The position numbers and the translations under genes were made by a program. The notes beneath the pieces were generated by a model that did not search any database, was not told the DNA's origin, and saw nothing but the letters and a program-made list of their open reading frames with translations. From Dehalobacter restrictus DSM 9455 (GTDB lineage: Bacteria > Bacillota > Desulfitobacteriia > Desulfitobacteriales > Syntrophobotulaceae): a DNA stretch of 64,000 nucleotides. Positions 1 to 64,000 of the stretch are shown piece after piece. The stretch is from the NCBI RefSeq assembly GCF_000512895.1, contig NZ_CP007033.1, positions 1,785,001-1,849,000 of the forward strand, written 5' to 3'. Each line of letters opens with the position of its first letter. Position 1 is the first letter of the stretch.

Positions 1-809
1 GGGACACTGCCAATGCCCATCAGGGTCGTGACCACAGGAAGATTGGTTTTTTCGAGTACTTCCTGAAGAATCTTGCCGGCTCCGGAGGTTATGACGCCTC
101 CCCCGGCATAAACAACCGGTTTTTTGCTTTGGGCCAGTGCTCTGGCTGCTTCAGAAATCTGACCGGGATTTCCCTTGGTAAAAAATTTATAGCTTTTCAG
201 CGCCACTTTGGACGGATAAGGCTCATTGACCTCTGCTGCCATAATATTCTTCGGCAGATCGATCAGGACCGGACCCGGGCGGCCTGTACTCGCAATATAA
301 AACGCTTCTTTCACAATACGCGGGATATCCCTAGCATCTTTAACCAGATAGGAATGCTTCGTTATCGGCATCGTGATCCCCGTAATGTCAACTTCCTGAA
401 AAGAATCTGTCCCCAACAGATGGGTCGATACCTGACCGGTTAAGATCACAAGCGGGATGGAATCCATATACGCATTTGCAATTCCCGTGACCATATTGGC
501 GGCTCCCGGACCTGAGGTAGCCAGACAGACACCCACCTTGCCACTGACCCGTGCGTAGGCATCGGCGGCATGAACAGCACTCTGCTCATGTCTTGGCAGG
601 ATATGACGGATCGAGCTGTCCAGAAGCGCATCATACAGTGCTAGCAAAGATCCGCCGGGATACCCGAAGATCAGCTCTACCCCCTCCTGGTCCAGTACAT
701 CGAGCAGCGCTTTGGCGCCATTATAATTATCCAAAGCAAGACTTTCTTCGTCTTCCCAGGTAATTTCAGGGTCTCTGGCTATTAAGGCGTCTTCTTTGGA
801 CTTATCCAT
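1..809 (-). CDS. ilvB: Acetolactate synthase large subunit (5' part, cut by window edge)
   Basis: Thiamine-diphosphate enzyme that condenses two pyruvates to acetolactate, or pyruvate with 2-oxobutyrate, the first step of valine/leucine/isoleucine synthesis. About 269 N-terminal residues are visible. The translation contains FGYPGGSLLALYDALL and the catalytic-glutamate region LPRHEQSAVHAADAYAR, followed by GKVGVCLATSGPGAANMVTG, all typical of the ThDP-binding N-terminal domain. The ATG at 809-807 is chosen because AAGGAGG lies 8 bases upstream; an ATG at 813 is closed at once by a stop. It begins just after the ilvD stop (814), so the two are co-transcribed. The C-terminal part lies outside the window. 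Confidence 0.95.
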   Translation of the reverse strand, partial: MDKSKEDALIARDPEITWEDEESLALDNYNGAKALLDVLDQEGVELIFGYPGGSLLALYDALLDSSIRHILPRHEQSAVHAADAYARVSGKVGVCLATSGPGAANMVTGIANAYMDSIPLVILTGQVSTHLLGTDSFQEVDITGITMPITKHSYLVKDARDIPRIVKEAFYIASTGRPGPVLIDLPKNIMAAEVNEPYPSKVALKSYKFFTKGNPGQISEAARALAQSKKPVVYAGGGVITSGAGKILQEVLEKTNLPVVTTLMGIGSV

Positions 810-813
810 TCAT

Positions 814-2511
814 TCATTCCTCCTTGACTGTCCGGAAAGCTGCTCCTTTATTGGCCGACTGGGCAAATTGGACGTAACGTCCCAGATATCCTGTCCGGCC
901 TGCTACTTTATACACTTTCTCCAACCCTTTTTTGGGGTCAAAGCTGTTTCTTCTTTCTGCTTTTTCAGATTCGGGCAGAAGCCAGTCAATGGTCCGTTTT
1001 TCTAAATCAATCCGAACCATATCGCCGTTCTCTACGAACGCAATCTCCCCGCCGAGCGCTGCTTCCGGAGAAATGTGCCCGATCGAAAGTCCGCGGCTGC
1101 CTCCGGAAAAACGTCCGTCCGTCAACAGTGCCACGGAAGAATCAAGGCCCATTCCCGCTAGGGTTGCTGTTGGTCCGAGCATCTCTCGCATACCAGGCCC
1201 GCCCTTCGGTCCTTCATAGCGGATAATCACGACATCGCCTTCTTTGATCACGCCGCTGCGGATCGCTTCCGCCGCCAGGTCTTCTCCGTCGTAGACCTTG
1301 GCCGCGCCCTCGAAGACAATATCTCTGTTCGCCAGCGCACCTACTTTGATCACGGCTCCTTCCGGCGCCAGGTTACCAAACAGGACACAGAGTCCGCCTT
1401 TGGCAGAGTACGGATCAGTTAGCGGCCGAATCACACTCGGATTTTTGACAACCGCGCTGCTTAGTCTTTCCGCCATGGTACTGCCGGAAACTGTCATCCC
1501 GGAACCATCAATCAAACCGGCATCCAGCAAGCTCTTCAAAACGGCACTGATCCCGCCTGCTTCATTGACTTCGACGAGATAATGCCCGTTCACCGCCGGA
1601 CTCAGTTTGCAAATCTGAGGGGTCCGGTCACTGATCGCATTGATCTCGGCCAGGTCAAATTCTATTTCTCCTTCAAACGCAATCGCAGGCAGATGAAGGA
1701 TGGTATTGGTTGAACACCCCAACGCCATATCGGCGGCAACGCCGTTCCTGATTGAAGTGCTCGTTACGATATCACGCGGCCGGATATTGTCCCGCAGCAG
1801 GTTCATAACCTGATAGCCGGTTTCTTTGGCCAAGCGTATTCTCTCGGAATAGACGGCCGGTATCGTACCATTGCCGGGCAAGGCCATGCCGATGACCTCT
1901 GTCAGGCAGTTCATGGAGTTTGCCGTAAACATCCCGGCACAGGAACCACAGGTTGGGCACGCATTCTGTTCGAGGCCCTGAAGCCACTCCTGGCTTTCCT
2001 GGCCGCTATAGACTTTGCCAACGCCTTCGTAGACGGTAATAAAATCAACATTTTTCCCCTCGTGACGGCCCGGCAGCATCGGCCCGCCGCTCACGACGAT
2101 GGACGGCAGATTCAGCCGCATCGCAGCCATCAGCATTCCTGGGACGATTTTGTCACAGCTCGGAATAAAAACCAGGGCATCGACAGCATGCGCTCTGGCC
2201 ATAATCTCAATGGAGTCGGTAATCAACTCCCTGCTCGCCAGGGAAAAATGCATTCCAACGTGTCCCATGGCAATGCCGTCACAGACACCAATCGTCGAAA
2301 ATTCGAGCGGCGTGCCGCCGTTTTCTCTGACTCCGGCTTTAACTGCTTCGGCAATTTGACGCAGATGCATATGCCCGGGCACAAATTCATTAAAGGAGTT
2401 GACGATACCGATCAAGGGTTTATTGATTTCCCGGTCGGTAAGTCCGAGAGCTTTAAATAGAGAACGGTGAGGTGCCCTGTCAATTCCGACTTTTACTGCA
2501 TCACTGTTCAT
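814..2511 (-). CDS. ilvD: Dihydroxy-acid dehydratase
   Basis: Iron-sulfur enzyme that dehydrates 2,3-dihydroxy-isovalerate or -methylvalerate to the 2-oxoacid, the third common step of branched-chain amino acid synthesis. The 565-residue length is usual for IlvD/Edd proteins. Cluster-ligand motifs CDKIVPGM (about residue 119) and CGSCAGMFTANSMNC (about residue 188) are present, as are the C-terminal GRFSGGSRGLSIGHISPEA region and GPKGGPGMREM. The start ATG follows GGAAAGGAAGCG. It is followed immediately by ilvB and preceded by ilvE on the same strand, forming an ilvE-ilvD-ilvB series. Confidence 0.97.
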   Translation of the reverse strand: MNSDAVKVGIDRAPHRSLFKALGLTDREINKPLIGIVNSFNEFVPGHMHLRQIAEAVKAGVRENGGTPLEFSTIGVCDGIAMGHVGMHFSLASRELITDSIEIMARAHAVDALVFIPSCDKIVPGMLMAAMRLNLPSIVVSGGPMLPGRHEGKNVDFITVYEGVGKVYSGQESQEWLQGLEQNACPTCGSCAGMFTANSMNCLTEVIGMALPGNGTIPAVYSERIRLAKETGYQVMNLLRDNIRPRDIVTSTSIRNGVAADMALGCSTNTILHLPAIAFEGEIEFDLAEINAISDRTPQICKLSPAVNGHYLVEVNEAGGISAVLKSLLDAGLIDGSGMTVSGSTMAERLSSAVVKNPSVIRPLTDPYSAKGGLCVLFGNLAPEGAVIKVGALANRDIVFEGAAKVYDGEDLAAEAIRSGVIKEGDVVIIRYEGPKGGPGMREMLGPTATLAGMGLDSSVALLTDGRFSGGSRGLSIGHISPEAALGGEIAFVENGDMVRIDLEKRTIDWLLPESEKAERRNSFDPKKGLEKVYKVAGRTGYLGRYVQFAQSANKGAAFRTVKEE

Positions 2512-2545
2512 GGGATCGCTTCCTTTCCGGAAAAATTTTCGGTCT

Positions 2546-2583
2546 TTGGTCTTTAATCTATCGTTTGGTCTTTAATCTATCGT
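2546..2583. repeat. 19-bp perfect tandem repeat, two copies, upstream of ilvD
   Basis: Two back-to-back copies of TTGGTCTTTAATCTATCGT occupy 2546-2564 and 2565-2583. They lie between the ilvD start and the ilvE stop, with a 14-bp perfect palindrome GTTATAGCTATAAC at 2611-2624 nearby. This leader region could hold a regulator site; no T-box consensus (AGGGTGGNACCGCG) is visible. Confidence 0.7.
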
Positions 2584-2648
2584 AAGGAAGAAAAATAACG
2601 CTTTGTCAGTGTTATAGCTATAACTTGTCCGCGCTGAAATGTACAGTA

Positions 2649-3515
2649 TTAGATAGGCTCTCCCTCTGTTTTGACATATTCGTGGAATTTAGCCAGCAGC
2701 TTTTTAAATACGGGTCCTGGTTTGCCGTCCCCGATCTTTCTGGAATCCAGCATAATAATCGGAATCAGCTCAGCCGCCGTACCGGTCAGGAAGCACTCAT
2801 CGGCACTGTAGACATCAATCAGATGAAACAGCTCTTCTTGAACGGTGATCCCTTCCTGGCGGGCTAAATCGATGACCGAATCACGGGTGACGCCTTTTAA
2901 AATCCCGGCATAAACTGGAGGTGTGGTTATAATTCCGTCTTTGATAATGAAAATGTTGTCACCGGTGGCTTCACTGACATACCCTTCCTGATTCAACATC
3001 AATGCTTCCATCAGACTTGCCCTATTGGCTTCAATCTTGGCCATAATATTGTTCAAATAGTTCAGGGATTTGATTCTCGGGCTTAACGCATCCGAACTGG
3101 TCCTGCGAGTTGCAGCCGTAATAATTTCCATCCCGTTTTCATACATGCTTGGCGGGTACAGGGAGATATTGCCTGCAATGCAGATAATCTCCGATTTAGC
3201 GCATTTCCTTGGGTCTAAGCCCATATCTCCGACCCCTCTGGAAATGATCAGACGAATATAAGCATCTGTAAGGTTATTTTTTCTTACGGTTTCCACGACG
3301 ATATCCATCATTTCCCGACGGCTTATCTCGACGTTTAACAGAATTGCATTGGCTGACTCATACAGTCTGTCAATATGTTCCTTTAATTTGAATACCCGGC
3401 CATTATAGGCTCGGATCCCTTCAAATACACCATCTCCATAAAGAAAGCCATGATCAAATACAGAAATTTTCGCCTCCTGGCTGTCAACAAATTTACCATC
3501 GCAATAGATAATCAT
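2649..3515 (-). CDS. ilvE: Branched-chain amino acid aminotransferase (class IV PLP)
   Basis: PLP enzyme that transfers the amino group between glutamate and branched-chain 2-oxoacids. At 288 residues it fits the compact Bacillus/archaeal-type IlvE. Visible fold-type IV features are FDHGFLYGDGVFEGIRAYNGRVF near the N-terminus, the PLP-lysine region (RIKSLNYLNNIMAKIEA, about residues 149-165), EATGDNIF and the C-terminal LTGTAAELIPI. AAAGGAG with 7-base spacing precedes the ATG. A D-amino-acid aminotransferase or 4-amino-4-deoxychorismate lyase is a family alternative, but the position directly upstream of ilvD strongly favours IlvE. Confidence 0.93.
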   Translation of the reverse strand: MIIYCDGKFVDSQEAKISVFDHGFLYGDGVFEGIRAYNGRVFKLKEHIDRLYESANAILLNVEISRREMMDIVVETVRKNNLTDAYIRLIISRGVGDMGLDPRKCAKSEIICIAGNISLYPPSMYENGMEIITAATRRTSSDALSPRIKSLNYLNNIMAKIEANRASLMEALMLNQEGYVSEATGDNIFIIKDGIITTPPVYAGILKGVTRDSVIDLARQEGITVQEELFHLIDVYSADECFLTGTAAELIPIIMLDSRKIGDGKPGPVFKKLLAKFHEYVKTEGEPI

Positions 3516-3895
3516 GTGAATACTCCTTTCCGAAACTCAATTTTGATTTCAACACTATCTATATTGTAACGAAACACAATCAACATGTAAAATATACCTT
3601 AATAAAAAAAACAGGGAGTCTAATTGATACACTTCCTAACGTGCATATTCATATATGAGAAAAACTCTACGGACTTTCTGAACCATCATTATCTCGTCAA
3701 CGATGTGTTATAGCACATATAATTATTTTATCTAAGTGTATATGATACAGTTAACTGTGTCAATATATTTGGAGTATACTTTTCATCCTGCAGTGGGCCG
3801 ATCAAAAATATCCTTGCCAATTCCAGGATAGCTTGGTATAATGTCCACTGTACAGAAACACTTGTTCATTCAGAGGGGATAGGGAGGAACTATTT
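3516..3895. other. Divergent intergenic region between ilvE and hom
   Basis: About 380 bp, AT-rich, separating minus-strand ilvE from plus-strand hom. Apart from the hom promoter and ribosome site near its right end I see no RNA gene, riboswitch or ORF of substance. No T-box motif was found for either operon. Confidence 0.6.
3814..3842 (+). promoter_or_regulatory. Sigma-A type promoter for hom
   Basis: TTGCCA (3814-3819), exactly 17 bp, then perfect TATAAT (3837-3842). It lies 54 bp before the hom ATG, which is preceded by GGGAGGAACTATTT. Confidence 0.8.
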
Positions 3896-5191
3896 ATGAA
3901 GAAAATTGTAATTGGTTTACTGGGTTTTGGAACTGTCGGATCAGGTACAGCCGCCATACTGGAAAATAACCGGTATGACATCAGTACCCGTACCAATGCT
4001 GATATAACTATAAAAAAGGCTTTAGTCCATGATATCCATAAACCTCGGCCGGATTGCCGCGGCATTATTTTGACAGACGATCCCAGGGAGATCACGGATG
4101 ATCCGGAAATTGACATTGTTGTCGAAGTAATGGGCGGTATCGAGCCAGCCCGCACGCTTATCCTGACCGCAATGGCAAACGGCAAAAATGTCGTTACCGC
4201 CAATAAAGATCTTTTAGCTCAAAATGGAGAAGAACTGCTTGAGGCTGCGAAAAAGAACGGTCGAGATTTGTACTTTGAAGCCAGTGTCGCTGGCGGTATC
4301 CCGATTATCGCTGCCTTAAGGCAATCCCTGACCGCCAACCGGATCTCCTCACTGCTTGGGATTATTAACGGTACGACCAATTATATTTTGTCTGCTATGA
4401 CCGAACAGGGACGCAATTTTGCCGATGTCCTGAAAGAAGCCCAAGAGCTCGGCTATGCTGAAGCAGATCCGGTCTCCGACGTAGAAGGGCTTGATGCCGC
4501 CCGCAAACTTGCGATTCTTTCTTCCCTGGCTTTTAATACGCGCGTGACGTTTAACGATGTTTATGCCGAAGGAATTTCCAACGTTTCTCCGGAAGATATC
4601 CACTATGCCGATGAGCTCGGCTGCGTGATTAAGCTGCTGGCCATTGCCAAAAATCAGGAAGAAGGGATCGAAGTCAGGGTGCATCCCGCCCTGATTTCCA
4701 AAAAACATCCGCTGGCCAATATCAGCGGTGTGTACAACGCGATTTATGTCACCGGTGATGCTGTCGGAGAAACCATGTTTTACGGGAAAGGCGCCGGAGC
4801 CTTGCCGACAGGCAGTTCCGTTGTAGCCGACATTATCCAGATTGTACGCAATATGTCCGCCGGATCCGAAGGACTCCTGAATTGCGGCTGTTACCGCAAC
4901 TATCCGATCATCTCAACGGATGATTTTACAACCGCTTATTACATCCGGCTTAAAGTTAAAGACGAGCCAAAAGTCTTTGCAACACTGGCGTTATTCTTTG
5001 CTGAAGCTGGTATTAGCTTTCATTCCATCATCCAGAAACCGCGGCCGGATAAAAGCGCCGAAATTGCACTGGTGACCCACCCCTGCCGGGAAGGACAGCT
5101 CCGTCAGGCCATCCAATCCCTGAACTCCTACAGCAAGCTGGATAAAATCTACAATGTTATTCGGTTGGAGACGAATGGAATAAGTATCTAG
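3896..5191 (+). CDS. hom: Homoserine dehydrogenase (ACT-domain form)
   Basis: NAD(P)H-dependent reduction of aspartate semialdehyde to homoserine, the branch point to threonine and methionine. At 431 residues it has an N-terminal Rossmann motif GLLGFGTVGSG, then VVEVMGGIEPA and NGKNVVTANKDLLA. The catalytic domain follows with GIINGTTNYILSAM and ADPVSDVEGLDAARKL. The C-terminal roughly 80 residues (KDEPKVFATLALFFAEAGISFHS) form an ACT domain, expected to bind threonine for feedback control. An IS now separates it from thrB downstream. Confidence 0.97.
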   Translation: MKKIVIGLLGFGTVGSGTAAILENNRYDISTRTNADITIKKALVHDIHKPRPDCRGIILTDDPREITDDPEIDIVVEVMGGIEPARTLILTAMANGKNVVTANKDLLAQNGEELLEAAKKNGRDLYFEASVAGGIPIIAALRQSLTANRISSLLGIINGTTNYILSAMTEQGRNFADVLKEAQELGYAEADPVSDVEGLDAARKLAILSSLAFNTRVTFNDVYAEGISNVSPEDIHYADELGCVIKLLAIAKNQEEGIEVRVHPALISKKHPLANISGVYNAIYVTGDAVGETMFYGKGAGALPTGSSVVADIIQIVRNMSAGSEGLLNCGCYRNYPIISTDDFTTAYYIRLKVKDEPKVFATLALFFAEAGISFHSIIQKPRPDKSAEIALVTHPCREGQLRQAIQSLNSYSKLDKIYNVIRLETNGISI

Positions 5192-5195
5192 GGTT

Positions 5196-5239
5196 GGTCT
5201 GGGTGTCACAATTCCGCTTGCGGCAGATAGCGCCCTCCA
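5196..5239. repeat. Dispersed palindromic repeat, copy A, left part (split by IS)
   Basis: Begins with GTCTGGGTGTCACAATTCCG and continues through CGGCAGATAGCGCCC up to the target site TCCA (5236-5239). It matches the left part of the uninterrupted copy at 46323-46539 closely. The remainder of this copy resumes at 6827, after the IS. Confidence 0.85.
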
Positions 5240-6826
5240 CAGGCTGTGTAAAAACGTAGAGAATAATGGATAAATATGGTATAATTAAGTAAGGAAACCG
5301 AATCATAAGGGGAATAATTATGCCATATAAAAACGGAATAAACCGCGAACAAATTACACTATTTCCGGAAAGCATAGATGATTATATAACAGAGGACAAT
5401 GAGGTTCAGTTTATTGATGCATTTGTAGATAATATAGAAACAGAATTTAAGTATTCCAAAACAAGTGAAACGGGGCGCCCTCCATATAACCCAAAGGATC
5501 TGCTCAAACTATACCTGTATGGGTACATCAATGCCATAAGATCGAGTAGAAAGCTTGAAAAGGAATGTCATAGAAATCTAGAGGTAATGTGGCTTCTAAA
5601 GAGTCTAAGGCCGGATCACAAAACGATAGCAAACTTCAGGAAAGACAACAAAGAAGAAATTCCAAAAGTATTTAAAGAATTCACGCTGCTCTGTAAGAAA
5701 CTATCAATGTTTGGGGGAGAAATAGTATCGGTAGATGGAAGTAAATTTAAAGCAGTAAACTCAAAAAAACAAAACGTTGTAAAAGAAAAAGCTGTTGCAA
5801 GGATAAAAGAAATTGAGAAGCAGATAAACGAATACCTGAAGGAAATTGAAGAAAATGATAAGAATGAAGAAGACACAAAAACGATAACGAAAGAAGAGCT
5901 GCAAGAGAGAATTGAGACAATTAAAAAACGCAAAGAAAAATATGAAACCCTAAAGGCTAAGATGGAAGAAACGGGAGAAACCCAAATATCAAGCACAGAT
6001 CCAAACAGTAGACTAATGATGAACAACCGTAAAATGGAAGTCTGCTACAATATACAAACGATAGTAGATGAGAGAAACAAACTGATATTAGACTATAAAG
6101 TAACCAATGAAGTAAGCGACATAAATCAACTGTCTATCATGGCATTAAAAGCGCAGGACATACTGCAAACTGAAAACATAGATGTTTTAGCAGACAAAGG
6201 ATATTACAAGTCAACTGAAATCAAAGCCTGTATAGATAATGGAATGGTTCCCTACGTATCCAAGCCAGAAGTAAGTGGCGGAAAAGGCTATAAGCTCGAG
6301 AAATTTGAGTACATAAAAGAAAAAGACATATACATATGTCCAGGGAAGCAAGAACTAACATACAGAAAACAAACAAATAAAAACGGTAAGATAATAAGGA
6401 GCTATTACACAAAAGGTTGTAAATATTGCAAAATCAGAAGTCAGTGCACAGAAAATAAGACCGGAAGAGAAATTCAGAGATGGGAACATGAAGAAATATT
6501 AGAAGAAATGCAAAAACGATTAAAGGAAAATGCAGAAAAGTATTTCTTGAGAAGATGTTTATCTGAACATCCATTTGGAACAATAAAACGGACAATGAAT
6601 GCAGCATATTTGCTGATGAAAGGCTTTGAAAAAGTAGAAGTTGAAATCAGTTTGATAATGCTGTCTTATAATATTAAAAGAGTAATAAACATACTGGGAG
6701 TAAAGAAATTGATTGAAGTACTGGGGTAAAAGACCTTTGTATTTTTATATTTGTAGTACAACAAGAGCAATTATTGGTAAATCAATTTTATAACTGTAAA
6801 TTAAGGATGAGTTTTTACACGGTCTG
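5240..6826 (+). mobile_element. Complete IS1182-family insertion sequence (1587 bp)
   Basis: Terminal inverted repeats are CAGGCTGTGTAAAAAC at 5240 and the complement of GTTTTTACACGGTCTG ending at 6826, matching in 14 of 16 positions. Both sides are flanked by TCCA (5236-5239 and 6827-6830), an exact 4-bp target duplication. In two uninterrupted repeat copies the site reads CCCTCCATGG or CCCTCCGTGG, which confirms the empty target. The element carries one transposase and sits between hom and thrB, in the same orientation. Confidence 0.92.
5320..6729 (+). CDS. IS1182-family transposase
   Basis: DDE transposase of 469 residues that mobilises the surrounding element. The N-terminal DUF772-type region shows ETGRPPYNPKDLLKLYLYGY and LRPDHKTIANFRKDN. 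A catalytic aspartate is likely in GEIVSVDGSKFKAVN (about residue 140). A Lys/Glu-rich coiled segment spans about 160-220, then VLADKGYYKSTEI, a Cys-rich patch (CKYCKIRSQC) and a C-terminal EHPFGTIKRTMN with the probable catalytic glutamate. The frame is intact, so the element may be active. Codon use is A-rich compared with the neighbouring chromosomal genes. Confidence 0.95.
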   Translation: MPYKNGINREQITLFPESIDDYITEDNEVQFIDAFVDNIETEFKYSKTSETGRPPYNPKDLLKLYLYGYINAIRSSRKLEKECHRNLEVMWLLKSLRPDHKTIANFRKDNKEEIPKVFKEFTLLCKKLSMFGGEIVSVDGSKFKAVNSKKQNVVKEKAVARIKEIEKQINEYLKEIEENDKNEEDTKTITKEELQERIETIKKRKEKYETLKAKMEETGETQISSTDPNSRLMMNNRKMEVCYNIQTIVDERNKLILDYKVTNEVSDINQLSIMALKAQDILQTENIDVLADKGYYKSTEIKACIDNGMVPYVSKPEVSGGKGYKLEKFEYIKEKDIYICPGKQELTYRKQTNKNGKIIRSYYTKGCKYCKIRSQCTENKTGREIQRWEHEEILEEMQKRLKENAEKYFLRRCLSEHPFGTIKRTMNAAYLLMKGFEKVEVEISLIMLSYNIKRVINILGVKKLIEVLG

Positions 6827-6956
6827 TCCATGGCGCTAACAGCCGCGCTCCGCATCCATGCTCCGCTTGACGCTGGAACTTGTGGCACCCAGACCTAATA
6901 TAGGGTATTCAGGCTTGAATGAAATTATTTGAGCAATGGGTTTAAGAATGTTGTAC
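6827..6956. repeat. Dispersed palindromic repeat, copy A, right part
   Basis: Resumes after the IS with TCCATGGCGC, runs through GCCGCGCTCCGCATCCATGC, and ends its stem with TTGTGGCACCCAGAC at 6880-6894, the inverse of the left arm at 5197. A further 60-bp tail, through TTTAAGAATGTTGTAC, is also shared with copy B at 46.5 kb. It lies between the IS and thrB; no gene is visible here. Confidence 0.85.
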
Positions 6957-7047
6957 CGACTGTTTACTTCCCTCAGTAATTGTTATAGAATTTATTCGAA
7001 TAAATAGGCATATTCATAGATTACCTGCCGAAAAAATGGAGGAAAAG

Positions 7048-7947
7048 ATGTTCCAAGTAAAAGTACCAGCAACTTCAGCAAATCTCGGACCAGGTTTTGA
7101 CTGTATGGGACTGGCTTTAAGGCTATATAACTATATCCAGGCTGAAGAAAGTGAAAAACTGGAGATTATCCTTAAAGGCACCTATACGAGTAACATTCCT
7201 GCAAATGAAAAAAACCTTTTATGGAAAACCGCCTGCAAGCTGTGGCAGAAAATTGATTTTCAGCCGAGACCCTTAAAAATCACCCTGGAAAGCCATGTTC
7301 CGCCTGCCCGTGGACTCGGAAGCAGCTCCACTGCCGTCGTCGGCGGACTAATTATCGCCAACGCGGTAGCCGGGAACCCTTTAAACCGGCTTCAATTGCT
7401 TGAAGTCGCTTCTGAAATCGAAGGCCATCCGGATAATGTCTCGCCTGCTCTTTGCGGCGGCATCACCCTGACAGTCATGGATGAAAACAAGCTTATTCCG
7501 AGGACGCTGGCGAAGTTTCCAAAATTCAAAGCTGTCGTCGTGATCCCGGATATTCTCGTTGAAACTGAAAAAGCGCGTGGGATACTGCCCGCTTCTGTTT
7601 CCAGAACTGATGTGATCTTTAACGCTTCCCGCGTTGGCCTTTTAGTTGATGCGTTTATTAAAGAGGAATACGATTTATTGGCGATTGCCACTCAGGACAG
7701 GATCCATCAAAATCAGCGGGCTTCTCTGATCCCCGGTATGCCCGAAGCCTTAAAATCTGCCGTGCTCGCCGGCGCGTACGGCGCAGCGCTAAGCGGTTCC
7801 GGACCGACCTTGATTGCTTTTTGCCCTCACGGCAAAGAAGATCAGATAGCCCTGACGATGAAGGGCGTACTCCAAGAAAATGGTTTACCTTCTGAAGCCC
7901 TGACCCTGGATATTGATTCTGAGGGAGCTGTGCTAACCGAATTTTGA
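7048..7947 (+). CDS. thrB: Homoserine kinase (GHMP family)
   Basis: Phosphorylates homoserine to O-phosphohomoserine, the penultimate threonine step. The GHMP ATP-binding motif PPARGLGSSSTAVVGG lies near residue 85. The N-terminus VPATSANLGPGFDCMGLALRLYN and the C-terminal GAYGAALSGSGPTLIAF are diagnostic of ThrB. I chose the ATG at 7048 because GGAGG ends 5 bases before it; the in-frame ATG at 7036 has no ribosome site. thrC is not next to it. The IS upstream probably cuts transcription from the hom promoter. Confidence 0.95.
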   Translation: MFQVKVPATSANLGPGFDCMGLALRLYNYIQAEESEKLEIILKGTYTSNIPANEKNLLWKTACKLWQKIDFQPRPLKITLESHVPPARGLGSSSTAVVGGLIIANAVAGNPLNRLQLLEVASEIEGHPDNVSPALCGGITLTVMDENKLIPRTLAKFPKFKAVVVIPDILVETEKARGILPASVSRTDVIFNASRVGLLVDAFIKEEYDLLAIATQDRIHQNQRASLIPGMPEALKSAVLAGAYGAALSGSGPTLIAFCPHGKEDQIALTMKGVLQENGLPSEALTLDIDSEGAVLTEF

Positions 7948-8260
7948 TTTTTTAGGGTAACCCCTAAGAAAAACCTTCTCCTACATCAGTACTATGAAAT
8001 TGCGGCTCTCCCGGATCCTGTCCGTATGAAAAAAGGTGAACTGCGCATTGGTTTCTCTTCCTTCATCATCCAAGATCAGGAACTATATTATACACAGGGC
8101 CCTGCCTTTTGTTGTATTTGAAGTGAATGAAAGCAATATGACCTCGGCTTTTTGGGACTCTCTCCACAGTGTTGCAGTCAAACAAAAAAGCAAAAACGAC
8201 AGACAGCTTACAATTACTAAATTAAAAGCATTTATTCTCGCCCTCCAGAATGCTGAGTAG
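7948..8260 (+). pseudogene. Possible frameshifted coding remnant after thrB
   Basis: Two overlapping short reading frames look protein-like but broken. The first runs from an ATG at 8026 (MKKGELRIGFSSFIIQDQEL...) and stops near 8120. The second, in the +1 frame (8036-8260), continues with FEVNESNMTSAFWDSLHSVA and ends in LQNAE. Joined they would give a peptide of about 80 residues. I do not recognise a family. The second frame overlaps the 3' end of the opposite-strand transglycosylase. It could equally be chance. Confidence 0.2.
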
Positions 8261-8816
8261 CATAAAGGGCCAAATATTTTTCATAACTTCTGTAAACTTT
8301 CTCGACATATTCCCTGGTCTCTGTAATTGGAATTTCCTCAATACGGTACGCATTCGGGTCCTTCGGCCAATCATCCAGCCAGCTTTGTACCCTGCCGATC
8401 CCGGCGTTATAAGCTGCCAGGGTAAGAACCGTATTGCCGGAAAACTCCTTATTCAAAGAAGCAAGGTACCAGGTGCCGTAACGAATATTGGTTTCCGGAT
8501 CAAGTAAGTCAACCTTTGCGTAATCTTCATTGAGCCAGACAGCTATCTCTTCCGCTGTCCCCGGCATCAGCTGCATCAATCCGACTGCCCCTTTGGATGA
8601 TTTCGATTTGGTGATGAACCTGCTCTCTTCCCTGATTACGGCAATCACTAGCAAAGGATCTGTTCCATACTTGGCGGCATATTTTTCAACCGTCTGCTTG
8701 TATGGAAAAGGATACATCATTCTGCCGATAAAATTTGACTGGTATACAGCCAAAATTATAAACAATAAAAAAATAATTGCTATGGTCTTAACAATTTTCC
8801 TCTTTGCGATAAACAA
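8232..8816 (-). CDS. Soluble lytic murein transglycosylase-like protein (GH23)
   Basis: Cleaves peptidoglycan glycan strands to 1,6-anhydromuramyl products. The 194 residues begin with an N-terminal hydrophobic anchor (TIAIIFLLFIILAVY, about 11-25). The Slt catalytic domain follows: the conserved glutamate in AVIREESRF, SSKGAVGLMQLMPGTAEEIA, NIRYGTWYL and TLAAYNAGIGRVQSWL. It probably acts outside the membrane as an anchored protein. In Firmicutes such small Slt proteins often sit near coaE and polA, as here. It is convergent with thrB. Confidence 0.93.
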   Translation of the reverse strand: MFIAKRKIVKTIAIIFLLFIILAVYQSNFIGRMMYPFPYKQTVEKYAAKYGTDPLLVIAVIREESRFITKSKSSKGAVGLMQLMPGTAEEIAVWLNEDYAKVDLLDPETNIRYGTWYLASLNKEFSGNTVLTLAAYNAGIGRVQSWLDDWPKDPNAYRIEEIPITETREYVEKVYRSYEKYLALYATQHSGGRE

Positions 8817-9009
8817 AACGCACCCATCCTATTTCATATATTCTAATATCTTGTTAACCCTTAAATGATAACATCATTTTTTTATTATCTTTTGATTATC
8901 CGTATGTTCATCTAAGCGGAGATATGATTTAATTCTGAAACATTATATACGACAAAGCTACTTCAAGGCAAGCTGAGACCTTGCCTGAAAAATCTATGGA
9001 GTGGATATC

Positions 9010-9594
9010 TCAGGAAAACAGTTCTTTCCAAATCATCTCAAGTTGTTTTTCAGTCTCTCTCCAGTCCCCGGAATTATCAATGACCCGGTGGGCTTTCTTT
9101 TTTTTGTCCTCAAGCGGCACTTGCGCAGCAAGCCGCCGCTCGGCCTCTTCCCTAGTCAAGCCACTTCGTTCCATCAGCCTGGTGATTTGTATTTCAGCAG
9201 GGACATAAACGACCCAAACCTCGTCGACAAATTTTCCCCATCCCGTCTCCAGAAGCAGCGGAATATCCAGGATAATCAGCTTTTCACTTTGGATTTCTGC
9301 CTTCAGGCATTGATCCTGCATCTGCTGCCGGATCAAAGGATGAACAAGTTCCTCAAGCCTTTGCCTGGCCTCAGGATCGGCAAATATGATTTTTCCCAGC
9401 TCCGCCCGGTCAATCTTCCCATCTCGGACGCATTCAGATCCAAACTCTTTGCCGATCAAAGGGATCAACGGCCCGTCATACAACCTATGAACTGCGTCAT
9501 CCGCGTCAAAAACCGGGATGCCCTTCTGCGCAAACCAACTGGCAACACGCGTCTTGCCGCTTGCTATTCCTCCTGTAAGTCCAATTTTGATCAT
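9010..9594 (-). CDS. coaE: Dephospho-CoA kinase
   Basis: Last step of coenzyme A synthesis: ATP-dependent 3'-phosphorylation of dephospho-CoA. The P-loop GLTGGIASGKT is at the very N-terminus, then DADDAVHRLY and the LID-type region LMERSGLTREEAERRLAAQ. At 194 residues it has family length. I chose the ATG at 9594 (MIKIGLTGG) rather than the longer frame opening on TTG at 9606, because TGAGG lies 6 bases before the ATG and family members begin there. It follows ytaF by 8 bp. Confidence 0.95.
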   Translation of the reverse strand: MIKIGLTGGIASGKTRVASWFAQKGIPVFDADDAVHRLYDGPLIPLIGKEFGSECVRDGKIDRAELGKIIFADPEARQRLEELVHPLIRQQMQDQCLKAEIQSEKLIILDIPLLLETGWGKFVDEVWVVYVPAEIQITRLMERSGLTREEAERRLAAQVPLEDKKKKAHRVIDNSGDWRETEKQLEMIWKELFS

Positions 9595-9602
9595 GTTTAA
9601 CC

Positions 9603-10265
9603 TCAAATTATTTTTAATGACCCGATGAGTATCAGGACGATCCCCGGCAGATACCTGACTCTCGCCAGCACGCTCGCCGGAAGTCTGCCTGTCAATACCT
9701 GACCGGTAAAGATCATCAGAATCTGCATCAATGTCACCATCCCGATGACATACCAGAGAATTCCTGTCAGCGCAGCGGCTACGCCCGAAGCAAACGCATC
9801 CAGAGACAATGCCACGCCGAGAAGCAGACTTTCATTCAGTGTAATGACGCCGGAGCCGTCAATGTCTGCCGCATCCGGTGTCTTTAAAACCTGAATGACC
9901 AGGCCGAAGAAATTTAAATTAATGCAGAACAAAGTACGATATGGATTGTCATCTATCTGTCCGGCTGCAGTTGTCATCACCGGTACAGCTTCGGGAAGTT
10001 CCGCTCTGCCTTTCAAAGTCTGAATCAATTGATACGAGCCGATTGCAATAAGAACGACTGCCCCCAAGATACCGGGATGGATCACCGTAAGTTGAGACGT
10101 GATCAGATGGCCGCAGTACATGGAAACCGTCATGGCGAGTGTCGTACAAAAACCAATGATCATCATGGAACTGAGCGGTATCCGAATCCTCTTCAGACCG
10201 TAGGCCATCCCTACCCCTAAACCGTCAAGACTCAAAGCCAAAGCAAGGATCATTGCCATTCCCAT
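9603..10265 (-). CDS. ytaF: Sporulation membrane protein YtaF (MntP/DUF204 type)
   Basis: Multi-pass membrane protein of 220 residues with about six hydrophobic segments arranged as two halves that each start ALALSLDGLG or GVALSLDAFASG. The cytoplasmic loop carries DAADIDGSGVITLNES, an acidic repeat typical of YtaF. Its exact role in sporulation is unknown; the fold is shared with manganese exporters of the MntP group. The polA-mutM-ytaF-coaE order of Bacillus is conserved here, with an ABC-F gene inserted, which supports the name. The ribosome site is weak (AAGGGG about 9 bases upstream). Confidence 0.88.
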   Translation of the reverse strand: MGMAMILALALSLDGLGVGMAYGLKRIRIPLSSMMIIGFCTTLAMTVSMYCGHLITSQLTVIHPGILGAVVLIAIGSYQLIQTLKGRAELPEAVPVMTTAAGQIDDNPYRTLFCINLNFFGLVIQVLKTPDAADIDGSGVITLNESLLLGVALSLDAFASGVAAALTGILWYVIGMVTLMQILMIFTGQVLTGRLPASVLARVRYLPGIVLILIGSLKII

Positions 10266-10372
10266 ATTCTTTTACCCCTTAAGTATTTCCTTCGGGATAA
10301 TATATGGCTGTAACCTCGTTTTGGTGTACCGCGCTGGCTCATCTGTATCGTCGGTCTGTCAGTTTTTTCGTA

Positions 10373-12247
10373 CTAATCCTGGTAAGCCAGCCACTCCTCC
10401 ATCAGATGATCGAGCTCTATCTGCACTTTCTCATACGACTGGTGAAGTGACAATGTCAGTTCATAATCACTGGCTGCGGCATCGAGCTTATCCTCAATTT
10501 CTTGAAGCAATAATTCTGTTTCCGCAATTTTTTCCTCGATTTGCTTGATCTTTTTTTCTATCCGTTTGGTATTCTTGGACTCTTCCCTGTAATCTCTGGC
10601 TTTTTGAACCTCTTCATTTTTACAGGTCTGATCTTGAGCGGCTTGAGCAGATTCTTTTTCTTCATCTTCACTCTTCTCGCTCATTTCACGATAGGCCGTG
10701 TAGTCTCCCTCAAATACCTTCAGACCATTCACTGTAAGCAAAGCAATCTTATTCACGATTCGGTTCAGAAAGTACCTGTCATGGGATACGGTCAAAATTG
10801 TCCCGTTGTAATCCTGCAACACTTCCTCCAGGACTTCTCTCGTCTCCATATCGAGATGGTTGGTCGGCTCATCAAGCAAAAGCAGGTTCCCCTGATTCAG
10901 AAAAAGCTTGCAAAGTGCCAGCCTGCTTTTCTCTCCCCCACTTAAACCAGCAACAGGTTTGAATACATCCTCTCCCCGGAAGCCAAAACGGGCTAAAACA
11001 TTGCGTATTTCCGGATCGTCAAGCGTTGAAGAATAACGGATCTCGTCCATGACAATTTCCCTTAAGCCAATATTCTCATGCTCCTGGGAATAGTAGCTGA
11101 CGGAGACATTCGCCCCGGTCCGGATCGTACCGTTATACGGGATTTGTCCTGTAACAGCTCTTAACAGCGTTGTCTTTCCAATCCCGTTTCTGCCGAGCAG
11201 GGCAATCTTATCACCCCGGCGCAATTCCAAACCTACATGTTCAAATATGGTTTTCTGCCCGTACTTAACGGCCAGATCGTCTATCTCGAGAACCCGGTCT
11301 CCTGAGCGGGTTTTGGCCTGGAGGCTTATGCTGAGTTTTTTCGAATCTTTCGGCGCATTCACCGGCGTAATTCTTTTCAGCATGGATTCCCTGCCCCGGG
11401 CTTGTTTAGCTTTGATTCCGGCACCATGACGCCGGATATACTCCTCCAGGTCCGCAATTTTTTTATTGATCCGTTCCGCTTCTCTGGTCAGCGATATTTT
11501 TTCAATATTCCGCTGCAGTTCAAACTCCGAATAATTGCCATTGTAAGCTTTCAGGAACCCATCCTCAATCAGGAAGGTGCTGTCCACGACCCTGTCCAGG
11601 AAATACCTGTCATGGGAAACGACAAGCATAGCTCCAGCATAATCGGCCAGGTAATTTTCAAGCCATTCCAGTGCCTCAATATCGAGATGGTTCGTAGGCT
11701 CGTCAAGAATCAGAACGTCCGGATCACGCAGCAGAAGTTTGCCAAGCGCCAGACGGGTTTTCTGACCACCGCTTAAATGATTCGCTTCAGTCGTCTGATG
11801 CCGGTCCATCCCGAGTCCGGTCAGGATCTTGCGGATCCTGGCTTCGAGCGCATAACCGCCCGCCCTTTCATACTGTTCCGTAAACAGACTGTACCTTTCG
11901 AGCGTTTTCTCGTCGGCCTGTTCCGCCATTTTATTTTCCAGGGATCTGAGATTGTCCCGCAGATCAAGAATATCCTGACGTTCCGCCAGCATTTGTTCAA
12001 ATACTGTACCGTGTTCTGCTGAGGATGCAGTCGTCTGCGGCAGATAACCGACAGTACCCTGCCAGTTGATATCTCCGCTTTCATGAGCAATCTCTCCCAT
12101 GACAGCCCTTATCAGTGTTGTCTTACCTGCCCCATTGGCTCCGACCAGGCCGGCTTTTTGACCCTTTTCCAAACGCAGCGTTATATGATCCAGCAGAGTG
12201 CTCCCTGCTACTTCAATTTCAAGTCCATTGCAATAAAGTATGCTCAT
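10373..12247 (-). CDS. ABC-F family ATPase (duplicated ABC domains, no membrane part)
   Basis: Ribosome-associated ABC-F protein of 624 residues. The first ABC domain has Walker A GANGAGKTT, signature LSGGQKTRLALGKLL and Walker B VLILDEPTNHLD. The interdomain linker, rich in charged residues (EYIRRHGAGIKAKQARGRES), is the P-site-tRNA-interaction arm. The second domain has GRNGIGKTT, LSGGEKSRLALCKLF and LLLLDEPTNHLD. The C-terminal roughly 80 residues form a charged coiled coil, as in Uup and YfmR. It could assist stalled ribosomes or confer antibiotic protection; the sequence alone does not decide. It lies between mutM and ytaF. Confidence 0.92.
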   Translation of the reverse strand: MSILYCNGLEIEVAGSTLLDHITLRLEKGQKAGLVGANGAGKTTLIRAVMGEIAHESGDINWQGTVGYLPQTTASSAEHGTVFEQMLAERQDILDLRDNLRSLENKMAEQADEKTLERYSLFTEQYERAGGYALEARIRKILTGLGMDRHQTTEANHLSGGQKTRLALGKLLLRDPDVLILDEPTNHLDIEALEWLENYLADYAGAMLVVSHDRYFLDRVVDSTFLIEDGFLKAYNGNYSEFELQRNIEKISLTREAERINKKIADLEEYIRRHGAGIKAKQARGRESMLKRITPVNAPKDSKKLSISLQAKTRSGDRVLEIDDLAVKYGQKTIFEHVGLELRRGDKIALLGRNGIGKTTLLRAVTGQIPYNGTIRTGANVSVSYYSQEHENIGLREIVMDEIRYSSTLDDPEIRNVLARFGFRGEDVFKPVAGLSGGEKSRLALCKLFLNQGNLLLLDEPTNHLDMETREVLEEVLQDYNGTILTVSHDRYFLNRIVNKIALLTVNGLKVFEGDYTAYREMSEKSEDEEKESAQAAQDQTCKNEEVQKARDYREESKNTKRIEKKIKQIEEKIAETELLLQEIEDKLDAAASDYELTLSLHQSYEKVQIELDHLMEEWLAYQD

Positions 12248-12321
12248 CCTTCTGTGAAATACTCCTCCTGGATTCTTTCTTCCTGCATTAAAAGTTATTC
12301 CTTCTTCAAAACAAATTTCAT

Positions 12322-13143
12322 CTATTTCTGGCAGTTCGGACAGTACACCGTTGTCCTTCCGGCTACTTTGATTTTAGCCAATTGACCTCCGCAATATTTA
12401 CACTCCTGACCGCTGCGTCCGTAAACCATCAGATTTTCCTGAAATGCACCCTTCTTGCCGTCTGCATCACGATAATCACGAAATGATGTTCCGCCAGCCG
12501 TGATTCCTTCCTGCAGAACCTCACAGATCGCATCGTAAAGCAGAATAATCTCCGACACCTTTAACGAAGCCGTATTTCTATCCGGCAAAATGCCCGCGCG
12601 GAACAGAGCCTCGTCCGCATAAATATTTCCGATACCGGCTACGACGGTCTGATCCAGCAGCGCAGCCTTGATCGTACTCTTTTTCCTGGCGAGACGCATC
12701 CCGAGCTGGTCAAATGTAAATGACTCGTCCAGCGGTTCCGGACCAAGTTTAGCCAAGCAGGCAGCCTTAAAGGCCATTTGAAAAGACACCAGTTGTATTC
12801 TGCCGAATTTACGGATATCGGAGTAATGAAGCTCCCCCTGATCGAGCCTAAACACAACATGCGTATGTTTATTTGGCTCGTGCTGCTCAGGATAATAGAT
12901 CAAACGTCCGGTCATCCTGAAATGAATGATCATCGTAAGGCCGTGACTCAGGTTCATGAGCAGATACTTGCCGCGTCTGTCAAGGCTTTCAATCGTCCGG
13001 TTCCTGGCCAAAGCGCTGAAATCCTCATCCGCCAGAGAAACTGCTGCCGGAGGCCATCGGACTTCGACATCTTCAATTGTCTTTCCCAGAATCCTTGCAG
13101 CCAGGGACAGCCGGATACTTTCTACTTCGGGCAGTTCAGGCAT
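12322..13143 (-). CDS. mutM: Formamidopyrimidine-DNA glycosylase
   Basis: Bifunctional base-excision enzyme that removes 8-oxoguanine and nicks the abasic site. The N-terminus MPELPEVESIRLSL supplies the catalytic proline and glutamate after Met removal. The H2TH region contains DQTVVAGIGNIYADEALFRA. The C-terminal zinc finger is CKYCGGQLAKIKVAGRTTVYCPNC. At 273 residues it has full family length. The ATG lies 13 bases after the polA stop, with GGAGG between, so the two repair genes are translationally linked. Confidence 0.97.
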   Translation of the reverse strand: MPELPEVESIRLSLAARILGKTIEDVEVRWPPAAVSLADEDFSALARNRTIESLDRRGKYLLMNLSHGLTMIIHFRMTGRLIYYPEQHEPNKHTHVVFRLDQGELHYSDIRKFGRIQLVSFQMAFKAACLAKLGPEPLDESFTFDQLGMRLARKKSTIKAALLDQTVVAGIGNIYADEALFRAGILPDRNTASLKVSEIILLYDAICEVLQEGITAGGTSFRDYRDADGKKGAFQENLMVYGRSGQECKYCGGQLAKIKVAGRTTVYCPNCQK

Positions 13144-13155
13144 CGGATCGACCTC

Positions 13156-15816
13156 CTAAAACAACAGCGCATCCACCTGATAAGGGACCATATCATACCA
13201 GTTGCTTCCGACTTTGCAGTCTACCAGCAATGGAACAGAAATCGGGAAAGCCTGCTCCATCTCTTTCTTGACAATTGCTGCGACCTTGGGAAGCGCTGAC
13301 GGTTCGACCTGGACTACCAGTTCGTCGTGAACCTGAAGCAAAATTTCTGCCTGCAGGCCCTCAATCGCTTCCGCTACTTTGATCATCGCAATTTTCATAA
13401 TATCAGCCGCGGTTCCCTGAATCGGGGTATTCTTGGCAATCCGTTCGCCAAACTGCCGCGTCATTCTGTTTGGATGAGACAATTCGGGGATTTTCCGCAG
13501 CCGGTTCAGCAGCGTACGAACCTCTCCCTTTTCTTTAGCTTCAGTGACAGCCTCCTCGAGATACCGGTGAACACCGTTGTATCTTTCAAAATACTGGCTG
13601 ATATAGTATTTTGCTTCTTTTCTCGAAATGGTCAGATCGCGGGCCAGTCCAAAGTCCGTCAGACCATACATTAAACCAAAGTTAACCGCTTTGGCCTTGC
13701 GCCGCATATCTGAATTGACTTCGTTCAGCGCTACGCCAAACACCTCGGCAGCTGTACGCCTGTGCACGTCTTCCCCGACCAGGAAGGACTCACAAAGTAT
13801 TGGATCTTTCGAATAATGCGCCAGAATTCTTAATTCGATCTGAGAATAATCCGCGGATAACAAAAGCCAGTCTTCCTGAGTTGCCTGGAAAACCTTCCTA
13901 AGTCTCCGGCCTTCTTCCAGACGGATTGGAATGTTTTGCAGATTCGGTTCGGTACTGGAAAGTCTGCCGGTAGCTGTAACCGTCTGCTGAAACGTGGTAT
14001 GAATTTTGCCGTCACAGCACTGGGCCAGCAGGCCCTTGACATAGGTGGAATTCAGTTTGACCAGCTGCCGGTATTCCAGTAGTTTTTCCACGACAGCGTG
14101 CTCTGTCCGCAATTCTTCCAGCGTTTCTGCATCTGTTGAATAACCCGTTTTGGTTTTTTTGAGTGGCGGGAGCCCTAAACTCTCAAATAGAATCCTGCCA
14201 AGCTGCTGCGGCGAATTGATATTAAAGTTTTCACCGGCCAGATTGTAAATCTCACTTTCCAATCGGCCGATCTTAACCTCAAGTTCCTGACCATATTCCT
14301 GGAGTTTCGCCTTGTCCAGGGCAATTCCGGTCTTTTCCATCCTAGCCAATATGAGGCTTAAAGGCTCTTCAACCTCATGCAAGAGCTTTTCAAGATCGTC
14401 TTCCGCCAGTTTTTCCATATAGGAAGCGGCAAGTTTCCGCAGCAACGCAGCCTCACGGGCCGGCGTATTTGAAAACAGATCCGTCACATAATCCCCCAGC
14501 AATTCGGAAGCGCTATAATTGGACCGGTTCGGGTTTAACAGATAAGCGGCCAGGCTTAAATCCAAATCAACGCCGGCGAATGTCTTATTCTCATTCAGAA
14601 GCAGTGAATATACCCCCTTGCTGTCTGCCACCACTTTGCGGACACCGTCGTCAGCCAGGATTTCTTCCCAGAGACGCAGTACACTTGGAGCAGCAGCATA
14701 CCGGTTTAGCGAATACGTATAATGTTCATCGCAGATCCCCATTTCAGTCCAGAGCCCCTGATGAATATTCCTGCCCTCAAAACGATAACTGAGTGCGAGG
14801 ACCGGTTTCTGCTCAAGCCAGGTATTCAGCAGCTCCAGCCAGCCTTCTCCGTCCATGTTCTTTTCTTGCTGGATAGTATCAATGATCTCTGCCCCTGATG
14901 CTTTTTGCTTCTTGCCTTTTTCGATGATTTGCTCAGGACCCGTTACCGCAGCGAGGCTCTGTTCAAACAGCGACGCGACTTTATATAAGCTGTAGCCATG
15001 AAGGATCTTTTTGCAGGCATCTTTGTCCGGCTCCGCCCATCTTAAGTCGTCAAGAGAAAACGCAACCGGCACATCGTGAATCATTGCTGCGAGCTTTTTG
15101 CTTAAGAGTGCCTGATCAGCGTATTGATTCAGCAGTTCCTTTAATTTATTGCCTTTGACTTCATCCTTATTCTGCAGCACATTTTCGACGGACCCATATT
15201 CGTGAAGCAGTTTCAGTGCTGTCTTTTCCCCCACACCGGGAATCCCGGGGATGTTGTCCGAAACGTCCCCCATCAGGCCTTTCAGATCGATAATCTGAGC
15301 AGGCTTCAGCAGATATCTTTCTTCCAGCCGTTGTTCGTTGTAACATTCAACTTCCGAAATCCCTTTCATTGTCAGCAGCACAGAGCTATGCGGTGAAATC
15401 AGCTGAAGAGCGTCCCTGTCTCCGGTAAAGATTAAAACTTCTATTTGCTGGGCAATCGCCAGATCATTTACTGTCGCTATGATATCATCCGCTTCGTAAC
15501 CTTCCAGTTCCAGGATCGGAACGGCCATCACCCGCAAAATTTCTTTAAGATAATTAAACTGCGGCCGCAAAGTCTCCGGTGTCTCTTTCCGGTGAGCTTT
15601 GTAGCCTGCAAACTGCTCGATGCGGACCGTTGCTTTCGTCTTGTCAAAAGCTACGACCCAATAATCTGGCTTCTGCTCTTTCTGTAGCCTGAACAGCATG
15701 GTTAAAAAACCGTGTACAGCATTCGTCGGAAGCCCTTCGTTGGAAGTAAGCGGCGGAAGCGCATAGAAAGCTCTATTTATAAGACTGTTACCGTCTAAGA
15801 TCAGCATCCGGGGCAT
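13156..15816 (-). CDS. polA: DNA polymerase I
   Basis: Repair and Okazaki-fragment polymerase. The N-terminal roughly 300 residues are the 5'-3' exonuclease (MLILDGNSLINRAFYALPP; GDRDALQLI; GLMGDVSDNIPGIPGVGEKTA). The middle region keeps the exonuclease fold but lacks the FDTET-type metal ligands (KPVLALSYRFEG instead), so proofreading is probably absent, as in Bacillus. Polymerase motifs are DYSQIELRILAHYSKDP (A), RRKAKAVNFGLMYG (B) and QVHDELVVQV (C). I start at 15816 (MPRMLILDG) because AAAGGAG lies 7 bases upstream; the open frame extends a further 19 codons without a ribosome site. Confidence 0.96.
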   Translation of the reverse strand: MPRMLILDGNSLINRAFYALPPLTSNEGLPTNAVHGFLTMLFRLQKEQKPDYWVVAFDKTKATVRIEQFAGYKAHRKETPETLRPQFNYLKEILRVMAVPILELEGYEADDIIATVNDLAIAQQIEVLIFTGDRDALQLISPHSSVLLTMKGISEVECYNEQRLEERYLLKPAQIIDLKGLMGDVSDNIPGIPGVGEKTALKLLHEYGSVENVLQNKDEVKGNKLKELLNQYADQALLSKKLAAMIHDVPVAFSLDDLRWAEPDKDACKKILHGYSLYKVASLFEQSLAAVTGPEQIIEKGKKQKASGAEIIDTIQQEKNMDGEGWLELLNTWLEQKPVLALSYRFEGRNIHQGLWTEMGICDEHYTYSLNRYAAAPSVLRLWEEILADDGVRKVVADSKGVYSLLLNENKTFAGVDLDLSLAAYLLNPNRSNYSASELLGDYVTDLFSNTPAREAALLRKLAASYMEKLAEDDLEKLLHEVEEPLSLILARMEKTGIALDKAKLQEYGQELEVKIGRLESEIYNLAGENFNINSPQQLGRILFESLGLPPLKKTKTGYSTDAETLEELRTEHAVVEKLLEYRQLVKLNSTYVKGLLAQCCDGKIHTTFQQTVTATGRLSSTEPNLQNIPIRLEEGRRLRKVFQATQEDWLLLSADYSQIELRILAHYSKDPILCESFLVGEDVHRRTAAEVFGVALNEVNSDMRRKAKAVNFGLMYGLTDFGLARDLTISRKEAKYYISQYFERYNGVHRYLEEAVTEAKEKGEVRTLLNRLRKIPELSHPNRMTRQFGERIAKNTPIQGTAADIMKIAMIKVAEAIEGLQAEILLQVHDELVVQVEPSALPKVAAIVKKEMEQAFPISVPLLVDCKVGSNWYDMVPYQVDALLF

Positions 15817-15952
15817 TGTAATACTCCTTTCAAGAACCGTTTCTTCAGAATCTCCCTCGGAATCATTCGTCAAAACAATTCCTTTGAATATACCTTTCTA
15901 TATCATAACCTTTTCTAGAATCAAGTACAACAAGTACACAGCACAGAAAAAT

Positions 15953-15979
15953 AAACGGCTGCATTACTGCAAGCCGTTT
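15953..15979 (-). terminator. Rho-independent terminator after the bactofilin gene
   Basis: On the minus strand AAACGGCT, a short loop containing a second TGCA/TGCA pairing, then AGCCGTTT followed by ATTTTTCT. It lies between the bactofilin stop and polA, so polA needs its own promoter. Confidence 0.75.
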
Positions 15980-16023
15980 AATATCCGCTGATTTCAGTCA
16001 TTCATACTTCTTTGTCCGCTGCA

Positions 16024-16605
16024 TCATTGATTTCGATCCTTCATCTGCTTTTCTCTGAAAAGTATCGGAGATCTCCCGGATATTGGCATTGACCTCCGAG
16101 GGCAGACAGTTCCCGCCTCTCTAAGGCATCCTGTTATAGACAATAGGCTTAAAGGAAAGTTTTGACTTTTTCTTTTTTCTTCTATGGATTTAAGATCGTC
16201 AGAAGGCTCGCTCACATATTCAGTCTCAGGGTTGGATTCCAGTACAGTTATGCCATCTGCTTGGTCATGGTTCTGACTCTTCCCTATGAACCTTGCACCC
16301 TGTTCAATCTGAAGCCCTTTTGTTTTTATATCGCCATAGACTACGGCAGTTGAAGCTATTACCAATAAGTTCTCAGCTGTAATATTCCCATGTACTTCTC
16401 CCTGTATCCGGGCGTTTACAGCAAAAATTTCCGCTTCTACTTTTCCATGCGGACCCACAAGCAGATCTGCTTTTGTTTCAATTGTTCCTTCAAGCTCCCC
16501 ATCAATTATCACATTGGTTCTGGAGTTTATTTTTCCTGTTATTTTGCATTCTTTGGCAACGTACACGTCATTATCTGTTTTTTTACCAAATTCGACAGCT
16601 TCCAT
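16024..16605 (-). CDS. Bactofilin family polymer-forming protein, C-terminus possibly frame-disrupted
   Basis: Cytoskeletal beta-helix protein that self-assembles without nucleotide. The first roughly 120 residues show the repetitive right-handed beta-helix pattern: KITGKINSRTNVIIDGELEG, ADLLVGPHGKVEAEIFAVNA and RIQGEVHGNITAENLLVI. The tail after about residue 140 is unusual. Past an A-rich run (GAAGAAAAAAGAAAAAG) the in-frame tail (SITGCLREAGTVCPRR) is unlike bactofilins. Another frame gives a coherent helical tail ending MMQRTKKYE with a stop at 15998. One or more small indels are therefore possible here. The bactofilin domain call itself is firm. Confidence 0.85.
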   Translation of the reverse strand: MEAVEFGKKTDNDVYVAKECKITGKINSRTNVIIDGELEGTIETKADLLVGPHGKVEAEIFAVNARIQGEVHGNITAENLLVIASTAVVYGDIKTKGLQIEQGARFIGKSQNHDQADGITVLESNPETEYVSEPSDDLKSIEEKRKSQNFPLSLLSITGCLREAGTVCPRRSMPISGRSPILFREKQMKDRNQ

Positions 16606-16847
16606 CTTCTTTTCCTTTCACTCTTCCATTATTAAACATTATATTTAAATTTAGGATATGACAACGGACCCAAATATTATATAGGCCATTAGTCCTATTT
16701 TTATACAATAACTGCAAACAGTGATATATAAGTCCACAATAACTTAGAGTAATCAGCCGAAATATATAGGATCAGGCACATAGTGGAAATAGAAAGAGGA
16801 CACAGCAAAAACTGCATCCTCTTTCTTATGTCAATTATCCTGTACGT
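16606..16847. other. Intergenic region
   Basis: About 240 bp of AT-rich sequence between the ligase stop and the bactofilin start. It holds the ligase terminator near 16.8 kb; otherwise no feature is seen. Confidence 0.5.
16792..16825 (-). terminator. Terminator after the acyl-CoA ligase gene
   Basis: On the minus strand GAAAGAGGA, a small loop with CTG/CAG pairing, then TCCTCTTTC followed by TATTTCC. It lies 23 bp past the ligase stop codon. Confidence 0.65.
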
Positions 16848-18536
16848 TTATTCGGACCGCGAATCCTTTTCCCTGATTTCAACCCTGCGGATTTTGCCGC
16901 TGATGGTTTTGGGAAGCTCGGTCACAAACTCAATTACCCTCGGATATTTATAGGGTGCGGTTACCTTTTTGACATGATCCTGCAATTCCTTAATCATGTC
17001 TTCCGAAGGTTCGTAACCTTTGTTCAGTACGATCGTCGCCTTGACATTAAATCCTCTGATAGGATCCGGAACACCCGTTACCGCTGATTCCAGAACAGCA
17101 GGATGCTCTGCGAGCGCCGACTCGACTTCAAAAGGCCCGATGCGGTAACCGGATGATTTAATAATGTCGTCATTCCTGCCGATATACCACAAGAAACCAA
17201 GCTCATCACGGTAGGCCAGATCACCGGTATGATACAGGCCGTCATGCCAGGAACGCTGCGTATTCACTTCGTCCCGGTAATAGCCCATGAAAAGACCTTT
17301 CGTCTTGGTCGCGTAATCCGGAGCTTTGATGCAGATTTCCCCGGTCACACCAGGGTCAACCTCTTTGCCGTCTTCATCCGCAACAACCATCTGATAACCG
17401 GGTGTAGGCATCCCCATCGAACCGGGTCGCGGCTGCACCCATGGGTACAGGATTGAGCAGCAGACGGTTGTCTCCGACTGCCCAAAGCCTTCAAAGATAC
17501 GCAATCCGGTAGCCTGCCGCCATTGATTGAACACTTCCGGATTTAAGGCCTCTCCTGCGGTGCAGCAGTGTTTCAGCGCCAACAAATTGTAGCTCTTGAC
17601 ATCTTCCCGCAGCATAAAGCGGTACATGGTCGGCGGTGCACAGAAAGTGGTTATCTGGTATTTCTCCAGTTTCTGCAAAATATCCGCACCGTTGAATGTA
17701 TCAAAGTCATAAGTAAAAACCGCTGATTCACCTAACCACTGGCCATACATTTTGCCCCAGAGGGATTTCAGCCAGCCAGTGTCGGAAATTGTGAAATGAA
17801 GGCCGCCAGGCTCTACTCTGTGCCAAAAAATGCCCGTCATAATATGTCCTAAGGGATAAGCATGATCATGCGAGACCATCTTGGGATAGCCGGTCGTTCC
17901 GGAGGAAAAGGCCATAATCAGCATATCCGTGACTTTGGTCGCTTCTTCGCCGGTAGGGCGTTCCCATTTGTCAGACGCAGCTTCAATCCCGGCTTCAAAA
18001 TCGAGCCAGCCCTCTCCTGCATCCTTATGTTTGGTCACCGCTTTCATCTGAACCGTTTTACATTCTGGAGCAGCCTCGTCAAAATGCCGGGTACAATCAC
18101 CGTCTGCGGTAATCACGGCCATCTTGATACCTGCCGCCTGGCAGCGATAGATATAATCTTTAGCCGTCAGCAGGTTCGTTGCTTGAACGGCCACTGCGCC
18201 AATTTTATGCAGGGCCATCATCGCATACCAGAACAAATAGCTTCTTTTTAAAACCAGTAGGACAAGATCTCCTTTTTTAATGCCAAGTGACTTAAAATAA
18301 TTCGCCGTCTTATCAGACCAGCGTTTCATTTCAGCAAACGTAATTCTTTTTTCTTCACCATTATTGCTTACCCAGAGCATCGCCAGCTGATCGGGTTTCT
18401 CCTCAGCCAGTTTATCAAGGACATCGTAGGCAAAGTTAAAATCATCCGGACAGGTCACCTTAAAATTCTTATATAAATCTTCCAGCGTGACATAGTCGTC
18501 CCGGTGTCTGCCAATATACTTCTCATACATGATCAT
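16848..18536 (-). CDS. AMP-forming acyl-CoA synthetase (medium-chain/aryl-acid type)
   Basis: Adenylate-forming ligase that activates an organic acid with ATP and CoA. Motif A3 is MAFSSGTTGYPKMVSHDH (about residue 210), A5 is IFEGFGQSETT, A7 is YHTGDLAYRDELGFLWYIGR, A8 contains IIKSSGYRIGPFEVE, and the C-terminal catalytic lysine is in PKTISGKIRRVEIRE. At 562 residues it resembles the AcsM/benzoate-CoA-ligase branch rather than acetyl-CoA synthetase (about 650). GGAGG lies 8 bases before the ATG. It is 14 bp downstream of a cupin-HTH regulator and near a 2-oxoacid:ferredoxin oxidoreductase. Its substrate is likely a branched-chain or aryl acid (inference). Confidence 0.93.
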   Translation of the reverse strand: MIMYEKYIGRHRDDYVTLEDLYKNFKVTCPDDFNFAYDVLDKLAEEKPDQLAMLWVSNNGEEKRITFAEMKRWSDKTANYFKSLGIKKGDLVLLVLKRSYLFWYAMMALHKIGAVAVQATNLLTAKDYIYRCQAAGIKMAVITADGDCTRHFDEAAPECKTVQMKAVTKHKDAGEGWLDFEAGIEAASDKWERPTGEEATKVTDMLIMAFSSGTTGYPKMVSHDHAYPLGHIMTGIFWHRVEPGGLHFTISDTGWLKSLWGKMYGQWLGESAVFTYDFDTFNGADILQKLEKYQITTFCAPPTMYRFMLREDVKSYNLLALKHCCTAGEALNPEVFNQWRQATGLRIFEGFGQSETTVCCSILYPWVQPRPGSMGMPTPGYQMVVADEDGKEVDPGVTGEICIKAPDYATKTKGLFMGYYRDEVNTQRSWHDGLYHTGDLAYRDELGFLWYIGRNDDIIKSSGYRIGPFEVESALAEHPAVLESAVTGVPDPIRGFNVKATIVLNKGYEPSEDMIKELQDHVKKVTAPYKYPRVIEFVTELPKTISGKIRRVEIREKDSRSE

Positions 18537-18550
18537 GTGCGCGTCCTCCT

Positions 18551-19102
18551 TTATTTCATGACGATGGCCAGGAATTTTGCCGGAGCATCGCCATGGGCCT
18601 TCATCGCGTGGGGAACGGACGAATCGAAGTAAACGCTGTCACCCTCACCGAGTTCGTAAACCATCTCACCGATAAAAAAGTCCATGGATCCTGAAACCAG
18701 GTAATTGAATTCTTGCCCGTCATGGGAATGACGTTCCGGTATTGCATTGTTCGGTTCTACTGTCACCATAAACGGTTCAGCTTTCTTATTGCGGAAGGTG
18801 AAGGCCAGGTGCTTGTAATCGTAAGCTTTTCGGCGGTTGATCTCATACCCGCCGCCGGCTCTGACCACGCAACAGGTGGATAGCTTCGGTGACTCACCGC
18901 TGATGATATCCAGTACGTCAACCCCTAAAATACCTGCAACATTGTACAGAAAACTAAACGAAAAATCTTTTTCCCCTGTTTCATATTGAAGATAATCCGC
19001 AACCGGAACATCGAGTATCTCAGCAATCCTTTCCGGCGTGAAGCCCGTTGACTCGCGCAGCATCAATAAACGTGCGCCCATATCCTTTAGTTGATCAGTC
19101 AA
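18551..19102 (-). CDS. HTH (XRE) - cupin transcriptional regulator
   Basis: A two-domain regulator of 183 residues. The N-terminal lambda-repressor-type HTH spans about 10-65 (LLMLRESTGFTPERIAEILDVPVADYLQYETGE). The C-terminal cupin_2 domain spans about 110-180 (VEPNNAIPERHSHDGQEFNYLVSGSMDFFIGE; GDSVYFDSSVPHAM) with metal-binding His/Glu residues. Such proteins sense a small ligand. The start is TTG with GGAGGTG 8 bases upstream. It forms a two-gene operon with the ligase, so it probably controls that pathway and possibly the oxidoreductase operon before it. Confidence 0.9.
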   Translation of the reverse strand: MTDQLKDMGARLLMLRESTGFTPERIAEILDVPVADYLQYETGEKDFSFSFLYNVAGILGVDVLDIISGESPKLSTCCVVRAGGGYEINRRKAYDYKHLAFTFRNKKAEPFMVTVEPNNAIPERHSHDGQEFNYLVSGSMDFFIGEMVYELGEGDSVYFDSSVPHAMKAHGDAPAKFLAIVMK

Positions 19103-19142
19103 GTTAATGGCACCTCCTTATAATTTTCCTGTTTTAAGTAAA

Positions 19143-19227
19143 CTTGGCTGAAGCCAAGCCTTGGCTAAGGCTACAGCCTTAGCTGCACTTATGTATAGCA
19201 GAAAGCGTTTAGAACCTTCCTGCTATA
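19143..19227 (-). promoter_or_regulatory. Structured leader: three consecutive hairpins before the regulator gene
   Basis: Three inverted repeats follow closely: CTTGGCT/AGCCAAG (19143-19158), GCTAAGGC/GCCTTAGC (19164-19183) and TATAGCAG/CTGCTATA (19194-19227). They lie within 125 bp upstream of the regulator's TTG start. They may fold in the mRNA leader or bind proteins as DNA. No known riboswitch consensus was recognised. Confidence 0.5.
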
Positions 19228-19275
19228 CTAAAATAATTGCCGAATCATACTACTATACTATAACACTATGTTTCA

Positions 19276-19293
19276 ATAGTATTATAATACTAT
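19276..19293 (-). promoter_or_regulatory. 18-bp perfect palindrome, candidate operator
   Basis: ATAGTATTATAATACTAT is a perfect palindrome containing TATAAT on both strands. It lies about 175 bp upstream of the HTH-cupin gene and about 90 bp downstream of the oxidoreductase gamma gene. It may be a combined -10 element and repressor site. Confidence 0.45.
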
Positions 19294-19338
19294 GCTGTAA
19301 TACAATACGGCAATACTTTTACAAGACTTTTTTAAAAT

Positions 19339-19390
19339 ACTTAAGTCAAAACGCTACTACTTAAGTTAAGACGCTACGACTTTAGTTAAA
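19339..19390. repeat. 20-bp imperfect tandem repeat at the end of the oxidoreductase operon
   Basis: About 2.5 units with period 20: ACTTAAGTCAAAACGCTACT (19339), ACTTAAGTTAAGACGCTACG (19359) and a partial ACTTTAGTTAAA (19379). The last unit runs into the stop region of the gamma subunit gene (stop at 19382). Confidence 0.7.
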
Positions 19391-19921
19391 TTTATACCCG
19401 ATTTCTATCGCTTTGATATTGGATGCCAGAAGATCTTTCTTCCTCTCCGGAATCGACTTGGATACTGCTTTATTCAGCATCTCCAAATCAAAAATGCCGG
19501 CTTCTTTGGCAATTTTCCCAACCATGACCATATTCGCGAGTCCTTTCAGACCAGCGTCTTCAGCCAGCTTCGTGGCCGGTATATAAAAGGTCTGAACATC
19601 GGGACGCTGTACCTGAATCGGGATCAGGGAGGAATCAATGATGATTGTCCCGTTTTTCTGGACATCACTTTCAAATTTTTCGAGGGACGGCTGGTTCATC
19701 GCAACCAACATCCCGGGATAGGTAATAATCGGTGATCCGATCGGTGTATCGCTAACAATCACGTTGATATTAGCTGTGCCGCCGCGCATTTCCGGCCCAT
19801 AGGACGGAAGCCAGCTGACTTCCTTGCCCGTGAGCAGCCCGGCATAGACGAGAATTTTGCCGGCAAACAGCACACCCTGTCCGCCAAACCCTGCAATCAT
19901 AAGTTCAAGTGTCGTGCTCAT
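19382..19921 (-). CDS. korC: 2-oxoacid:ferredoxin oxidoreductase, gamma subunit
   Basis: Gamma subunit (179 residues) of the four-subunit oxidoreductase that converts 2-oxoacid, CoA and oxidised ferredoxin to acyl-CoA, CO2 and reduced ferredoxin. The signature N-terminus is MIAGFGGQGVLFAGKILVYAG, followed by PSYGPEMRGGTANINVIVSD. Its ATG overlaps the beta-subunit stop (TAATG), indicating translational coupling. The substrate may be 2-oxoglutarate, branched-chain 2-oxoacids (Vor) or aryl pyruvates; the sequence I can read does not decide, so the symbol is family-level. Confidence 0.92.
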   Translation of the reverse strand: MSTTLELMIAGFGGQGVLFAGKILVYAGLLTGKEVSWLPSYGPEMRGGTANINVIVSDTPIGSPIITYPGMLVAMNQPSLEKFESDVQKNGTIIIDSSLIPIQVQRPDVQTFYIPATKLAEDAGLKGLANMVMVGKIAKEAGIFDLEMLNKAVSKSIPERKKDLLASNIKAIEIGYKFN

Positions 19922-20664
19922 TAGAAAACCTCCTTATCCTTATAGACACCCAGCGGGTAGTAAGGAATCAGGTTCTCGCGCAGCCAGGTGAGCGCCTCAA
20001 CAGGCTCAAGCCCCCAGTTGGTCGAGCAGGTCGACAGAACCTCGACAATCGTAAAGCCTTTCCCGGCGATTTGATATTCGAAAGCCTTTTTGATCGCCTT
20101 CTTGGCGTTGATCACATTTTTAACACTATCGACAGATACGCGCTCGGCGTAGGCCGTCCCGTCAATCGTGGAAAGCGTTTCGCAGACTTTCAGGGGGAAG
20201 CCTGCATACTTTGGATCTCTTCCGTAAGGAGAGGTCTGGGTGATCTGGCCAGGGATGGTCGTAGGGGCCATTTGTCCGCCGGTCATGCCGTAAATAGCAT
20301 TGTTGACAAAGATAATGGTGATATTCTCACCTCGGGCCGCTGCATGAATGGTCTCAGCCGTCCCAATGGCCGCAAGGTCTCCATCACCCTGGTACGTAAA
20401 GACGATATTGGCCGGATTGGCGCGCTTAAGGCCTGTCGCAACTGCCGGAGCCCGGCCGTGCGCTGCCTGCGCCATATCACATTCAAAATAGTTATAAGCA
20501 AGTACAGCGCAGCCAACAGGGGCGACACCGACTGTTTTTCCGGTAAGATCAAGTTCGTCCAGAACTTCTGCAACCAGCCTGTGAATAATCCCATGGGTAC
20601 AGCCGGGGCAATAGTGACTGGATACATCTGAAAGTGCTTTCGGTCTTTGAAAAACGATTTCCAT
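19921..20664 (-). CDS. korB: 2-oxoacid:ferredoxin oxidoreductase, beta subunit (ThDP)
   Basis: Carries the thiamine-diphosphate active site. In 247 residues I see SSHYCPGCTHGIIHRLVAE near the N-terminus, HGRAPAVATGLKRANP, the ThDP motif GDGDLAAIGTAETIHAAARG with NNAIYGMTGGQMAPTT, and STCSTNWGLEPVEAL. The ATG at 20664 is 2 bases after the alpha-subunit stop with AAAGGAG in front. The longer open frame to 20883 only overlaps alpha and is not the start. The order delta-alpha-beta-gamma matches Kor/Vor operons. Confidence 0.94.
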   Translation of the reverse strand: MEIVFQRPKALSDVSSHYCPGCTHGIIHRLVAEVLDELDLTGKTVGVAPVGCAVLAYNYFECDMAQAAHGRAPAVATGLKRANPANIVFTYQGDGDLAAIGTAETIHAAARGENITIIFVNNAIYGMTGGQMAPTTIPGQITQTSPYGRDPKYAGFPLKVCETLSTIDGTAYAERVSVDSVKNVINAKKAIKKAFEYQIAGKGFTIVEVLSTCSTNWGLEPVEALTWLRENLIPYYPLGVYKDKEVF

Positions 20665-20666
20665 AA

Positions 20667-21731
20667 TTAACTCCTTTCCGCCTGCGCAGCGTTTTCTATG
20701 GCTTCCAAGACAGCTTCTGGAGTCGGAACCATCCCACCGGTACGGCTGCAGAGATGCACCGGGCGGCTGCAGCGGATGCTCAGCTCCACATCCTGAATCA
20801 TTTGACCCATACTCATTTCGACCACCACAAAAGCCTTTGCTTTTTCCGCTGCGGTTTTCAGCTGGTTTTTCGGGAACGGCCATAAAGTAACCGGACGAAT
20901 CAACCCTGCTTTTATGCCTTTTTTACGGGCTTCGTTAATCGCATTTCGGGCTATTCTGGCGCAGATACCATAAGCGACGATAATTACTTCCGCATCCTCG
21001 GTCAGGTAATTGTCCGTTCTGGCAATTTTCTCAACATCCGCGTATTTTTCAAAACGTTTCAAGTTAAGCATCTCGAGCTCTTCGGCTTCGAGATAAAGCG
21101 AATTAATGACATTTCTTTTTCTCTGACCTTTTGTTCCAGTCAGCGCCCAATCCTTGGTAACGTTTGACGCCGCTTCGCCACGGCTGATGTCCACAGGCTC
21201 CATCACCTGTCCGAGCATCCCGTCGCCTAAAATCATCGCGGTCATCCGGTACTGGTCAGCCAGTTCAAAAGCTTCTACCGTCAGGTCGAACATTTCCTGA
21301 ACGTTATTCGGTGCGAGTACAATCATATGAAAGTCTCCGTGACCGGAAGACCGTGTTGCCTGGAAATAGTCGGACTGGGACGGACGGATTCCGCCAAGTC
21401 CAGGACCGCCACGCTGAATGTTGACCAGCACTGCAGGCAGATCGCTTCCTGCCATATAGGATAAGCCTTCGCTTTTCAGGGAAATTCCCGGGCTTGATGA
21501 AGATGTCATCGCACGGACTCCCGCTGAGGATGCTCCGTAAACCATGTTAATGGCTGCGATTTCACTTTCCGCCTGCAAATAGGTTCCCCCCATTTTCGGC
21601 ATACGTTTGGCCATATACGCTGCAACCTCGGTCTGAGGCGTTATCGGATAACCGAAGAAATGACGGCATCCGGCCATAATCGCTGCTTCGGCAATTGCTT
21701 CGTTTCCCTTCATTAATACTTTTTCCGCCAT
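20667..21731 (-). CDS. korA: 2-oxoacid:ferredoxin oxidoreductase, alpha subunit
   Basis: Alpha subunit of 354 residues, whose N-terminal domain completes the ThDP pyrimidine site: KGNEAIAEAAIMAGCRHFFG, YPITPQTEVAAYMAKRMP, QAESEIAAINMVYGASSAG and MTSSSSPGISLKSEGLSY. The next region has RGGPGLGGIRPSQSDYFQAT. The C-terminal transketolase-like domain has VAYGICARIARNAI and GLIRPVTLWPFP. The 3-methyl-2-oxobutanoate (VorB) and 2-oxoglutarate (KorA) enzymes share all of these. It lies 5 bp after the ferredoxin subunit. Confidence 0.94.
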   Translation of the reverse strand: MAEKVLMKGNEAIAEAAIMAGCRHFFGYPITPQTEVAAYMAKRMPKMGGTYLQAESEIAAINMVYGASSAGVRAMTSSSSPGISLKSEGLSYMAGSDLPAVLVNIQRGGPGLGGIRPSQSDYFQATRSSGHGDFHMIVLAPNNVQEMFDLTVEAFELADQYRMTAMILGDGMLGQVMEPVDISRGEAASNVTKDWALTGTKGQRKRNVINSLYLEAEELEMLNLKRFEKYADVEKIARTDNYLTEDAEVIIVAYGICARIARNAINEARKKGIKAGLIRPVTLWPFPKNQLKTAAEKAKAFVVVEMSMGQMIQDVELSIRCSRPVHLCSRTGGMVPTPEAVLEAIENAAQAERS

Positions 21732-21736
21732 TTGCT

Positions 21737-21961
21737 TTAATTCACCTCTTTTTCAATCTGAATACAAACATCGGGACACATAATCGCACAGAACCCACAG
21801 GCAGTGCACGCTTGCTGATCGGTCATTTCCGCAGAATGAAATCCTTTGCTGTTAAGGGTTTCGGGCGAAAGTCTAAGCAACTTCTTAGGACAAGCGTTTA
21901 CACAAAGAGAGCAGCCTTTGCATCTGTCTGCCTCGATTGTTAGTTTCGTCACTTTTGCCAT
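21737..21961 (-). CDS. korD: 2-oxoacid:ferredoxin oxidoreductase, delta subunit (2[4Fe-4S] ferredoxin)
   Basis: Seventy-four residues with two cluster motifs, CKGCSLCVNACP and CTACGFCAIMCP, giving two [4Fe-4S] centres that pass electrons from the ThDP site to free ferredoxin. The ATG at 21961 has GGAGGAGT in front and overlaps the end of the upstream P-loop gene by 13 bp, so the ATPase and the oxidoreductase belong to one transcript. Confidence 0.95.
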   Translation of the reverse strand: MAKVTKLTIEADRCKGCSLCVNACPKKLLRLSPETLNSKGFHSAEMTDQQACTACGFCAIMCPDVCIQIEKEVN

Positions 21962-22614
21962 TCATACTCCTCCAAATCTATTGGAAATATATTTTGAATA
22001 TTACTTGCCAGTTCCGCTGCCAGACTTCTCTGCACGGTTGTCATCACAACCGGCAGTCCCGTCCTTTCAGAGATTTGCTCTGCGTAAGGAAGCGAATTCA
22101 TGACATCGGAGGCGGTAGTAGCATTACCCAGGTTGGAATTATTAATAATTCCGGAAAATTTGATTCGCGCTGCCGCTTCAATTTCGTATTTAATGCTAAT
22201 CGTCGCTTCGGCATCGCGGCTCAAAGGCCGGTACATATTTACAACAATGTAAGCAGCAGCATCTGTACGGTGGAGCTGTTCGTAATAGCGGCCGAGAGCA
22301 TAGGCGCCTCTGTCGTCTCCGCCAACGTCAATCACCGCATAGGCATCGCGTTCGTCAAATATCGCATTGATTTCTCCCGGAACAGCAGGAATATCAACAT
22401 TCGAATTCGCATAATCCGAGGAGATCAGCTTAATCCCTGACCTTTTCAGCATCTGCGCGCTATCTTTCGTTCTGAAATAAGGGTTAACAATATCCAGATC
22501 GGCAATGGTGACTTTCTGATGACTTTTTTTCAGCCACAAGGCGTAGTTTACAGCAATACTCGTCTTGCCGCTGCCATAGTGACCGGCAAAAATGGTAACC
22601 CTTGCACTCTGCAC
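21949..22614 (-). CDS. P-loop ATPase of the SIMIBI (MinD/CooC-like) class
   Basis: Nucleotide-binding protein of 221 residues. Walker A is FAGHYGSGKTSIAVNYALWLKK near the N-terminus, a Walker-B-like strand is AYAVIDVGGDDRGAYALGRYY, and IADLDIVNPYFRTKD is a switch-like segment. I chose GTG at 22614 (VQSARVTIFAGH): AGGAGG lies 6 bases upstream and the motif starts 10 residues later. The frame opens 11 codons earlier at a TTG with no ribosome site. It heads the Kor operon and overlaps korD. A role in cofactor loading or partner regulation is possible; the function is unknown. Confidence 0.8.
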   Translation of the reverse strand: MQSARVTIFAGHYGSGKTSIAVNYALWLKKSHQKVTIADLDIVNPYFRTKDSAQMLKRSGIKLISSDYANSNVDIPAVPGEINAIFDERDAYAVIDVGGDDRGAYALGRYYEQLHRTDAAAYIVVNMYRPLSRDAEATISIKYEIEAAARIKFSGIINNSNLGNATTASDVMNSLPYAEQISERTGLPVVMTTVQRSLAAELASNIQNIFPIDLEEYEWQK

Positions 22615-22745
22615 ACGAGACCTCCTAAAGTAAGAATTATAAGACAATTAAAATTAATAATACCACAAATTCACGTTTGATATCAACTTCAATACATATT
22701 TAATACTCAATTTCCAGCTTATTTAATGCTTGCATCGTTGTTTTT

Positions 22746-23119
22746 TTATAATCCGAATAACTCCTTTAATTTCAAAGCGATATCGGTGTCCATATAGGTC
22801 AGCATCGCAAGCTTTAGATCACTTTTTTTTCTTCCGCGGTAAGCTTGTTGTATTCTGCGATGACCCTGCCGGCTTGATCGCGATAAGGCGAGGAAGGATT
22901 TTGGATCAGATTATTGACAACCGTCATCATGGATCCGACAATTTGCTTTTCCTGCACTGTTTTTACATTTGCATAGACGGTCCCTAATTGGCTGTAAACA
23001 GTACGCAGCAGCACTTTTGTCGCTTCAGAATTAATTTGAGAACTGCTTCCGCTTTGACCGGCTGAATTCCCACCTCCGGCAGTACTTTCGCTGCTCGAAA
23101 CCTTTTCGTCTTTCTTCAC
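22746..23119 (-). pseudogene. Small helical protein gene with a frameshift in an A8 run
   Basis: From GTG at 23119 (AAGGTAG upstream) the frame gives a Ser/Gly-rich N-terminus, then a helical region (TKVLLRTVYSQLGTVYANVK; MMTVVNNLIQNPSSPYRDQA). It stops at 22814 with TAEEKKVI. At the homopolymer of eight A (22823-22830 on the plus strand), one extra A would continue as EEKKSDLKLAMLTYMDTDIA and end KLKELFGL at 22746, giving about 124 residues. The coherent continuation argues for a recent indel, slippage or a sequencing error. No family recognised. Confidence 0.6.
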
Positions 23120-23417
23120 TACCTTATACCGACATCTATGTTAAGAATACCATAAGAACCATTTGATTACATCCATCGTCCCTCAATCCATCATTGTCCG
23201 ATGAACAGCAAATACGGGTGTTTAGACTCAGATCCGAATCATAAACACCCGTATTCGTAAATTGTCGATTGCAAATTTGTTCTACCTTTTAGTATGTAAC
23301 CGTTTTACACTGAAACAATGTAAAACCTGCCAATTTACTTGCAGTTTTCTAAATTCTTTATGGCAATAGAACTCAAAAAACTTAAAGTAATTGTGAGGGT
23401 TACGGAAAGGCACGTAA
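23120..23417. other. Intergenic region with one strong inverted repeat
   Basis: About 300 bp without a convincing gene. It contains a perfect 14-bp stem (see 23211-23255). Short open frames here are AT-rich and lack ribosome sites. Confidence 0.5.
23211..23255 (-). terminator. Long perfect hairpin, probable terminator
   Basis: AATACGGGTGTTTA (23211-23224) pairs perfectly with TAAACACCCGTATT (23242-23255) around a 17-base loop. The U-tract is poor on both strands, so it may be a processing or termination hairpin between the flanking minus-strand genes. Confidence 0.5.
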
Positions 23418-23720
23418 TTACTTCTTTGGACCAAATAAATAAATGGAAAAGTATTCTTCTCCATCTTTTTCAATCCTATACATTACTTTTTTTTGTTTGG
23501 AAGGCATTTTCACAATATTAAAATTATTGGTGATAAAATACCCGAAACCGAGTTCGTTCATTGGGAAGTATAATATCCCGTTATCATCTTTAATCGGTTT
23601 AAACGTATCATAAGAGATTTGCTGGATTTTTACGCCATCCGGAGCCTGTTCTGAAAAGATAAGCTGGCAGTGTTGATACATCTCAAAGTCATGATACAGT
23701 TCAGCAAATTGATTTTCCAT
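23418..23720 (-). CDS. Hypothetical small protein
   Basis: One hundred residues, no recognised family. The ATG has AAAGGGGGG 6 bases upstream, an excellent ribosome site. The protein is soluble, rich in aromatic residues (FAELYHDFEMYQHCQLIF; YFPMNELGFGYFITNNFN) and ends with a Lys-rich KKVMYRIEKDGEEYFSIYLF. It has no membrane segment and no signal peptide. It may be a small alpha+beta protein encoded alone; neighbours give no clue. Confidence 0.65.
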   Translation of the reverse strand: MENQFAELYHDFEMYQHCQLIFSEQAPDGVKIQQISYDTFKPIKDDNGILYFPMNELGFGYFITNNFNIVKMPSKQKKVMYRIEKDGEEYFSIYLFGPKK

Positions 23721-24038
23721 TTCAATCCCCCCTTTCCGGTTTTATTACTTCGCTATGAAGATTTCATTTCCTGCCCCAAAACTCAAAATTTGGCTAAAAT
23801 CCTTGATTTTATACAGGTATATACAATTCATTATATATACGACTTGCAAAAAATAATAAGCTTCTTTCGACAATCCCCCTCATGGGATGCAGCCAAAACA
23901 AAACAACAGACCGAGAACAATCCTTGAACACTCCCTGGTCTAAATGTTAAAAATTTACTGAATTAAAATAAACTACCTGTGTATTTTATTCCTATATGCA
24001 GATACTACAGATAAATAAACAAAAAGGAGGAATATCTA
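23721..24038. other. Intergenic region upstream of the SASP gene
   Basis: About 318 bp, AT-rich. Only a candidate forespore promoter near its right end is supported; no gene seen. Confidence 0.5.
23960..23988 (+). promoter_or_regulatory. Candidate sigma-G promoter for the SASP gene
   Basis: GAATT (23960-23964), 17 bp, then TATTTTA (23982-23988). This resembles the forespore consensus GNATR-N18-CATNNTA with one mismatch in each half and a 17-bp spacer. SASP genes are normally sigma-G dependent, and the site lies about 50 bp before the start codon. Confidence 0.4.
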
Positions 24039-24188
24039 ATGGCTAAGTATAAATTGCCGGTTAACAAACAAAGCGTTGCCAGCGAGCTTAATGTTAACTT
24101 AGGTCCAGACACCTCCGCAAGACAAAATGGCTCTGTTGGAGGTAGCATGGTTAAGAAAACCTTTGAATACATTAACGGTCGTATCTAA
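24039..24188 (+). CDS. Alpha/beta-type small acid-soluble spore protein
   Basis: A 49-residue DNA-binding spore protein that protects forespore DNA and is later degraded for amino acids. Family signatures are visible: SELNVNLGPDTSARQNGSVG followed by GSMVKKTFEYINGRI, matching the conserved helix-turn-helix core of PF00269 including the GxxGG turn. AAGGAGG lies 9 bases upstream of the ATG. A strong terminator follows, so it is a single-gene unit. This supports an endospore former. Confidence 0.92.
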   Translation: MAKYKLPVNKQSVASELNVNLGPDTSARQNGSVGGSMVKKTFEYINGRI

Positions 24189-24208
24189 ATCATCCAGTCT
24201 TGGCAGCG

Positions 24209-24242
24209 AAAGCCCCGAAGGATCTTACTCCCTCGGGGCTTT
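24209..24242 (+). terminator. Terminator after the SASP gene
   Basis: AAAGCCCCGA, a 14-base loop, then TCGGGGCTTT followed by GATGTT. It lies 20 bp past the stop codon. Confidence 0.8.
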
Positions 24243-24293
24243 GATGTTATATCTTTCGCCGTTCATAGGCCTTCTATATTTTAAGCGTTTACT

Positions 24294-24348
24294 TGGTGCC
24301 GAAGGCCGGGGTCGAACCGGCACATCCTCACAGATATCGGTTTTTGAG
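24294..24348 (-). repeat. 55-bp copy of the 3' half of tRNA-Leu(CAA): candidate attachment-site scar
   Basis: Positions 24294-24348 are identical to 26054-26108, the T-arm, variable arm, anticodon 3' side and CCA end of the intact tRNA-Leu. Identity stops abruptly within the anticodon triplet, a normal crossover region for tRNA-targeting tyrosine recombinases. The 5' half is missing, so this is not a functional tRNA. The segment between the two copies contains a toxin-antitoxin pair and a broken gene. Confidence 0.88.
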
Positions 24349-24502
24349 TGTGTTCAAGGCATTTTTACCAAGTTGTACAATGTTGTTTTGCCCTTGATAA
24401 CGCTGTATTTCTTTAAAAGTCATTTGGCTGTTTATGGCTCTCTTTTTTTGCTTTTCTATAGAAATCTGTCCAAGAAATTTATTATTTTATCCATATCATT
24501 AA
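24349..24502. other. Non-coding edge of the tRNA-Leu islet
   Basis: About 150 bp between the tRNA fragment and the toxin stop codon. No integrase fragment or other feature is recognised. Confidence 0.45.
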
Positions 24503-24799
24503 CTATTTTTTAGCAATTTTCTTTCGTTTTGCTTTTTCATATACCTGTTCTCGCTTGCCAATAAAAAGCACTAATACTCTTACTTTTTCTTCCTGAATAT
24601 CATAAATCGCCCGATACTGAACCCCATTATAAAAAAGTTTCATCCGGTATAATCCATGAAATTCACCAACCAGCATGTCACCATGAGTTCTTGGAGATTC
24701 CTCTAAAGTAGAAAGTTGCCTCAAAAAACGCTCTCGCATTTTACTGGGGCAACTTTTCAGGTACTTTTCTACATCCTTAACAAGTACGACTTCGTACAT
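24503..24799 (-). CDS. RelE/ParE-type toxin
   Basis: Ninety-eight residues with the compact RelE/ParE layout: an N-terminal strand MYEVVLVKDVEKYLKSCP, two helices (SKMRERFLRQLSTLEESP), then the strands GEFHGLYRMKLFYNGVQYRA and VRVLVLFIGKREQVYEKAKR. Such toxins cleave ribosome-bound mRNA (RelE) or poison gyrase (ParE); the sequence does not decide. The ATG is directly adjacent to the antitoxin stop, the classic antitoxin-toxin order. It lies inside the segment bounded by the tRNA-Leu repeats. Confidence 0.85.
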   Translation of the reverse strand: MYEVVLVKDVEKYLKSCPSKMRERFLRQLSTLEESPRTHGDMLVGEFHGLYRMKLFYNGVQYRAIYDIQEEKVRVLVLFIGKREQVYEKAKRKKIAKK

Positions 24800-25015
24800 T
24801 TATTTTATCAAACTACGCAGAGAAACCATATTCCCCTCTTTTTGCGCATCTTTCTTTGCCTTGTGTATAGCTCTTGCAGTTTTTCTATCAAGGGACAAAG
24901 ATAGTGATTCGCGTAGAATATCAAATCTTCCAGATTTTTTTGTCGTATTAAGAACTGCTGTTTTTGCACTCGCCACCTCTCTTCCCCTCCGTTCTAATCG
25001 ATATTTCTTGTACAT
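24800..25015 (-). CDS. Antitoxin partner of the RelE/ParE toxin
   Basis: Seventy-one residues, strongly basic at the N-terminus (MYKKYRLERRGREVASAKTA) and with a helical C-terminal half (LSLSLDRKTARAIHKAKKDA). It directly precedes and abuts the toxin. It would bind the toxin and autoregulate the pair. I cannot assign an antitoxin family with confidence; the assignment rests mainly on gene order and size. Confidence 0.7.
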   Translation of the reverse strand: MYKKYRLERRGREVASAKTAVLNTTKKSGRFDILRESLSLSLDRKTARAIHKAKKDAQKEGNMVSLRSLIK

Positions 25016-25117
25016 TTATTTTAACCTACTTTCCATATATATACAAGCAAATTAATTAAACTTTTCTTTAATACATTATTCTATTATGTATGATATATGT
25101 TAATTTATACAAATAGT

Positions 25118-25153
25118 AAAGGCTCATGAAATAAAATCTGAGCCTTTTAAATG
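25118..25153. terminator. Bidirectional terminator hairpin in the islet
   Basis: AAAGGCTCA, a 12-base loop, then TGAGCCTTTT. The stem has T-runs on both sides. It lies between the antitoxin and the broken restriction-type gene. Confidence 0.55.
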
Positions 25154-25206
25154 TGTTTACTTTATTCTGACAAGAATATTCTTTCGTATGCTTAAATAAA
25201 ACAAAA

Positions 25207-25240
25207 ACGAACCCCATTAATTTTTAATCATGGGGTTCGT
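25207..25240 (-). terminator. Strong terminator after the broken restriction-type gene
   Basis: On the minus strand ACGAACCCCAT, a 12-base loop, then ATGGGGTTCGT followed by TTTTGTTTT. The 11-bp stem is perfect. Confidence 0.8.
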
Positions 25241-25284
25241 CAGTAATCTGAGCATGATTGATCATGCTCTTCCTATATATACTC

Positions 25285-25786
25285 TTACGATAGGTATCTT
25301 TTTACTGATTCTATCAGCTGTGTTTGATAGTTATAGATATCATCAACGTCCGATATTTGAATTCGAATCGGGTGTTTATTCTCATCAGGAATGTATAAAT
25401 ATTTCTGCTGTGCATTTAAGCCTAATCTACATATCCACTTTAGTTTATTATCATCCAATAGAATACCAAAATATGATTCGGTATCTCTAAAGAATATCCT
25501 TGATGAATTAACTGCCGGATTCAAAACACTTTTTACTGCATAATAATATTCTAACTCTTCTTGTGTTGTCTCTATTTTATTTTTTAATTCCTGATCCTTC
25601 TGTACAGTAGTTGCTGCCTCCTGTGGTTCTTGTTCAACCTTTTCTGAATCACCCATCGCAGCTTTTAGCCGATCATTAACTATCTCATTTAGAAATTGGT
25701 TGTATGATTTTTTTACTATTTCCTTAAATTTATCAACAGTTGCCTTTGTTCGTTTCCCCTCATATCAATTCATCAATAAAATCCAT
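25285..25786 (-). pseudogene. Broken, internally deleted HsdR-N-type (restriction-related) gene
   Basis: From the ATG at 25786, which follows GGAGGAAA, the frame reads MDFIDELI and then stops. A different frame resumes at once with GKRTKATVDKFKEIVKKSYN and runs through NDRLKAAMGDSEKVEQEPQE to the end at 25285 (YYYAVKSVLNPAVNSSRIFF; TESYFGILLDDNKLKWICRL; SDVDDIYNYQTQLIESVKRY). From memory this C-terminal part resembles the conserved tail of COG4748-type proteins with an HsdR-like N-terminal nuclease domain. The nuclease part is absent, so an internal deletion plus a frameshift is the simplest reading. Confidence 0.65.
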
Positions 25787-26053
25787 GATTTTCCTCCTAT
25801 ATACCTTGTTTTATACATTAACAAGAATCTTTTGCTAATTTAGCATATATTTTACAGTCATATACTAAAATCCTTCTTTTACACTGATTTTCCATCTAAA
25901 TAGGGATGATCAAAAGTCCAAATAATAATGCAAAGAAGAGGATGAAATAATATCGCCCTCTTCTTGTGTTATCTGCCTAAAAAAATCTGTACAAATATAA
26001 ATTTCAATACATTTGGGCAAAAAATAAAAAGGCCCAAAAGCCTTTAAATTTCA
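25787..26053. other. Islet end and tRNA downstream region
   Basis: About 267 bp. It holds an inverted repeat AAGAAGAGG/CCTCTTCTT near 25.93-25.97 kb and the tRNA terminator. No gene seen. Confidence 0.5.
26028..26045 (-). terminator. Terminator of tRNA-Leu(CAA)
   Basis: On the minus strand AAAGGC, six-base loop, GCCTTT followed by TTATTTTTT. It begins 9 bp past the CCA end. Confidence 0.7.
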
Positions 26054-26142
26054 TGGTGCCGAAGGCCGGGGTCGAACCGGCACATCCTCACAGATATCGG
26101 TTTTTGAGACCGACGCGTCTGCCAATTCCGCCACTTCGGCAC
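26054..26142 (-). tRNA. tRNA-Leu (anticodon CAA)
   Basis: An 89-nt class II tRNA read on the minus strand. The acceptor stem GTGCCGA/TCGGCAC is followed by A and an encoded CCA. The D-arm is GGCGGAATTGGCAGACGC, the anticodon loop CTCAAAA gives CAA, there is a long variable arm, and the T-loop is GGTTCGACCCC. It follows the DUF2007 gene on the same strand. Its 3' 55 bases are duplicated at 24294-24348. Confidence 0.97.
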
Positions 26143-26250
26143 GCCTTACTTTTGCTATTTTATAATATCAGCGTCAAAAACGCAAGTACATTGCCACTTT
26201 TTTTACGGCCATTTTCATATTATTTTTTACTCCGATAAAGACAACTTGGA

Positions 26251-26448
26251 TTATGAACGCATAATACCGGTCAGGATCTCGTTGGCTTCCTCAGCCTCCG
26301 ACTCCGGCACGAGTATTTCGACGCTTACGTCGACGGATTCTTGGGAACCTACTGCTTTTAGCTGGACTAAAATACCTTCGTCTGCAAATGCTTTTTGATA
26401 TTTTTCAGCGACTGCTTTATTTGGTGCTATATAAATGACTGTCCACAT
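26251..26448 (-). CDS. Small conserved protein, DUF2007-like
   Basis: Sixty-five residues: MWTVIYIAPNKAVAEKYQKA, then a beta-alpha-beta pattern ending SEAEEANEILTGIMRS. It resembles the PII-like fold of small DUF2007-type proteins often found after coaD in Clostridia. GGAGGATAGAAT precedes the ATG. It lies 21 bp downstream of coaD, presumably in the same transcript. The function is unknown. Confidence 0.7.
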   Translation of the reverse strand: MWTVIYIAPNKAVAEKYQKAFADEGILVQLKAVGSQESVDVSVEILVPESEAEEANEILTGIMRS

Positions 26449-26469
26449 ATTCTATCCTCCAATAAGCAT

Positions 26470-26955
26470 TTAGACCATCTTATTATACTTTTGAATCATT
26501 GCTTTCTCCACATTTGGCGGAACTAATCCTGAAACATCTCCTTTCAGACTTGCCGCCGATTTGATCGAGCTGGAACTGATGAACGAATACTCGCTTTTTG
26601 TCATTAAAAAGACGGTCTCGATGTCGGGAGCCAGCTTTTTATTCATCAAAGCCAGCTGAAATTCGTATTCGAAATCCGTCATGGCCCGCAAGCCTCTGAT
26701 CAGCGCAACAGCTCCGCATTCACGCGCAAAATCCACAGTCAGACCGCCAAAAGACTTGACTTCAACATTTTTCATATCGCTGGTTTCGCATCTCAACAGT
26801 TCCTGCCTTTCTTCCAATGAAAAAAGCGTCTGTTTGTTACTTTCGGAAGCTACCGCCACAATGACACGGTCAAAAAGGTAAATAGCTCTATGCAGGATAT
26901 CAAGGTGCCCATTGGTTACTGGATCGAATGTCCCCGGGTATATCGCAGTTCGCAC
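26470..26955 (-). CDS. coaD: Phosphopantetheine adenylyltransferase
   Basis: Transfers AMP to 4'-phosphopantetheine, the penultimate CoA step. The nucleotidyltransferase motifs are YPGTFDPVTNGHLDILHRA (contains the HxGH-type TNGH) and SEYSFISSSSIKSAASLKGD (ISSSxIR-like). The region ALIRGLRAMTDFEYEFQLAL is typical of CoaD. At 161 residues it has family length. The start is GTG with AAGGAG 7 bases upstream. Confidence 0.97.
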   Translation of the reverse strand: MRTAIYPGTFDPVTNGHLDILHRAIYLFDRVIVAVASESNKQTLFSLEERQELLRCETSDMKNVEVKSFGGLTVDFARECGAVALIRGLRAMTDFEYEFQLALMNKKLAPDIETVFLMTKSEYSFISSSSIKSAASLKGDVSGLVPPNVEKAMIQKYNKMV

Positions 26956-27053
26956 AAAAAATCTCCTTCAGTTCAGAAAATATCTCAGCGTCATAAAATC
27001 TATTTATGGGATTCGCCCCAAAGTAACAATATCCTGCCTCTTCCAACAAATTT

Positions 27054-30000
27054 TTATTGCCATCTTACCTGATCATTTCCCAAAAGCGCAATAAGCGCCC
27101 TGTCAAGCTCTTCAGATGGCCTGACAAAATAATTTGGACTTATCTCAAAGGTCTTCTTATTATCCTGGCAAAAGAAATAGACAGGATGCGTTCCGCGAAA
27201 TGCCCCAAGGATTGCCAGGATCTTATCGGTCAGTTCCGTATCCTGATTGCTTGGAATCTTCAGAAACAATTTATCCGGTTTGACGCTGCATTCCTCGATC
27301 GGCAGAACTTTTTCAGCAAATATTTTCTTTTCATCTTCATTCACATAATAACGACCGTGAACAACCACAATATGGTCGTTGTCCATCCTGACAACTTCCG
27401 GAAACAATCTGGGGAATACCAGAACCTCAATCGTTCCGGTCAGATCCTCCAGTAAGAAGGTAGCCATCATTTCCCCTTTTTTCGTTATTGTTTGCCGATA
27501 AGAATTTATTATCCCACCCAGAATGACCTTTTTTTCTTCCGCACTTTCGAGACAGGCCGCAATTTCTGAACTCGTGATTTTCCTTAATAGGTCATTCACG
27601 GAATAAAGCGGATGGGCTGTGAGATAAATACCGATATACTCCCTCTCCATCTTTAGGATCTCGCTCTCGCTGAATTCCGGTATTTCAGGCATACGCAACC
27701 CTTCATCGAGGTCCTGGTCGAGATCAAACAAAGACATCTGGCCGGATTCGTTGTCCTTTTGCCGGTTCTGGGCCAGCTCCAGGGCCTGATCCAGGACTTT
27801 CATAGCCTGAGCGCGGCTGCACAGTGACTGAAACGCGCCGGCCTTAATCAGACTTTCAAGGGTTCGTTTGTTTAGAACTTTAGCATCCATGCGTACAATA
27901 AAGTCATAAAACGACGCAAACGGGCCGTTAGCTCTTTCGGCGATGATCCTGTCAACCACCTGTGTCCCGACATTGCGGATCGCCTCGAGCCCGAAACGTA
28001 TCGCTCCGTGTTCTATGGTAAAATCCCGGTAACTGTACTGGACATCGGGCGGCAGAATCTCAATGCCGCTGCTCCTGGCTTCCTGAATGTAAAAAGTGAC
28101 TTTATCTGATGCGCCGATTACGGAACTCAGCAGCGCTGCAGTGTATTCGAGCGGATAATTCGCCTTCAGATACGCTGTCTGATATGAGATCATCGCATAA
28201 GCCGTGGCATGCCCCTTATTGAATCCGTACTCGGCAAATTTGGCCATCAGATCAAAAATCTCTTCAGCTTCCTTTTCACCTATACCCAGACGGAGCGCTC
28301 CCGGCACAATCCATTCACCGCCGCTGTCCTGCAGGCCGTAGATAAAATTCTGCTTTTCTTCGGCCATGATCTTCTTGTCTTTTTTTCCCATGGCCCTGCG
28401 CAGAAGATCTGCTCGTCCAAGAGAGTATCCGCCAAGATTCTGAGCTATCTGCATGACCTGTTCCTGGTAGACGATAATCCCGTAGGTCGGTCTTAAAATC
28501 TCTTCTATTTTTGAATGCAGGACTTTGATCAGCCCGCCATGCTTCCGGCGCACGAACTCCGGAATCTGTTCCATCGGACCGGGCCGGTACAGCGCGTTTA
28601 CCGCAATAATATCTTCAAAACAATTGGGCTTCAAATCTTTTAAGATGGCCCGCATGCCACCGCTTTCCAGCTGAAATACACCTGTACTGTTCCCTTCGGA
28701 AAGCAGCTGATACGTCGCTTGGTCGTCGAGCGGCAAATGGTTCAGGTCAAGCCGGATATCGCGGGCCTGTTCAATATTTGCAAGCGCTTTGGTCAGGATC
28801 GTCAGGTTCCGCAGACCCAGGAAATCCATCTTCAGCAGTCCGATCTCCTCAACCGTTTTCATCGGAAACTGCGTCATCAAGAGCCCGTCGGAGGTTTTCT
28901 GAAGTGGAAGGTAACTGGTCAATTCGTCCCTGGCAATCACGACGCCGGCAGCATGCGTGGAAGCATGCCGCGGCATCCCCTCCAGGGACTTGGAAATCTC
29001 ATACAACTTTTTGATTTCCTCTTCTTCCCTAACCATTTTCTGCAATTCAGGAGAAACGGCCAGCGCTCTTTCCAGCGTCATGCCCAATTCATACGGTACC
29101 GCTTTGGCGACTTTATCGACTTTGCTGAGCGGTATATTCAGGACTCTTCCGACATCCCTCAGCACGCCCTTGGCACCCATGGTACCAAACGTAATGATCT
29201 GGCAAACCTTCTCTTCCCCATACTTTTCTGTTACATATTTGATGACTTTTTCCCGGCCTTCCGGGTCAAAGTCGATATCAATATCCGGCATGGATATCCT
29301 TTCCGGATTTAAAAAACGTTCAAAAAGAAGATCATGGCGCAGTGGCTCCACGGAGGTGATGCCAAGCAAGTACGCAACCATACTCGCAGCTGCTGAACCA
29401 CGCCCCGGACCGACTGCAACATCATGCTCCCGGGCATACCGGCAGAAATCGGACACAATCAAAAAATACCCGGAAAAACCAGTCTGGGTAATAATCCCAA
29501 GCTCATATTCCAGCCGCTCGCGCTGTTCCGGCGTTTCCTCCGGGTAGAATACCGGGAACGCCTTCCAGCATAATTCCCGCAGGTACTCGTCCAGGGTGCA
29601 GCCTTCCGGAACCTCGTAGACCGGCAGATAATGCTGGCCAAACGAAAAGCTGACGTTGCAGCGCTCCGCAATCTCATTCGTCTGGCGTAAAACCTCGGGC
29701 GTCTCCCCAAAAAGCAAATTCATCTCCTGCTTGCTTTTCAGATAATACTCCCTGCCCTCAAAGCTCATCCTGGAGCTGTCAGCCAGCGTCTTTCCGGTCT
29801 GGATGCACAGCAGGATATCCTGAACCGACGCATCTTCTTTCCGAATATAATGGACATCGTTGGTCGCAAGCAGCGGAATCCGCGTCTCCCGGTGCAGGTC
29901 CCAGAGGCCGGCGTTGACCTTTCTCTGATCGGTGATGCCATGATCCTGCAACTCCAGATAAAAGTGTTCCGGACCGAAAATATCAAGATACTCCATCGCG

Positions 30001-30467
30001 GCCGCTCTGGCTCTGGCCGGATTGTCCTGCATCAGGTACTCCGGGATCTCCCCGCCCAGACAGGCGCTCAATGCAATCAAACCTTTACTGTGCTGCTGTA
30101 AAAGCTCCTTGTCGGCCCTAGGTTTGTAATAAAAACCGTCCACGTTGGCCTGCGAAACAATTTTCACCAGGTTCTGATAGCCCTCGTTCGTTTCGGCAAG
30201 AAGAACCAGATGATAGTTCTTGTCATCTTTGCCGAGGACCCGTTCCGTTCTTTTTCCGGGAGCCATATAGATCTCACAGCCGATGATAGGCTTGATTCCC
30301 TGTTTGCCACAGGCTTTATAAAAATCCAGCACGCCGTACATCACGCCGTGATCAGTGATCGCAAGCGCCGGCATTTCCAGCTCAGCAGCAGAATGTACAA
30401 GGTCATTGATTCTGGCCGCGCCGTCCAGAAGACTGTATTCGGTATGAACATGAAGATGTGTGAACAT
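27054..30467 (-). CDS. dnaE: DNA polymerase III alpha subunit (DnaE)
   Basis: Replicative polymerase of C family, 1137 residues. The N-terminal PHP domain is HLHVHTEYSLLDGAARINDL. The polymerase palm contains SVEPLRHDLLFERFLNPERI, PDIDIDFDPEGREKVIKYV and a catalytic-region GPGRGSAAASMVAYLLGI. A fingers region includes VYQEQVMQIAQNLGGYSLGR and GKKDKKIMAEEK. An OB-fold follows (VILGGIINSYRQTITKKGEM) before a short tail. Firmicutes usually also have PolC; this DnaE fits that pattern. It starts 3 bp after the upstream YtoI-type gene. Confidence 0.97.
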   Translation of the reverse strand: MFTHLHVHTEYSLLDGAARINDLVHSAAELEMPALAITDHGVMYGVLDFYKACGKQGIKPIIGCEIYMAPGKRTERVLGKDDKNYHLVLLAETNEGYQNLVKIVSQANVDGFYYKPRADKELLQQHSKGLIALSACLGGEIPEYLMQDNPARARAAAMEYLDIFGPEHFYLELQDHGITDQRKVNAGLWDLHRETRIPLLATNDVHYIRKEDASVQDILLCIQTGKTLADSSRMSFEGREYYLKSKQEMNLLFGETPEVLRQTNEIAERCNVSFSFGQHYLPVYEVPEGCTLDEYLRELCWKAFPVFYPEETPEQRERLEYELGIITQTGFSGYFLIVSDFCRYAREHDVAVGPGRGSAAASMVAYLLGITSVEPLRHDLLFERFLNPERISMPDIDIDFDPEGREKVIKYVTEKYGEEKVCQIITFGTMGAKGVLRDVGRVLNIPLSKVDKVAKAVPYELGMTLERALAVSPELQKMVREEEEIKKLYEISKSLEGMPRHASTHAAGVVIARDELTSYLPLQKTSDGLLMTQFPMKTVEEIGLLKMDFLGLRNLTILTKALANIEQARDIRLDLNHLPLDDQATYQLLSEGNSTGVFQLESGGMRAILKDLKPNCFEDIIAVNALYRPGPMEQIPEFVRRKHGGLIKVLHSKIEEILRPTYGIIVYQEQVMQIAQNLGGYSLGRADLLRRAMGKKDKKIMAEEKQNFIYGLQDSGGEWIVPGALRLGIGEKEAEEIFDLMAKFAEYGFNKGHATAYAMISYQTAYLKANYPLEYTAALLSSVIGASDKVTFYIQEARSSGIEILPPDVQYSYRDFTIEHGAIRFGLEAIRNVGTQVVDRIIAERANGPFASFYDFIVRMDAKVLNKRTLESLIKAGAFQSLCSRAQAMKVLDQALELAQNRQKDNESGQMSLFDLDQDLDEGLRMPEIPEFSESEILKMEREYIGIYLTAHPLYSVNDLLRKITSSEIAACLESAEEKKVILGGIINSYRQTITKKGEMMATFLLEDLTGTIEVLVFPRLFPEVVRMDNDHIVVVHGRYYVNEDEKKIFAEKVLPIEECSVKPDKLFLKIPSNQDTELTDKILAILGAFRGTHPVYFFCQDNKKTFEISPNYFVRPSEELDRALIALLGNDQVRWQ

Positions 30468-30470
30468 AGC

Positions 30471-31778
30471 CTATCTTTTATCCCCCATCCGGGCTGTCAT
30501 CATCCCTTTAGCCAGGACTCCGTTATCATTGAAAACTTCAATCTCAATATTGCAGTTCTTTTTTGTTACTAGCAACAGTCTGGCCGAAATGCTGACGACT
30601 GTTCCGGCCGGAACCGGATGGAATTGATAAAAGCTGAAATTTTCCGTGATCGCATCCAAGCGGTATTTTTTTCGGAGCGCAATGTAACCCGCCGTATTCA
30701 TCAGGGTTACCAGAACACCGCAGCTGGCTGAACCAAATTCATTTACCATAAACTGCGTGATTTCGCCCCGAATGGTCAGGTATTCAGACTCTTCCACATA
30801 ACCAAAGCCGCTTAAAACCAGATTATCCACGGTCTCGCCGAACTGAGGCTGCTTTTGGATCTGCTGAAAAGCCTCGAGTACATCCTGCAAGCTTATGATT
30901 CCGATCAACTTGCCGTTTTCAAGTACGGGCGCAATCTCCCAGCCCTCCCAGACCATTTTGCGGGAGATATGGGTAACCGGATCGTCTCTTCCGACGGTCA
31001 GCGGATTCCTGTTCATGACTTTGGTGATCTTGACCTCGACGCCTTCGCCGGCGACATCGACCGCGGTCACAGTGCCGAGCAGGTTGTGCTGGTTATCGAT
31101 GACCGGGAAGCGGCTGTGTCCGGTCTTTTGCGAAAGCTTATACCAGTCTCCGATCGTAGCACTGTCTTCCAGAACCTTCGCATCCTTGACCATGATATCT
31201 TCAATGAGCAATAGTTCCTTGCCGATGAGCCTGTCAAAAAGCGCCCGGTTGATCATCGTCGTAACTACGAAGGTGTCATACGGGGAAATGATAATCACCG
31301 AATTCAGGCTCTTGGCCAGCGCCACGACCTCTTCCGTAGGTCCCGGGCCTCCGGAAATAAGCAAAGGAACATTATTTTTCAAGGCAAGGAGCTGGGCATC
31401 TGTCCTGTTGCCGACGATACAAAGCGCGCCTTCTTCCAGATAACGCGCTAAATCTTTCAGTTCCATCGCCGCAATAATAAACTTATTCGGACATTCCGTC
31501 AGCCTGTTCTCTCCGCAGATAACAAGCCCTTCCACGATTTGGGCTACTTCCTGAAGCGTAAGATCTTCAATCTGTTTTTCTTTGACCCCTTCAATCCGCA
31601 GCGTCCCAACCTTCGGGATCGAACGGACAAACCCTTTGTTCTCCGCTTCTTTAATTGCGCGGTAAGCAGTCCCTTCGCTGACATCAAGCTCTTTGGCAAT
31701 AAACCGGACTGATACCTTGCTCCCTATGTCGAGATCCTCAATAAAATTAAGAATCTGCTGATGCTTTGTCTTTGTCAA
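30471..31778 (-). CDS. ytoI: CBS/DRTGG/hotdog-domain regulator, YtoI type
   Basis: Domains in order are a winged HTH (about 1-65; SVRFIAKELDVSEGTAYRAI), a DRTGG domain (CPNKFIIAAMELKDLARYLE), two CBS domains (LIEDIMVKDAKVLEDSATIG; ITKVMNRNPLTVGRDDPVTH) and a C-terminal hotdog/thioesterase-like domain. The same architecture is seen in B. subtilis YtoI, which also neighbours dnaE. I prefer TTG at 31778: AGGTGAGG lies 8 bases upstream and the N-terminus LTKTKHQQILNFIEDL fits homologues. A GTG at 31793 lies inside that ribosome site. The ligand is unknown. Confidence 0.88.
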   Translation of the reverse strand: MTKTKHQQILNFIEDLDIGSKVSVRFIAKELDVSEGTAYRAIKEAENKGFVRSIPKVGTLRIEGVKEKQIEDLTLQEVAQIVEGLVICGENRLTECPNKFIIAAMELKDLARYLEEGALCIVGNRTDAQLLALKNNVPLLISGGPGPTEEVVALAKSLNSVIIISPYDTFVVTTMINRALFDRLIGKELLLIEDIMVKDAKVLEDSATIGDWYKLSQKTGHSRFPVIDNQHNLLGTVTAVDVAGEGVEVKITKVMNRNPLTVGRDDPVTHISRKMVWEGWEIAPVLENGKLIGIISLQDVLEAFQQIQKQPQFGETVDNLVLSGFGYVEESEYLTIRGEITQFMVNEFGSASCGVLVTLMNTAGYIALRKKYRLDAITENFSFYQFHPVPAGTVVSISARLLLVTKKNCNIEIEVFNDNGVLAKGMMTARMGDKR

Positions 31779-31786
31779 ATAAAAAC

Positions 31787-31832
31787 GCCTCACCTGTTTT
31801 TTTCATTAATTATATCACATGGTGAGGCTTTG
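31787..31832 (-). promoter_or_regulatory. Promoter -10 flanked by an 8-bp inverted repeat, ytoI leader
   Basis: On the minus strand GCCTCACC, then GTGATATAATTAATG with a perfect TATAAT, then GGTGAGGC overlapping the ribosome site of the YtoI-type gene. The inverted pair brackets the -10 element, which suits autoregulation by the HTH protein. The -35 is weak. Confidence 0.45.
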
Positions 31833-31858
31833 AACTAATTGTTGTTATATAGTAGTTT

Positions 31859-32086
31859 TTATTTATTAATCCGTTTTAATCTCTGAGACAACTTTCCGCC
31901 TATTTTCCCGGAAATTCTCGGAGACAGGGAATCCCAGCCCTCGTTTTGGACCTGCTGGATGATGCCAAGTTCCGAAGCAATCTCCATTTTCATTTCCTCA
32001 ATGAAGTCTGGTCTCTTCTTCCTGTTATCCTTTTTTTCGTATTGCCTGTGTTTTTCTTGGTGATGTTTTCTCTCATGCTTTAACAC
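31859..32086 (-). CDS. Alpha/beta-type SASP, SspF-like; start uncertain
   Basis: The last roughly 45 residues (MKMEIASELGIIQQVQNEGW followed by SLSPRISGKIGGKLSQRLKR) match the SspF branch of alpha/beta SASPs: K-x-EIA-x-ELG, VQ-x-EGW and G-x-IGG-x. The first roughly 30 residues are Lys/His-rich and unusual. The GTG at 32086 touches the AGGAG motif, so spacing is poor. An out-of-frame ATG 9 bases after AGGAG has ideal spacing, which hints at a small indel. DNA-binding spore protein is likely. Confidence 0.65.
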   Translation of the reverse strand: MLKHERKHHQEKHRQYEKKDNRKKRPDFIEEMKMEIASELGIIQQVQNEGWDSLSPRISGKIGGKLSQRLKRINK

Positions 32087-32092
32087 TCCTGT

Positions 32093-32227
32093 TCAGAGTA
32101 TGGAGACTGCGGCCAGTGAACCGTCCCGGTTAGGGCATTCGGGGGTTTTCAGCCCATGGTTGTTTTCCAGACGGCAGACGCCGTCCACAGCATAAATGCA
32201 TTCTTTCGCGCAATCTTTGGTTCTCAT
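32093..32227 (-). CDS. Small Cys-containing protein (44 residues)
   Basis: Too short for usual gene callers. The ATG at 32227 has GGAG nearby upstream (GGAGATGAAAACAG). The translation MRTKDCAKECIYAVDGVCRL continues ENNHGLKTPECPNRDG and ends at TGA 32093-32095. Four cysteines in C-x3-C-x7-C spacing with a later C suggest a small metal-binding or disulfide peptide. Similar clostridial peptides are often misnamed hydroxymyristoyl-ACP dehydratase. It ends 6 bp before the SspF-like start. Confidence 0.6.
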   Translation of the reverse strand: MRTKDCAKECIYAVDGVCRLENNHGLKTPECPNRDGSLAAVSIL

Positions 32228-32418
32228 TCTGTTTTCATCTCCTTACAGTCTATTTTTGCCCTGAAAAGCAAAAAATATCCTGTAAGGGTTACAGGATTTT
32301 CTATAAAACACATCTATTTGTCTAATCTTATGATCAATATCGGTTTTTATATCATAAATTTTCTTTGTCTTCCAGCTTTCTTGATATGATTTAGCACTGC
32401 ATTAATGTCCTTTTGATT
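32228..32418. other. Intergenic region
   Basis: About 190 bp between the UPF0173 stop and the small Cys protein. No gene seen; the small gene's promoter presumably lies here. Confidence 0.4.
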
Positions 32419-33114
32419 CTATAACTTCATATACTGTCCCGGCTCAAGAATCATTCCCTTGCTCTCCGGTGCTTTTCTGCTTAGCAGCGCGAGAAAGGCC
32501 TTGGCATCCTGCTGTTCTTCCTCAAATGTATTGTAATGCATCGGAACCACGACTTTGGCCTGGAGCATCTGAGCTGCTTCGGCCGCATCTTCCGGCCCCA
32601 TCACAAAATTATCCCCGATTGGCAGCATAGCCAGATCGATTTCTGTCAGGCTGCCAATAAGCTTCATATCCCCGAACAAACCGGTATCCCCGGCATGGTA
32701 AAGCCGCTTGCCTTCGAGCTGAAGCAGAAAACCGCAGGCCAAACCACCATACAGACAGGTTCCGTCAGCCTGCTCGATCCCGGAACCATGAATGGCCTGA
32801 GTCAGCTTTACAGTTCCAAATGGAAAGACGTGCTTGCCTCCGATATGCATCGGATGAATCCTCACCCCAAAGGTCTCCGCATACCGGCATAGTTCAAAAT
32901 TAGAGATCAGGACTGCCCCGGTCAGCCTGGCCAGTTCGACTGCGTCTCCCAAATGATCGCTATGACCATGCGTGACCAGAATTGCATCGAGCGCTTTAAA
33001 ATCAGCCGGTTTGACCTTTGCTTTCGGATTCTTCCGCAAATATGGATCTATCATCAGCCGACCTGCGTCAGACTGGATTTCAAAACAGGCATGTCCGTGA
33101 AAGATAATATTCAT
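32419..33114 (-). CDS. UPF0173 metal-dependent hydrolase (metallo-beta-lactamase fold)
   Basis: Cytoplasmic metallo-hydrolase of 231 residues. Zinc motifs are HGHACFEI, VTHGHSDHLGDAVEL (HxHxDH), LYHAGDTGLFGDM and VVPMHYNTF. The family UPF0173 (YtkL in Bacillus) has this size and N-terminal HGHAC element. The substrate is unknown. Its ATG overlaps the TGA of the upstream transferase gene (ATGA), so the pair is translationally coupled. Confidence 0.92.
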   Translation of the reverse strand: MNIIFHGHACFEIQSDAGRLMIDPYLRKNPKAKVKPADFKALDAILVTHGHSDHLGDAVELARLTGAVLISNFELCRYAETFGVRIHPMHIGGKHVFPFGTVKLTQAIHGSGIEQADGTCLYGGLACGFLLQLEGKRLYHAGDTGLFGDMKLIGSLTEIDLAMLPIGDNFVMGPEDAAEAAQMLQAKVVVPMHYNTFEEEQQDAKAFLALLSRKAPESKGMILEPGQYMKL

Positions 33115-34286
33115 ACTTTATTCCTCATTTTGATCTTTTCTTCTTGATTCTGCTCTTCTGGATTCTGCGTTTCTGCCTGACTCTGCTCTTCCGTTTTTTG
33201 CTGCATTCCCGCGTCATCCTTCTCCACGTCCTTCTTATCTTCCATGTCTGCAGAAACCGGTCTTGTCACCGTGTACCAGTTATGCAGGCGGAACTTTCTG
33301 AACATAATCCGCAAAATAATGCCGAGGTCAATGACCACCAGAATCGCCGCGATGTACCAGTGTCCATAGGCGGAGAAAATTGCCGCCAGCCCGAAACAAA
33401 GGCTGATTCCATATAGAACAAACACTGCCTGGCGCTGGTTCAGGCCAGTATCGAGCAACCGGTGATGAAGGTGTCCCCTATCTGCCCGGACGATCGAATG
33501 TCCTTTCCACTTCCTCCGGATGATCGCAAACAGCATGTCCATCAAAGGCATGCCGAGCACCAGCAACGGGAAAACCAAACCGAGTACTGTAGCGGTTTTC
33601 AGCAAACCCCAAATGGAGACTGATCCGATCATATAGCCGAGAAACATGCTCCCGGAATCACCCATAATGATTTTAGCAGGATTAAAGTTATAGAACAAAA
33701 AGCCCAGCGTTACGCCGCTCAGGGCCAGCATCAGAAGATCGGCCCCCGGATAGGCTGAACGGATGGTTGCGGACCAGAATAATGTGATCGCCGCAATAAA
33801 GCAAATACCCGAAGCGAGGCCATCCATACCGTCGGATATATTCACAGCATTGACCAAACCGACAATCCATAGCACGGCAAAGATATTGCCGATCAAGCCT
33901 AGTTGGACGACTCCATATAGAGGCAGTGTAATATGCGGGACTGCCATACCAAAAAAGATCAGAATCACCGCGGCTAGGATCTGCCAGAGCAGTTTGACCA
34001 GAGGCCTCATTCCTTTTACATCATCATAGATGCCGACCACAAAAATAATTGTGCTGCCGAGGAAAAGTCCGATCAGCATTTTATTCACGGCTACCATCAG
34101 AAAAACAGCCAGCCAAAAAGCCAGATAAATCGCAGCACCGCCGAGACGCGGAATCGGGGTCTTATGTATTCTCCGCTCGCCCGGATAATCCATCACACCC
34201 CATTCTCTGGCCAGGATAATGGAGATGGGTGTTAAAATCAAAGCAAATAGGACTGCCAGTAAAAATGTTGATAAATAAGAAAGCAT
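33111..34286 (-). CDS. Undecaprenyl-phosphate GlcNAc-1-phosphate transferase family (TagO/WecA)
   Basis: Integral membrane glycosyl-1-phosphate transferase of the MraY/WecA superfamily, 391 residues and about ten hydrophobic segments. Conserved cytoplasmic motifs are YPGERRIHKTPIPRLGGAAI, VVGIYDDVKGM, NAVNISDGMDGLASG, IMGDSGSMFLGY and RGHLHHRLLDTG. It likely loads GlcNAc-1-P onto undecaprenyl phosphate for teichoic acid or other envelope polymers. The C-terminal roughly 40 residues are a Glu/Gln-rich hydrophilic tail. MraY itself is unlikely because of the HHRLLDTG loop. Confidence 0.9.
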   Translation of the reverse strand: MLSYLSTFLLAVLFALILTPISIILAREWGVMDYPGERRIHKTPIPRLGGAAIYLAFWLAVFLMVAVNKMLIGLFLGSTIIFVVGIYDDVKGMRPLVKLLWQILAAVILIFFGMAVPHITLPLYGVVQLGLIGNIFAVLWIVGLVNAVNISDGMDGLASGICFIAAITLFWSATIRSAYPGADLLMLALSGVTLGFLFYNFNPAKIIMGDSGSMFLGYMIGSVSIWGLLKTATVLGLVFPLLVLGMPLMDMLFAIIRRKWKGHSIVRADRGHLHHRLLDTGLNQRQAVFVLYGISLCFGLAAIFSAYGHWYIAAILVVIDLGIILRIMFRKFRLHNWYTVTRPVSADMEDKKDVEKDDAGMQQKTEEQSQAETQNPEEQNQEEKIKMRNKV

Positions 34287-34311
34287 ACTACCTCCGGATA
34301 TGGTGAGTTAA

Positions 34312-34395
34312 ATGGCATCGCGACATTAGGCCATCCGTAACCTTGTCGCTCCTTGCCATCCATGGCAACGCGACATTAGGCCATCCGTGGCCGTC
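34312..34395. repeat. Dispersed repeat sub-unit, copy D (two tandem units)
   Basis: Two related units share GGCATCGCGACATTAGGCCA or GGCAACGCGACATTAGGCCA, each followed by TCCGTRRCC: unit 1 at 34312-34342, unit 2 at 34351-34395. The same unit is embedded in copy B at 46381-46422. Unit 2 also includes CGCTCCTTGCCATCCATGGC, found in shorter form at 48.73 kb. It abuts the trmL stop codon and lies upstream of the TagO-like gene. Confidence 0.8.
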
Positions 34396-34870
34396 ACACC
34401 TGGCCTGGGAAGCCCCATTGACGCAGAACCTCATACGCAATCACCGCGACTGAATTGGACAGATTTAAGGACCTCGCATCCTTTCTCATCGGCAGGCGGA
34501 TCTGCCGGTCCGGATAGCGCTGTAGAATTTCCGGTGCCAGCCCCTTCGTTTCCCGTCCAAAAAGCAGATAGCAGCGGTCTGGAAACTCCACATCTGTATA
34601 AAACTTAGACGCTTTGGTCGTGGCCAGAAAAAACTGACCTTCAGCGTTCTGGGTTTCGAAATCGTTAAAATTTTCATAAACATGTACCTTTAAGAGATGC
34701 CAGTAATCGAGTCCTGCCCTTTTTAAATGCTTATCGTCAATACTGAAGCCGAGCGGCTTCACTAAATGCAAGTCAGCCTGAACCGCTGCGCACAATCTGG
34801 CAATATTTCCAGTATTGGGAGGTATCTCGGGTTCAACTAGTACAATGTTTAACCTGCTGTCCGTCATCAT
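34394..34870 (-). CDS. trmL: tRNA (cytidine(34)-2'-O)-methyltransferase
   Basis: SPOUT-class SAM-dependent methyltransferase that modifies the wobble base of tRNA-Leu species. Motifs are VLVEPEIPPNTGNIARLCAA, LFGRETKGLAPEIL and the trefoil-knot end IRLPMRKDARSLNLSNSVAV. About 158 residues, full family length. The frame opens on TTG at 34882, but GGAG stands 6 bases before the ATG at 34870, so I start there (MMTDSRLN); two neighbouring ATGs are alternatives. Notably two tRNA-Leu genes lie in this window. Confidence 0.92.
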   Translation of the reverse strand: MMTDSRLNIVLVEPEIPPNTGNIARLCAAVQADLHLVKPLGFSIDDKHLKRAGLDYWHLLKVHVYENFNDFETQNAEGQFFLATTKASKFYTDVEFPDRCYLLFGRETKGLAPEILQRYPDRQIRLPMRKDARSLNLSNSVAVIAYEVLRQWGFPGQV

Positions 34871-35099
34871 CATTTTCTCCAAAAACTGCTCTTAAATCCA
34901 ATTAAATAAACACAACAGCTATATTATAACCCGAAAACAACGAAAAATGAACGTTGAAATATTCACACCGCAAAAAATCTACCCATATCCTTAAAAAAAT
35001 CTGCTATATTATGTATACTTTTTTGTTATACTGGATGAATCAGGCTCATTCTGTTATATTATAAAGTTGGATCATAAATTAAATAAAGGGGTAAGAAAT

Positions 35100-37022
35100 A
35101 TGAAACAAAATTTAACACAAAAAATATTATCCGCCCATCTCATCTCCGGTGAACTTGGGGCCGGAGGAGAAATCGGCATCAAGATAGATCAGACTTTAAC
35201 TCAGGATGCCACAGGAACCATGGCTTATCTTCAGTTTGAAGCCGTTGGCATTCCAAGAGTCAAAACAGAATTATCCGTCAGCTACATCGATCACAACACC
35301 CTGCAGACCGGTTTTGAAAATGCTGACGACCACGCCTTTCTCCAAAGCTGCGCTTCCCGCTTTGGTGTTTATTTTTCGCGTCCCGGCAACGGGATCTGCC
35401 ACCAGGTCCATCTGGAGCGTTTCGGAAAACCTGGTAAAACCCTGTTAGGTTCGGACAGTCACACCCCTACCGGCGGCGGAATCGGCATGCTGGCCATGGG
35501 TGCCGGCGGCCTCGATGTTGCTGTAGCCATGGGCGGCGGCGAATTCTATCTGCCTGACCCGAAAGTCGTCAAAATCAATCTAACCGGGAAATTAGCTCCT
35601 TGGGTGTCCGCCAAAGATGTCATTCTGGAAGTCCTGCGCCGCCTGTCCGTCAAAGGCGGTGTCGGCAAGATCTTTGAATATGCCGGTTCTGGCGTCTCTA
35701 CGTTAAGTGTCCCCGAAAGAGCTACCATCACCAACATGGGTGCCGAGCTCGGTGCAACGACCTCCGTCTTCCCGAGCGATGAACAGACCCGGATCTTTCT
35801 GAAAGCCCAGGGCCGCGAAAACGACTGGATTCCGCTTGAAGCTGACGCCGATGCGGTATACGATGAGGAAATCTGCATCGACCTTTCTGCCTTGGAACCG
35901 CTTGCAGCTCAGCCGCATATGCCTGACAACGTCGTCGCTGTAAGCTCGTTAAAGAATATCAAAGTCAACCAGGTAGCGATCGGCAGCTGTACGAATTCTT
36001 CCTACCGCGATCTGATGACCGCCGCCGCCATCTTAAAAGGCAAAGTGGTCGATCCGAGCGTCAGCCTGGTGATCGCTCCGGGCTCCCGTCAAGTTCTGAC
36101 TATGCTGGCCAATAACGGCGCGCTGACCGCTCTTCTTGATTCCGGAGCCAGAATATTGGAATCCGCCTGCGGGCCCTGCATCGGCATGGGACAGTCCCCT
36201 TCTTCCGGCGCCGTCTCCTTAAGGACCTTTAACCGCAACTTTGAAGGACGCAGCGGAACTGCGGACGCTGGCGTGTATCTGGTCAGCCCGGAAGTCGCTG
36301 CTGCCAGTGCGCTGACAGGTTACTTTACCGATCCCCGCACGCTGGGCCCCACTGTTGAAATCCCGATGCCGGAAAATTTCCGGGTCGATGATTCACTGAT
36401 TATTCCTCCCGGTTCTCCGGACACCGCCATCGTGCGCGGCCCAAATATTAAAGCACTGCCGATTGCTCCGAAGCTTACGCCGGATCTGGAACTTCCCGTC
36501 GTAATCAAGCTGAATGACAATATTACCACAGACGATATCATGCCTGCAGGCGCCAAAATACTGCCGCTCAGATCCAATATTCCTGCTCTTTCCGAATATG
36601 TTTATAGCAAGATTGATGCCGGATTCTCTGCTAGAGCCAGACAGCTTGGTCAAAGCATTATTGTGGCCGGACAGAACTACGGTCAGGGCTCCAGCCGCGA
36701 ACATGCCGCATTGGTTCCGATGTACCTCGGCGTCAGAGTTGTCCTGGCCAAGAGCTTTGCCCGGATTCATAAAGCTAATTTAATTAATTTTGGCATCCTG
36801 CCGCTTACTTTTGTCAATGAGAGTGACTATGACCTGATTAAGGACGACAGCAAGCTTATCTTTACAAATCTGACTGAAGCCCTATCAAACTCCGTAGAAT
36901 TTGATATCTTGTTAAGCGGAAGAAATGCTTCCATCAGGGTCAGCCATAACCTGACTGAACGCCAGATTGGAATCATCCTAGCCGGAGGCTTACTGAACTA
37001 TACCAAAGAAGCCGGCAAATAA
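35100..37022 (+). CDS. acnA: Aconitate hydratase
   Basis: [4Fe-4S] enzyme that isomerises citrate and isocitrate, 640 residues. Cluster cysteines are in GSCTNSSYRDL (about 300) and ESACGPCIGMGQSP (about 357-360). DSHTPTGGGIGMLAMGAGGL holds active-site residues. The C-terminal swivel domain has GQNYGQGSSREHAALVP with the catalytic serine. The relatively short form suits the mitochondrial/AcnA-like group seen in anaerobic Firmicutes; a homoaconitase is a less likely alternative. The ATG at 35100 follows AAAGGGG; the frame opens 11 codons earlier on TTG. Confidence 0.93.
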   Translation: MKQNLTQKILSAHLISGELGAGGEIGIKIDQTLTQDATGTMAYLQFEAVGIPRVKTELSVSYIDHNTLQTGFENADDHAFLQSCASRFGVYFSRPGNGICHQVHLERFGKPGKTLLGSDSHTPTGGGIGMLAMGAGGLDVAVAMGGGEFYLPDPKVVKINLTGKLAPWVSAKDVILEVLRRLSVKGGVGKIFEYAGSGVSTLSVPERATITNMGAELGATTSVFPSDEQTRIFLKAQGRENDWIPLEADADAVYDEEICIDLSALEPLAAQPHMPDNVVAVSSLKNIKVNQVAIGSCTNSSYRDLMTAAAILKGKVVDPSVSLVIAPGSRQVLTMLANNGALTALLDSGARILESACGPCIGMGQSPSSGAVSLRTFNRNFEGRSGTADAGVYLVSPEVAAASALTGYFTDPRTLGPTVEIPMPENFRVDDSLIIPPGSPDTAIVRGPNIKALPIAPKLTPDLELPVVIKLNDNITTDDIMPAGAKILPLRSNIPALSEYVYSKIDAGFSARARQLGQSIIVAGQNYGQGSSREHAALVPMYLGVRVVLAKSFARIHKANLINFGILPLTFVNESDYDLIKDDSKLIFTNLTEALSNSVEFDILLSGRNASIRVSHNLTERQIGIILAGGLLNYTKEAGK

Positions 37023-37151
37023 GTTTTTGAAAAGCTGTCCTGCTTGTGGAGCTCTGAATCCTTGAATGGCCAAAAGATGCTGCTCAGGAAGAGAAAGCAG
37101 GGGGAAAATTAGCCATGACACTGTGATCTTATTACTTATTACATGCGATAG

Positions 37152-37198
37152 AAAGCCCGAAGGCCAAGGAATCATAACTCCTTGAACTTCGGGTTTTT
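37152..37198 (+). terminator. Terminator after aconitase
   Basis: AAAGCCCGAAG pairs with CTTCGGGTTT, with an inner CAAGGA/TCCTTG stem, followed by TTAT. Position is about 130 bp past the stop. Confidence 0.75.
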
Positions 37199-37252
37199 AT
37201 CTGGATCCAATACTCTTTCTTGATACTCTTCTTGTTTAAATACTAATCTTGT

Positions 37253-37828
37253 TCAAATAAAAGATATATTGTCCGGTTTGGGATCGAAAAGATCGCTGAC
37301 GGCTTTAGCAAATGTAAGATAAAGCTTCTTAAAATCATCATCCACCGGAGGATGCATAAAGCTTTGCACGAGATTACGGTAATACCATTCCTGCTTCTCT
37401 CTGCCCCGGTTAAACCGCGTCCAAAGCTTCTCGCCTTCTTTTTGATAGTCTTCCAGCATCGTCAGAACATTATGCAGCTTGTCGGCGCAGGCTACGGCCT
37501 TGATCACCGGTATCGCCGTTTTCAGGTATTCAATGGTATGTTCTTTGCGTTCTTCCCACGGCAGCGATTTATCCGGTTCTGAACACCCTTCTACGATCAG
37601 GGCAACCTTGTTGCCAAATTTATTGCGGAGATATTCCAGATTAATGATGGTATCCTCAACGGTATCATGCAGGATGCCAGCAACAACAATGTCTTCCGCA
37701 CATCCTTCTTTCTGCAGGATCATCCCAACTGCATACGGGTGTGTAATATAGGGCGTATTGGTCCCTTTCCTGAACTGACTCTTATGGGCATTTGCTGCGA
37801 TGTCTATTGCGGCGAATACTTTGTTCAT
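37253..37828 (-). CDS. HD-domain phosphohydrolase (SpoT/MESH1-like)
   Basis: A 191-residue HD protein. Metal motifs are AAHKSQFRKGTNTPYITHPYAV (His), VAGILHDTVEDT (HD) and ACADKLHNVLTML (D). This matches the hydrolase half of RelA/SpoT proteins and the small MESH1 (ppGpp hydrolase or NADPH phosphatase). The synthetase domain is absent. AGGAGG precedes the ATG. It is a single gene convergent with aconitase. The substrate cannot be decided from sequence. Confidence 0.88.
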   Translation of the reverse strand: MNKVFAAIDIAANAHKSQFRKGTNTPYITHPYAVGMILQKEGCAEDIVVAGILHDTVEDTIINLEYLRNKFGNKVALIVEGCSEPDKSLPWEERKEHTIEYLKTAIPVIKAVACADKLHNVLTMLEDYQKEGEKLWTRFNRGREKQEWYYRNLVQSFMHPPVDDDFKKLYLTFAKAVSDLFDPKPDNISFI

Positions 37829-37963
37829 TCTTCCTCCTAAAGGTTAACCCCAAAATAATCAACTATCAATTTAACGCTTTTTCGAAATCCTGTCCAGTCA
37901 AGAATGTAGGATTTCCTGTTTTTTTACCATTATCCCAACAACGATTAGACAACGATCAGACAA

Positions 37964-38176
37964 CTACTCAAACACATCACGGGCCAGTATATCAATTTCC
38001 GCTTTCAGTCTGGCTGTTTGATTCTGATCAAGCTGCCATTTACCATCATTAAATACGACGACATCGCCTTCCTTAATCTCCGCAGGAAGATCAGTGAGGT
38101 TAATATTCTTTCTGTTGTTGCCGTCAAACTCCACCACGGCGACGCTGCCTTCGAAACGATCAATAACACCGTTCAT
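37964..38176 (-). CDS. DUF3006 domain protein
   Basis: Seventy residues: MNGVIDRFEGSVAVVEFDGN, then DLPAEIKEGDVVVFNDGKW. DUF3006 proteins are small beta-rich proteins frequently encoded with ComEC-like metallo-beta-lactamase proteins, as here. I chose the ATG at 38176 with GGTGG upstream; the frame opens 14 codons earlier without support. The function is unknown. It follows the secreted hydrolase gene by about 40 bp. Confidence 0.85.
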   Translation of the reverse strand: MNGVIDRFEGSVAVVEFDGNNRKNINLTDLPAEIKEGDVVVFNDGKWQLDQNQTARLKAEIDILARDVFE

Positions 38177-38217
38177 TTTGATGCCACCTTTTTGGATAAT
38201 CAAACCCATTAGTCTCA

Positions 38218-39204
38218 TTATTTTGATGTAATCGCCAGCGTATGAAATGTCACTTCTGATCCGTCGGATACCGCAACAATCGTCCCATCCAGGTCTGTCC
38301 TGAATACCTTGACGCCCCTATTCTTCAGCTTATCCAGTGTTTCCTGTGCAGGATGATCATAATCATTTTCTTTCCCGACGCAAATCATTGCATATTCGGG
38401 GTCTACCAGATCCAGAAAGGGCTCGGATGTCGCATCGCCGCTGCCATGATGCCCAACTTTTAGGACTGTCGACTTCAGAGCATACATGCTCACATTCCGC
38501 AGCATTTCTGACTCTGACACTTCTCCGGCATCACCGGTGAATAAAAAAGAAGTGCTGCCGAATGCTATCCTGATCACAGCGCTGTAATTGTTCAGATCTT
38601 CATAATCTGAACCGTTCGGAGCGAGTACAACGGCAGTCATACCGTCCCCTAAGTCCAGATTAGCACCTGTTTTCGCCGATGTTATTTTGAGGCCTTTATT
38701 TTTCACCGCGCTAAGTACATCCTTGAACGTTTTAGTCGTATGGGTTTTGCCCGGCATGATAACTTGCCCGATTTTAAAGGTATCGATTACGGCATCAAGA
38801 CCCCCGATATGGTCCTCATGAGGATGGGTGCCAACGACAATATCCAGTTTACTTATTTTTTGTTTTTCTATGTACGAGGTAACCGTTTCTGCATCTTCAT
38901 TATTCCCTGCATCGATCAGCATGGTTTTTCCCGAAGGGGTTTTGATTAGAATACAATCCGCCTGCCCGACATCAATGAAATGGACTTGAAGGGTGCCTGA
39001 GACTGAAGCAATATCCGCACCTGAGCCGGTATTGGAGGAATCCGGATTTGACGGCAGCGTACCTTTTTGATCTTCGACCACAGTCGCTGTCTGCCGCAAC
39101 TGATCCGTAAAAGCCGGTGAGCTGCCGTTCAGTGAGCTGTAACCAAGTAAAACTAGCACGGTTAGACAAAGAATCGTTAGAAGTAATCTTTTTTGCTTTT
39201 TCAT
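38218..39204 (-). CDS. Secreted/anchored ComEC-like metallo-beta-lactamase protein
   Basis: A 328-residue protein with an N-terminal signal or anchor (KRLLLTILCLTVLVLLGYSS) and a Ser/Thr-rich linker to about residue 70. The MBL domain resembles the C-terminal part of ComEC/Rec2: VHFIDVGQADCILIKTPSGK, LIDAGNNEDA, VGTHPHEDHIGGLDAVID, LFTGDAGEVSE and VLKVGHHGSGDATSEPFLDL. It may degrade extracellular nucleic acid or another phosphodiester. Its DUF3006 neighbour is a common partner. Confidence 0.9.
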   Translation of the reverse strand: MKKQKRLLLTILCLTVLVLLGYSSLNGSSPAFTDQLRQTATVVEDQKGTLPSNPDSSNTGSGADIASVSGTLQVHFIDVGQADCILIKTPSGKTMLIDAGNNEDAETVTSYIEKQKISKLDIVVGTHPHEDHIGGLDAVIDTFKIGQVIMPGKTHTTKTFKDVLSAVKNKGLKITSAKTGANLDLGDGMTAVVLAPNGSDYEDLNNYSAVIRIAFGSTSFLFTGDAGEVSESEMLRNVSMYALKSTVLKVGHHGSGDATSEPFLDLVDPEYAMICVGKENDYDHPAQETLDKLKNRGVKVFRTDLDGTIVAVSDGSEVTFHTLAITSK

Positions 39205-39235
39205 TGAGCTCCCTTTTCATACAATGATGATCGTT

Positions 39236-39667
39236 TCACATTTCTTTTTCATATTTTGATCTGTAATAGATACCTGAGAATATTACAAATAAATATGAAA
39301 TAACCAATATGATAATCGCCATCAAATCAATCTGCATTAAACCAAATGCCAGGATTATCGCGCCATATACATAGATCATTTTATCATAAGCCTTAGCTTT
39401 GGCCTTATTGGTAATTGTTAGATTTCTTTCATCATTTTGCTCAATTTCTATTTTCCTAACCTCATCCGGATAATTTTTCAGCGCCATACTGCTAATGATT
39501 TTTCCTAAATGGTGACCAAATAGTCCGCATCCAATACCAACACAGACGTATGGCAAGACTTGCATACTTCTTTGTGGTTCATGAATGGCCTTTATCAAAA
39601 CGAACCCTATTACAATTAATAATATTCCTAAAATGGAAAAGCCAATTGCTTTCATATTCTTTGTCAT
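39236..39667 (-). CDS. Multi-pass membrane protein paired with an HTH regulator
   Basis: A 143-residue protein with four hydrophobic segments (IGFSILGILLIVIGFVLIKA; VLPYVCVGIGCGLFGHHLGK; MIYVYGAIILAFGLM; IDLMAIIILVISYLFVIFSG). An EIEQNDERNLTITNKAKAKA loop resembles DUF2178-type proteins, which usually follow a small XRE regulator. It is 2 bp after that gene. The function is unknown; transport or immunity has been suggested for similar pairs only by context. Confidence 0.75.
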   Translation of the reverse strand: MTKNMKAIGFSILGILLIVIGFVLIKAIHEPQRSMQVLPYVCVGIGCGLFGHHLGKIISSMALKNYPDEVRKIEIEQNDERNLTITNKAKAKAYDKMIYVYGAIILAFGLMQIDLMAIIILVISYLFVIFSGIYYRSKYEKEM

Positions 39668-39669
39668 AT

Positions 39670-39870
39670 TTATTCTTCCCCCTCATAAATAAATATTTCT
39701 TCAACATTCATCCCAAAGAAGCGTGCAATTTTGAATGCTAAGATGATGGATGGATTATACCGTCCATTTTCAAGTGAACCTATGGTTTGTCGAGATACTT
39801 CCAAAGCCGCGGCAAGCTCTTCCTGCTTTATTCCTCGCTGCCTGCGTATTTCTTCTAATCTGTTATTCAT
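39670..39870 (-). CDS. Small XRE-family HTH regulator
   Basis: Sixty-six residues, almost entirely an HTH: NNRLEEIRRQRGIKQEELAA, SRQTIGSLENGRYNPSIILA, then KIARFFGMNVEEIFIYEGEE. The ATG at 39870 has AGGAG 7 bases upstream; the longer frame to 39909 would run through the operator and is rejected. It most likely represses its own two-gene operon through the palindromes at 39891-39950. Confidence 0.9.
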   Translation of the reverse strand: MNNRLEEIRRQRGIKQEELAAALEVSRQTIGSLENGRYNPSIILAFKIARFFGMNVEEIFIYEGEE

Positions 39871-39890
39871 AGACTCACTCCTAACGCTTA

Positions 39891-39950
39891 TGGAAAGTTT
39901 ACTTTCCATATATATAACATATTCTAGATAGAATGTAAAGTTAACTTTCC
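39891..39950 (-). promoter_or_regulatory. Promoter with two operators for the XRE operon
   Basis: On the minus strand TTTACA, 17 bp, TATATA. Two similar palindromes overlap it: TGGAAAGTTTACTTTCCA (39891-39908), just downstream of the -10, and GTAAAGTTAACTTTCC (39935-39950), covering the -35. Both share AGTTNACTTTCCATA. This is a classic autorepression layout. Confidence 0.75.
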
Positions 39951-40042
39951 ATAAAAATAACAGGTGCTCTAAACCTGTTAAAAATTAATACATGGGATAA
40001 TATAGTCAATTTGACCCCGGGTAATGACCTAATGCCCTTCCG

Positions 40043-40480
40043 CTAACACCTTTTGGGCTTTACCCTTATGGCAATTAGGCTCTTTACATCATCAAGGACT
40101 AACTTGTCATCTACTTTGATCATTAACCAACGTCCGCCACAGGAAAAAGCTGTTTTGAGATACAGGCCTTGCACGAATGGCGTAAATGTACCCAACGCCA
40201 TTTCTGTCTCTTCTTCCTCTTTGGCTCCAACTACGACTAGCGTAATAAAATACCCCTCCATCGGATAAAGCGTACATAACGATTTACTGCCCTTTTGATA
40301 TTTAACATTCCAGCCTGGCTGGGCGGAACATTTGCTATAAGTCGTTTTTGGCTTCACCTGGTAGGCTTTTTCAATATAGGAAAGCAGCTCCGACCAAAGC
40401 GGTTCACCTTTACCAATAAATTGCTTAATATCTTCAAAAGATGGTTCGTGATTTACATTAAACAGATCACACCACTGCAT
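40043..40480 (-). CDS. DUF3788 family protein
   Basis: A 145-residue soluble protein. The C-terminal half carries the typical DUF3788 pattern: KTTYSKCSAQPGWNVKYQKG, LCTLYPMEGYFITLVVVGAK, then FSCGGRWLMIKVDDKLVLDD and IAIRVKPKRC. AGGAGGG precedes the ATG. It is monocistronic. The function is unknown; members are structurally related to small ligand- or nucleotide-binding proteins. Confidence 0.8.
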   Translation of the reverse strand: MQWCDLFNVNHEPSFEDIKQFIGKGEPLWSELLSYIEKAYQVKPKTTYSKCSAQPGWNVKYQKGSKSLCTLYPMEGYFITLVVVGAKEEEETEMALGTFTPFVQGLYLKTAFSCGGRWLMIKVDDKLVLDDVKSLIAIRVKPKRC

Positions 40481-40740
40481 TGGCAGTCCCTCCTGTAACT
40501 CTGACAGAAATCAGATATGGACAAATTTCCCCTCTTGGTCTGCTTCCATAACTTCGTGTATTGTCCGAAGTGCAACTTCTATGATTTGTCTCGTGGAATA
40601 CAGCTATATTTTAACATATCTTACAAAAAAGAGGTAAGAAAATTAGAAAAATCATTAGGATGAGGTTGTTATCTGCTGTCTTCTTATGCTATTATAATCT
40701 AATAATATCAATTCAGAAGCGCAGAAAGGAGTTTTCGAGA
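40481..40740. other. Divergent region between DUF3788 and Lrp genes
   Basis: About 260 bp. A TATAAT-like box near 40.69 kb may serve the Lrp gene; no gene is seen. Confidence 0.4.
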
Positions 40741-41238
40741 ATGTTGTCCGAAGATGATCGGCGCCTCCTTCATATCCTGTCCCAGGACTGTCGTCTGACT
40801 GCGGAAGACTTAGCGGTTCAGACTGGCCTGACAGCGGATTATATTAAAAAGAAGATCAAGCAGTGGGAAGATGATAAGGTCATTGCCAAATACGGTGTAC
40901 TGATCAATTACGACCAGCTGGAAGAAGACAGGGTTACTGCATTAATCGATGTCAAAGTCCTGCCCCAGCGCGGCAATGGCTACGATAAAATTGCCCAGCG
41001 GTTCCAAAAATTCAGTGAGATCAAATCAGTCTATCTGATGTCGGGAGATTTTGACCTGTGTTTAATTATCGAAGGCCATAATATGCATGAAATCGCCCAG
41101 TTTGTTTCCGATAAACTATCCCCGCTGGATGTGATTCAGTCAACTTCGACTCGCTTTATTCTGCGCAGGTATAAGCAGGATGGCATAGAATTTCACGGAG
41201 AGGAAGAGAGACCGCAGCGTCTCATGATAACGCCATGA
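40741..41238 (+). CDS. Lrp/AsnC family transcriptional regulator
   Basis: A 165-residue regulator: N-terminal winged HTH (DDRRLLHILSQDCRLTAEDL; TGLTADYIKKKIKQWEDDKV) and a C-terminal RAM (ACT-like) ligand domain (VTALIDVKVLPQRGNGYDKI; VYLMSGDFDLCLIIEGHNMH). AAAGGAG stands 9 bases before the ATG at 40741; an earlier frame start at 40660 lacks a ribosome site. It overlaps the aminotransferase start by 4 bp (ATGA), so it probably regulates that gene in response to an amino acid. Confidence 0.93.
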   Translation: MLSEDDRRLLHILSQDCRLTAEDLAVQTGLTADYIKKKIKQWEDDKVIAKYGVLINYDQLEEDRVTALIDVKVLPQRGNGYDKIAQRFQKFSEIKSVYLMSGDFDLCLIIEGHNMHEIAQFVSDKLSPLDVIQSTSTRFILRRYKQDGIEFHGEEERPQRLMITP

Positions 41239-42398
41239 AGCAATACTTATCACCACTGGCTTTAAATCTGAAGCCATCAGGAATACGAAAGTTTTTTGAC
41301 CTGGCCGCCACCGTGGAAGGCGTAATCTCCCTCGGTGTCGGAGAGCCGGATTTTGCGACTCCCTGGGTCATGACAGAAGCCGCTATTTTTTCTCTTGAAC
41401 AGGGTCAGACTATGTATACCAGCAACGCGGGTCTGGTCGAGCTTCGCAGAGAATTATCCAAATATATGGCCAAACATCAAGGCTTAAATTATAATGCTGA
41501 TCAGGAAATCCTTATCACCGTCGGCGCCAGCGAGGCGATTGATCTGGCGATGCGCGCTTTGATCGTGCCGGGCGACGGTGTGCTGATTCCGGATCCTTCC
41601 TTTGTGGCTTATGCCGCCTGTGCGGAAATCAGCGGCGCAGAGGTTCATTATGTTACAACAAGCGCAGAACACGATTTTCGTCTGCAGGTTGAAGACCTTC
41701 AGATGGCTTATACACCAAACTGCAAGATTTTGGTTCTGTCTTATCCAAATAACCCCACCGGCGCAGTCATGACCAGAGAAGAGCTGCTGCCGATTGCCCG
41801 GTTTGCGTCTGAAAACGATCTGATCATCATTTCCGATGAGATTTATTCGGACCTTAACTACGGCGGAGAACATACACCCTTTGCAACTTTACCGTACATG
41901 TGGAACCGCACGCTTCATGTCAGCGGCTTCTCGAAGGCCTATGCGATGACAGGCTGGCGGATCGGCTATGTTGCCGGCCATCCTGACCTGATCCAGGCCA
42001 TGCTGAAAATCCATCAGTACACAATTATGTGCGCCCCGATTATGGCGCAGATTGCTGCTCTGGAAGGACTGAAATCCGGAGAAACGGCCAAACAGGAAAT
42101 GGTGATGGAATATGACCGCCGCCGCCGAATTATGGTCCACGGTCTCAGAGAAATGGGCCTTACCTGCTTTGAACCCTTAGGCGCTTTCTATGTCTTCCCC
42201 GACATCACAGCTACCGGATTAAACTCCGAAGAATTTGCTGAACAGCTGCTGAAGGAAGAAAAAGTCGCCGTCGTTCCGGGTACGGCTTTCGGCCCGGCCG
42301 GCGAAGGACATGTCCGCTGTTCCTATGCGTATTCAACGCAGCAGCTGCAGGAAGCCTTAACAAGAATGGCCCGGTTTGTTAAGAAAAGAATAAGTTGA
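41235..42398 (+). CDS. Class I/II aminotransferase (PatA/aspartate-type)
   Basis: Fold-type I PLP enzyme of 387 residues. Key motifs are SLGVGEPDFATPW, TSNAGLVELRREL, VGASEAIDLAMRALIVPGDG, LSYPNNPTGAVMTREEL, SDEIYSDLNYGGEHTPFA, and the PLP lysine in GFSKAYAMTGWRIGYVAG (about residue 235). VRCSYAYSTQQLQEAL contains the substrate-carboxylate arginine. Similar Lrp-aminotransferase pairs occur as YugG/YugH in Bacillus. An aspartate, aromatic or N-acetyl-diaminopimelate substrate is possible. Confidence 0.92.
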   Translation: MKQYLSPLALNLKPSGIRKFFDLAATVEGVISLGVGEPDFATPWVMTEAAIFSLEQGQTMYTSNAGLVELRRELSKYMAKHQGLNYNADQEILITVGASEAIDLAMRALIVPGDGVLIPDPSFVAYAACAEISGAEVHYVTTSAEHDFRLQVEDLQMAYTPNCKILVLSYPNNPTGAVMTREELLPIARFASENDLIIISDEIYSDLNYGGEHTPFATLPYMWNRTLHVSGFSKAYAMTGWRIGYVAGHPDLIQAMLKIHQYTIMCAPIMAQIAALEGLKSGETAKQEMVMEYDRRRRIMVHGLREMGLTCFEPLGAFYVFPDITATGLNSEEFAEQLLKEEKVAVVPGTAFGPAGEGHVRCSYAYSTQQLQEALTRMARFVKKRIS

Positions 42399-42433
42399 AC
42401 CAGAGTGACATTACCTATTTGATTCGCTGATCG

Positions 42434-42461
42434 AAGAAACCTTACACGTGTAAGGTTTCTT
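42434..42461 (+). terminator. 28-bp perfect palindrome, terminator of the lrp-aminotransferase operon
   Basis: The arm AAGAAACCTTACAC meets its exact complement GTGTAAGGTTTCTT and is followed by TTC. It lies 36 bp past the aminotransferase stop. An identical copy lies at 42848. Confidence 0.75.
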
Positions 42462-42654
42462 TTCAATCTCAGCCTCTGTTTAAAAATTCGGCTGTTTTAA
42501 GATTAATTACACTAGTGTAGTCAAATCCCAAAAACGGCAATTTTTAATCGTATCCTCAGACACGGCCTTAATGATATCCTTTTGGTGACACTCAGACTAT
42601 TCTGCCAATTCTCTGACAATCCGCCTCCATGGTTTACGTTAACCTCCCCTTGTT

Positions 42655-42715
42655 GTGCACTGGTACCCCATTTGTTAGACAGCATGGTATACTGAAAACA
42701 AATGGGGTGCAGTCC
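42655..42715. mobile_element. Short hairpin relic resembling two IS ends facing each other
   Basis: GTGCACTGGTACCCCATTTG on the left and the complement of CAAATGGGGTGCAGTCCAC on the right frame only 20 central bases. CCCCATTTGTT/AACAAATGGGG form an exact 11-bp stem. The outer ends look like terminal inverted repeats of an IS3-type element whose interior was lost, or a tiny MITE. A simple chance hairpin is less likely because the outer bases also partly match. Confidence 0.4.
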
Positions 42716-42847
42716 ACTTACACCATTACGGAGGCTTACAAAATCTGATATAGTCTTGTCTCACTGTATATCATTTAAAGTAATTATTTGATATTTATTT
42801 TATTTACAAAAACAGCCACCCCTAAAGGAGTATTATTTCCCTGCAAA

Positions 42848-42875
42848 AAGAAACCTTACACGTGTAAGGTTTCTT
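42848..42875 (-). terminator. 28-bp perfect palindrome, terminator of the flavoprotein gene
   Basis: Identical to the palindrome at 42434. On the minus strand it is followed by TTTTGCAGGG and lies 56 bp past the flavoprotein stop, so it can terminate that gene. Confidence 0.7.
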
Positions 42876-42931
42876 AGAATCCGGGAATTATCTCATACCG
42901 AAGAATCACAGCGGAAGGCTTGACGGCACCC

Positions 42932-43594
42932 TTACTTCGTCTTTCTGAAATAAGCATATGTCATCGGCTCACCGCTGCCACGGACTTCGGCTGCTGTGAC
43001 TCTGCCCAAAAACAAGGTATGCGTGCCGGTATCCATCGAATTCGCGACTTCTGCCTCCACGGTGGTCAGCACTTCATCAAGCAGCAAAATGCCGGACGAT
43101 CCGCGGTGCGCTTTGATTCCGTCAAATTTATCGAACTCCCTGCCTGACCTGTAGCCAAATCTTCTAACGAGGTCATGTCCGTTCTGGTCCAGAACGGATA
43201 TGCCGAACTTGCCGCTTTGCATGATCAGTTCATGCGTGAAGTTTTTCTTATTAATACCAATCGCAATCTGCACGGGATCGGAAGTAATCTGGAAACAGGT
43301 ATTGGCTGCCTGCCCGTTGTCTTTGCCGTTAGCGGCCGCCGTAATAATAAACAAACCGTAGGAAATGGACTGTACCGCTTTAACAATCTTCTCCTCGGGA
43401 CTTAATCCGGTCTGAGCAGGACTCGTCATGGCAGCTTCGGCATTCTTGACGGAATCGTCCTTGCTGTTTTCGTCCTGCTTCGGTTCCTCCTCCACCCTGA
43501 CAAAGTTGCTGGAATCGACACCGCAGACCGGACAGGCTTCCGGAGGATTATCTCCTTCATGTATGTAGCCGCAAACAACACAGCGCCATTTCAT
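42932..43594 (-). CDS. Rubredoxin-like / flavin reductase fusion (Hrb-like flavoprotein)
   Basis: A 220-residue fusion. A short N-terminal rubredoxin-like knuckle pair (CVVCGYIHEGDNPPEACPVCG, spaced as in rubrerythrin) binds iron. A Ser/Glu-rich linker follows (about 40-65). The flavin reductase/FMN-binding domain comes next (SYGLFIITAAANGKDNGQAA; FQITSDPVQIAIGINKKNFT; VLDQNGHDLVRRFGYRSGRE). It likely transfers electrons to oxygen- or NO-detoxifying proteins in an anaerobe. It resembles high-molecular-weight rubredoxin with the domain order reversed. Confidence 0.88.
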   Translation of the reverse strand: MKWRCVVCGYIHEGDNPPEACPVCGVDSSNFVRVEEEPKQDENSKDDSVKNAEAAMTSPAQTGLSPEEKIVKAVQSISYGLFIITAAANGKDNGQAANTCFQITSDPVQIAIGINKKNFTHELIMQSGKFGISVLDQNGHDLVRRFGYRSGREFDKFDGIKAHRGSSGILLLDEVLTTVEAEVANSMDTGTHTLFLGRVTAAEVRGSGEPMTYAYFRKTK

Positions 43595-43649
43595 ATCTCC
43601 ACGCTCCCTTTTGTAACAATAATTTATTTATAATCATTATAACTTGCTT

Positions 43650-45233
43650 TTACAGATTTTTAAACTCCCAATATACTTTTTTTAGAAAAGCATGATTTAA
43701 TTCCGGCTTCATCTCTTCCATGGCTCTTTTGCGGACAAGATCCTTAAAGGTTCCGAGACTCGAGCCGCTTAATCCCTGCTGCATCGCATACTGCCGGAAT
43801 AGTTTCCAGTCAAGCTGCATCAGGTTTTCTTTCTGCCACAAAGCCACCGCAATCAATTCGGCAAAAATTCTTTCAAAAATATTGTTCTGAGTAGTGGTAT
43901 GAAGTTTTCCGGCCTGATAATCTGCTTTCCATAAAATCAAGAAATCATGGATGTTCTTTAATTCAAAGTTTCTGCCGTCCCAACAGACTTTCCAAACGAG
44001 CTCCGCCACTCTGTTCTTGAAAGGCCGCTTGGCAATTTCTCCTCTGAACTCCGGCATGAATACGAGTGTTGCCTGCATATGATTCTCAACAAGTTTTATA
44101 AGGTTCTGTTCCTGTTTTTTGCCGATCCCGTCAAAAAACATTGAAAATGTATAGCGTTTAAGGACATCGGCCAGAAGCCTGGCGCTTGCCGCTTCATGTG
44201 TCAGGAAATGTCGTTTGCCGTTTTCGACGTAGATAAGACCAAAATTAGCCGGTTCACCGTCTATGACCTTTTTAAACTGCACAATTTCCGGGTATTGGTC
44301 CAGTCTTGCTCCAAGGATCCGAATCTTTTTTCCAATTAAAGACTTCAGCTTATATTCCAGTTCCCGGGGTCCTCTTGTCCCAACGATTTTAAATCCCTCA
44401 AGCAAGTAGTTCTGGTCGGCAAACTTTAGCGTCCCGGATACATGGCATTCCCGGCTAGCTACTTCCCACTTGCCGGAATCATGAAACAGGCCTGCCAGAC
44501 GCAGATAAAGATCTTCAGGGGTATTCCGAAATACGGCCATGGTATGTTCCCAGACATCCAGGGAATGGTACTGATTCTGTTCAAGACCCTTCAGCCTGGC
44601 CAACTCAGGTAAATACATATCCCAGTAGCCGATTCTGTCCAACATCCGCACGGCCTTTTCAGCCTCGGCCAAAACAAGAATCCCGGCAAGTTCCGCCGTA
44701 ATTCTTTCCCGGGATGTGCTGCTCAGAAAAGAAAGATGGTCCGTTGCCTGCTCCCAGGTATCGGGATCGATTTCCAACGAGAACTTCACCGCGAATTTGA
44801 CCATCCTTAAAATACGGACAGGATCTTCCCGGAACCGTTCATCAGGCTTACCGCAGGCTCTAAGAATTTTGGCTTCCAGATCCTTTCTGCCTTCCATCGG
44901 GTCATAAAGTTCCCCCGACACCGGATCCTGATAAATCGCATTAATGGTAAAGTCCCGGCGCTGGGCATCTTTCTCTAGTTCTTCGGCCTGCACGACATCC
45001 ACTTTGGAACCTTCCGTAAAAATGCTGGCTGTCGAGAAATGCCTGCCAATGATCTGAACGGAGAAGCCTTGCTCACGGAGGATATCTTGGACTTCTTCAG
45101 GGCTCAGCCCGCACACCAAATCCATGTCCGGAGACTCCAGTCCCAGGACTTGGTTACGTACCGCTCCTCCTACGATCCAGATGCGGGTATGGCGGGACAA
45201 TCGTTCGATAACATTTTTCTGGAAGTCATTCAT
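43650..45233 (-). CDS. cca: tRNA nucleotidyltransferase (CCA-adding family) with HD domain
   Basis: Class II nucleotidyltransferase of 527 residues. The catalytic head has VGGAVRNQVLGLESPDMDLV (with the DxD metal site) and RRDFTINAIYQDPVSGELYD. The neck contains REDPVRILRMVKFAVKF. A long C-terminal part includes an HD element (YLRLAGLFHDSGKWEVA). It adds CCA to tRNA 3' ends; a poly(A) polymerase is the family alternative. The extra C-terminal length (about 100 residues) is larger than simple Cca. Both tRNAs in this window already encode CCA, so it would serve mainly in repair. Confidence 0.85.
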   Translation of the reverse strand: MNDFQKNVIERLSRHTRIWIVGGAVRNQVLGLESPDMDLVCGLSPEEVQDILREQGFSVQIIGRHFSTASIFTEGSKVDVVQAEELEKDAQRRDFTINAIYQDPVSGELYDPMEGRKDLEAKILRACGKPDERFREDPVRILRMVKFAVKFSLEIDPDTWEQATDHLSFLSSTSRERITAELAGILVLAEAEKAVRMLDRIGYWDMYLPELARLKGLEQNQYHSLDVWEHTMAVFRNTPEDLYLRLAGLFHDSGKWEVASRECHVSGTLKFADQNYLLEGFKIVGTRGPRELEYKLKSLIGKKIRILGARLDQYPEIVQFKKVIDGEPANFGLIYVENGKRHFLTHEAASARLLADVLKRYTFSMFFDGIGKKQEQNLIKLVENHMQATLVFMPEFRGEIAKRPFKNRVAELVWKVCWDGRNFELKNIHDFLILWKADYQAGKLHTTTQNNIFERIFAELIAVALWQKENLMQLDWKLFRQYAMQQGLSGSSLGTFKDLVRKRAMEEMKPELNHAFLKKVYWEFKNL

Positions 45234-45328
45234 AGGACTCCTCCGGATCTCTTTTATGCCCGTTTCTCGCGCTTCAATATTCTAAGCTCCTACTTAGTTA
45301 AGCGTTCTATATTCAAGCACGTGTTTTT

Positions 45329-46267
45329 TTAATACCCTGCCCTATAGTCTACAATATTGATCATTTGACCGGAGTCAGGATATTTGGCCAGATTTGTCTG
45401 AAACACTTCCCACATGCGTTCAGAGGTTTGAACCGTCCTACCGCCGATATGCGGCGTAAGGAAGACATTATCCAGTTCCCAGAATGGGCTGTCTTCCGGC
45501 AGCGGCTCTTTCCTGAATACGTCAAGCGCCGCCGCGGCTATCTTTTTACTTTTAAGTGCTTCGATCAGGGCATCCTCGTCAACGACTTGTCCTCTGGCCA
45601 CATTGATGAATAATGCTCTGTCCTTCATCTGATGGATAAAGTCTGCATTGACAAGTTCCTTCGTTTCCGGTGTCAGCGGCAGGACGACAACGACAACATC
45701 ACTGACCGCCAGAATCCCGGGCATTTCCTCCAGAGGCACGATCTTTTCAAAAGCCTGGTCCTGACCGCCATGAAGTGATACGCCATAAACCGTCATCCCA
45801 AAAGCCCCGCACCGCTTGGCAATCTCTTTGCCAATGGTACCTGCCCCCACGATGCAGACCGATTTGCCGTACATTTCGGAAATCTTCGGTTTTGCGCTGA
45901 ATATCTTCTGTTCCTGCTGTGATACAAATGTATTGCCCTGTCTTAAGAGCATCAGGATACTCCAGATGACGTGCTCGGCCATCTGGATCTTATGGGCGCC
46001 TTTGACATTCGTCAGCATGACGCCCCTCGAAACAAGCCTGTTCAGAGGCAGCATATCGACCCCTGCGCTTAAGGTTTGAATCCATTTGAGATTCGGATAC
46101 AGATTAATGGTATCCTCTTTGATATCCCAGCCATACGTAAGCAGTACATCCGCTTCCGGGTCTGGCTCTGTAAAGTCCCTCACCTGAACGATCTGAGCAC
46201 CCGGTCGAATTGCCAGCAATCTTTCCAAAAGATCATCCGATATTTTTATACTGCTCAGGATCTTCAT
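45329..46267 (-). CDS. D-isomer 2-hydroxyacid dehydrogenase family protein
   Basis: NAD(P)-dependent oxidoreductase of 312 residues. It has a Rossmann motif VGAGTIGKEIAKRCGAFG, INVARGQVVDEDALIEAL, DVFRKEPLPEDSPFWELD and TPHIGGRT with the catalytic His; the upstream Arg/Glu region is also in place. AGGAG lies 9 bases before the ATG at 46267. The longer frame to 46390 would read through the dispersed repeat and is rejected. Substrate unclear (glyoxylate, hydroxypyruvate or branched 2-hydroxyacids). Confidence 0.9.
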   Translation of the reverse strand: MKILSSIKISDDLLERLLAIRPGAQIVQVRDFTEPDPEADVLLTYGWDIKEDTINLYPNLKWIQTLSAGVDMLPLNRLVSRGVMLTNVKGAHKIQMAEHVIWSILMLLRQGNTFVSQQEQKIFSAKPKISEMYGKSVCIVGAGTIGKEIAKRCGAFGMTVYGVSLHGGQDQAFEKIVPLEEMPGILAVSDVVVVVLPLTPETKELVNADFIHQMKDRALFINVARGQVVDEDALIEALKSKKIAAAALDVFRKEPLPEDSPFWELDNVFLTPHIGGRTVQTSERMWEVFQTNLAKYPDSGQMINIVDYRAGY

Positions 46268-46322
46268 TACTTTTCTCTCCTCTTGCTCCTGTTGTATGGT
46301 TGGTTCGTATTTTGTAATGGGA

Positions 46323-46539
46323 GTCTGGGGGCCACAATTCCGCTTTCGGCAAATAGCACCCTCCATGGCGAGTCGCTCTTTGCCATCCATGGCATCGCGA
46401 CATTAGGCCATCCGTGGCCGTCAAACTGCCGCGCTCCGCATCCATGCTCCGCTTGACGCCGGAACTTGTGGCACCCAGACTTAATATGGGGTCAGGATTG
46501 TATGAAATTACTTGAGTAAAGAATTTAAGAATGTTGTAC
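46323..46539. repeat. Dispersed palindromic repeat, copy B (uninterrupted)
   Basis: Outer arms GTCTGGGGGCCACAA (46323) and TTGTGGCACCCAGAC (46466-46480) are inverted. The core includes CCGCTTTCGGCAAATAGC, CCCTCCATGGCG and GCCGCGCTCCGCATCCATGC. A nested sub-unit (46381-46422) is the same as in copy D. A 60-bp tail shared with copy A ends TTTAAGAATGTTGTAC. It lies between the hydroxyacid dehydrogenase start and the M29 peptidase stop. Confidence 0.85.
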
Positions 46540-46547
46540 TCGATACG

Positions 46548-47663
46548 TTATCTGAGGTTTTCAGGATTCAGGACCTGCAGCTCCGCTGGCATAAACCTGC
46601 CGTCTTTCCTGATCAGTTCCCCGTCAAAATAGACCTCTCCGCCGCCGTATTCCGGTCTCTGGATGCATACCAGATCCCAATGGACTGCGGACTGGTTGCC
46701 ATTGTCGCATTCGTCATAGGCCGAACCTGGGGTGAAATGAAAACTTCCGTCGATCTTCTCATCAAACAATGTATCTTTCATCGCCTTCTGAATGTACGGG
46801 TTAAAGCCGAACGAAAACTCACCGATATACCTCGCACCTTCATCGGTATCGAGAATTTTATTAATTCTTTCGGTATCGTTGGCTGAAGCCTTGATAATTT
46901 TGCCGTCTTTGAATTCCAGTACGATGGATTCATACGTAAATCCCTGATAAACAGCCGGGGTGTTATAGGTGATGATGCCGTTGACCGAATCTCGGACCGG
47001 CGCTGTGAAAAGCTCACCGTCAGGAATATTCATCTTGCCGTCGCACTTGATCGCTGGCAGCCCCTTGATTGAAAAAGAAAGATCCGTTCCAGGCCCTGCG
47101 ATCCTTACCATGTTGGTCTTTTCCATCCGTTCTTTCAGCGGATCCATCGCTCTGGACATTTTGGAATAATCCAGATTGCAGACTTTAAAGTAAAAATCTT
47201 CAAAAGCTTCCGTGCTCATCTCAGCAAGCTGCGCCATCGACGGATTCGGATAGCGAAGTACACACCAGCGGGTATGCTTGACTCTTTGCTCGGAATGGAG
47301 TGGTTTCGAGTAATGGCTCATGTAGATTTGCATTTTATCCGCAGGGACATCGGCCAGCTCGTTAATATTTTCTCCCGAGCGTATTCCGATATAAGCCTGC
47401 ATGTCCTTCATTCTGGCGACTTCCCACTTTGCTTGGCTTTGAGCCTGTTCGACTGAAAGCCCTTTTAATATTTCACGCTGCAGGGTATGATGCGTAATAT
47501 TAAGAAAAGGCTGCGCGCCGGCTTCATAAGCCTCTCTGACCAGCGCCCGGGCTAAAGGAATTTCCAGCCCCGATAGCTCAATCAGGATATGTTCGCCTTC
47601 CTTTAACTCAATGGAATAATGGATTAAATTTTTGGCCAATACGTCTATTCTCTGATCATTCAT
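46548..47663 (-). CDS. M29-family aminopeptidase (AmpS/PepS type)
   Basis: Co-dependent metallo-aminopeptidase of 371 residues. The N-terminal domain has ELKEGEHILIELSGLEIPLA and REAYEAGAQPFLNITHHTLQ. Metal-ligand regions are in the C-terminal half: a Glu-rich SIVLEFKDGKIIKASANDTE, GEFSFGFNPYIQKAM, TLFDEKIDGSFHFTPGSAYD and SAVHWDLVCIQ (His/Asp ligands). The length matches the family. It releases N-terminal amino acids in the cytoplasm. It is a single gene with AAAAGAGGTAAC before the ATG. Confidence 0.92.
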   Translation of the reverse strand: MNDQRIDVLAKNLIHYSIELKEGEHILIELSGLEIPLARALVREAYEAGAQPFLNITHHTLQREILKGLSVEQAQSQAKWEVARMKDMQAYIGIRSGENINELADVPADKMQIYMSHYSKPLHSEQRVKHTRWCVLRYPNPSMAQLAEMSTEAFEDFYFKVCNLDYSKMSRAMDPLKERMEKTNMVRIAGPGTDLSFSIKGLPAIKCDGKMNIPDGELFTAPVRDSVNGIITYNTPAVYQGFTYESIVLEFKDGKIIKASANDTERINKILDTDEGARYIGEFSFGFNPYIQKAMKDTLFDEKIDGSFHFTPGSAYDECDNGNQSAVHWDLVCIQRPEYGGGEVYFDGELIRKDGRFMPAELQVLNPENLR

Positions 47664-47708
47664 GCTGTAGTTACCTCTTTTCTGCTTGTTCGTTTTGCCT
47701 GACCCATA

Positions 47709-47738
47709 TTGGTTAATTTTTACTATAGTTATTATAAT
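47709..47738 (+). promoter_or_regulatory. Promoter for the RluA-type gene
   Basis: TTGGTT (47709-47714), 18 bp, perfect TATAAT (47733-47738), about 95 bp before the ATG. Confidence 0.5.
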
Positions 47739-47834
47739 ATATTTTTTATTTCTTTACGCAACATCTTGCTAAACTATTCTATTAAATCATAATATATGTC
47801 TATCAGATAATGCTTATTCTATTAGGAGAAGAAC

Positions 47835-48731
47835 ATGAATGCAAATAAATTATTCACATACACTTTAACGCCCGAAGATGACGGCAGGAAATACCAGGAC
47901 ATACTTCTAAGGCGCTTCCATTTTTCCCGTAAGGTGCTGCAAAAGCTGAAAGTCGGCGAAAATGTCTGGATTGACGGCAAATTCACCTATCTGACTGCCC
48001 GCGGCAAAACAGGACAGACCCTTGTCGTGAATATCCTGGAAGAAGAGCCGGCAACGGTCTCCGGAGAAACGCTGCCTATTGAGATTCTCTTTGAAGACGA
48101 AATCTTCCTCGCGGTCAACAAGCCGCCCGGCCAGGTCATCCACCCCAACTCGAGGTATCGGACCGGAACGCTCGCCAATGCGGTGGTCGGTTACTGGGAA
48201 AGCAAAGGTGAAACCAGGCCTTTCCGGCCAGTCTCGCGGATCGATCGCAATACGTCCGGCGTTGTGCTGATCGCCAAATCCCGCTATGCCCACCAGCAGT
48301 TGGCCGCCCTTTCTATCAGAAACAAAGTTGAAAAGAAATATCTCGGTATTGTGGAAGGGAATTTCCCTTTGGAACAGGGTGAATGGCCCCTCCCGATACG
48401 GCTTAAGTCGGGCAGCAAGATTGTCCGGGAAGTTCATCCGGACGGACAGTCGGCGCTGACGCTGTTTCGAACGCTGCAGCATTACCCGGGCTATACCCTG
48501 ATGGAATTCACCCTGGTCACCGGTCGGACGCACCAGATCAGAGTGCATGCCCAGGCCGCCGGCCATCCCCTTTTGGGAGATGATTTGTATAGCGGCAGTA
48601 TGAAATATATGCAAAGGCAAGCCCTGCACTGTTATAGCTATGGTTTCACGCATCCCTTAAATATGCAGCCTCTTCAAATCCAGGCTCCGGTGCCAGCGGA
48701 TATCGCTATGCTTATCCAAAGTAAAAAATAA
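47835..48731 (+). CDS. RluA-family pseudouridine synthase
   Basis: RNA pseudouridine synthase of 298 residues. An N-terminal S4-like region (YQDILLRRFHFSRKVLQKLK) precedes the catalytic domain: AVNKPPGQVIHPNSRYRTGT, RPVSRIDRNTSGVVLIAKSR (R-x-D-x-x-T/S-S-G with the catalytic Asp), KKYLGIVEGNFPLEQGEW, TGRTHQIRVHAQAAGHPLLG and DDLYSG. Several paralogues exist in Firmicutes, so no rlu number is assigned. AGGAGAAGAAC precedes the ATG. Confidence 0.93.
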   Translation: MNANKLFTYTLTPEDDGRKYQDILLRRFHFSRKVLQKLKVGENVWIDGKFTYLTARGKTGQTLVVNILEEEPATVSGETLPIEILFEDEIFLAVNKPPGQVIHPNSRYRTGTLANAVVGYWESKGETRPFRPVSRIDRNTSGVVLIAKSRYAHQQLAALSIRNKVEKKYLGIVEGNFPLEQGEWPLPIRLKSGSKIVREVHPDGQSALTLFRTLQHYPGYTLMEFTLVTGRTHQIRVHAQAAGHPLLGDDLYSGSMKYMQRQALHCYSYGFTHPLNMQPLQIQAPVPADIAMLIQSKK

Positions 48732-48763
48732 TACCGCTCCTTGCCATTTGGCAGCGCGGTATT
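48730..48763 (+). terminator. Hairpin after the RluA gene, carrying a repeat-family sub-unit (copy E)
   Basis: AATACCGC (48730-48737) pairs with GCGGTATT (48756-48763), with inner TGCCA/TGGCA. It starts at the stop codon. The interior CGCTCCTTGCCATTTGGCA resembles CGCTCCTTGCCATCCATGGC of repeat copy D. The U-tract is poor. Confidence 0.5.
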
Positions 48764-48799
48764 CGTTCCCGAATCAAAAGAACAGCTAAATCTGATGAT

Positions 48800-49285
48800 T
48801 TATTTCGTACAATTTTCAGAATTTTTTTGTGTGATTTCCGACTTCCGCTGTAACGTCTGAAGTATGTCTTCCTGTCTTTTTTCAATTACATCTAAACGTT
48901 TCAGTACTTCCTCAATCAGGATCTCCGATTTCAGGTTAACCTCATAATCATGCTCTGCTCTTAGTCGGTCCCTATTCTCCTGCCTGTTTTGACTCATCAT
49001 AATAACCGGCGCTTGCATTGCAGCGATACAGGATAGCACAAGATTTAACAGAATAAAAGGGTACTGGTCAAATGCATGACCGAATAGAAGTATGGTATTT
49101 AGCACGATCCAGGATAAAAGGACGGAAATAAAGATAATGATAAAGGTCCAGCTGCCTGCGAAGTCTGCAAGCTTATCCGCCAGCCTTTCACCAAAAGAAA
49201 GACCTCCCTCATGTACTTCAAAGGTATTTTTTGAATGACGGGCTTCGGCAAGTTCCTCAATGGTTTTATTTTCAATGTTTTCCAC
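48800..49285 (-). CDS. DUF1003 membrane protein
   Basis: A 161-residue protein with two hydrophobic segments: GSWTFIIIFISVLLSWIVLN and FILLNLVLSCIAAMQAPVIM. These are followed by SQNRQENRDRLRAEHDYEVN, the family hallmark. The C-terminal tail is a coiled coil (EEVLKRLDVIEKRQEDILQT). The start is GTG with GAGGGTG upstream. The function is unknown. It is convergent with the RluA gene. Confidence 0.87.
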   Translation of the reverse strand: MENIENKTIEELAEARHSKNTFEVHEGGLSFGERLADKLADFAGSWTFIIIFISVLLSWIVLNTILLFGHAFDQYPFILLNLVLSCIAAMQAPVIMMSQNRQENRDRLRAEHDYEVNLKSEILIEEVLKRLDVIEKRQEDILQTLQRKSEITQKNSENCTK

Positions 49286-49449
49286 GAATTCACCCTCTTC
49301 AAGTTCACTGTAAATCTTCTTTTCCTATCATAATCAATTTCTAAAGCCAAAACAAGTTTTTATGATCGAAGCCATTGCTAAAAAAGTCATTGCTAAAATT
49401 CACACTCAAATTATAATGATAATATTAAGTGAGAAAGGAACTGGATACC

Positions 49450-50328
49450 ATGAATGCAGATGAAATCAAGCAAGGATTACGCCAACACGGCTACATAGCC
49501 GATGACAGTACCGCCATGATCCTGCAATATTCCTTGCTGCTAAATAAACCCTTGTTAATTGAAGGTCCGGCCGGAGCCGGAAAAACTGAGCTTGCCAAGG
49601 CCTGGTGCCAGTACCTCAATCGAGAATTGATCCGCCTCCAGTGCTATGAAGGCATCGATGAAGGCAAAGCTCTTTATGAATGGGACTACCAGAAACAGCT
49701 TCTCTATATTCAGACCAAAGGACCGGGAACCAACGCGTGGTCTGATACGAGTGAGAATATTTATACAAATGAGTTTTTGCTGAAAAGGCCTCTGTTGAAG
49801 GCCATAACAGGCGAAACCCCTTCCGTTTTGTTGATCGATGAAATCGATAAAAGCGACGAGGAATTTGAAAGCTTTCTGCTGGAGATTCTGTCGGACTGGC
49901 AAATTTCAATACCGGAGATTGGAACGATTTCCGCTGTGAGCATCCCTTCCGTCCTGCTGACCAGCAACAGCACGCGAAACTTAAGCCAGGCGCTAAGAAG
50001 AAGATGTCTGTACCTTCATCTTGATTACCCGAACGAGCAGAGAGAACTTGAGATTCTTCAGATCCACTTCCCGAATCTAAAGGAGAGCCTTGGCAAACAG
50101 GCGGTTACTTTCATCCGCAAATTGCGGCTCGAGAAGCTCAAAAAACACCCCAGCATCAGCGAAGTGATCGATTGGGTCAACATCCTGGAACAGCTGCAGG
50201 TCGAAGAACTAACGGCGGAAGTCGCTTCCAGCGCGCTGAACATCCTTTTCAAATACCAGGATGACTGCCAGCATGTCCTGGAAAAAGTGAACCAAAAGGA
50301 TTGGTTTGATGGAATACTTCATTCTTAA
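49450..50328 (+). CDS. MoxR-type AAA+ ATPase
   Basis: A 292-residue AAA+ protein. Walker A is IEGPAGAGKTELAKA (about residue 38), Walker B is VLLIDEIDKSDEEFES, sensor 1 is LLTSNSTRNLSQALRRRCLY, with an arginine finger in RRRC and a lid region to the C-terminus. I start at 49450 because AAAGGAA precedes that ATG; the GTG at 49429 has no site. It overlaps the VWA-domain gene by 20 bp. MoxR-VWA pairs typically act as metal-insertion or protein-maturation chaperones; the client is unknown here. Confidence 0.92.
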   Translation: MNADEIKQGLRQHGYIADDSTAMILQYSLLLNKPLLIEGPAGAGKTELAKAWCQYLNRELIRLQCYEGIDEGKALYEWDYQKQLLYIQTKGPGTNAWSDTSENIYTNEFLLKRPLLKAITGETPSVLLIDEIDKSDEEFESFLLEILSDWQISIPEIGTISAVSIPSVLLTSNSTRNLSQALRRRCLYLHLDYPNEQRELEILQIHFPNLKESLGKQAVTFIRKLRLEKLKKHPSISEVIDWVNILEQLQVEELTAEVASSALNILFKYQDDCQHVLEKVNQKDWFDGILHS

Positions 50329-51673
50329 AATTGCCGGACTGCTCAGAAAATCCGGCATTAACGTAAATTCACGCGAAATATCTGACTGCATCCGGCTGCT
50401 GAAAATGCTCGATCTTGATAAAATGGATAAATATACTTTTTATCACCTCATTAATACGACGCTGATCAAATCTCCTTGGGGCCCTGATTATGCTTTATGG
50501 CTGATCGAGTTATATTTTGGCCCTGATTTGGAAATGTCGTCGGACCATCTGGGCATTCTAAAAAGCCGGGGCCGCTTTTCCCAGGAAGAAGGCCACGGAG
50601 GAAGTGCCGGCAAAACTGTCCCGCTAGAGCTCTTGATTGAGGCCGTGCTGAACAATGAAATCGATCTGATTTATGCTGTCCTGCAGGGCTTGAACCTGAA
50701 TCTTGAACTCAGCATCGAGGATCGCGAAAAAGGCCTGGCTGCTTTCCGGACCCAGAGCGGTTGGAATGAAGCAGCCAGCCATATTGAAAAGGCTTACCAA
50801 CAGAATGAACTATCTGAAGCGGAATACCTGGCGGCACGGGCAGCCCTTGAAGAATGGAACCATTTACTCAAAGATGAAATTGAACGCCAGCTGGCTAGAA
50901 ATATGAGTTCGGAGCATTTGATCCAGGAAATGAAAAAACGAAATCCACGAACGGTTTCGTTTCTGGACTGCGACGACGCGCAGATCACTCAAATGTCGCA
51001 GGAAATCCAGAAGATAGGCCGAAAACTGGCCGTCCGCAAAGGAAGGCGCCGCAAAGTAGGTCCAAGCGGCACTATCAATCTGAACCGTAGCATCAAACAT
51101 TCCCTGAAAACCTGCGGAATCCCGCTGAACCTGATAAAAATGCAGCGAAAACAATCGAAACCCGACCTCTGGCTGCTCTGTGACATGTCCAATTCCGTTA
51201 GCAAATTTATTTACTTCATGCTGATGTTTGTCTTCGCGACGCAGCAGCGCTATGCCAACGTCCGTTCATTTCTGTTCGTTGATCAGCTCGTGGAAGCGAC
51301 AGATTATTTCCAGGAGCAGGACTGGACAGGCTCACTTAGCAATTTGCGCAAAGTTAGCGGCTATAACCGCACAGGCTACTCCCATTATGGTAATGTGCTG
51401 CTGCAGTTTGCCGACCGCTATCTGCCTTTCCTGCCGAAGAAAACCACGGTGCTGATTTTAGGAGATGGCAAAAACAACCGGAACAGGCTGGACGGCAGCG
51501 ACGTCCTGGCCCAGATCAAAGAAAAAGCCGCAGCCTTGTACTGGCTGAATCCCCTAAGCAAGGACCAGTGGGACAAGGGCGACTGTCTGATGGGGAAATA
51601 CCAGGAGTATTGTACCGGTGCATTTTCTGTAGCGAATATTGAAGAGCTGGAACAATTTCTGAACTCTCTTTAG
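50309..51673 (+). CDS. VWA-domain (CoxE-like) protein, partner of the MoxR ATPase
   Basis: A 454-residue protein whose C-terminal half (about 290-454) is a CoxE-type von Willebrand A domain: a MIDAS-like LLCDMSNSVSKFIYF, GYNRTGYSHYGNVLLQ and TVLILGDGKNNRNR. The N-terminal half is helical and charged. It begins inside the MoxR gene (ATG at 50309), so expression is coupled. In known cases such pairs remodel metal enzymes (CoxD/CoxE). No oxidoreductase gene adjoins it, so its target is unknown. Confidence 0.88.
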   Translation: MEYFILKIAGLLRKSGINVNSREISDCIRLLKMLDLDKMDKYTFYHLINTTLIKSPWGPDYALWLIELYFGPDLEMSSDHLGILKSRGRFSQEEGHGGSAGKTVPLELLIEAVLNNEIDLIYAVLQGLNLNLELSIEDREKGLAAFRTQSGWNEAASHIEKAYQQNELSEAEYLAARAALEEWNHLLKDEIERQLARNMSSEHLIQEMKKRNPRTVSFLDCDDAQITQMSQEIQKIGRKLAVRKGRRRKVGPSGTINLNRSIKHSLKTCGIPLNLIKMQRKQSKPDLWLLCDMSNSVSKFIYFMLMFVFATQQRYANVRSFLFVDQLVEATDYFQEQDWTGSLSNLRKVSGYNRTGYSHYGNVLLQFADRYLPFLPKKTTVLILGDGKNNRNRLDGSDVLAQIKEKAAALYWLNPLSKDQWDKGDCLMGKYQEYCTGAFSVANIEELEQFLNSL

Positions 51674-51693
51674 GTTAAGACAACCGCGAAATG

Positions 51694-51751
51694 AAAGGGA
51701 CGAATCTTTATCCCCATTATTTAATTGAGGGAATAAAAAATTCGTCCCTTT
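51694..51751. terminator. Bidirectional terminator between VWA and Ca-binding-type genes
   Basis: AAAGGGACGAAT (51694-51705) pairs with ATTCGTCCCTTT (51740-51751), with an inner TATCCC/GGGAATA stem. It sits between convergent stops. Confidence 0.75.
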
Positions 51752-51770
51752 GTATTAGCTTATCCTCTCG

Positions 51771-52859
51771 CTATACCGCAAAGTCTACGTGCTGGACCGC
51801 CCCTGCTTCTCCGTTCTCTTTTAGAAATATGCCAGTTTCCTTGATCTGAGCGTCTAAATGATTATCCGTATCTTTCAGTGAAAATAGCGAATCGACATTG
51901 CCTAAATAGATTGCGCCAATTCCAACCTGACTTAAGGCCAGTAGCTGGTCGTTGCCGGTGGCATCCTTAATCCAAAGGCTAAGTTCTTTGTAGATGGAAT
52001 CGTTTTCATCGATCCAGCCGTTTTGATCGTTATCATATTCGGCTAACTCCCCGAAACCATCTCCGCTTGTCGGTCCAAAGAGCTCGCTGCCGTCATTGAT
52101 GACTCCATCGCTGTTCTCATCCAAAGCAAGGAACCCACTGCCTTCAGCCAGGAAAGACATTGTATCCTGCGTTCCGTCGGCATTAAGGTCAAAATCCGTT
52201 TTAAATCCTGACAGGCTTGCGCCGCCTGCACCGTAATTAATCACTAACGGATCGATCAAAGCATCTCCAGCTTTGATATCGATACGCTGATAGGCTGTAT
52301 ACTCGCGGCTTGTAGCGATATTCAGCTTAAATTTTATTTCACTGCCATCTTCGGTAAGAATTGTGCCCTGGGCTGAAAAGTTCATGGATTCTTTTTCTGT
52401 ATAGGACTCTTCATAGTGATAATTAACGCCCCAGCCAACCTTCTGACTGCCGTTCCCATTATTGTTGCCGTCATTCTTTGCTGCCATTAGGTGACCAAAA
52501 TCACTGTTACCCGGACCTGAAAGAGTTAGTTTGTCCGGTACGTCAATCGTTACCTTTTTCCCGGACAGTTTGGAAAGGAATTTTTCTAACAGGGAGATAA
52601 TTTCTTTCTCCCTAGGGCTGAGTTCAAAAAATTCATCTTCCGACTCAGCAGTTGTTTCTGAGCTGCTCACTGCGGGATTCTCCTGTAATTTAGCCAAAGC
52701 GTCACCCGAAAGTGTCAGCGAATCCGCAGTTGGCTCTGTTTCATCGTTTGCATCCGTGCCCTGTCCGTCAACCCAGGCTTTCAGCCTTTCATTGACGGTC
52801 TTTTGCTGTTCCAGCTTGTAGTCCGAATAAAGATCAACAGCTGAACTTAAAACCTTCAT
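51771..52859 (-). CDS. Acidic protein with Ca-binding-type repeats, function unknown
   Basis: A 362-residue, acidic, Ser/Gly/Asp-rich protein with no signal peptide. Its middle has strand-rich VGWGVNYHYEESYTEKESMN. The C-terminal half contains repeated DxNxDG-type loops (FDLNADGTQDT; LALDENSDGVINDGSELFGP; YDNDQNGWIDENDSIY) like EF-hand or dockerin Ca2+ loops. I chose the ATG at 52859 because GGAGG lies 7 bases upstream; the longer frame to 52967 lacks a site. It is probably surface or spore related, but this is inference. Confidence 0.7.
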   Translation of the reverse strand: MKVLSSAVDLYSDYKLEQQKTVNERLKAWVDGQGTDANDETEPTADSLTLSGDALAKLQENPAVSSSETTAESEDEFFELSPREKEIISLLEKFLSKLSGKKVTIDVPDKLTLSGPGNSDFGHLMAAKNDGNNNGNGSQKVGWGVNYHYEESYTEKESMNFSAQGTILTEDGSEIKFKLNIATSREYTAYQRIDIKAGDALIDPLVINYGAGGASLSGFKTDFDLNADGTQDTMSFLAEGSGFLALDENSDGVINDGSELFGPTSGDGFGELAEYDNDQNGWIDENDSIYKELSLWIKDATGNDQLLALSQVGIGAIYLGNVDSLFSLKDTDNHLDAQIKETGIFLKENGEAGAVQHVDFAV

Positions 52860-52953
52860 CTTCATCCCTCCATGGATATTAGACTTCCTTATTATTATCG
52901 TAAAGATTTTTAGTTTTCTTAAGACCCATGAAGACATTTCTTTGCTTGGAATC

Positions 52954-52981
52954 AAAAAAAGATGCAATCATACATCTTTTT
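52954..52981 (-). terminator. Terminator after rmuC
   Basis: On the minus strand AAAAAGATG, 8-base loop, CATCTTTTT followed by TTG. It lies just past the rmuC stop and upstream of the Ca-binding-type gene. Confidence 0.7.
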
Positions 52982-53034
52982 AAAATCACGTAGCATTCGA
53001 CTGGGAAGTCCGGCATTCAGACTTTCCTAAAATA

Positions 53035-54381
53035 TTAATTATCTCCTGCCGCAATCTCCCGAAGCCCGGTCTCGAGGATCTCCATCTCACCGATCTCATT
53101 ATCTCCGGCAACCCCGAGCTCTTTGAATTTCCTGGCGGTCACGAGTACCCGGTTTTCATAGGAGCCAACGGCCCGATTGTAAGCCTGAGTGGCCTGAGCG
53201 AGTCCTTTGCGGATGTCCAACAAATGCTCGGTCAAAACGCTGATCCTGTCATAGAGCTGTTTACCGAGCTCGCTGATATGGCGGGCATTTTCGTTGATCT
53301 GTTCCTGGCTCCAGCCGTAAGCCACGGCTTTAAGCAGCGCAATCAGCGTTGTCGGGGTCGCCAGGATGACCCTTTGCCCGGCGCCGTATTCGATGAGTTC
53401 CGGATCTGACTGCAGCGCGGCACTGAAAAAGGTTTCACCCGGCAGAAACATGACAACAAATTCCGGCGTAAAATCGAACTGGTTCCAGTAAGACTTCGCG
53501 GCAAGTTTGGTAATATGATTTTTGACCTGCCGGGCATGGCCCGACAACTTTGTTCTCTTCTGGTCTTCATCGAGTGCTTCCACAGCTTCGAGATAATCCG
53601 CGAGCGGAGCCTTGGAATCGACGACGATCGTTTTATTCCCCGGAAGCCTAATAATCATATCCGGGCGCTGCCTACCGGACTCCCCGCTGACTTCCTCCTG
53701 CTGGTAAAAATCACAGTACTCCACCATGCCGGCCAGTTCTACAACCCGCTGCAGCTGGATTTCTCCCCAGCGTCCTCTGACAGTCGGCGATTTCAAAGCA
53801 GAAGTCAGCTTCAAGGTCTCCCGCTGTAGCTTTTCCTGCCCGAACGCCATATTTTCGACTTGCTTAAGCAGCCCTTCATAAGCCCCTGCTCTTTTTTGTT
53901 CCAGTTCGTTAATCTTCAGATCAACTTTGTCGAGCGACTCCCGCAAAGGCTTTACGAGTTCATCGATAGAAGTCTGCCTTTTTTCCAGATCAGCCGAAGC
54001 CTGGACCTGGGTCTTCTCAAGCACAACTTTTGCCAATTCGAGAAAGGACTGATTGTTATTCTTAAGCGCTTCAGCGGATAAGGCCTTGAAGCCGTTACTG
54101 AGCTCCTCCCTTGCATGACTGAGAAGCGTTAATTTCTCTTCATACGCTGTCTGCTCCATCTCAAGCCGGGTACGCAGTTCAGAAATGACAGCGGAATTTT
54201 GCATTCTTCTTTCATATTCCTGATTCAGTTCCGCATGCAGCCTTTCATTCTCCTGTTCAAGCGTCCGGGCTTTTTCCAGTAGTCCTCTGGCTTGGCCTCC
54301 ACGGATACTGAATCCTGTCCCAAATCCGAGAATGATCCCGACCATGACTGCGCTGATGACATAAAGGAAGACTGGATCCAT
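53035..54381 (-). CDS. rmuC: DNA recombination protein RmuC
   Basis: A 448-residue protein with an N-terminal hydrophobic anchor ([17 protein letters not shown]) and a coiled-coil region (about 35-180; [20 protein letters not shown]). The C-terminal RmuC domain carries [40 protein letters not shown] and [20 protein letters not shown]. It limits inversions at short inverted repeats; an endonuclease-like fold has been proposed. The presence of many palindromes in this window is notable but not causally linked. Confidence 0.94.
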
Positions 54382-54435
54382 CGGGCATCCCTCGCATATC
54401 CATATTATTGGCGTTATCGTTTTTGCGGTTTGATC

Positions 54436-54984
54436 CTACTTCAAATAATCTTCAGGCAATTTGGTCAGGGGTCCCATACTGTCTAAAGGCCAGTACCTGA
54501 TCCAGACCCTTCCCAATATCTTCTCCTTGGGCAAGGCGCCCCAACGATGGCTATCGTAACTGGCAGGACGGTTATCCCCCATCATGAAATAGGAATCCTC
54601 CGGCACGTTTTCAGGCCCATATTCATAATCAGCGGGATATTCGACATAAGGCTCATCTAGAACCTTGTCATTAATATAGACTTTTCCATTTTTGACTTCA
54701 AGCTTTTCTCCGGGCAAGCCGATGACTCTTTTGACGAGGTCCTCATCCTTCATCATAGACTCGGGAGCTTCAAAAACAATAACATCTCCGCGCTTGATAT
54801 CACCGCATTTATAAAAGAACCGATCCACGATTAAACGATCCTGAAGCTGAATCGTAGGCAGCATCGAGCCGGTCGGGACGATTCGGGTATCAATCAAATA
54901 ATTTCGGATCACCAAAGAGAGAACAAAAGCAATTGCAACGATGACGACCCATTCAAACAACGATTTCATAAAACCCTTCAACAC
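54436..54984 (-). CDS. lepB: Signal peptidase I
   Basis: Membrane-anchored serine-lysine protease of 182 residues that removes signal peptides. The N-terminal anchor WVVIVAIAFVLSLVIRNYLI is followed by the catalytic Ser in VPTGSMLPTIQLQDRL and the catalytic Lys in DEDLVKRVIGLPGEKLEVKN. A later box, YFMMGDNRPASYDSHRWGAL, is conserved. The start is GTG with AAGG 6 bases upstream. It ends 54 bp before the rmuC ATG on the same strand. Confidence 0.96.
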   Translation of the reverse strand: MLKGFMKSLFEWVVIVAIAFVLSLVIRNYLIDTRIVPTGSMLPTIQLQDRLIVDRFFYKCGDIKRGDVIVFEAPESMMKDEDLVKRVIGLPGEKLEVKNGKVYINDKVLDEPYVEYPADYEYGPENVPEDSYFMMGDNRPASYDSHRWGALPKEKILGRVWIRYWPLDSMGPLTKLPEDYLK

Positions 54985-55509
54985 AAATCACCTTCCACAT
55001 TTCTTCAATATCTCCAATTTCAAAGGTTAGCCCAAACCTAAGTTACTTTCTCTATTAATCTATATATTCCTGCCTATTACTAACTGAAAAAAACAAAATG
55101 CCCCCAATGGAAAAGGATAACAAAAACCATAATGAAAAGCAAGACTCGAACAAAAGCTTTATCCCATCACGCTATACACATGTTTTCTAGGATCAAAAAT
55201 TCATTTTTTTATTGATAAAGAAACTAATACCAGTTACTCAGCCTATTTAAGTTCCTTAATAAAATCCTAGTAAAACTCCAAACGTATATGCCCCTAACAT
55301 TTTAGCAGTTATTATCCTTTTTTCCATATAGTACCATTTCTCAGTCGTGTCTCATATAGTGTAAGGACACTAGAGAATAACTTATTTAACTTACACGTTA
55401 ATGGCTCTAAATAAAATTAGATCAGTTGGCCTATAAAGTTCTTATGATATTCTTATGAGCTATATTCTCTAGCTGTTTATTCTTTATGAGGAAAGGGGGC
55501 ATTCAAAAA
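54985..55509. other. 525-bp intergenic region
   Basis: AT-rich, no convincing gene or RNA. A CATATAGTG element near 55.35 kb faintly resembles a mother-cell sigma (-10) box that could serve the tiny genes at 55.5 kb; the -35 is unclear. Confidence 0.4.
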
Positions 55510-55626
55510 ATGGCTTATGATGGAGTAGTTGGGGGCGCAGCAGGAGGTCTCGGTGGTTGTGGTTGTGGTATTGCAATCGTTGTTGTAATTATTCTTCTGT
55601 TAATCGCTTTGGGTATTGTTTTCTAA
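55510..55626 (+). CDS. Tiny glycine/cysteine hydrophobic peptide (38 residues), YjcZ-like
   Basis: Read directly: MAYDGVVGGAAGGLGGCGCG followed by a single hydrophobic helix IAIVVVIILLLIALGIVF. It resembles the tiny YjcZ/YnzH-type sporulation-associated membrane peptides. AAAGGGGG stands before the ATG. The next gene ends almost identically (LIALGVIF), so they are a tandem pair of paralogues. They were probably transcribed together. The function is unknown; spore-coat membrane roles are assumed from relatives. Confidence 0.7.
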   Translation: MAYDGVVGGAAGGLGGCGCGIAIVVVIILLLIALGIVF

Positions 55627-55657
55627 TTTAAATCAATTTTGAAAGGAGGAGAATATT

Positions 55658-55804
55658 ATGTTTAGATACGGCGGTGGATGTTGTTGCAGACCTATGGCAC
55701 CTGTAGCTCCGGTTGCTCCCGTAGCTCCTATTTATGGTGGAGCTGGAGTCGGGATCATTGCCATTGCAATATTAATTTTAATTGCTTTAGGAGTTATCTT
55801 CTAA
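55658..55804 (+). CDS. Tiny Cys-rich, Pro-Val repeat hydrophobic peptide (48 residues)
   Basis: Translation MFRYGGGCCCRPMAPVAPVA, then PVAPIYGGAGVGIIAIAILI and LIALGVIF. It has three consecutive cysteines, an AP-V-x repeat and a C-terminal membrane helix. AAGGAGGAGAATATT gives a strong ribosome site. It is a paralogue of the 55510 peptide in its helix. IS material begins 43 bp downstream. Likely a small spore or membrane protein; the function is unknown. Confidence 0.7.
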   Translation: MFRYGGGCCCRPMAPVAPVAPVAPIYGGAGVGIIAIAILILIALGVIF

Positions 55805-55893
55805 ATTCTAAAAAATTTTAATAAAATAAGAAAAGTGGGGTTTGAATGAGGCCACTGAAAAACACTTTGTTTTTCGCTTAAACCACACAACCA

Positions 55894-55937
55894 AAAAACC
55901 AGAAGATGAGATATATTGACTCATTCTCCTGGTTTTT
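55894..55937 (-). terminator. Terminator at the end of the IS transposase
   Basis: AAAAACCAG pairs with CCTGGTTTTT, with an inner GATGAG/CTCATT stem; 40 bp past the transposase stop. Confidence 0.75.
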
Positions 55938-55976
55938 CAATTCTTATATGTAATGGCTTAGTTTATCACTCTCTTT

Positions 55977-57446
55977 TTAACCCATTAAAGTTATAATTCT
56001 TTTTAAATTAACAGCAAATATTGTGGTCGCCGCTTGTAGCTGCATACCAAATATGCCTGAAGCAGATGCAACACCATACCCATGTCTATGTTTTAGCTCG
56101 CTGTTTTTTGCCTCAATTTTGTAACGTTCCTTTGACTTTTCTTTGAAATATTCGCTATCCTGAAATATGGCCTGTTCTTCATGCGTGTGGTGTTTTATCG
56201 TTACAGAATATGTTTTGGTTTTTGCCCCGTCTTTATAGCAGCCTGCTTTATAGGGGCAGATTTTGCATTTTTCCACGTCGAATAAGTAGGATTCTACCGT
56301 TCCTGTACCGTCTTTAGCATGTTTTTTAGGCCGGGTGCTTGTCTTTTTAAAGCTCATATGTCCAGCCTGACAAACATACATCTGACAATCTTTATTAAAT
56401 TCAAATATATTGGGATTTATTCGGTTCGATTGTTGATGTGTCACTGTTTTACTCAGCTTAGAAACCAGATTGATGTTATTTTCTTTCGTATATACGATGT
56501 TATCTTTTTCGGAATAGGCTGCATCACCAATGATATCTGTAACTTCAATTCCTGCTTGTTCACTTTTTTCTACCAGGGCCTGAAGTTGTTTCCCGTCATG
56601 TTTTTCTCCTGATGTAACAACTGCGGCAGTTATGATCCGTTCTTCCGTCATGGCTAGATGAGTTTTATATCCGAAAAAGGCTGTATCCGCTGTTTTATGA
56701 CCCATTTTGGCATCGGCATCCTTTGACATTAAGGCTAATTGTTCATGGTCATCCTCAACCACTTCTTTTAGCATATTTAGTTTTTCTCTTACAGCAGGGT
56801 AACCGGAAATGTGTTCTGCGTTTTCAATGACCGTTATTAGTTTTTGGCAATACGCTAGTTCATCTTCCAGTAAGCCATTATTAACTTTTGCCGGGAATTG
56901 CTCTTTCATCTTATCATCTATGGCATAGACGGCTTTGCGTAGCCTCTTAGAACATTCTATTAAATGCTCCCGAGGTGATTTTTGATTGTATCTTGCCTGG
57001 GTATGGGTAGAATCTACTATGATGGCTTTGCTTTTTATAATACCTTTTTCCAAAGCGATTCCAACTGTTTTTTGGATCAATAGATCCAGCAGGTTTGTAT
57101 CTTTGAGCCGTAGCTTTCTGAACTTGGTCAGTGAACTGGGGTCAATGACTTCTTCTTCCGGTGTCATATCAAGAAAATATTTAAATGACATATCGTATTT
57201 TGATCGCTCCACCACATCAACATCTGATATGTCGAAAATGCTTTTTAGTAAAAGGTATTTGAACATCCGAACTGGATCTATTGCACCTCGTCCATTATTT
57301 TGACAATAGACATTAACCAACTCGTCGTAGATAAAATTAAAATCCACTAATTCGTTCATCTGTCGCAATAAATTATCTTTGGGTATGATCAAATCGTATA
57401 TGCCCATATAGGGACTTAAGGCCAGGCTTGTTTGTTTCTTTATCAT
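55977..57446 (-). CDS. IS1182-family transposase
   Basis: DDE transposase of 489 residues with an intact frame. The N-terminal part shows YMGIYDLIIPKDNLLRQMNE, GAIDPVRMFKYLLLKSIFDI and PSSLTKFRKLRLKD. The catalytic Asp is likely in SKAIIVDSTHTQARYN. Later regions are DADAKMGHKTADTAFFGYKT, TDIIGDAAYSEKDNIVY, a Cys-rich CKICPYKAGCYKDG and a C-terminal KNSELKHRHGYGVASASGIF with the probable catalytic Glu. It is not closely similar to the transposase at 5.3 kb. Confidence 0.94.
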   Translation of the reverse strand: MIKKQTSLALSPYMGIYDLIIPKDNLLRQMNELVDFNFIYDELVNVYCQNNGRGAIDPVRMFKYLLLKSIFDISDVDVVERSKYDMSFKYFLDMTPEEEVIDPSSLTKFRKLRLKDTNLLDLLIQKTVGIALEKGIIKSKAIIVDSTHTQARYNQKSPREHLIECSKRLRKAVYAIDDKMKEQFPAKVNNGLLEDELAYCQKLITVIENAEHISGYPAVREKLNMLKEVVEDDHEQLALMSKDADAKMGHKTADTAFFGYKTHLAMTEERIITAAVVTSGEKHDGKQLQALVEKSEQAGIEVTDIIGDAAYSEKDNIVYTKENNINLVSKLSKTVTHQQSNRINPNIFEFNKDCQMYVCQAGHMSFKKTSTRPKKHAKDGTGTVESYLFDVEKCKICPYKAGCYKDGAKTKTYSVTIKHHTHEEQAIFQDSEYFKEKSKERYKIEAKNSELKHRHGYGVASASGIFGMQLQAATTIFAVNLKRIITLMG

Positions 57447-57490
57447 ATGATTACCTGCGCTGAAGTTTTTTCTCTATTTAATTGTATCAA

Positions 57491-57534
57491 AAAAGAGCTG
57501 GAATTACTTCTTTCTTCGTAATTCCAGCTCTTTT
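57491..57534 (-). terminator. Perfect 17-bp hairpin blocking read-through into the transposase
   Basis: AAAAGAGCTGGAATTAC (57491-57507) pairs exactly with GTAATTCCAGCTCTTTT (57518-57534). On the minus strand it is followed by TTGATACAAT. It lies between the IS end and the transposase start, so it should stop transcription entering from outside. Confidence 0.8.
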
Positions 57535-57571
57535 GCTTTTGAGGTTCAGGTACCACTTTTTCAGTGGCCTC

Positions 57572-57646
57572 GTTTTGAATGCCCTTCTTTTCTTTGGTTA
57601 TAGCAAAACTACCTCCATATGCACCGTAAGTTCCATTAAGTTTCAC
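57572..57646 (-). pseudogene. Possible small gene cut by the IS
   Basis: From GTG at 57646 the minus strand reads MKLNGTYGAYGGSFAITKEK and enters the IS after KGIQ. If the element is removed, the frame would continue a few residues (TPLFLFY) and stop. No good ribosome site is visible, so it may be fortuitous, but the Gly/Tyr-rich start resembles the small peptides nearby. Confidence 0.25.
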
Positions 57647-57708
57647 GGTTAATTCATTATATGTTTATGGCTAAGGGAATTAACCTCTTAGCCCCTTTAT
57701 AAGAAATT

Positions 57709-57777
57709 TTACCAATAGTAGTTACGAGACCATAACCTTCCAAGCGCAAATCCAGCAAATAATGGAAAGAAAAACAT
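57709..57777 (-). CDS. Tiny hydrophobic peptide (22 residues)
   Basis: AAAGGAG with 9-base spacing precedes the ATG at 57777. The translation MFFFPLFAGFALGRLWSRNY ends YW and stops at 57709. It has a hydrophobic segment then Arg and aromatic residues, like small membrane-anchored spore peptides. Because it is so short the call rests on the very good ribosome site and the neighbouring tiny genes. Confidence 0.4.
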   Translation of the reverse strand: MFFFPLFAGFALGRLWSRNYYW

Positions 57778-57972
57778 TTTTTAACACTCCTTTCTAAGCC
57801 GTTGGTAATATATGTAATGCATTATATGCTTAATTCACTTATTCGGTCTATAAAAAGATATAACTAACATTAAGCTAAATCATCTTTTCAGTACAAAATA
57901 GTCACTCAGGGGGATTTAATTATAACTAATGGTTTCAGAAAAACGAACAATTGCGTATTTTACGCTTTTGTG
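57778..57972. other. Intergenic region before tRNA-Leu(CAG)
   Basis: About 195 AT-rich bp with no gene seen up to the tRNA promoter. Confidence 0.4.
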
Positions 57973-58002
57973 TTGACAAAGCATAGAACCATCAAATATA
58001 AT
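57973..58002 (+). promoter_or_regulatory. Promoter of tRNA-Leu(CAG)
   Basis: Perfect TTGACA (57973-57978), 18 bp, perfect TATAAT (57997-58002), 13 bp before the tRNA. Confidence 0.85.
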
Positions 58003-58015
58003 GTAATCTGTCGAT

Positions 58016-58102
58016 GCGGCCGTGGCGGAACTGGCAGACGCGCTAGTTTCAGGTACTAGTGGGCTTACGCTCGTGGAGGTTCAAGTCCTCTCGGCCGCAC
58101 CA
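58016..58102 (+). tRNA. tRNA-Leu (anticodon CAG)
   Basis: An 87-nt class II tRNA. Acceptor GCGGCCG/CGGCCGC plus A and encoded CCA; D-arm GGCGGAACTGGCAGACGC; anticodon stem CTAGT/ACTAG around TTCAGGT gives CAG; long variable arm; T-loop GGTTCAAGTCC. It is followed 38 bp later by the third IS element. Confidence 0.97.
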
Positions 58103-58206
58103 AAATTCGTCTAAAAACCCGCTATTCATGAGGGCACTAAAAAGGCGGTGTTGCAAAACTACAAATGTAGTGGGGCAATACCGCCTTCTCCAATAGTTAA
58201 ATAAGT

Positions 58207-58244
58207 AGCCAGCAAAATCGTTATAGGTTTTAGCTGGCTTTTTT
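58207..58244 (+). terminator. Terminator hairpin inside the IS left end
   Basis: AGCCAGC pairs with GCTGGCT and is followed by TTTTTTC. It reads on the plus strand, so it may stop transcription from tRNA-Leu running into the element. Confidence 0.7.
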
Positions 58245-58292
58245 CATAACTGGATAGTCATAGGTATGACTAATAAGGCTCAAGAAGGCAGG

Positions 58293-58397
58293 GTGATGCA
58301 ATGTCTACCCGCTTTCGGCAAGTTGCGCCCTCCGTGGCGCAAAAAGCCGCGCTGCGCAATCCATGCTCCGCTTATGCTGGTTAGACATTGCATCGCC
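58293..58397. repeat. Dispersed palindromic repeat, copy C (different outer stem)
   Basis: Its core (CCGCTTTCGGCAAGTTGCGC, CCTCCGTGGCGC, GCCGCGCTGCGC, TCCATGCTCCGCTT) matches copies A and B. The outer arms are different: GATGCAATGTCTA (58295-58307) pairs with TAGACATTGCATC (58382-58394) instead of GTCTGGGTGCCACAA. It lies inside the third IS. Confidence 0.8.
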
Positions 58398-58456
58398 TAA
58401 TCTTTGGTCTTTGTAATCGATATGTCTTTGGAAGTAAGCAGTCTATCCCGCTAGTA

Positions 58457-60060
58457 TCAAGCCGTCTTTAGCCGGTGAAGCGGTTTCCCAATGCGCTCAT
58501 TCTGTATTTTAGCATGAAGCTTGTTGAAGTTATATCCAAAGCACAACAGCATAAACTCATTTTTCACACTTACTTTGCCGCGTGTTAAGAAACGATTGAA
58601 GTTGTAATCGTTCTTCAAGACCCCGAAGGCGCCTTCCGCCTGAATAGACCGATTTACCCTAAGTAAGATACTTTTTCGGATGTAATATTCTCATAGGATA
58701 CCTGGCGTTTCTCGATGAATTTCTTGGAAACCTGCATCCGTCGGTTTCCTTTGGACTTTGTACACTTCTCTCTCTTGAGACAGCCTTGGCAGTCCTCGCA
58801 TTCATATACCGTTATTTCAGACCGATAACCGGTTGCTGACATTCTATTTGTGATTCCTGCAGGTTTAAGTTGCTTGCCGTTACTGCAGGTGTATTCGTCT
58901 TTTTCGGCATTGTAATCCATGTTTTCTCGTTTGCTGATATCATTTTTAAAACTTCTTTTCTTCCATTGCTCATACGTTTGCGGCTTGATGTAACAGGCCT
59001 GTCTTTGCTTCTCCAGATACAGATAGTTTTCTTCACTTTCATAGCCGGAGTCGGCAATGATGTTCTTGTACCGGTATTTTAAGCGGCCCTCCATCTCTTT
59101 TAAAAAGGGGATCAGCGTGTTTAAGTCGTTTCTGTCTTGAAAAATATTCATGCCCGTTATGTATTCGCCTTCGACTCCAATCTGAACATTGTAAGCCGGC
59201 TTTAGCTGGGCATTGCGCATATGGTCGTCTTTCATATGCATGAAGGTGGCATCCGTGTCTGTCTTGGAGTAGCTATTTCTGCCATTAAACAGAGCATTAT
59301 GTTTATCGTATTCTGCCTGACGTAAGGAAAATTCTTTGATTTGTTCGGTATATCGCTGCAATTCTGTCTTCCGTTTGCCAATGCCATAAACAAATTCGAT
59401 GTTTTCTTCTTTTTGCTTCTCCTCTAAATACATGACTATTCCCGCCAGATCACGGCACAGGCTATCTTTGTTGACGCTGAAATTTGTATGGTAGGTTTCA
59501 TTAATTTTCTCCAGGCAACCTTGTATCTTAGTAAACATTTTGCTTTCATTTTTGCTCACTGCCTTCTTCCAAACGAAGGTATAACGATTGGCACTCGCTT
59601 CAATTTTTGTCCCGTCGATGAACAGATTTTCGAAGGCTACTTCGCCGATCTGATGCAGATAGATGACCATTTGATAAAATAATCCGTCGATGGCATCGAC
59701 GAGATAGTCTTTTCGAAACCGGGCAATGGTCGAATGATCCGGGGTCGGATTTCCCCCCAAGAGCCACATGAAATTAATATCTCTTCGGCAGGCTTTCTCA
59801 ATATTTCTGCTCGAATAGATATTGTTCATGTAAGCATAAGTCAGCACCTTGAATAGGATTTTTGGTTCGACTGCAGGTTTTCTTCCGGTAGAAGAGTATG
59901 CCTGATAGAGCTCTTTGTAGTTTAATCCCTCCAGTATGTGGCTGAGCAGTCGAACGGAGTCATCCTCCGGTATTAATACCTCAAAATTAAATGGTAAAAC
60001 TAATTGATACCCATCATGATATTCTGTATAATTTTTGTTGTGTAATTTATTTAGTTGCAT
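58457..60060 (-). pseudogene. IS1182-type transposase with a single-base frameshift near the end
   Basis: The frame from ATG 60060 gives 468 residues (LNYKELYQAYSSTGRKPAVE; PTPDHSTIARFRKDY; NLFIDGTKIEASANRYTFVW; KNIIADSGYESEENY) and stops at 58654 with SEKVSYLG. Adding one G after GAAAAAG would instead read SEKGILLRVNRSIQAEGAFG, followed by NFNRFLTRGKVSVKNEFMLL, and end LHRLKTA at 58457, the normal IS1182 C-terminus with the catalytic Glu. A 1-nt deletion therefore probably inactivates it, unless the base was missed in sequencing. Confidence 0.85.
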
Positions 60061-60080
60061 AACTAAATTATACAGTATTT

Positions 60081-60103
60081 GCGGGCTCTTTGAGCCCGCT
60101 TTT
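60081..60103. terminator. GC-rich hairpin upstream of the IS transposase
   Basis: GCGGGCTC, three-base loop, GAGCCCGC, then TTTTGC on the plus strand. It lies between the IS end and the transposase start. Confidence 0.6.
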
Positions 60104-60210
60104 GCTATTTCTCACGCAATAAAAGTAGGGCTATTGCCCACGAACGGTTACGTTCGTTGTGCAACAGCCCCTTTTGATTTGCCAAAAATAAATATCCATT
60201 TATAAAAAGA

Positions 60211-61047
60211 TTATAACTCTTTATTTCCCTTTTTCCCTTTTTCGTTATTAGAACCAATTCCTTTCAATGCTTTAACAAACCATGGAGTTGGTACCTTATT
60301 AATTTTTGCTGCATATCCGATGACTCTTGTAACATAGATCATCCCTACCCAAAAGACAATCAAATAATGAACATTGGATACGACTTTGGCAGGGAAATAT
60401 TCAATACTACTTAGCCCGGAAGTCAAGTTGACAAAGTAATTATGGGCAATAACGCCAACCATAATTGCGGCTAAGTTTACACAAAAAGCACATAGTTTGG
60501 CCTGTAAGCTATGATCTTTCTCCTTCCCTTCTTTAACTGCTCCAGGTATTAAGCTTATTAATGCGTCAAAAACGGCAAGTCCAATAAACCCACCAATAAT
60601 ACTAAAAATAGGAATACCAGTCCAAGCCGCAAAAGCAGAACCTAGAGCCGCTAGAGAGGCAATTAAGCCGACATGCTGCGTATAAGAACTTTTAATCTCT
60701 TCAGCGAAAGATTCAATTGGAGAACAAGCAAGCCATCCCATAATAGCACCACCAATCCTTGATAGAACACTATTATGTTTATTCAATGACTTTGGTTCTT
60801 TATACCCTGACCTTATTTCAAAACTTTTTTCATCCGTAAAAATCACTGTATATTCGGCAAATAAAACCTCATGTTTTTCATAAACATCAACATTCGACCC
60901 ATTAATTCCTGCGCTAAAGGTGAATTCTATATTATTTGGTGAAGTGAAGCTTTTTATAGCAGATATAAAATCCGAATGATTACTCTCAGGGGAAGCTTTA
61001 GCTTTTGATATTTTATTAAAGTCTACATCCATTGTGAGCGTATTCAT
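60211..61047 (-). CDS. Membrane protein of unknown function
   Basis: A 278-residue protein. The N-terminal roughly 90 residues are soluble and beta-rich (NIEFTFSAGINGSNVDVYEK; EYTVIFTDEKSFEIRSGYKE). The C-terminal part has about five hydrophobic segments (IGGAIMGWLACSPI; VGLIASLAALGSAFAAW; SIIGGFIGLAVFDALISLIP; LCAFCVNLAAIMVGVIA; YLIVFWVGMIYVTRVIGYAA) and a Lys-rich tail. The membrane half vaguely recalls phage holins, but I do not recognise a family. Its ATG overlaps the stop of the gene before it (ATGA). Confidence 0.7.
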   Translation of the reverse strand: MNTLTMDVDFNKISKAKASPESNHSDFISAIKSFTSPNNIEFTFSAGINGSNVDVYEKHEVLFAEYTVIFTDEKSFEIRSGYKEPKSLNKHNSVLSRIGGAIMGWLACSPIESFAEEIKSSYTQHVGLIASLAALGSAFAAWTGIPIFSIIGGFIGLAVFDALISLIPGAVKEGKEKDHSLQAKLCAFCVNLAAIMVGVIAHNYFVNLTSGLSSIEYFPAKVVSNVHYLIVFWVGMIYVTRVIGYAAKINKVPTPWFVKALKGIGSNNEKGKKGNKEL

Positions 61048-61454
61048 TCTTTTTCTCCCTTTCCCATCGTTATTAATATTCGATATTCGTTGAGTTTCTT
61101 CCTCCCTTTACTGACAACAAACTTGTATGATCCGAGTGATTTTATGAGTATCTCGTTAAATACGATCTTTACCGAGATATCTTTTGTTCCTTTTGGTATT
61201 TCAATTTTTAACGGCAGTTTGGTGACATACTCATCTTTATCATCTTTTACTGTCATTTCAAGTATGATGTCACCCTCATTTTCTTCAGCGTCTTCCGACT
61301 CAAAAACTTGAACCCCAACGACAATATTAAGGGATATTTTTTCAAACAAAGCTTTGATTGTTTTTGTGAAAAGAATGTTTTTGTAAGTTAAGGATTCATT
61401 TTCATTAATGACATCTTCACACGCCATAATATATGGAACGTTTACTCTAGCCAT
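61044..61454 (-). CDS. Beta-rich protein of unknown function, coupled to the membrane protein
   Basis: A 136-residue soluble protein with a strand-dominated pattern (SLNIVVGVQVFESEDAEENE; ILEMTVKDDKDEYVTKLPLK; DISVKIVFNEILIKSLGSYK; FVVSKGRKKLNEYRILITMG) suggesting an immunoglobulin-like or C2-like sandwich. AAGGTGG precedes the ATG. It overlaps the next gene by 4 bp, so the two work together. No family identified; it is an orphan cassette next to a tRNA-Leu and an IS. Confidence 0.65.
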   Translation of the reverse strand: MARVNVPYIMACEDVINENESLTYKNILFTKTIKALFEKISLNIVVGVQVFESEDAEENEGDIILEMTVKDDKDEYVTKLPLKIEIPKGTKDISVKIVFNEILIKSLGSYKFVVSKGRKKLNEYRILITMGKGEKE

Positions 61455-61578
61455 ACGATGTATCCACCTTAAACTATAGAATATTTTACATATCTTACAT
61501 AATAAAGGAATTAATTAAGTTTGTCATTAATTTTCCAGTAAAATGTAAAATCTTTTTCCGCTTATCATCTAAAAAAAT

Positions 61579-61598
61579 AACCCGACCAGAGCCGGGCT
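61579..61598 (-). terminator. Terminator after the hydroxyacid dehydrogenase gene
   Basis: On the minus strand AGCCCG, 8-base loop, CGGGTT followed by ATTTTTTT. Confidence 0.65.
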
Positions 61599-61661
61599 AA
61601 AAATGGGATAGAAAAATGAAACGAAAAAGTTTACATCGTTACTATACAAACGATTACCGGT

Positions 61662-62633
61662 TCAACTGACCACATTTTCGGGAAACCCTGCCAGAAACTG
61701 TTCCAGATTGCGCACAGCCAGATCCATCAGCCGGATTCTTGCCTCCAGCGAGGCCCAGGAAATATGCGGTGTAATGATACAGTTTTTGGCCTGAAGCAGC
61801 GGATTATCCACTTGAATCGGTTCTGTCGACACAACATCCAACGCGGCTCCGGCAACCTTTCCGCTGTTCAGGGCCTCGGCTAAATCTTCCTCAACGATTA
61901 AAGGTCCTCTTGCATTGTTTACGATCATCACACCGGGTTTCATTTTAGCAATAGTCTGCTTGTTGATGATTCCTTTGGTATTTTCAAACAACGGGCAGTG
62001 CAGCATAATTGCGTCGGATTCAGCAAGTAGTGTATCCATATCGGCATATTTCATATCAGGACTTTCCAAGGACGGATCGGGATTACTGTCAACAGCCAGG
62101 ATCCTCATCCCCAAAGCCTGAGCTATTCTTCCAGTTGCCTGGCCAATTCTGCCGTGACCGATGATTCCCATGGTCTTTCCCGCCAGTTCTATGAGTGGGT
62201 AGTTCCAGTAACACCAGTCCGGATTGCCGGACCATTCTCCTCTCCGAACCGATTCGCTGTGCGGCCAGACATGGCAGCACATTTCAAGTAGCAGCGCAAT
62301 TGCCATCTGAGCGACAAAATTCGTCCCGTAGGCCGGAATATTCGTTACGACAATTCCTCTTTCTTTGGCTGCCTCAACATCGACAATATTATAGCCCGTT
62401 GCGAGAACCCCGATAAATTTTAAATCAGGTGCGTTTTCCAGCACTGTTCTGGATAAAGGTGTTTTATTGGTAAAGATAATCTCCGCCCTGTCGATCCTTT
62501 CCATGATCAAATCTTCATTGCCGGCATGATAGGCGGTGCGGTCATAGACGGTAAGCTCCCCAAGCCTTTCCAGCCCGCTCCATGATATATCTCCGGGATT
62601 AAGCGTATATCCATCCAAAACGACGATCTTCAT
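61662..62633 (-). CDS. D-2-hydroxyacid dehydrogenase (glycerate/hydroxypyruvate type)
   Basis: NAD(P)-dependent dehydrogenase of 323 residues. Rossmann motif GKTMGIIGHGRIGQATGRIA; NNARGPLIVEEDLAEALNSG; AGAALDVVSTEPIQVDNPLL; catalytic His in ITPHISWAS. The N-terminal substrate domain has GVLATGYNIVDVEAAKERGI. It precedes nothing closely but follows glycerate kinase on the same strand, so glyoxylate, hydroxypyruvate or glycerate interconversion is plausible. GGGAGGACACT precedes the ATG. A second paralogue lies at 45.3 kb. Confidence 0.92.
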   Translation of the reverse strand: MKIVVLDGYTLNPGDISWSGLERLGELTVYDRTAYHAGNEDLIMERIDRAEIIFTNKTPLSRTVLENAPDLKFIGVLATGYNIVDVEAAKERGIVVTNIPAYGTNFVAQMAIALLLEMCCHVWPHSESVRRGEWSGNPDWCYWNYPLIELAGKTMGIIGHGRIGQATGRIAQALGMRILAVDSNPDPSLESPDMKYADMDTLLAESDAIMLHCPLFENTKGIINKQTIAKMKPGVMIVNNARGPLIVEEDLAEALNSGKVAGAALDVVSTEPIQVDNPLLQAKNCIITPHISWASLEARIRLMDLAVRNLEQFLAGFPENVVS

Positions 62634-62660
62634 AGTGTCCTCCCTATACGATTTTGAGCG

Positions 62661-63830
62661 TTAATGATCTTTTGCGTATGACCCTCCATGCTGGAATGAT
62701 CGTCCAGCCAGGTACAGACGCAGGATCCTTTCAGCAGCCCTCTCCAGCAGCGCTTCCGCATTCAGGATTGCGTCTGCCAGGCTAACAGGTCCTTCCGTAA
62801 TGCTAAATACACCGGAATAACCATGTTTGTAAAGCTGTTGGGCATCTTCCGTCAGCCCGCCGGACAAACAGACGACTGGGACTTGATGTTTTACAGCTTT
62901 TTCAGCTACGGCCAGCGGCACTTTGCCGAAGAGCGTCTGGTAATCGGTCAAACCCTCACCTGTTATGACTAAATCCGCATCGGTCAGAACTTTGTCCATA
63001 TCTGCCGCCCTCATTATGAGCTGCGCACCGGGTTGCAGATCCGCCTTCAAAAAAGCAATCAGAGCCGCTCCAACGCCTCCTGCAGCTCCGGCACCGGGTA
63101 TATCCCGCACCTGAAGGCCGGTGCTTTTCTGAATGATTTCAGCATAATGCCGGAGATTCTTGTCCAATAGGGCAACCATCTTCGGTGTTGCTCCTTTTTG
63201 CGGGCCATAGACTGCCGAGGCCCCCTGCGGTCCGCATAGCGGATTGGTCACGTCACATGCAGCCATTATTTCCATATCGTTCAGTCTGGGGTCAAAGCCA
63301 GAAAAATCTATATCCGTTATTTCAGTCAGATAGCCGCCTCCAAAACGGATTTCCTGACCATGCCGGTCCAGGAGTCTTACCCCTAAGGCCGTGGCCATTC
63401 CGGCTCCTCCGTCATTCGTGCCGCTCCCGCCGATACCCAGAATTAACTTTTTAGCTCCAGTGTCCAAGGCATGCTTTATTAGCTCTCCAACACCATAGGA
63501 TGTCGTCAGCAGAGGGTTTCTAAGCTTTGCAGGAATTAAATTTAAGCCTGCCGCCGCTGCCAGTTCAATCACAGCTGTTGTTCGGTCTTCTAACAAGCCA
63601 AAAAAAGCATCCGTCGTTTCACCCAGAGGCCCTTTTACCCTGGCAGGTATGATCTCACCACCCAAAGCCGCAATTATCGCCTCTACGGTGCCTTCGCCGC
63701 CATCAGCCATCGGGATCAATTTTACAGCAATATCCCGTTCAACGTTCCGAATGCCTCTTTCGATTGCCCTGGCAGCGCTTAGCGCGTTCATACTGCCTTT
63801 ATAAGAGTCAGGTGCGACAACAATTTTCAT
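62661..63830 (-). CDS. Glycerate kinase (GarK/GlxK family)
   Basis: Phosphorylates glycerate (2- or 3-phosphoglycerate product depends on subtype). The 389 residues begin MKIVVAPDSYKGSMNALSAA, then PMADGGEGTVEAIIAALGGE, GIGGSGTNDGGAGMATALGV, a GAGAAGGVGAALIAF loop and VITGEGLTDYQTLFGKVPLA, all typical of class II glycerate kinases. GGAGGGTATC precedes the ATG. It lies 27 bp upstream of the hydroxyacid dehydrogenase, forming a two-gene unit. Confidence 0.94.
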   Translation of the reverse strand: MKIVVAPDSYKGSMNALSAARAIERGIRNVERDIAVKLIPMADGGEGTVEAIIAALGGEIIPARVKGPLGETTDAFFGLLEDRTTAVIELAAAAGLNLIPAKLRNPLLTTSYGVGELIKHALDTGAKKLILGIGGSGTNDGGAGMATALGVRLLDRHGQEIRFGGGYLTEITDIDFSGFDPRLNDMEIMAACDVTNPLCGPQGASAVYGPQKGATPKMVALLDKNLRHYAEIIQKSTGLQVRDIPGAGAAGGVGAALIAFLKADLQPGAQLIMRAADMDKVLTDADLVITGEGLTDYQTLFGKVPLAVAEKAVKHQVPVVCLSGGLTEDAQQLYKHGYSGVFSITEGPVSLADAILNAEALLERAAERILRLYLAGRSFQHGGSYAKDH

Positions 63831-63871
63831 GATACCCTCCCAAAAAATTCAAGCAAGAAATCCGTCATTCC

Positions 63872-64000
63872 CTACTTAAAGTTTTCAGCTGCTTCCAAAG
63901 GACTGTTTGCGAGAATATCCTCCACTTCCTCGAATCCTTCGGGGAAAGCATAATTGTAACGCGCAGGAAGCGCCAGTACATATCTGGAATTTCGGCCGAG
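63872..64000 (-). CDS. C-terminal end of an unidentified gene (cut by window edge)
   Basis: An open minus-strand frame enters at the window edge and ends at TAG 63872-63874: RNSRYVLALPARYNYAFPEG, then FEEVEDILANSPLEAAENFK. It has good amino-acid composition and no upstream start in the window. I do not recognise the family from 42 residues. It ends about 40 bp before the glycerate kinase start. Confidence 0.6.
   Translation of the reverse strand, partial: LGRNSRYVLALPARYNYAFPEGFEEVEDILANSPLEAAENFK

Follow-up and report, generated by a model that had tools for sequence, protein, structure and literature searches.

A gene pair with relatives in phages beside a tRNA-Leu gene of Dehalobacter restrictus

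The gene pair and its chromosomal site

Two minus-strand genes of the window (the whole stretch of 64,000 nucleotides of Dehalobacter restrictus DSM 9455 that was analysed) overlap at the four bases ATGA. Both open reading frames and their overlap lie exactly where an earlier note, made from the letters alone, had put them. The features of the locus are the following.

61044 to 61454, minus strand: gene 1, 136 aa, predicted all-beta and Ig-like (ORF listing and weak profile matches)
60211 to 61047, minus strand: gene 2, a 278-aa membrane protein with a soluble head and a four-TM tail (ORF, blastp, alignment and hydropathy)
61044 to 61047, minus strand: ATGA overlap of the gene 1 stop and the gene 2 start (ORF listing)
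60742 to 61047, minus strand: head of gene 2, residues 1-102 (alignment with the viral contigs L070 and L071)
60211 to 60741, minus strand: membrane tail of gene 2; initiation at the internal ATG (M103) would yield this part alone, as a short form of 176 aa
58016 to 58102, plus strand: tRNA-Leu(CAG), which flanks the pair in the genomes G000, G051 and G052
58654 to 60060, minus strand: DDE (DUF772) transposase gene separating the pair from tRNA-Leu, missing here in G052
55977 to 57446: second DDE transposase gene, beyond the tRNA
61662 to 62633, minus strand: 2-hydroxyacid dehydrogenase gene (named by eye), a conserved flank of the pair

The pair was found intact and adjacent in 3 of the 73 genomes of the order, all of one genus, and was absent from the other two of the five genomes of that genus. 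In three pairwise genome comparisons, dN/dS ranged from 0.08 to 0.18 for gene 1 and from 0.20 to 0.22 for gene 2; both genes are under purifying selection and are more than chance ORFs. Their GC contents are 33% and 36%, compared to 45-52% in the four neighbouring genes measured. The earlier note had considered the genes typical of acquired DNA, which is borne out by this low GC, by the patchy distribution within the genus and by the phage homologues described below. The survey that it proposed found the two genes travelling together in these three genomes; in L070 and L071 a gene 2 homologue is overlapped by a phrog_5881-type partner.

In all three genomes the order is lepB, tRNA-Leu(CAG), the pair, 2-hydroxyacid dehydrogenase and glycerate kinase (names given by eye). 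The locus had been described as an IS/tRNA boundary. The tRNA-Leu and transposase genes are indeed near, but the IS was not the vehicle of the pair: the gap between lepB and the pair measures 1510 bp in G051 and 493 bp in G052, where it holds only tRNA-Leu and no ORF of at least 80 aa. Since the G052 site has no IS, the IS came into the window later than the pair, which is thus the older of the two, and an arrival of both together is ruled out. The genome G054 has no copy of the pair, and its dehydrogenase gene adjoins tRNA-Leu; we rejected this junction as a clean empty site since the two genes stand in a different relative orientation, with the tRNA inverted. G053 (~210 contigs) showed no close dehydrogenase orthologue (best 33%). 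An att repeat was sought at the site of the pair and not found, and no phage genes flank the pair in the three carrier genomes, so that the route of arrival is one that we infer; as a guess, tRNA-Leu might be a former integration site. Taken together, site, age, GC and selection data indicate that the cassette beside the tRNA gene was acquired, has become fixed and is maintained by selection. As a separate observation, three tandem 553-aa ORFs with the same start, transposase-like by eye, lie near the tRNA-Leu of G054 (L088, 9388-14765).

Homologues, anatomy and fold of the two proteins

Gene 2 aligned by blastp with the gene 2 tails of two viral contigs, L070 (IMGVR_UViG_2850738089_000001; 32% over 195 aa, E = 2e-30) and L071 (IMGVR_UViG_3300017653_000009; 28% over 154 aa, E = 1e-22), which were the only clear homologues found outside the genus. 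On these alignments gene 2 is homologous to proteins of both contigs, where its partner is a phrog_5881 protein, and this homology ties the window pair to phages. Searches with gene 2 in the same order and phylum returned only the three genus members and a match in L012, rejected as spurious (65 residues with an internal stop, among housekeeping-like genes). Nothing was found for gene 1 and gene 2 in plasmids or for gene 1 in phages (tblastn), for L070 gene 2 in phages and plasmids, or for L022 gene 1 in plasmids; genome-contig scans, and viral scans with the window proteins and some relatives, likewise gave nothing.

The earlier note had described the 278-residue protein as a soluble head followed by a membrane tail of about five helices. 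The analysis agreed on the membrane tail and on the head, which spans some 100 aa, but hydropathy gave four clear segments, starting near residues 133, 152, 181 and 222. Because of the positive loop between TM 2 and 3 and the lysine-rich C-terminus, inspection by eye suggests a topology with both ends inside; the structure model was poor (single sequence, pLDDT 45). The head is without the N-terminal hydrophobic segment present in most phage relatives: a segment starting within the first 55 residues was seen in most phage gene 2 proteins and is missing in those of the window, AP45 and L066. The C-terminal module consists of four TM segments in the window, L070 and L071, of a coiled coil plus TM in 38502, L061, L039, L040 and AP45, and is of other types in L073, L022 and L066. 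Coiled coils were called by eye and by generic Pfam matches, and we rejected the latter as evidence of function. An N-terminal 'FE...' motif common to window and phage gene 2 proteins is not claimed either: over full length a single comparison of 8 gave z above 2, and only a region chosen after sight brought this to 3 of 8.

Gene 2 was rejected as a lysis holin, its tail having no match to any Pfam holin family. Neither Phage_holin_4_1 (PF05105) nor any other Pfam holin was matched by the tails of the window, L070 and L071 (E<=1) or by the whole proteins (E<=10). XhlA (PF10779, cut-off 34.7 bits) gave no match with the window tail and was listed only for the L039 gene 2, at 12 bits and E = 0.25. 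When the tail was compared by hhalign with the holin of L070, only 18 columns aligned.

For gene 1, the statement that no family is recognised holds at curated cut-offs, but weak leads exist. Its score against PF22091 (DUF6941) was 15.8 bits (E = 0.018), below the curated cut-off of 27 bits. It matched phrog_5881 at E = 0.0041 over residues 8-118, and the PADLOC model PDC-S19 at E = 0.0023, covering only positions 188-282 of 338; the PDC-S19 match was absent in the four gene 1 relatives scanned (L022, L008, L009 and L021). A profile of 10 relatives scored gene 1 above 997 of 997 shuffles, and hhalign with the phrog_5881/DUF6941 group was colinear over 119 columns (E = 0.0098, with a probability of only 4.2%). 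Pairwise z exceeded 2 in just 5 of 10 comparisons, identity to the aligned relatives was only 11-20%, and the direct comparison with gene 1 of L070 was not significant. Because these weak sequence scores come together with the gene 2 partnership, we weakly favour gene 1 as a distant relative of the phrog_5881/DUF6941 group.

The strand-rich character noted earlier for the 136-residue protein agrees with its model, which is all-beta at modest confidence (9-sequence alignment, mean pLDDT 59, pTM 0.56). At E<=0.001 the model had just two viral fold matches, to phage proteins of similar size (134 and 138 aa) that are uncharacterised. The PDB neighbours of the model are generic beta-sandwiches and were rejected as a clue to function (VIA Z <=7.7, Foldseek E >0.01); profiles of gene 1 and gene 2 gave no convincing solved relative by sequence. 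Neither a signal peptide nor a TM segment was seen in gene 1, and its product is probably cytosolic.

Phage and prophage pairs and the internal start of gene 2

Within the phylum, DUF6941 was matched in 18 of the 398 genomes searched. At L008 and L022 the second gene overlaps the first and a third gene lies behind; the L022 pair sits after phage tail (Mu Gp48-like), amidase and holin genes. With L022 gene 1 as query, tblastn picked out Lactococcus phage 38502, whose protein in turn led to Leuconostoc phiMH1 and Enterococcus 4995_1. All three have a second gene directly behind gene 1 and lysin and holin genes upstream; an integrase gene lies beyond the pair in phiMH1 and 4995_1, and the 38502 record ends at that point. 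Each of the gene 1 proteins of 38502, L022, L008, L021 and L009 is a phrog_5881 match, with E no higher than 3.3e-15. When viral contigs were scanned with gene 1 of L022, L066 and L008, four loci came up, among them L070 and L071, whose gene 1 proteins match phrog_5881 at 3.9e-19 and 3e-19, respectively; against the PF22091 cut-off of 27, that of L070 passes with 32.4 bits and that of L071 fails with 24.2 bits. Both of these pairs stand directly behind an endolysin gene, and the 4-base overlap of gene 1 and gene 2 is found likewise in L070, L071, L073 and L022.

An endolysin gene lies no more than about 3 kb from the pair in 10 of the 11 phage or prophage loci taken as distinct (including both L072 and L073, which are near-identical). 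It adjoins the pair, or has only a holin gene between, in 38502, phiMH1, L070, L022, L040 and L071, and is separated by other ORFs in 4995_1, L072, L073 and L039, in the last of which the arrangement is tail to tail. In the eleventh locus, AP45, which was reached by a weak tblastn match (E = 2e-3), the pair is beside a recombinase gene. Integrase, recombinase or repressor genes lie on one side in phiMH1, 4995_1, AP45 and L070. Wherever they could be named in phage loci, holin and endolysin are genes separate from the pair. The earlier note had raised the possibility of a known phage lysis module: the phage pairs are indeed near lysis genes, but the pair matches no lysis family.

A second gene lies -17 to +13 bp downstream of gene 1 in 13 of the 15 distinct phrog_5881-type loci, window included, L009 and L021 being the two without an adjacent second gene. 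Twelve of these 13 second genes encode a hydrophobic segment (L066 has none). The window pair has the same two-gene layout, with its 4-base overlap and four TM segments in gene 2. The cassette had been called an orphan without a family; this description fails for the layout, which recurs as above, and for the proteins, gene 2 having viral homologues and gene 1 a weak match to a phage family. In these counts the 4995_1-type contigs L041-L060 were taken once, and L061 and phiMH1 together were taken once; L062 and L063, cut or altered inside gene 1, were dropped, and L072, which ends with gene 1, is in the 11 phage loci and not in the 15. Sixteen further DUF6941 loci (L007, L013-L020, L023-L029) are not among the 15, having been assigned to another branch by eye, without a phrog_5881 scan. 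No small membrane gene was seen directly behind gene 1 in these 16 loci, so that the pairing appears to be a feature of the phrog_5881 branch and not of DUF6941 at large.

Several neighbourhoods deserve mention in their own right. A third gene of 183-201 aa, with a 'QGDI ... QACDL' motif, lies behind the pair in L008 (2490-3080), L022 (2481-3032) and L073 (5957-6562). It had no Pfam match at E<0.1; the L008 copy matched phrog_4575 (E = 4.9e-5) and the L022 and L073 copies did not, and no match was found in the five genus genomes, a search run without a positive control. In L021 (350-2238) the neighbour of a phrog_5881-type gene is an AbiLi-like ATPase gene (PADLOC E = 3.9e-72), which lies 120 bp downstream. 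In another branch of the family, at L024, L026 and L029, the genes of secreted-looking DUF6941-type proteins come after sigma-factor-like and anti-sigma-like genes (by eye) and are followed by a gene for a large secreted protein. At L007 (998-2142), beside a phage amidase-like gene, a 144-aa PemK/MazF-like protein (by eye) is encoded directly before a DUF6941 protein with a C-terminal extension carrying CxxC motifs.

We also compared the internal starts of gene 2. An internal in-frame ATG with a very strong Shine-Dalgarno (SD) sequence occurs in 38502, L061, L039, L040, L071 and L073 (duplex -10.7 to -13.0), and in each of them it is the best in-frame start. With a threshold of -10.5, set after the values had been seen, SD energies this low were found in 6 of 11 non-Dehalobacter gene 2 sequences and in 4 of 111 control ORFs (mechanical, from the same contigs; 5 of 112 before one that is gene 2 itself was removed). 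Synonymous shuffles reached the observed SD, per 200, in 5 cases for 38502, 17 for L061, 5 for L039, 6 for L040, 4 for L071 and 26 for L073, and in 63 for p4995, 79 for L022, 189 for L008, 3 for L066 and 194 for L070. The AP45 gene 2, tested later, had a best SD energy of -8.6. An internal start is absent in p4995 and L008 and not convincing in L070. M103 of the window gene 2 aligns with M184 of L070 and M182 of L071, and the window site is weak (SD energy -6.2, reached by 172 of 200 shuffles). From the SD and shuffle data we infer that several phage versions may produce a long and a short form of gene 2 from one frame; these data support a dual start in some phage relatives and not by the window's own sequence.

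Interpretation and comparison with known systems

Prophages often carry conversion genes between the lysin gene and the attachment site. We tentatively read the pair, with slightly less than even confidence, as a captured phage lysogenic-conversion ('moron') cassette made of an Ig-like partner and a membrane effector, possibly serving superinfection exclusion. By our own estimate, which was not computed, a phage origin of the pair is very likely, a physical partnership of the two products is fairly probable, and an anti-phage role is plausible while falling somewhat short of an even chance. The cassette would have settled beside tRNA-Leu in an ancestor of part of the genus and been kept by selection. 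Translational coupling would make the two proteins together: from gene 1 an Ig-like regulator or adaptor in the cytosol, which would bind the cytosolic head of gene 2, and from gene 2 a membrane effector, with its tail at work in the cytoplasmic membrane. In several phages gene 2 would give a long form from the overlapping start and a short form from the internal one. In the lysogen the pair may be silent or protective; upon entry of a competing phage it would block DNA entry or disturb the membrane, and superinfection exclusion or abortive infection is the role that we favour for gene 2. A shared mechanism across phages is not assured because the C-terminal modules differ widely. For the window pair, the defence or envelope role considered in the earlier note is possible.

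The position of the pairs near endolysin and holin genes, an internal start pattern like that of dual-start holins in several phage versions, and the small C-terminal modules with several TM segments or a coiled coil plus TM would also suit an accessory lysis-timing cassette. The short form of gene 2 would then be holin-like or a membrane-anchored coiled-coil lysis helper, restrained by the long form and gene 1, and the chromosomal copy a relic or a domesticated autolysis regulator. We consider this unlikely. L070 already has an upstream holin (PF05105, E = 9.7e-35) and a GH25 endolysin (E = 4.2e-49), and 38502, phiMH1 and L022 likewise have separate holin and lysin genes. The lack of a holin family match for the tail and the short alignment with the L070 holin count against this function, and purifying selection without neighbouring phage genes would be odd for a lysis gene.

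That selection, with the pair kept at one locus in three genomes at low dN/dS, could instead reflect conversion genes that serve host fitness without anti-phage action, e.g. a protein for the envelope or for membrane stress, partnered by an Ig-like one in the cytosol. Similar pairs do occur outside evident phage context, behind a DNA polymerase III alpha gene in L008/L065 and behind housekeeping-like genes (named by eye) in L066. However, most pairs found are in phages, near lysis or lysogeny genes, and the highly variable C-terminal modules suggest conflict and not housekeeping; we judge a purely host-serving role distinctly unlikely. It is more improbable still that the pair is a toxin-antitoxin-like addiction system in which the tail of gene 2 is a membrane toxin neutralised by gene 1. 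A small soluble and a membrane protein encoded by overlapping genes of mobile origin would fit, but no TA model passes (gene 2 against NF047370 toxin_TsaT, E = 0.071 and 13.5 bits for a cut-off of 80; none for gene 1), and 2 of the 15 gene 1 loci have no partner next to them.

The conversion-cassette reading can be extended to a phage-borne system, as yet unnamed, whose membrane effector is modular, comes in two forms from one frame and is controlled by the Ig-like protein of the cytosol. The N-terminal hydrophobic segment of the long form would put the membrane module in a topology opposite to that of the short form, so that the two forms would antagonise each other; C-terminal modules of different kinds (four-TM bundle, coiled coil plus TM, or soluble) would be exchanged among phages, and the window copy would be a domesticated version without the flipping segment. 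With the flipping and domestication details included, we regard this as rather improbable.

The uncharacterised family phrog_5881/DUF6941 is now linked to a cassette that recurs in phages and includes a membrane partner with a candidate internal start, and the lactococcal phage 38502, Leuconostoc phiMH1, Enterococcus 4995_1 and Aeribacillus AP45 are sequenced phages in which its function is assayable. A full-text search of a limited literature collection found no paper on DUF6941, PDC-S19 or phrog 5881. The genes of the pair are not mentioned in the portions available of PMC5301393 (phage 38502) and PMC4009412 (phiMH1), and in the accessible portion of PMC11578063 (Dehalobacter) the word 'prophage' occurs once, in a figure legend.

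Four known systems come nearest to the pair. Dual-start holin/antiholin genes such as lambda S encode a longer and a shorter membrane protein from two starts in a single frame. The very strong internal SD in 6 of the 11 phage-type gene 2 sequences recalls this arrangement, but the long form here would be ~90-180 residues longer, not 2, there is no holin family match, and the window site is weak. Proteins of phrog_5881 and PF22091 (DUF6941) resemble gene 1 in length, in all-beta character and in a colinear profile alignment, and the phrog_5881 branch shares the overlapping downstream membrane gene, whereas the window protein stays below the PF22091 cut-off (15.8 vs 27 bits) at 11-20% identity. 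In the pairs of 38502, phiMH1, 4995_1 and AP45, gene 1 is related and the gene 2 directly behind it encodes a hydrophobic segment, with lysis or recombinase genes close by; the C-terminal parts of their gene 2 proteins, a coiled coil plus TM or a single TM, are however not evidently homologous to that of the window. At 343 aa the viral gene 2 of the L070/L071 pair is the longer one, having a more extended linker and an additional hydrophobic segment at its N-terminus, and it lies behind an endolysin gene, whereas the window pair occupies a bare chromosomal site; the two share a homologous gene 2 membrane tail, the ATGA overlap and the aligned internal methionine.
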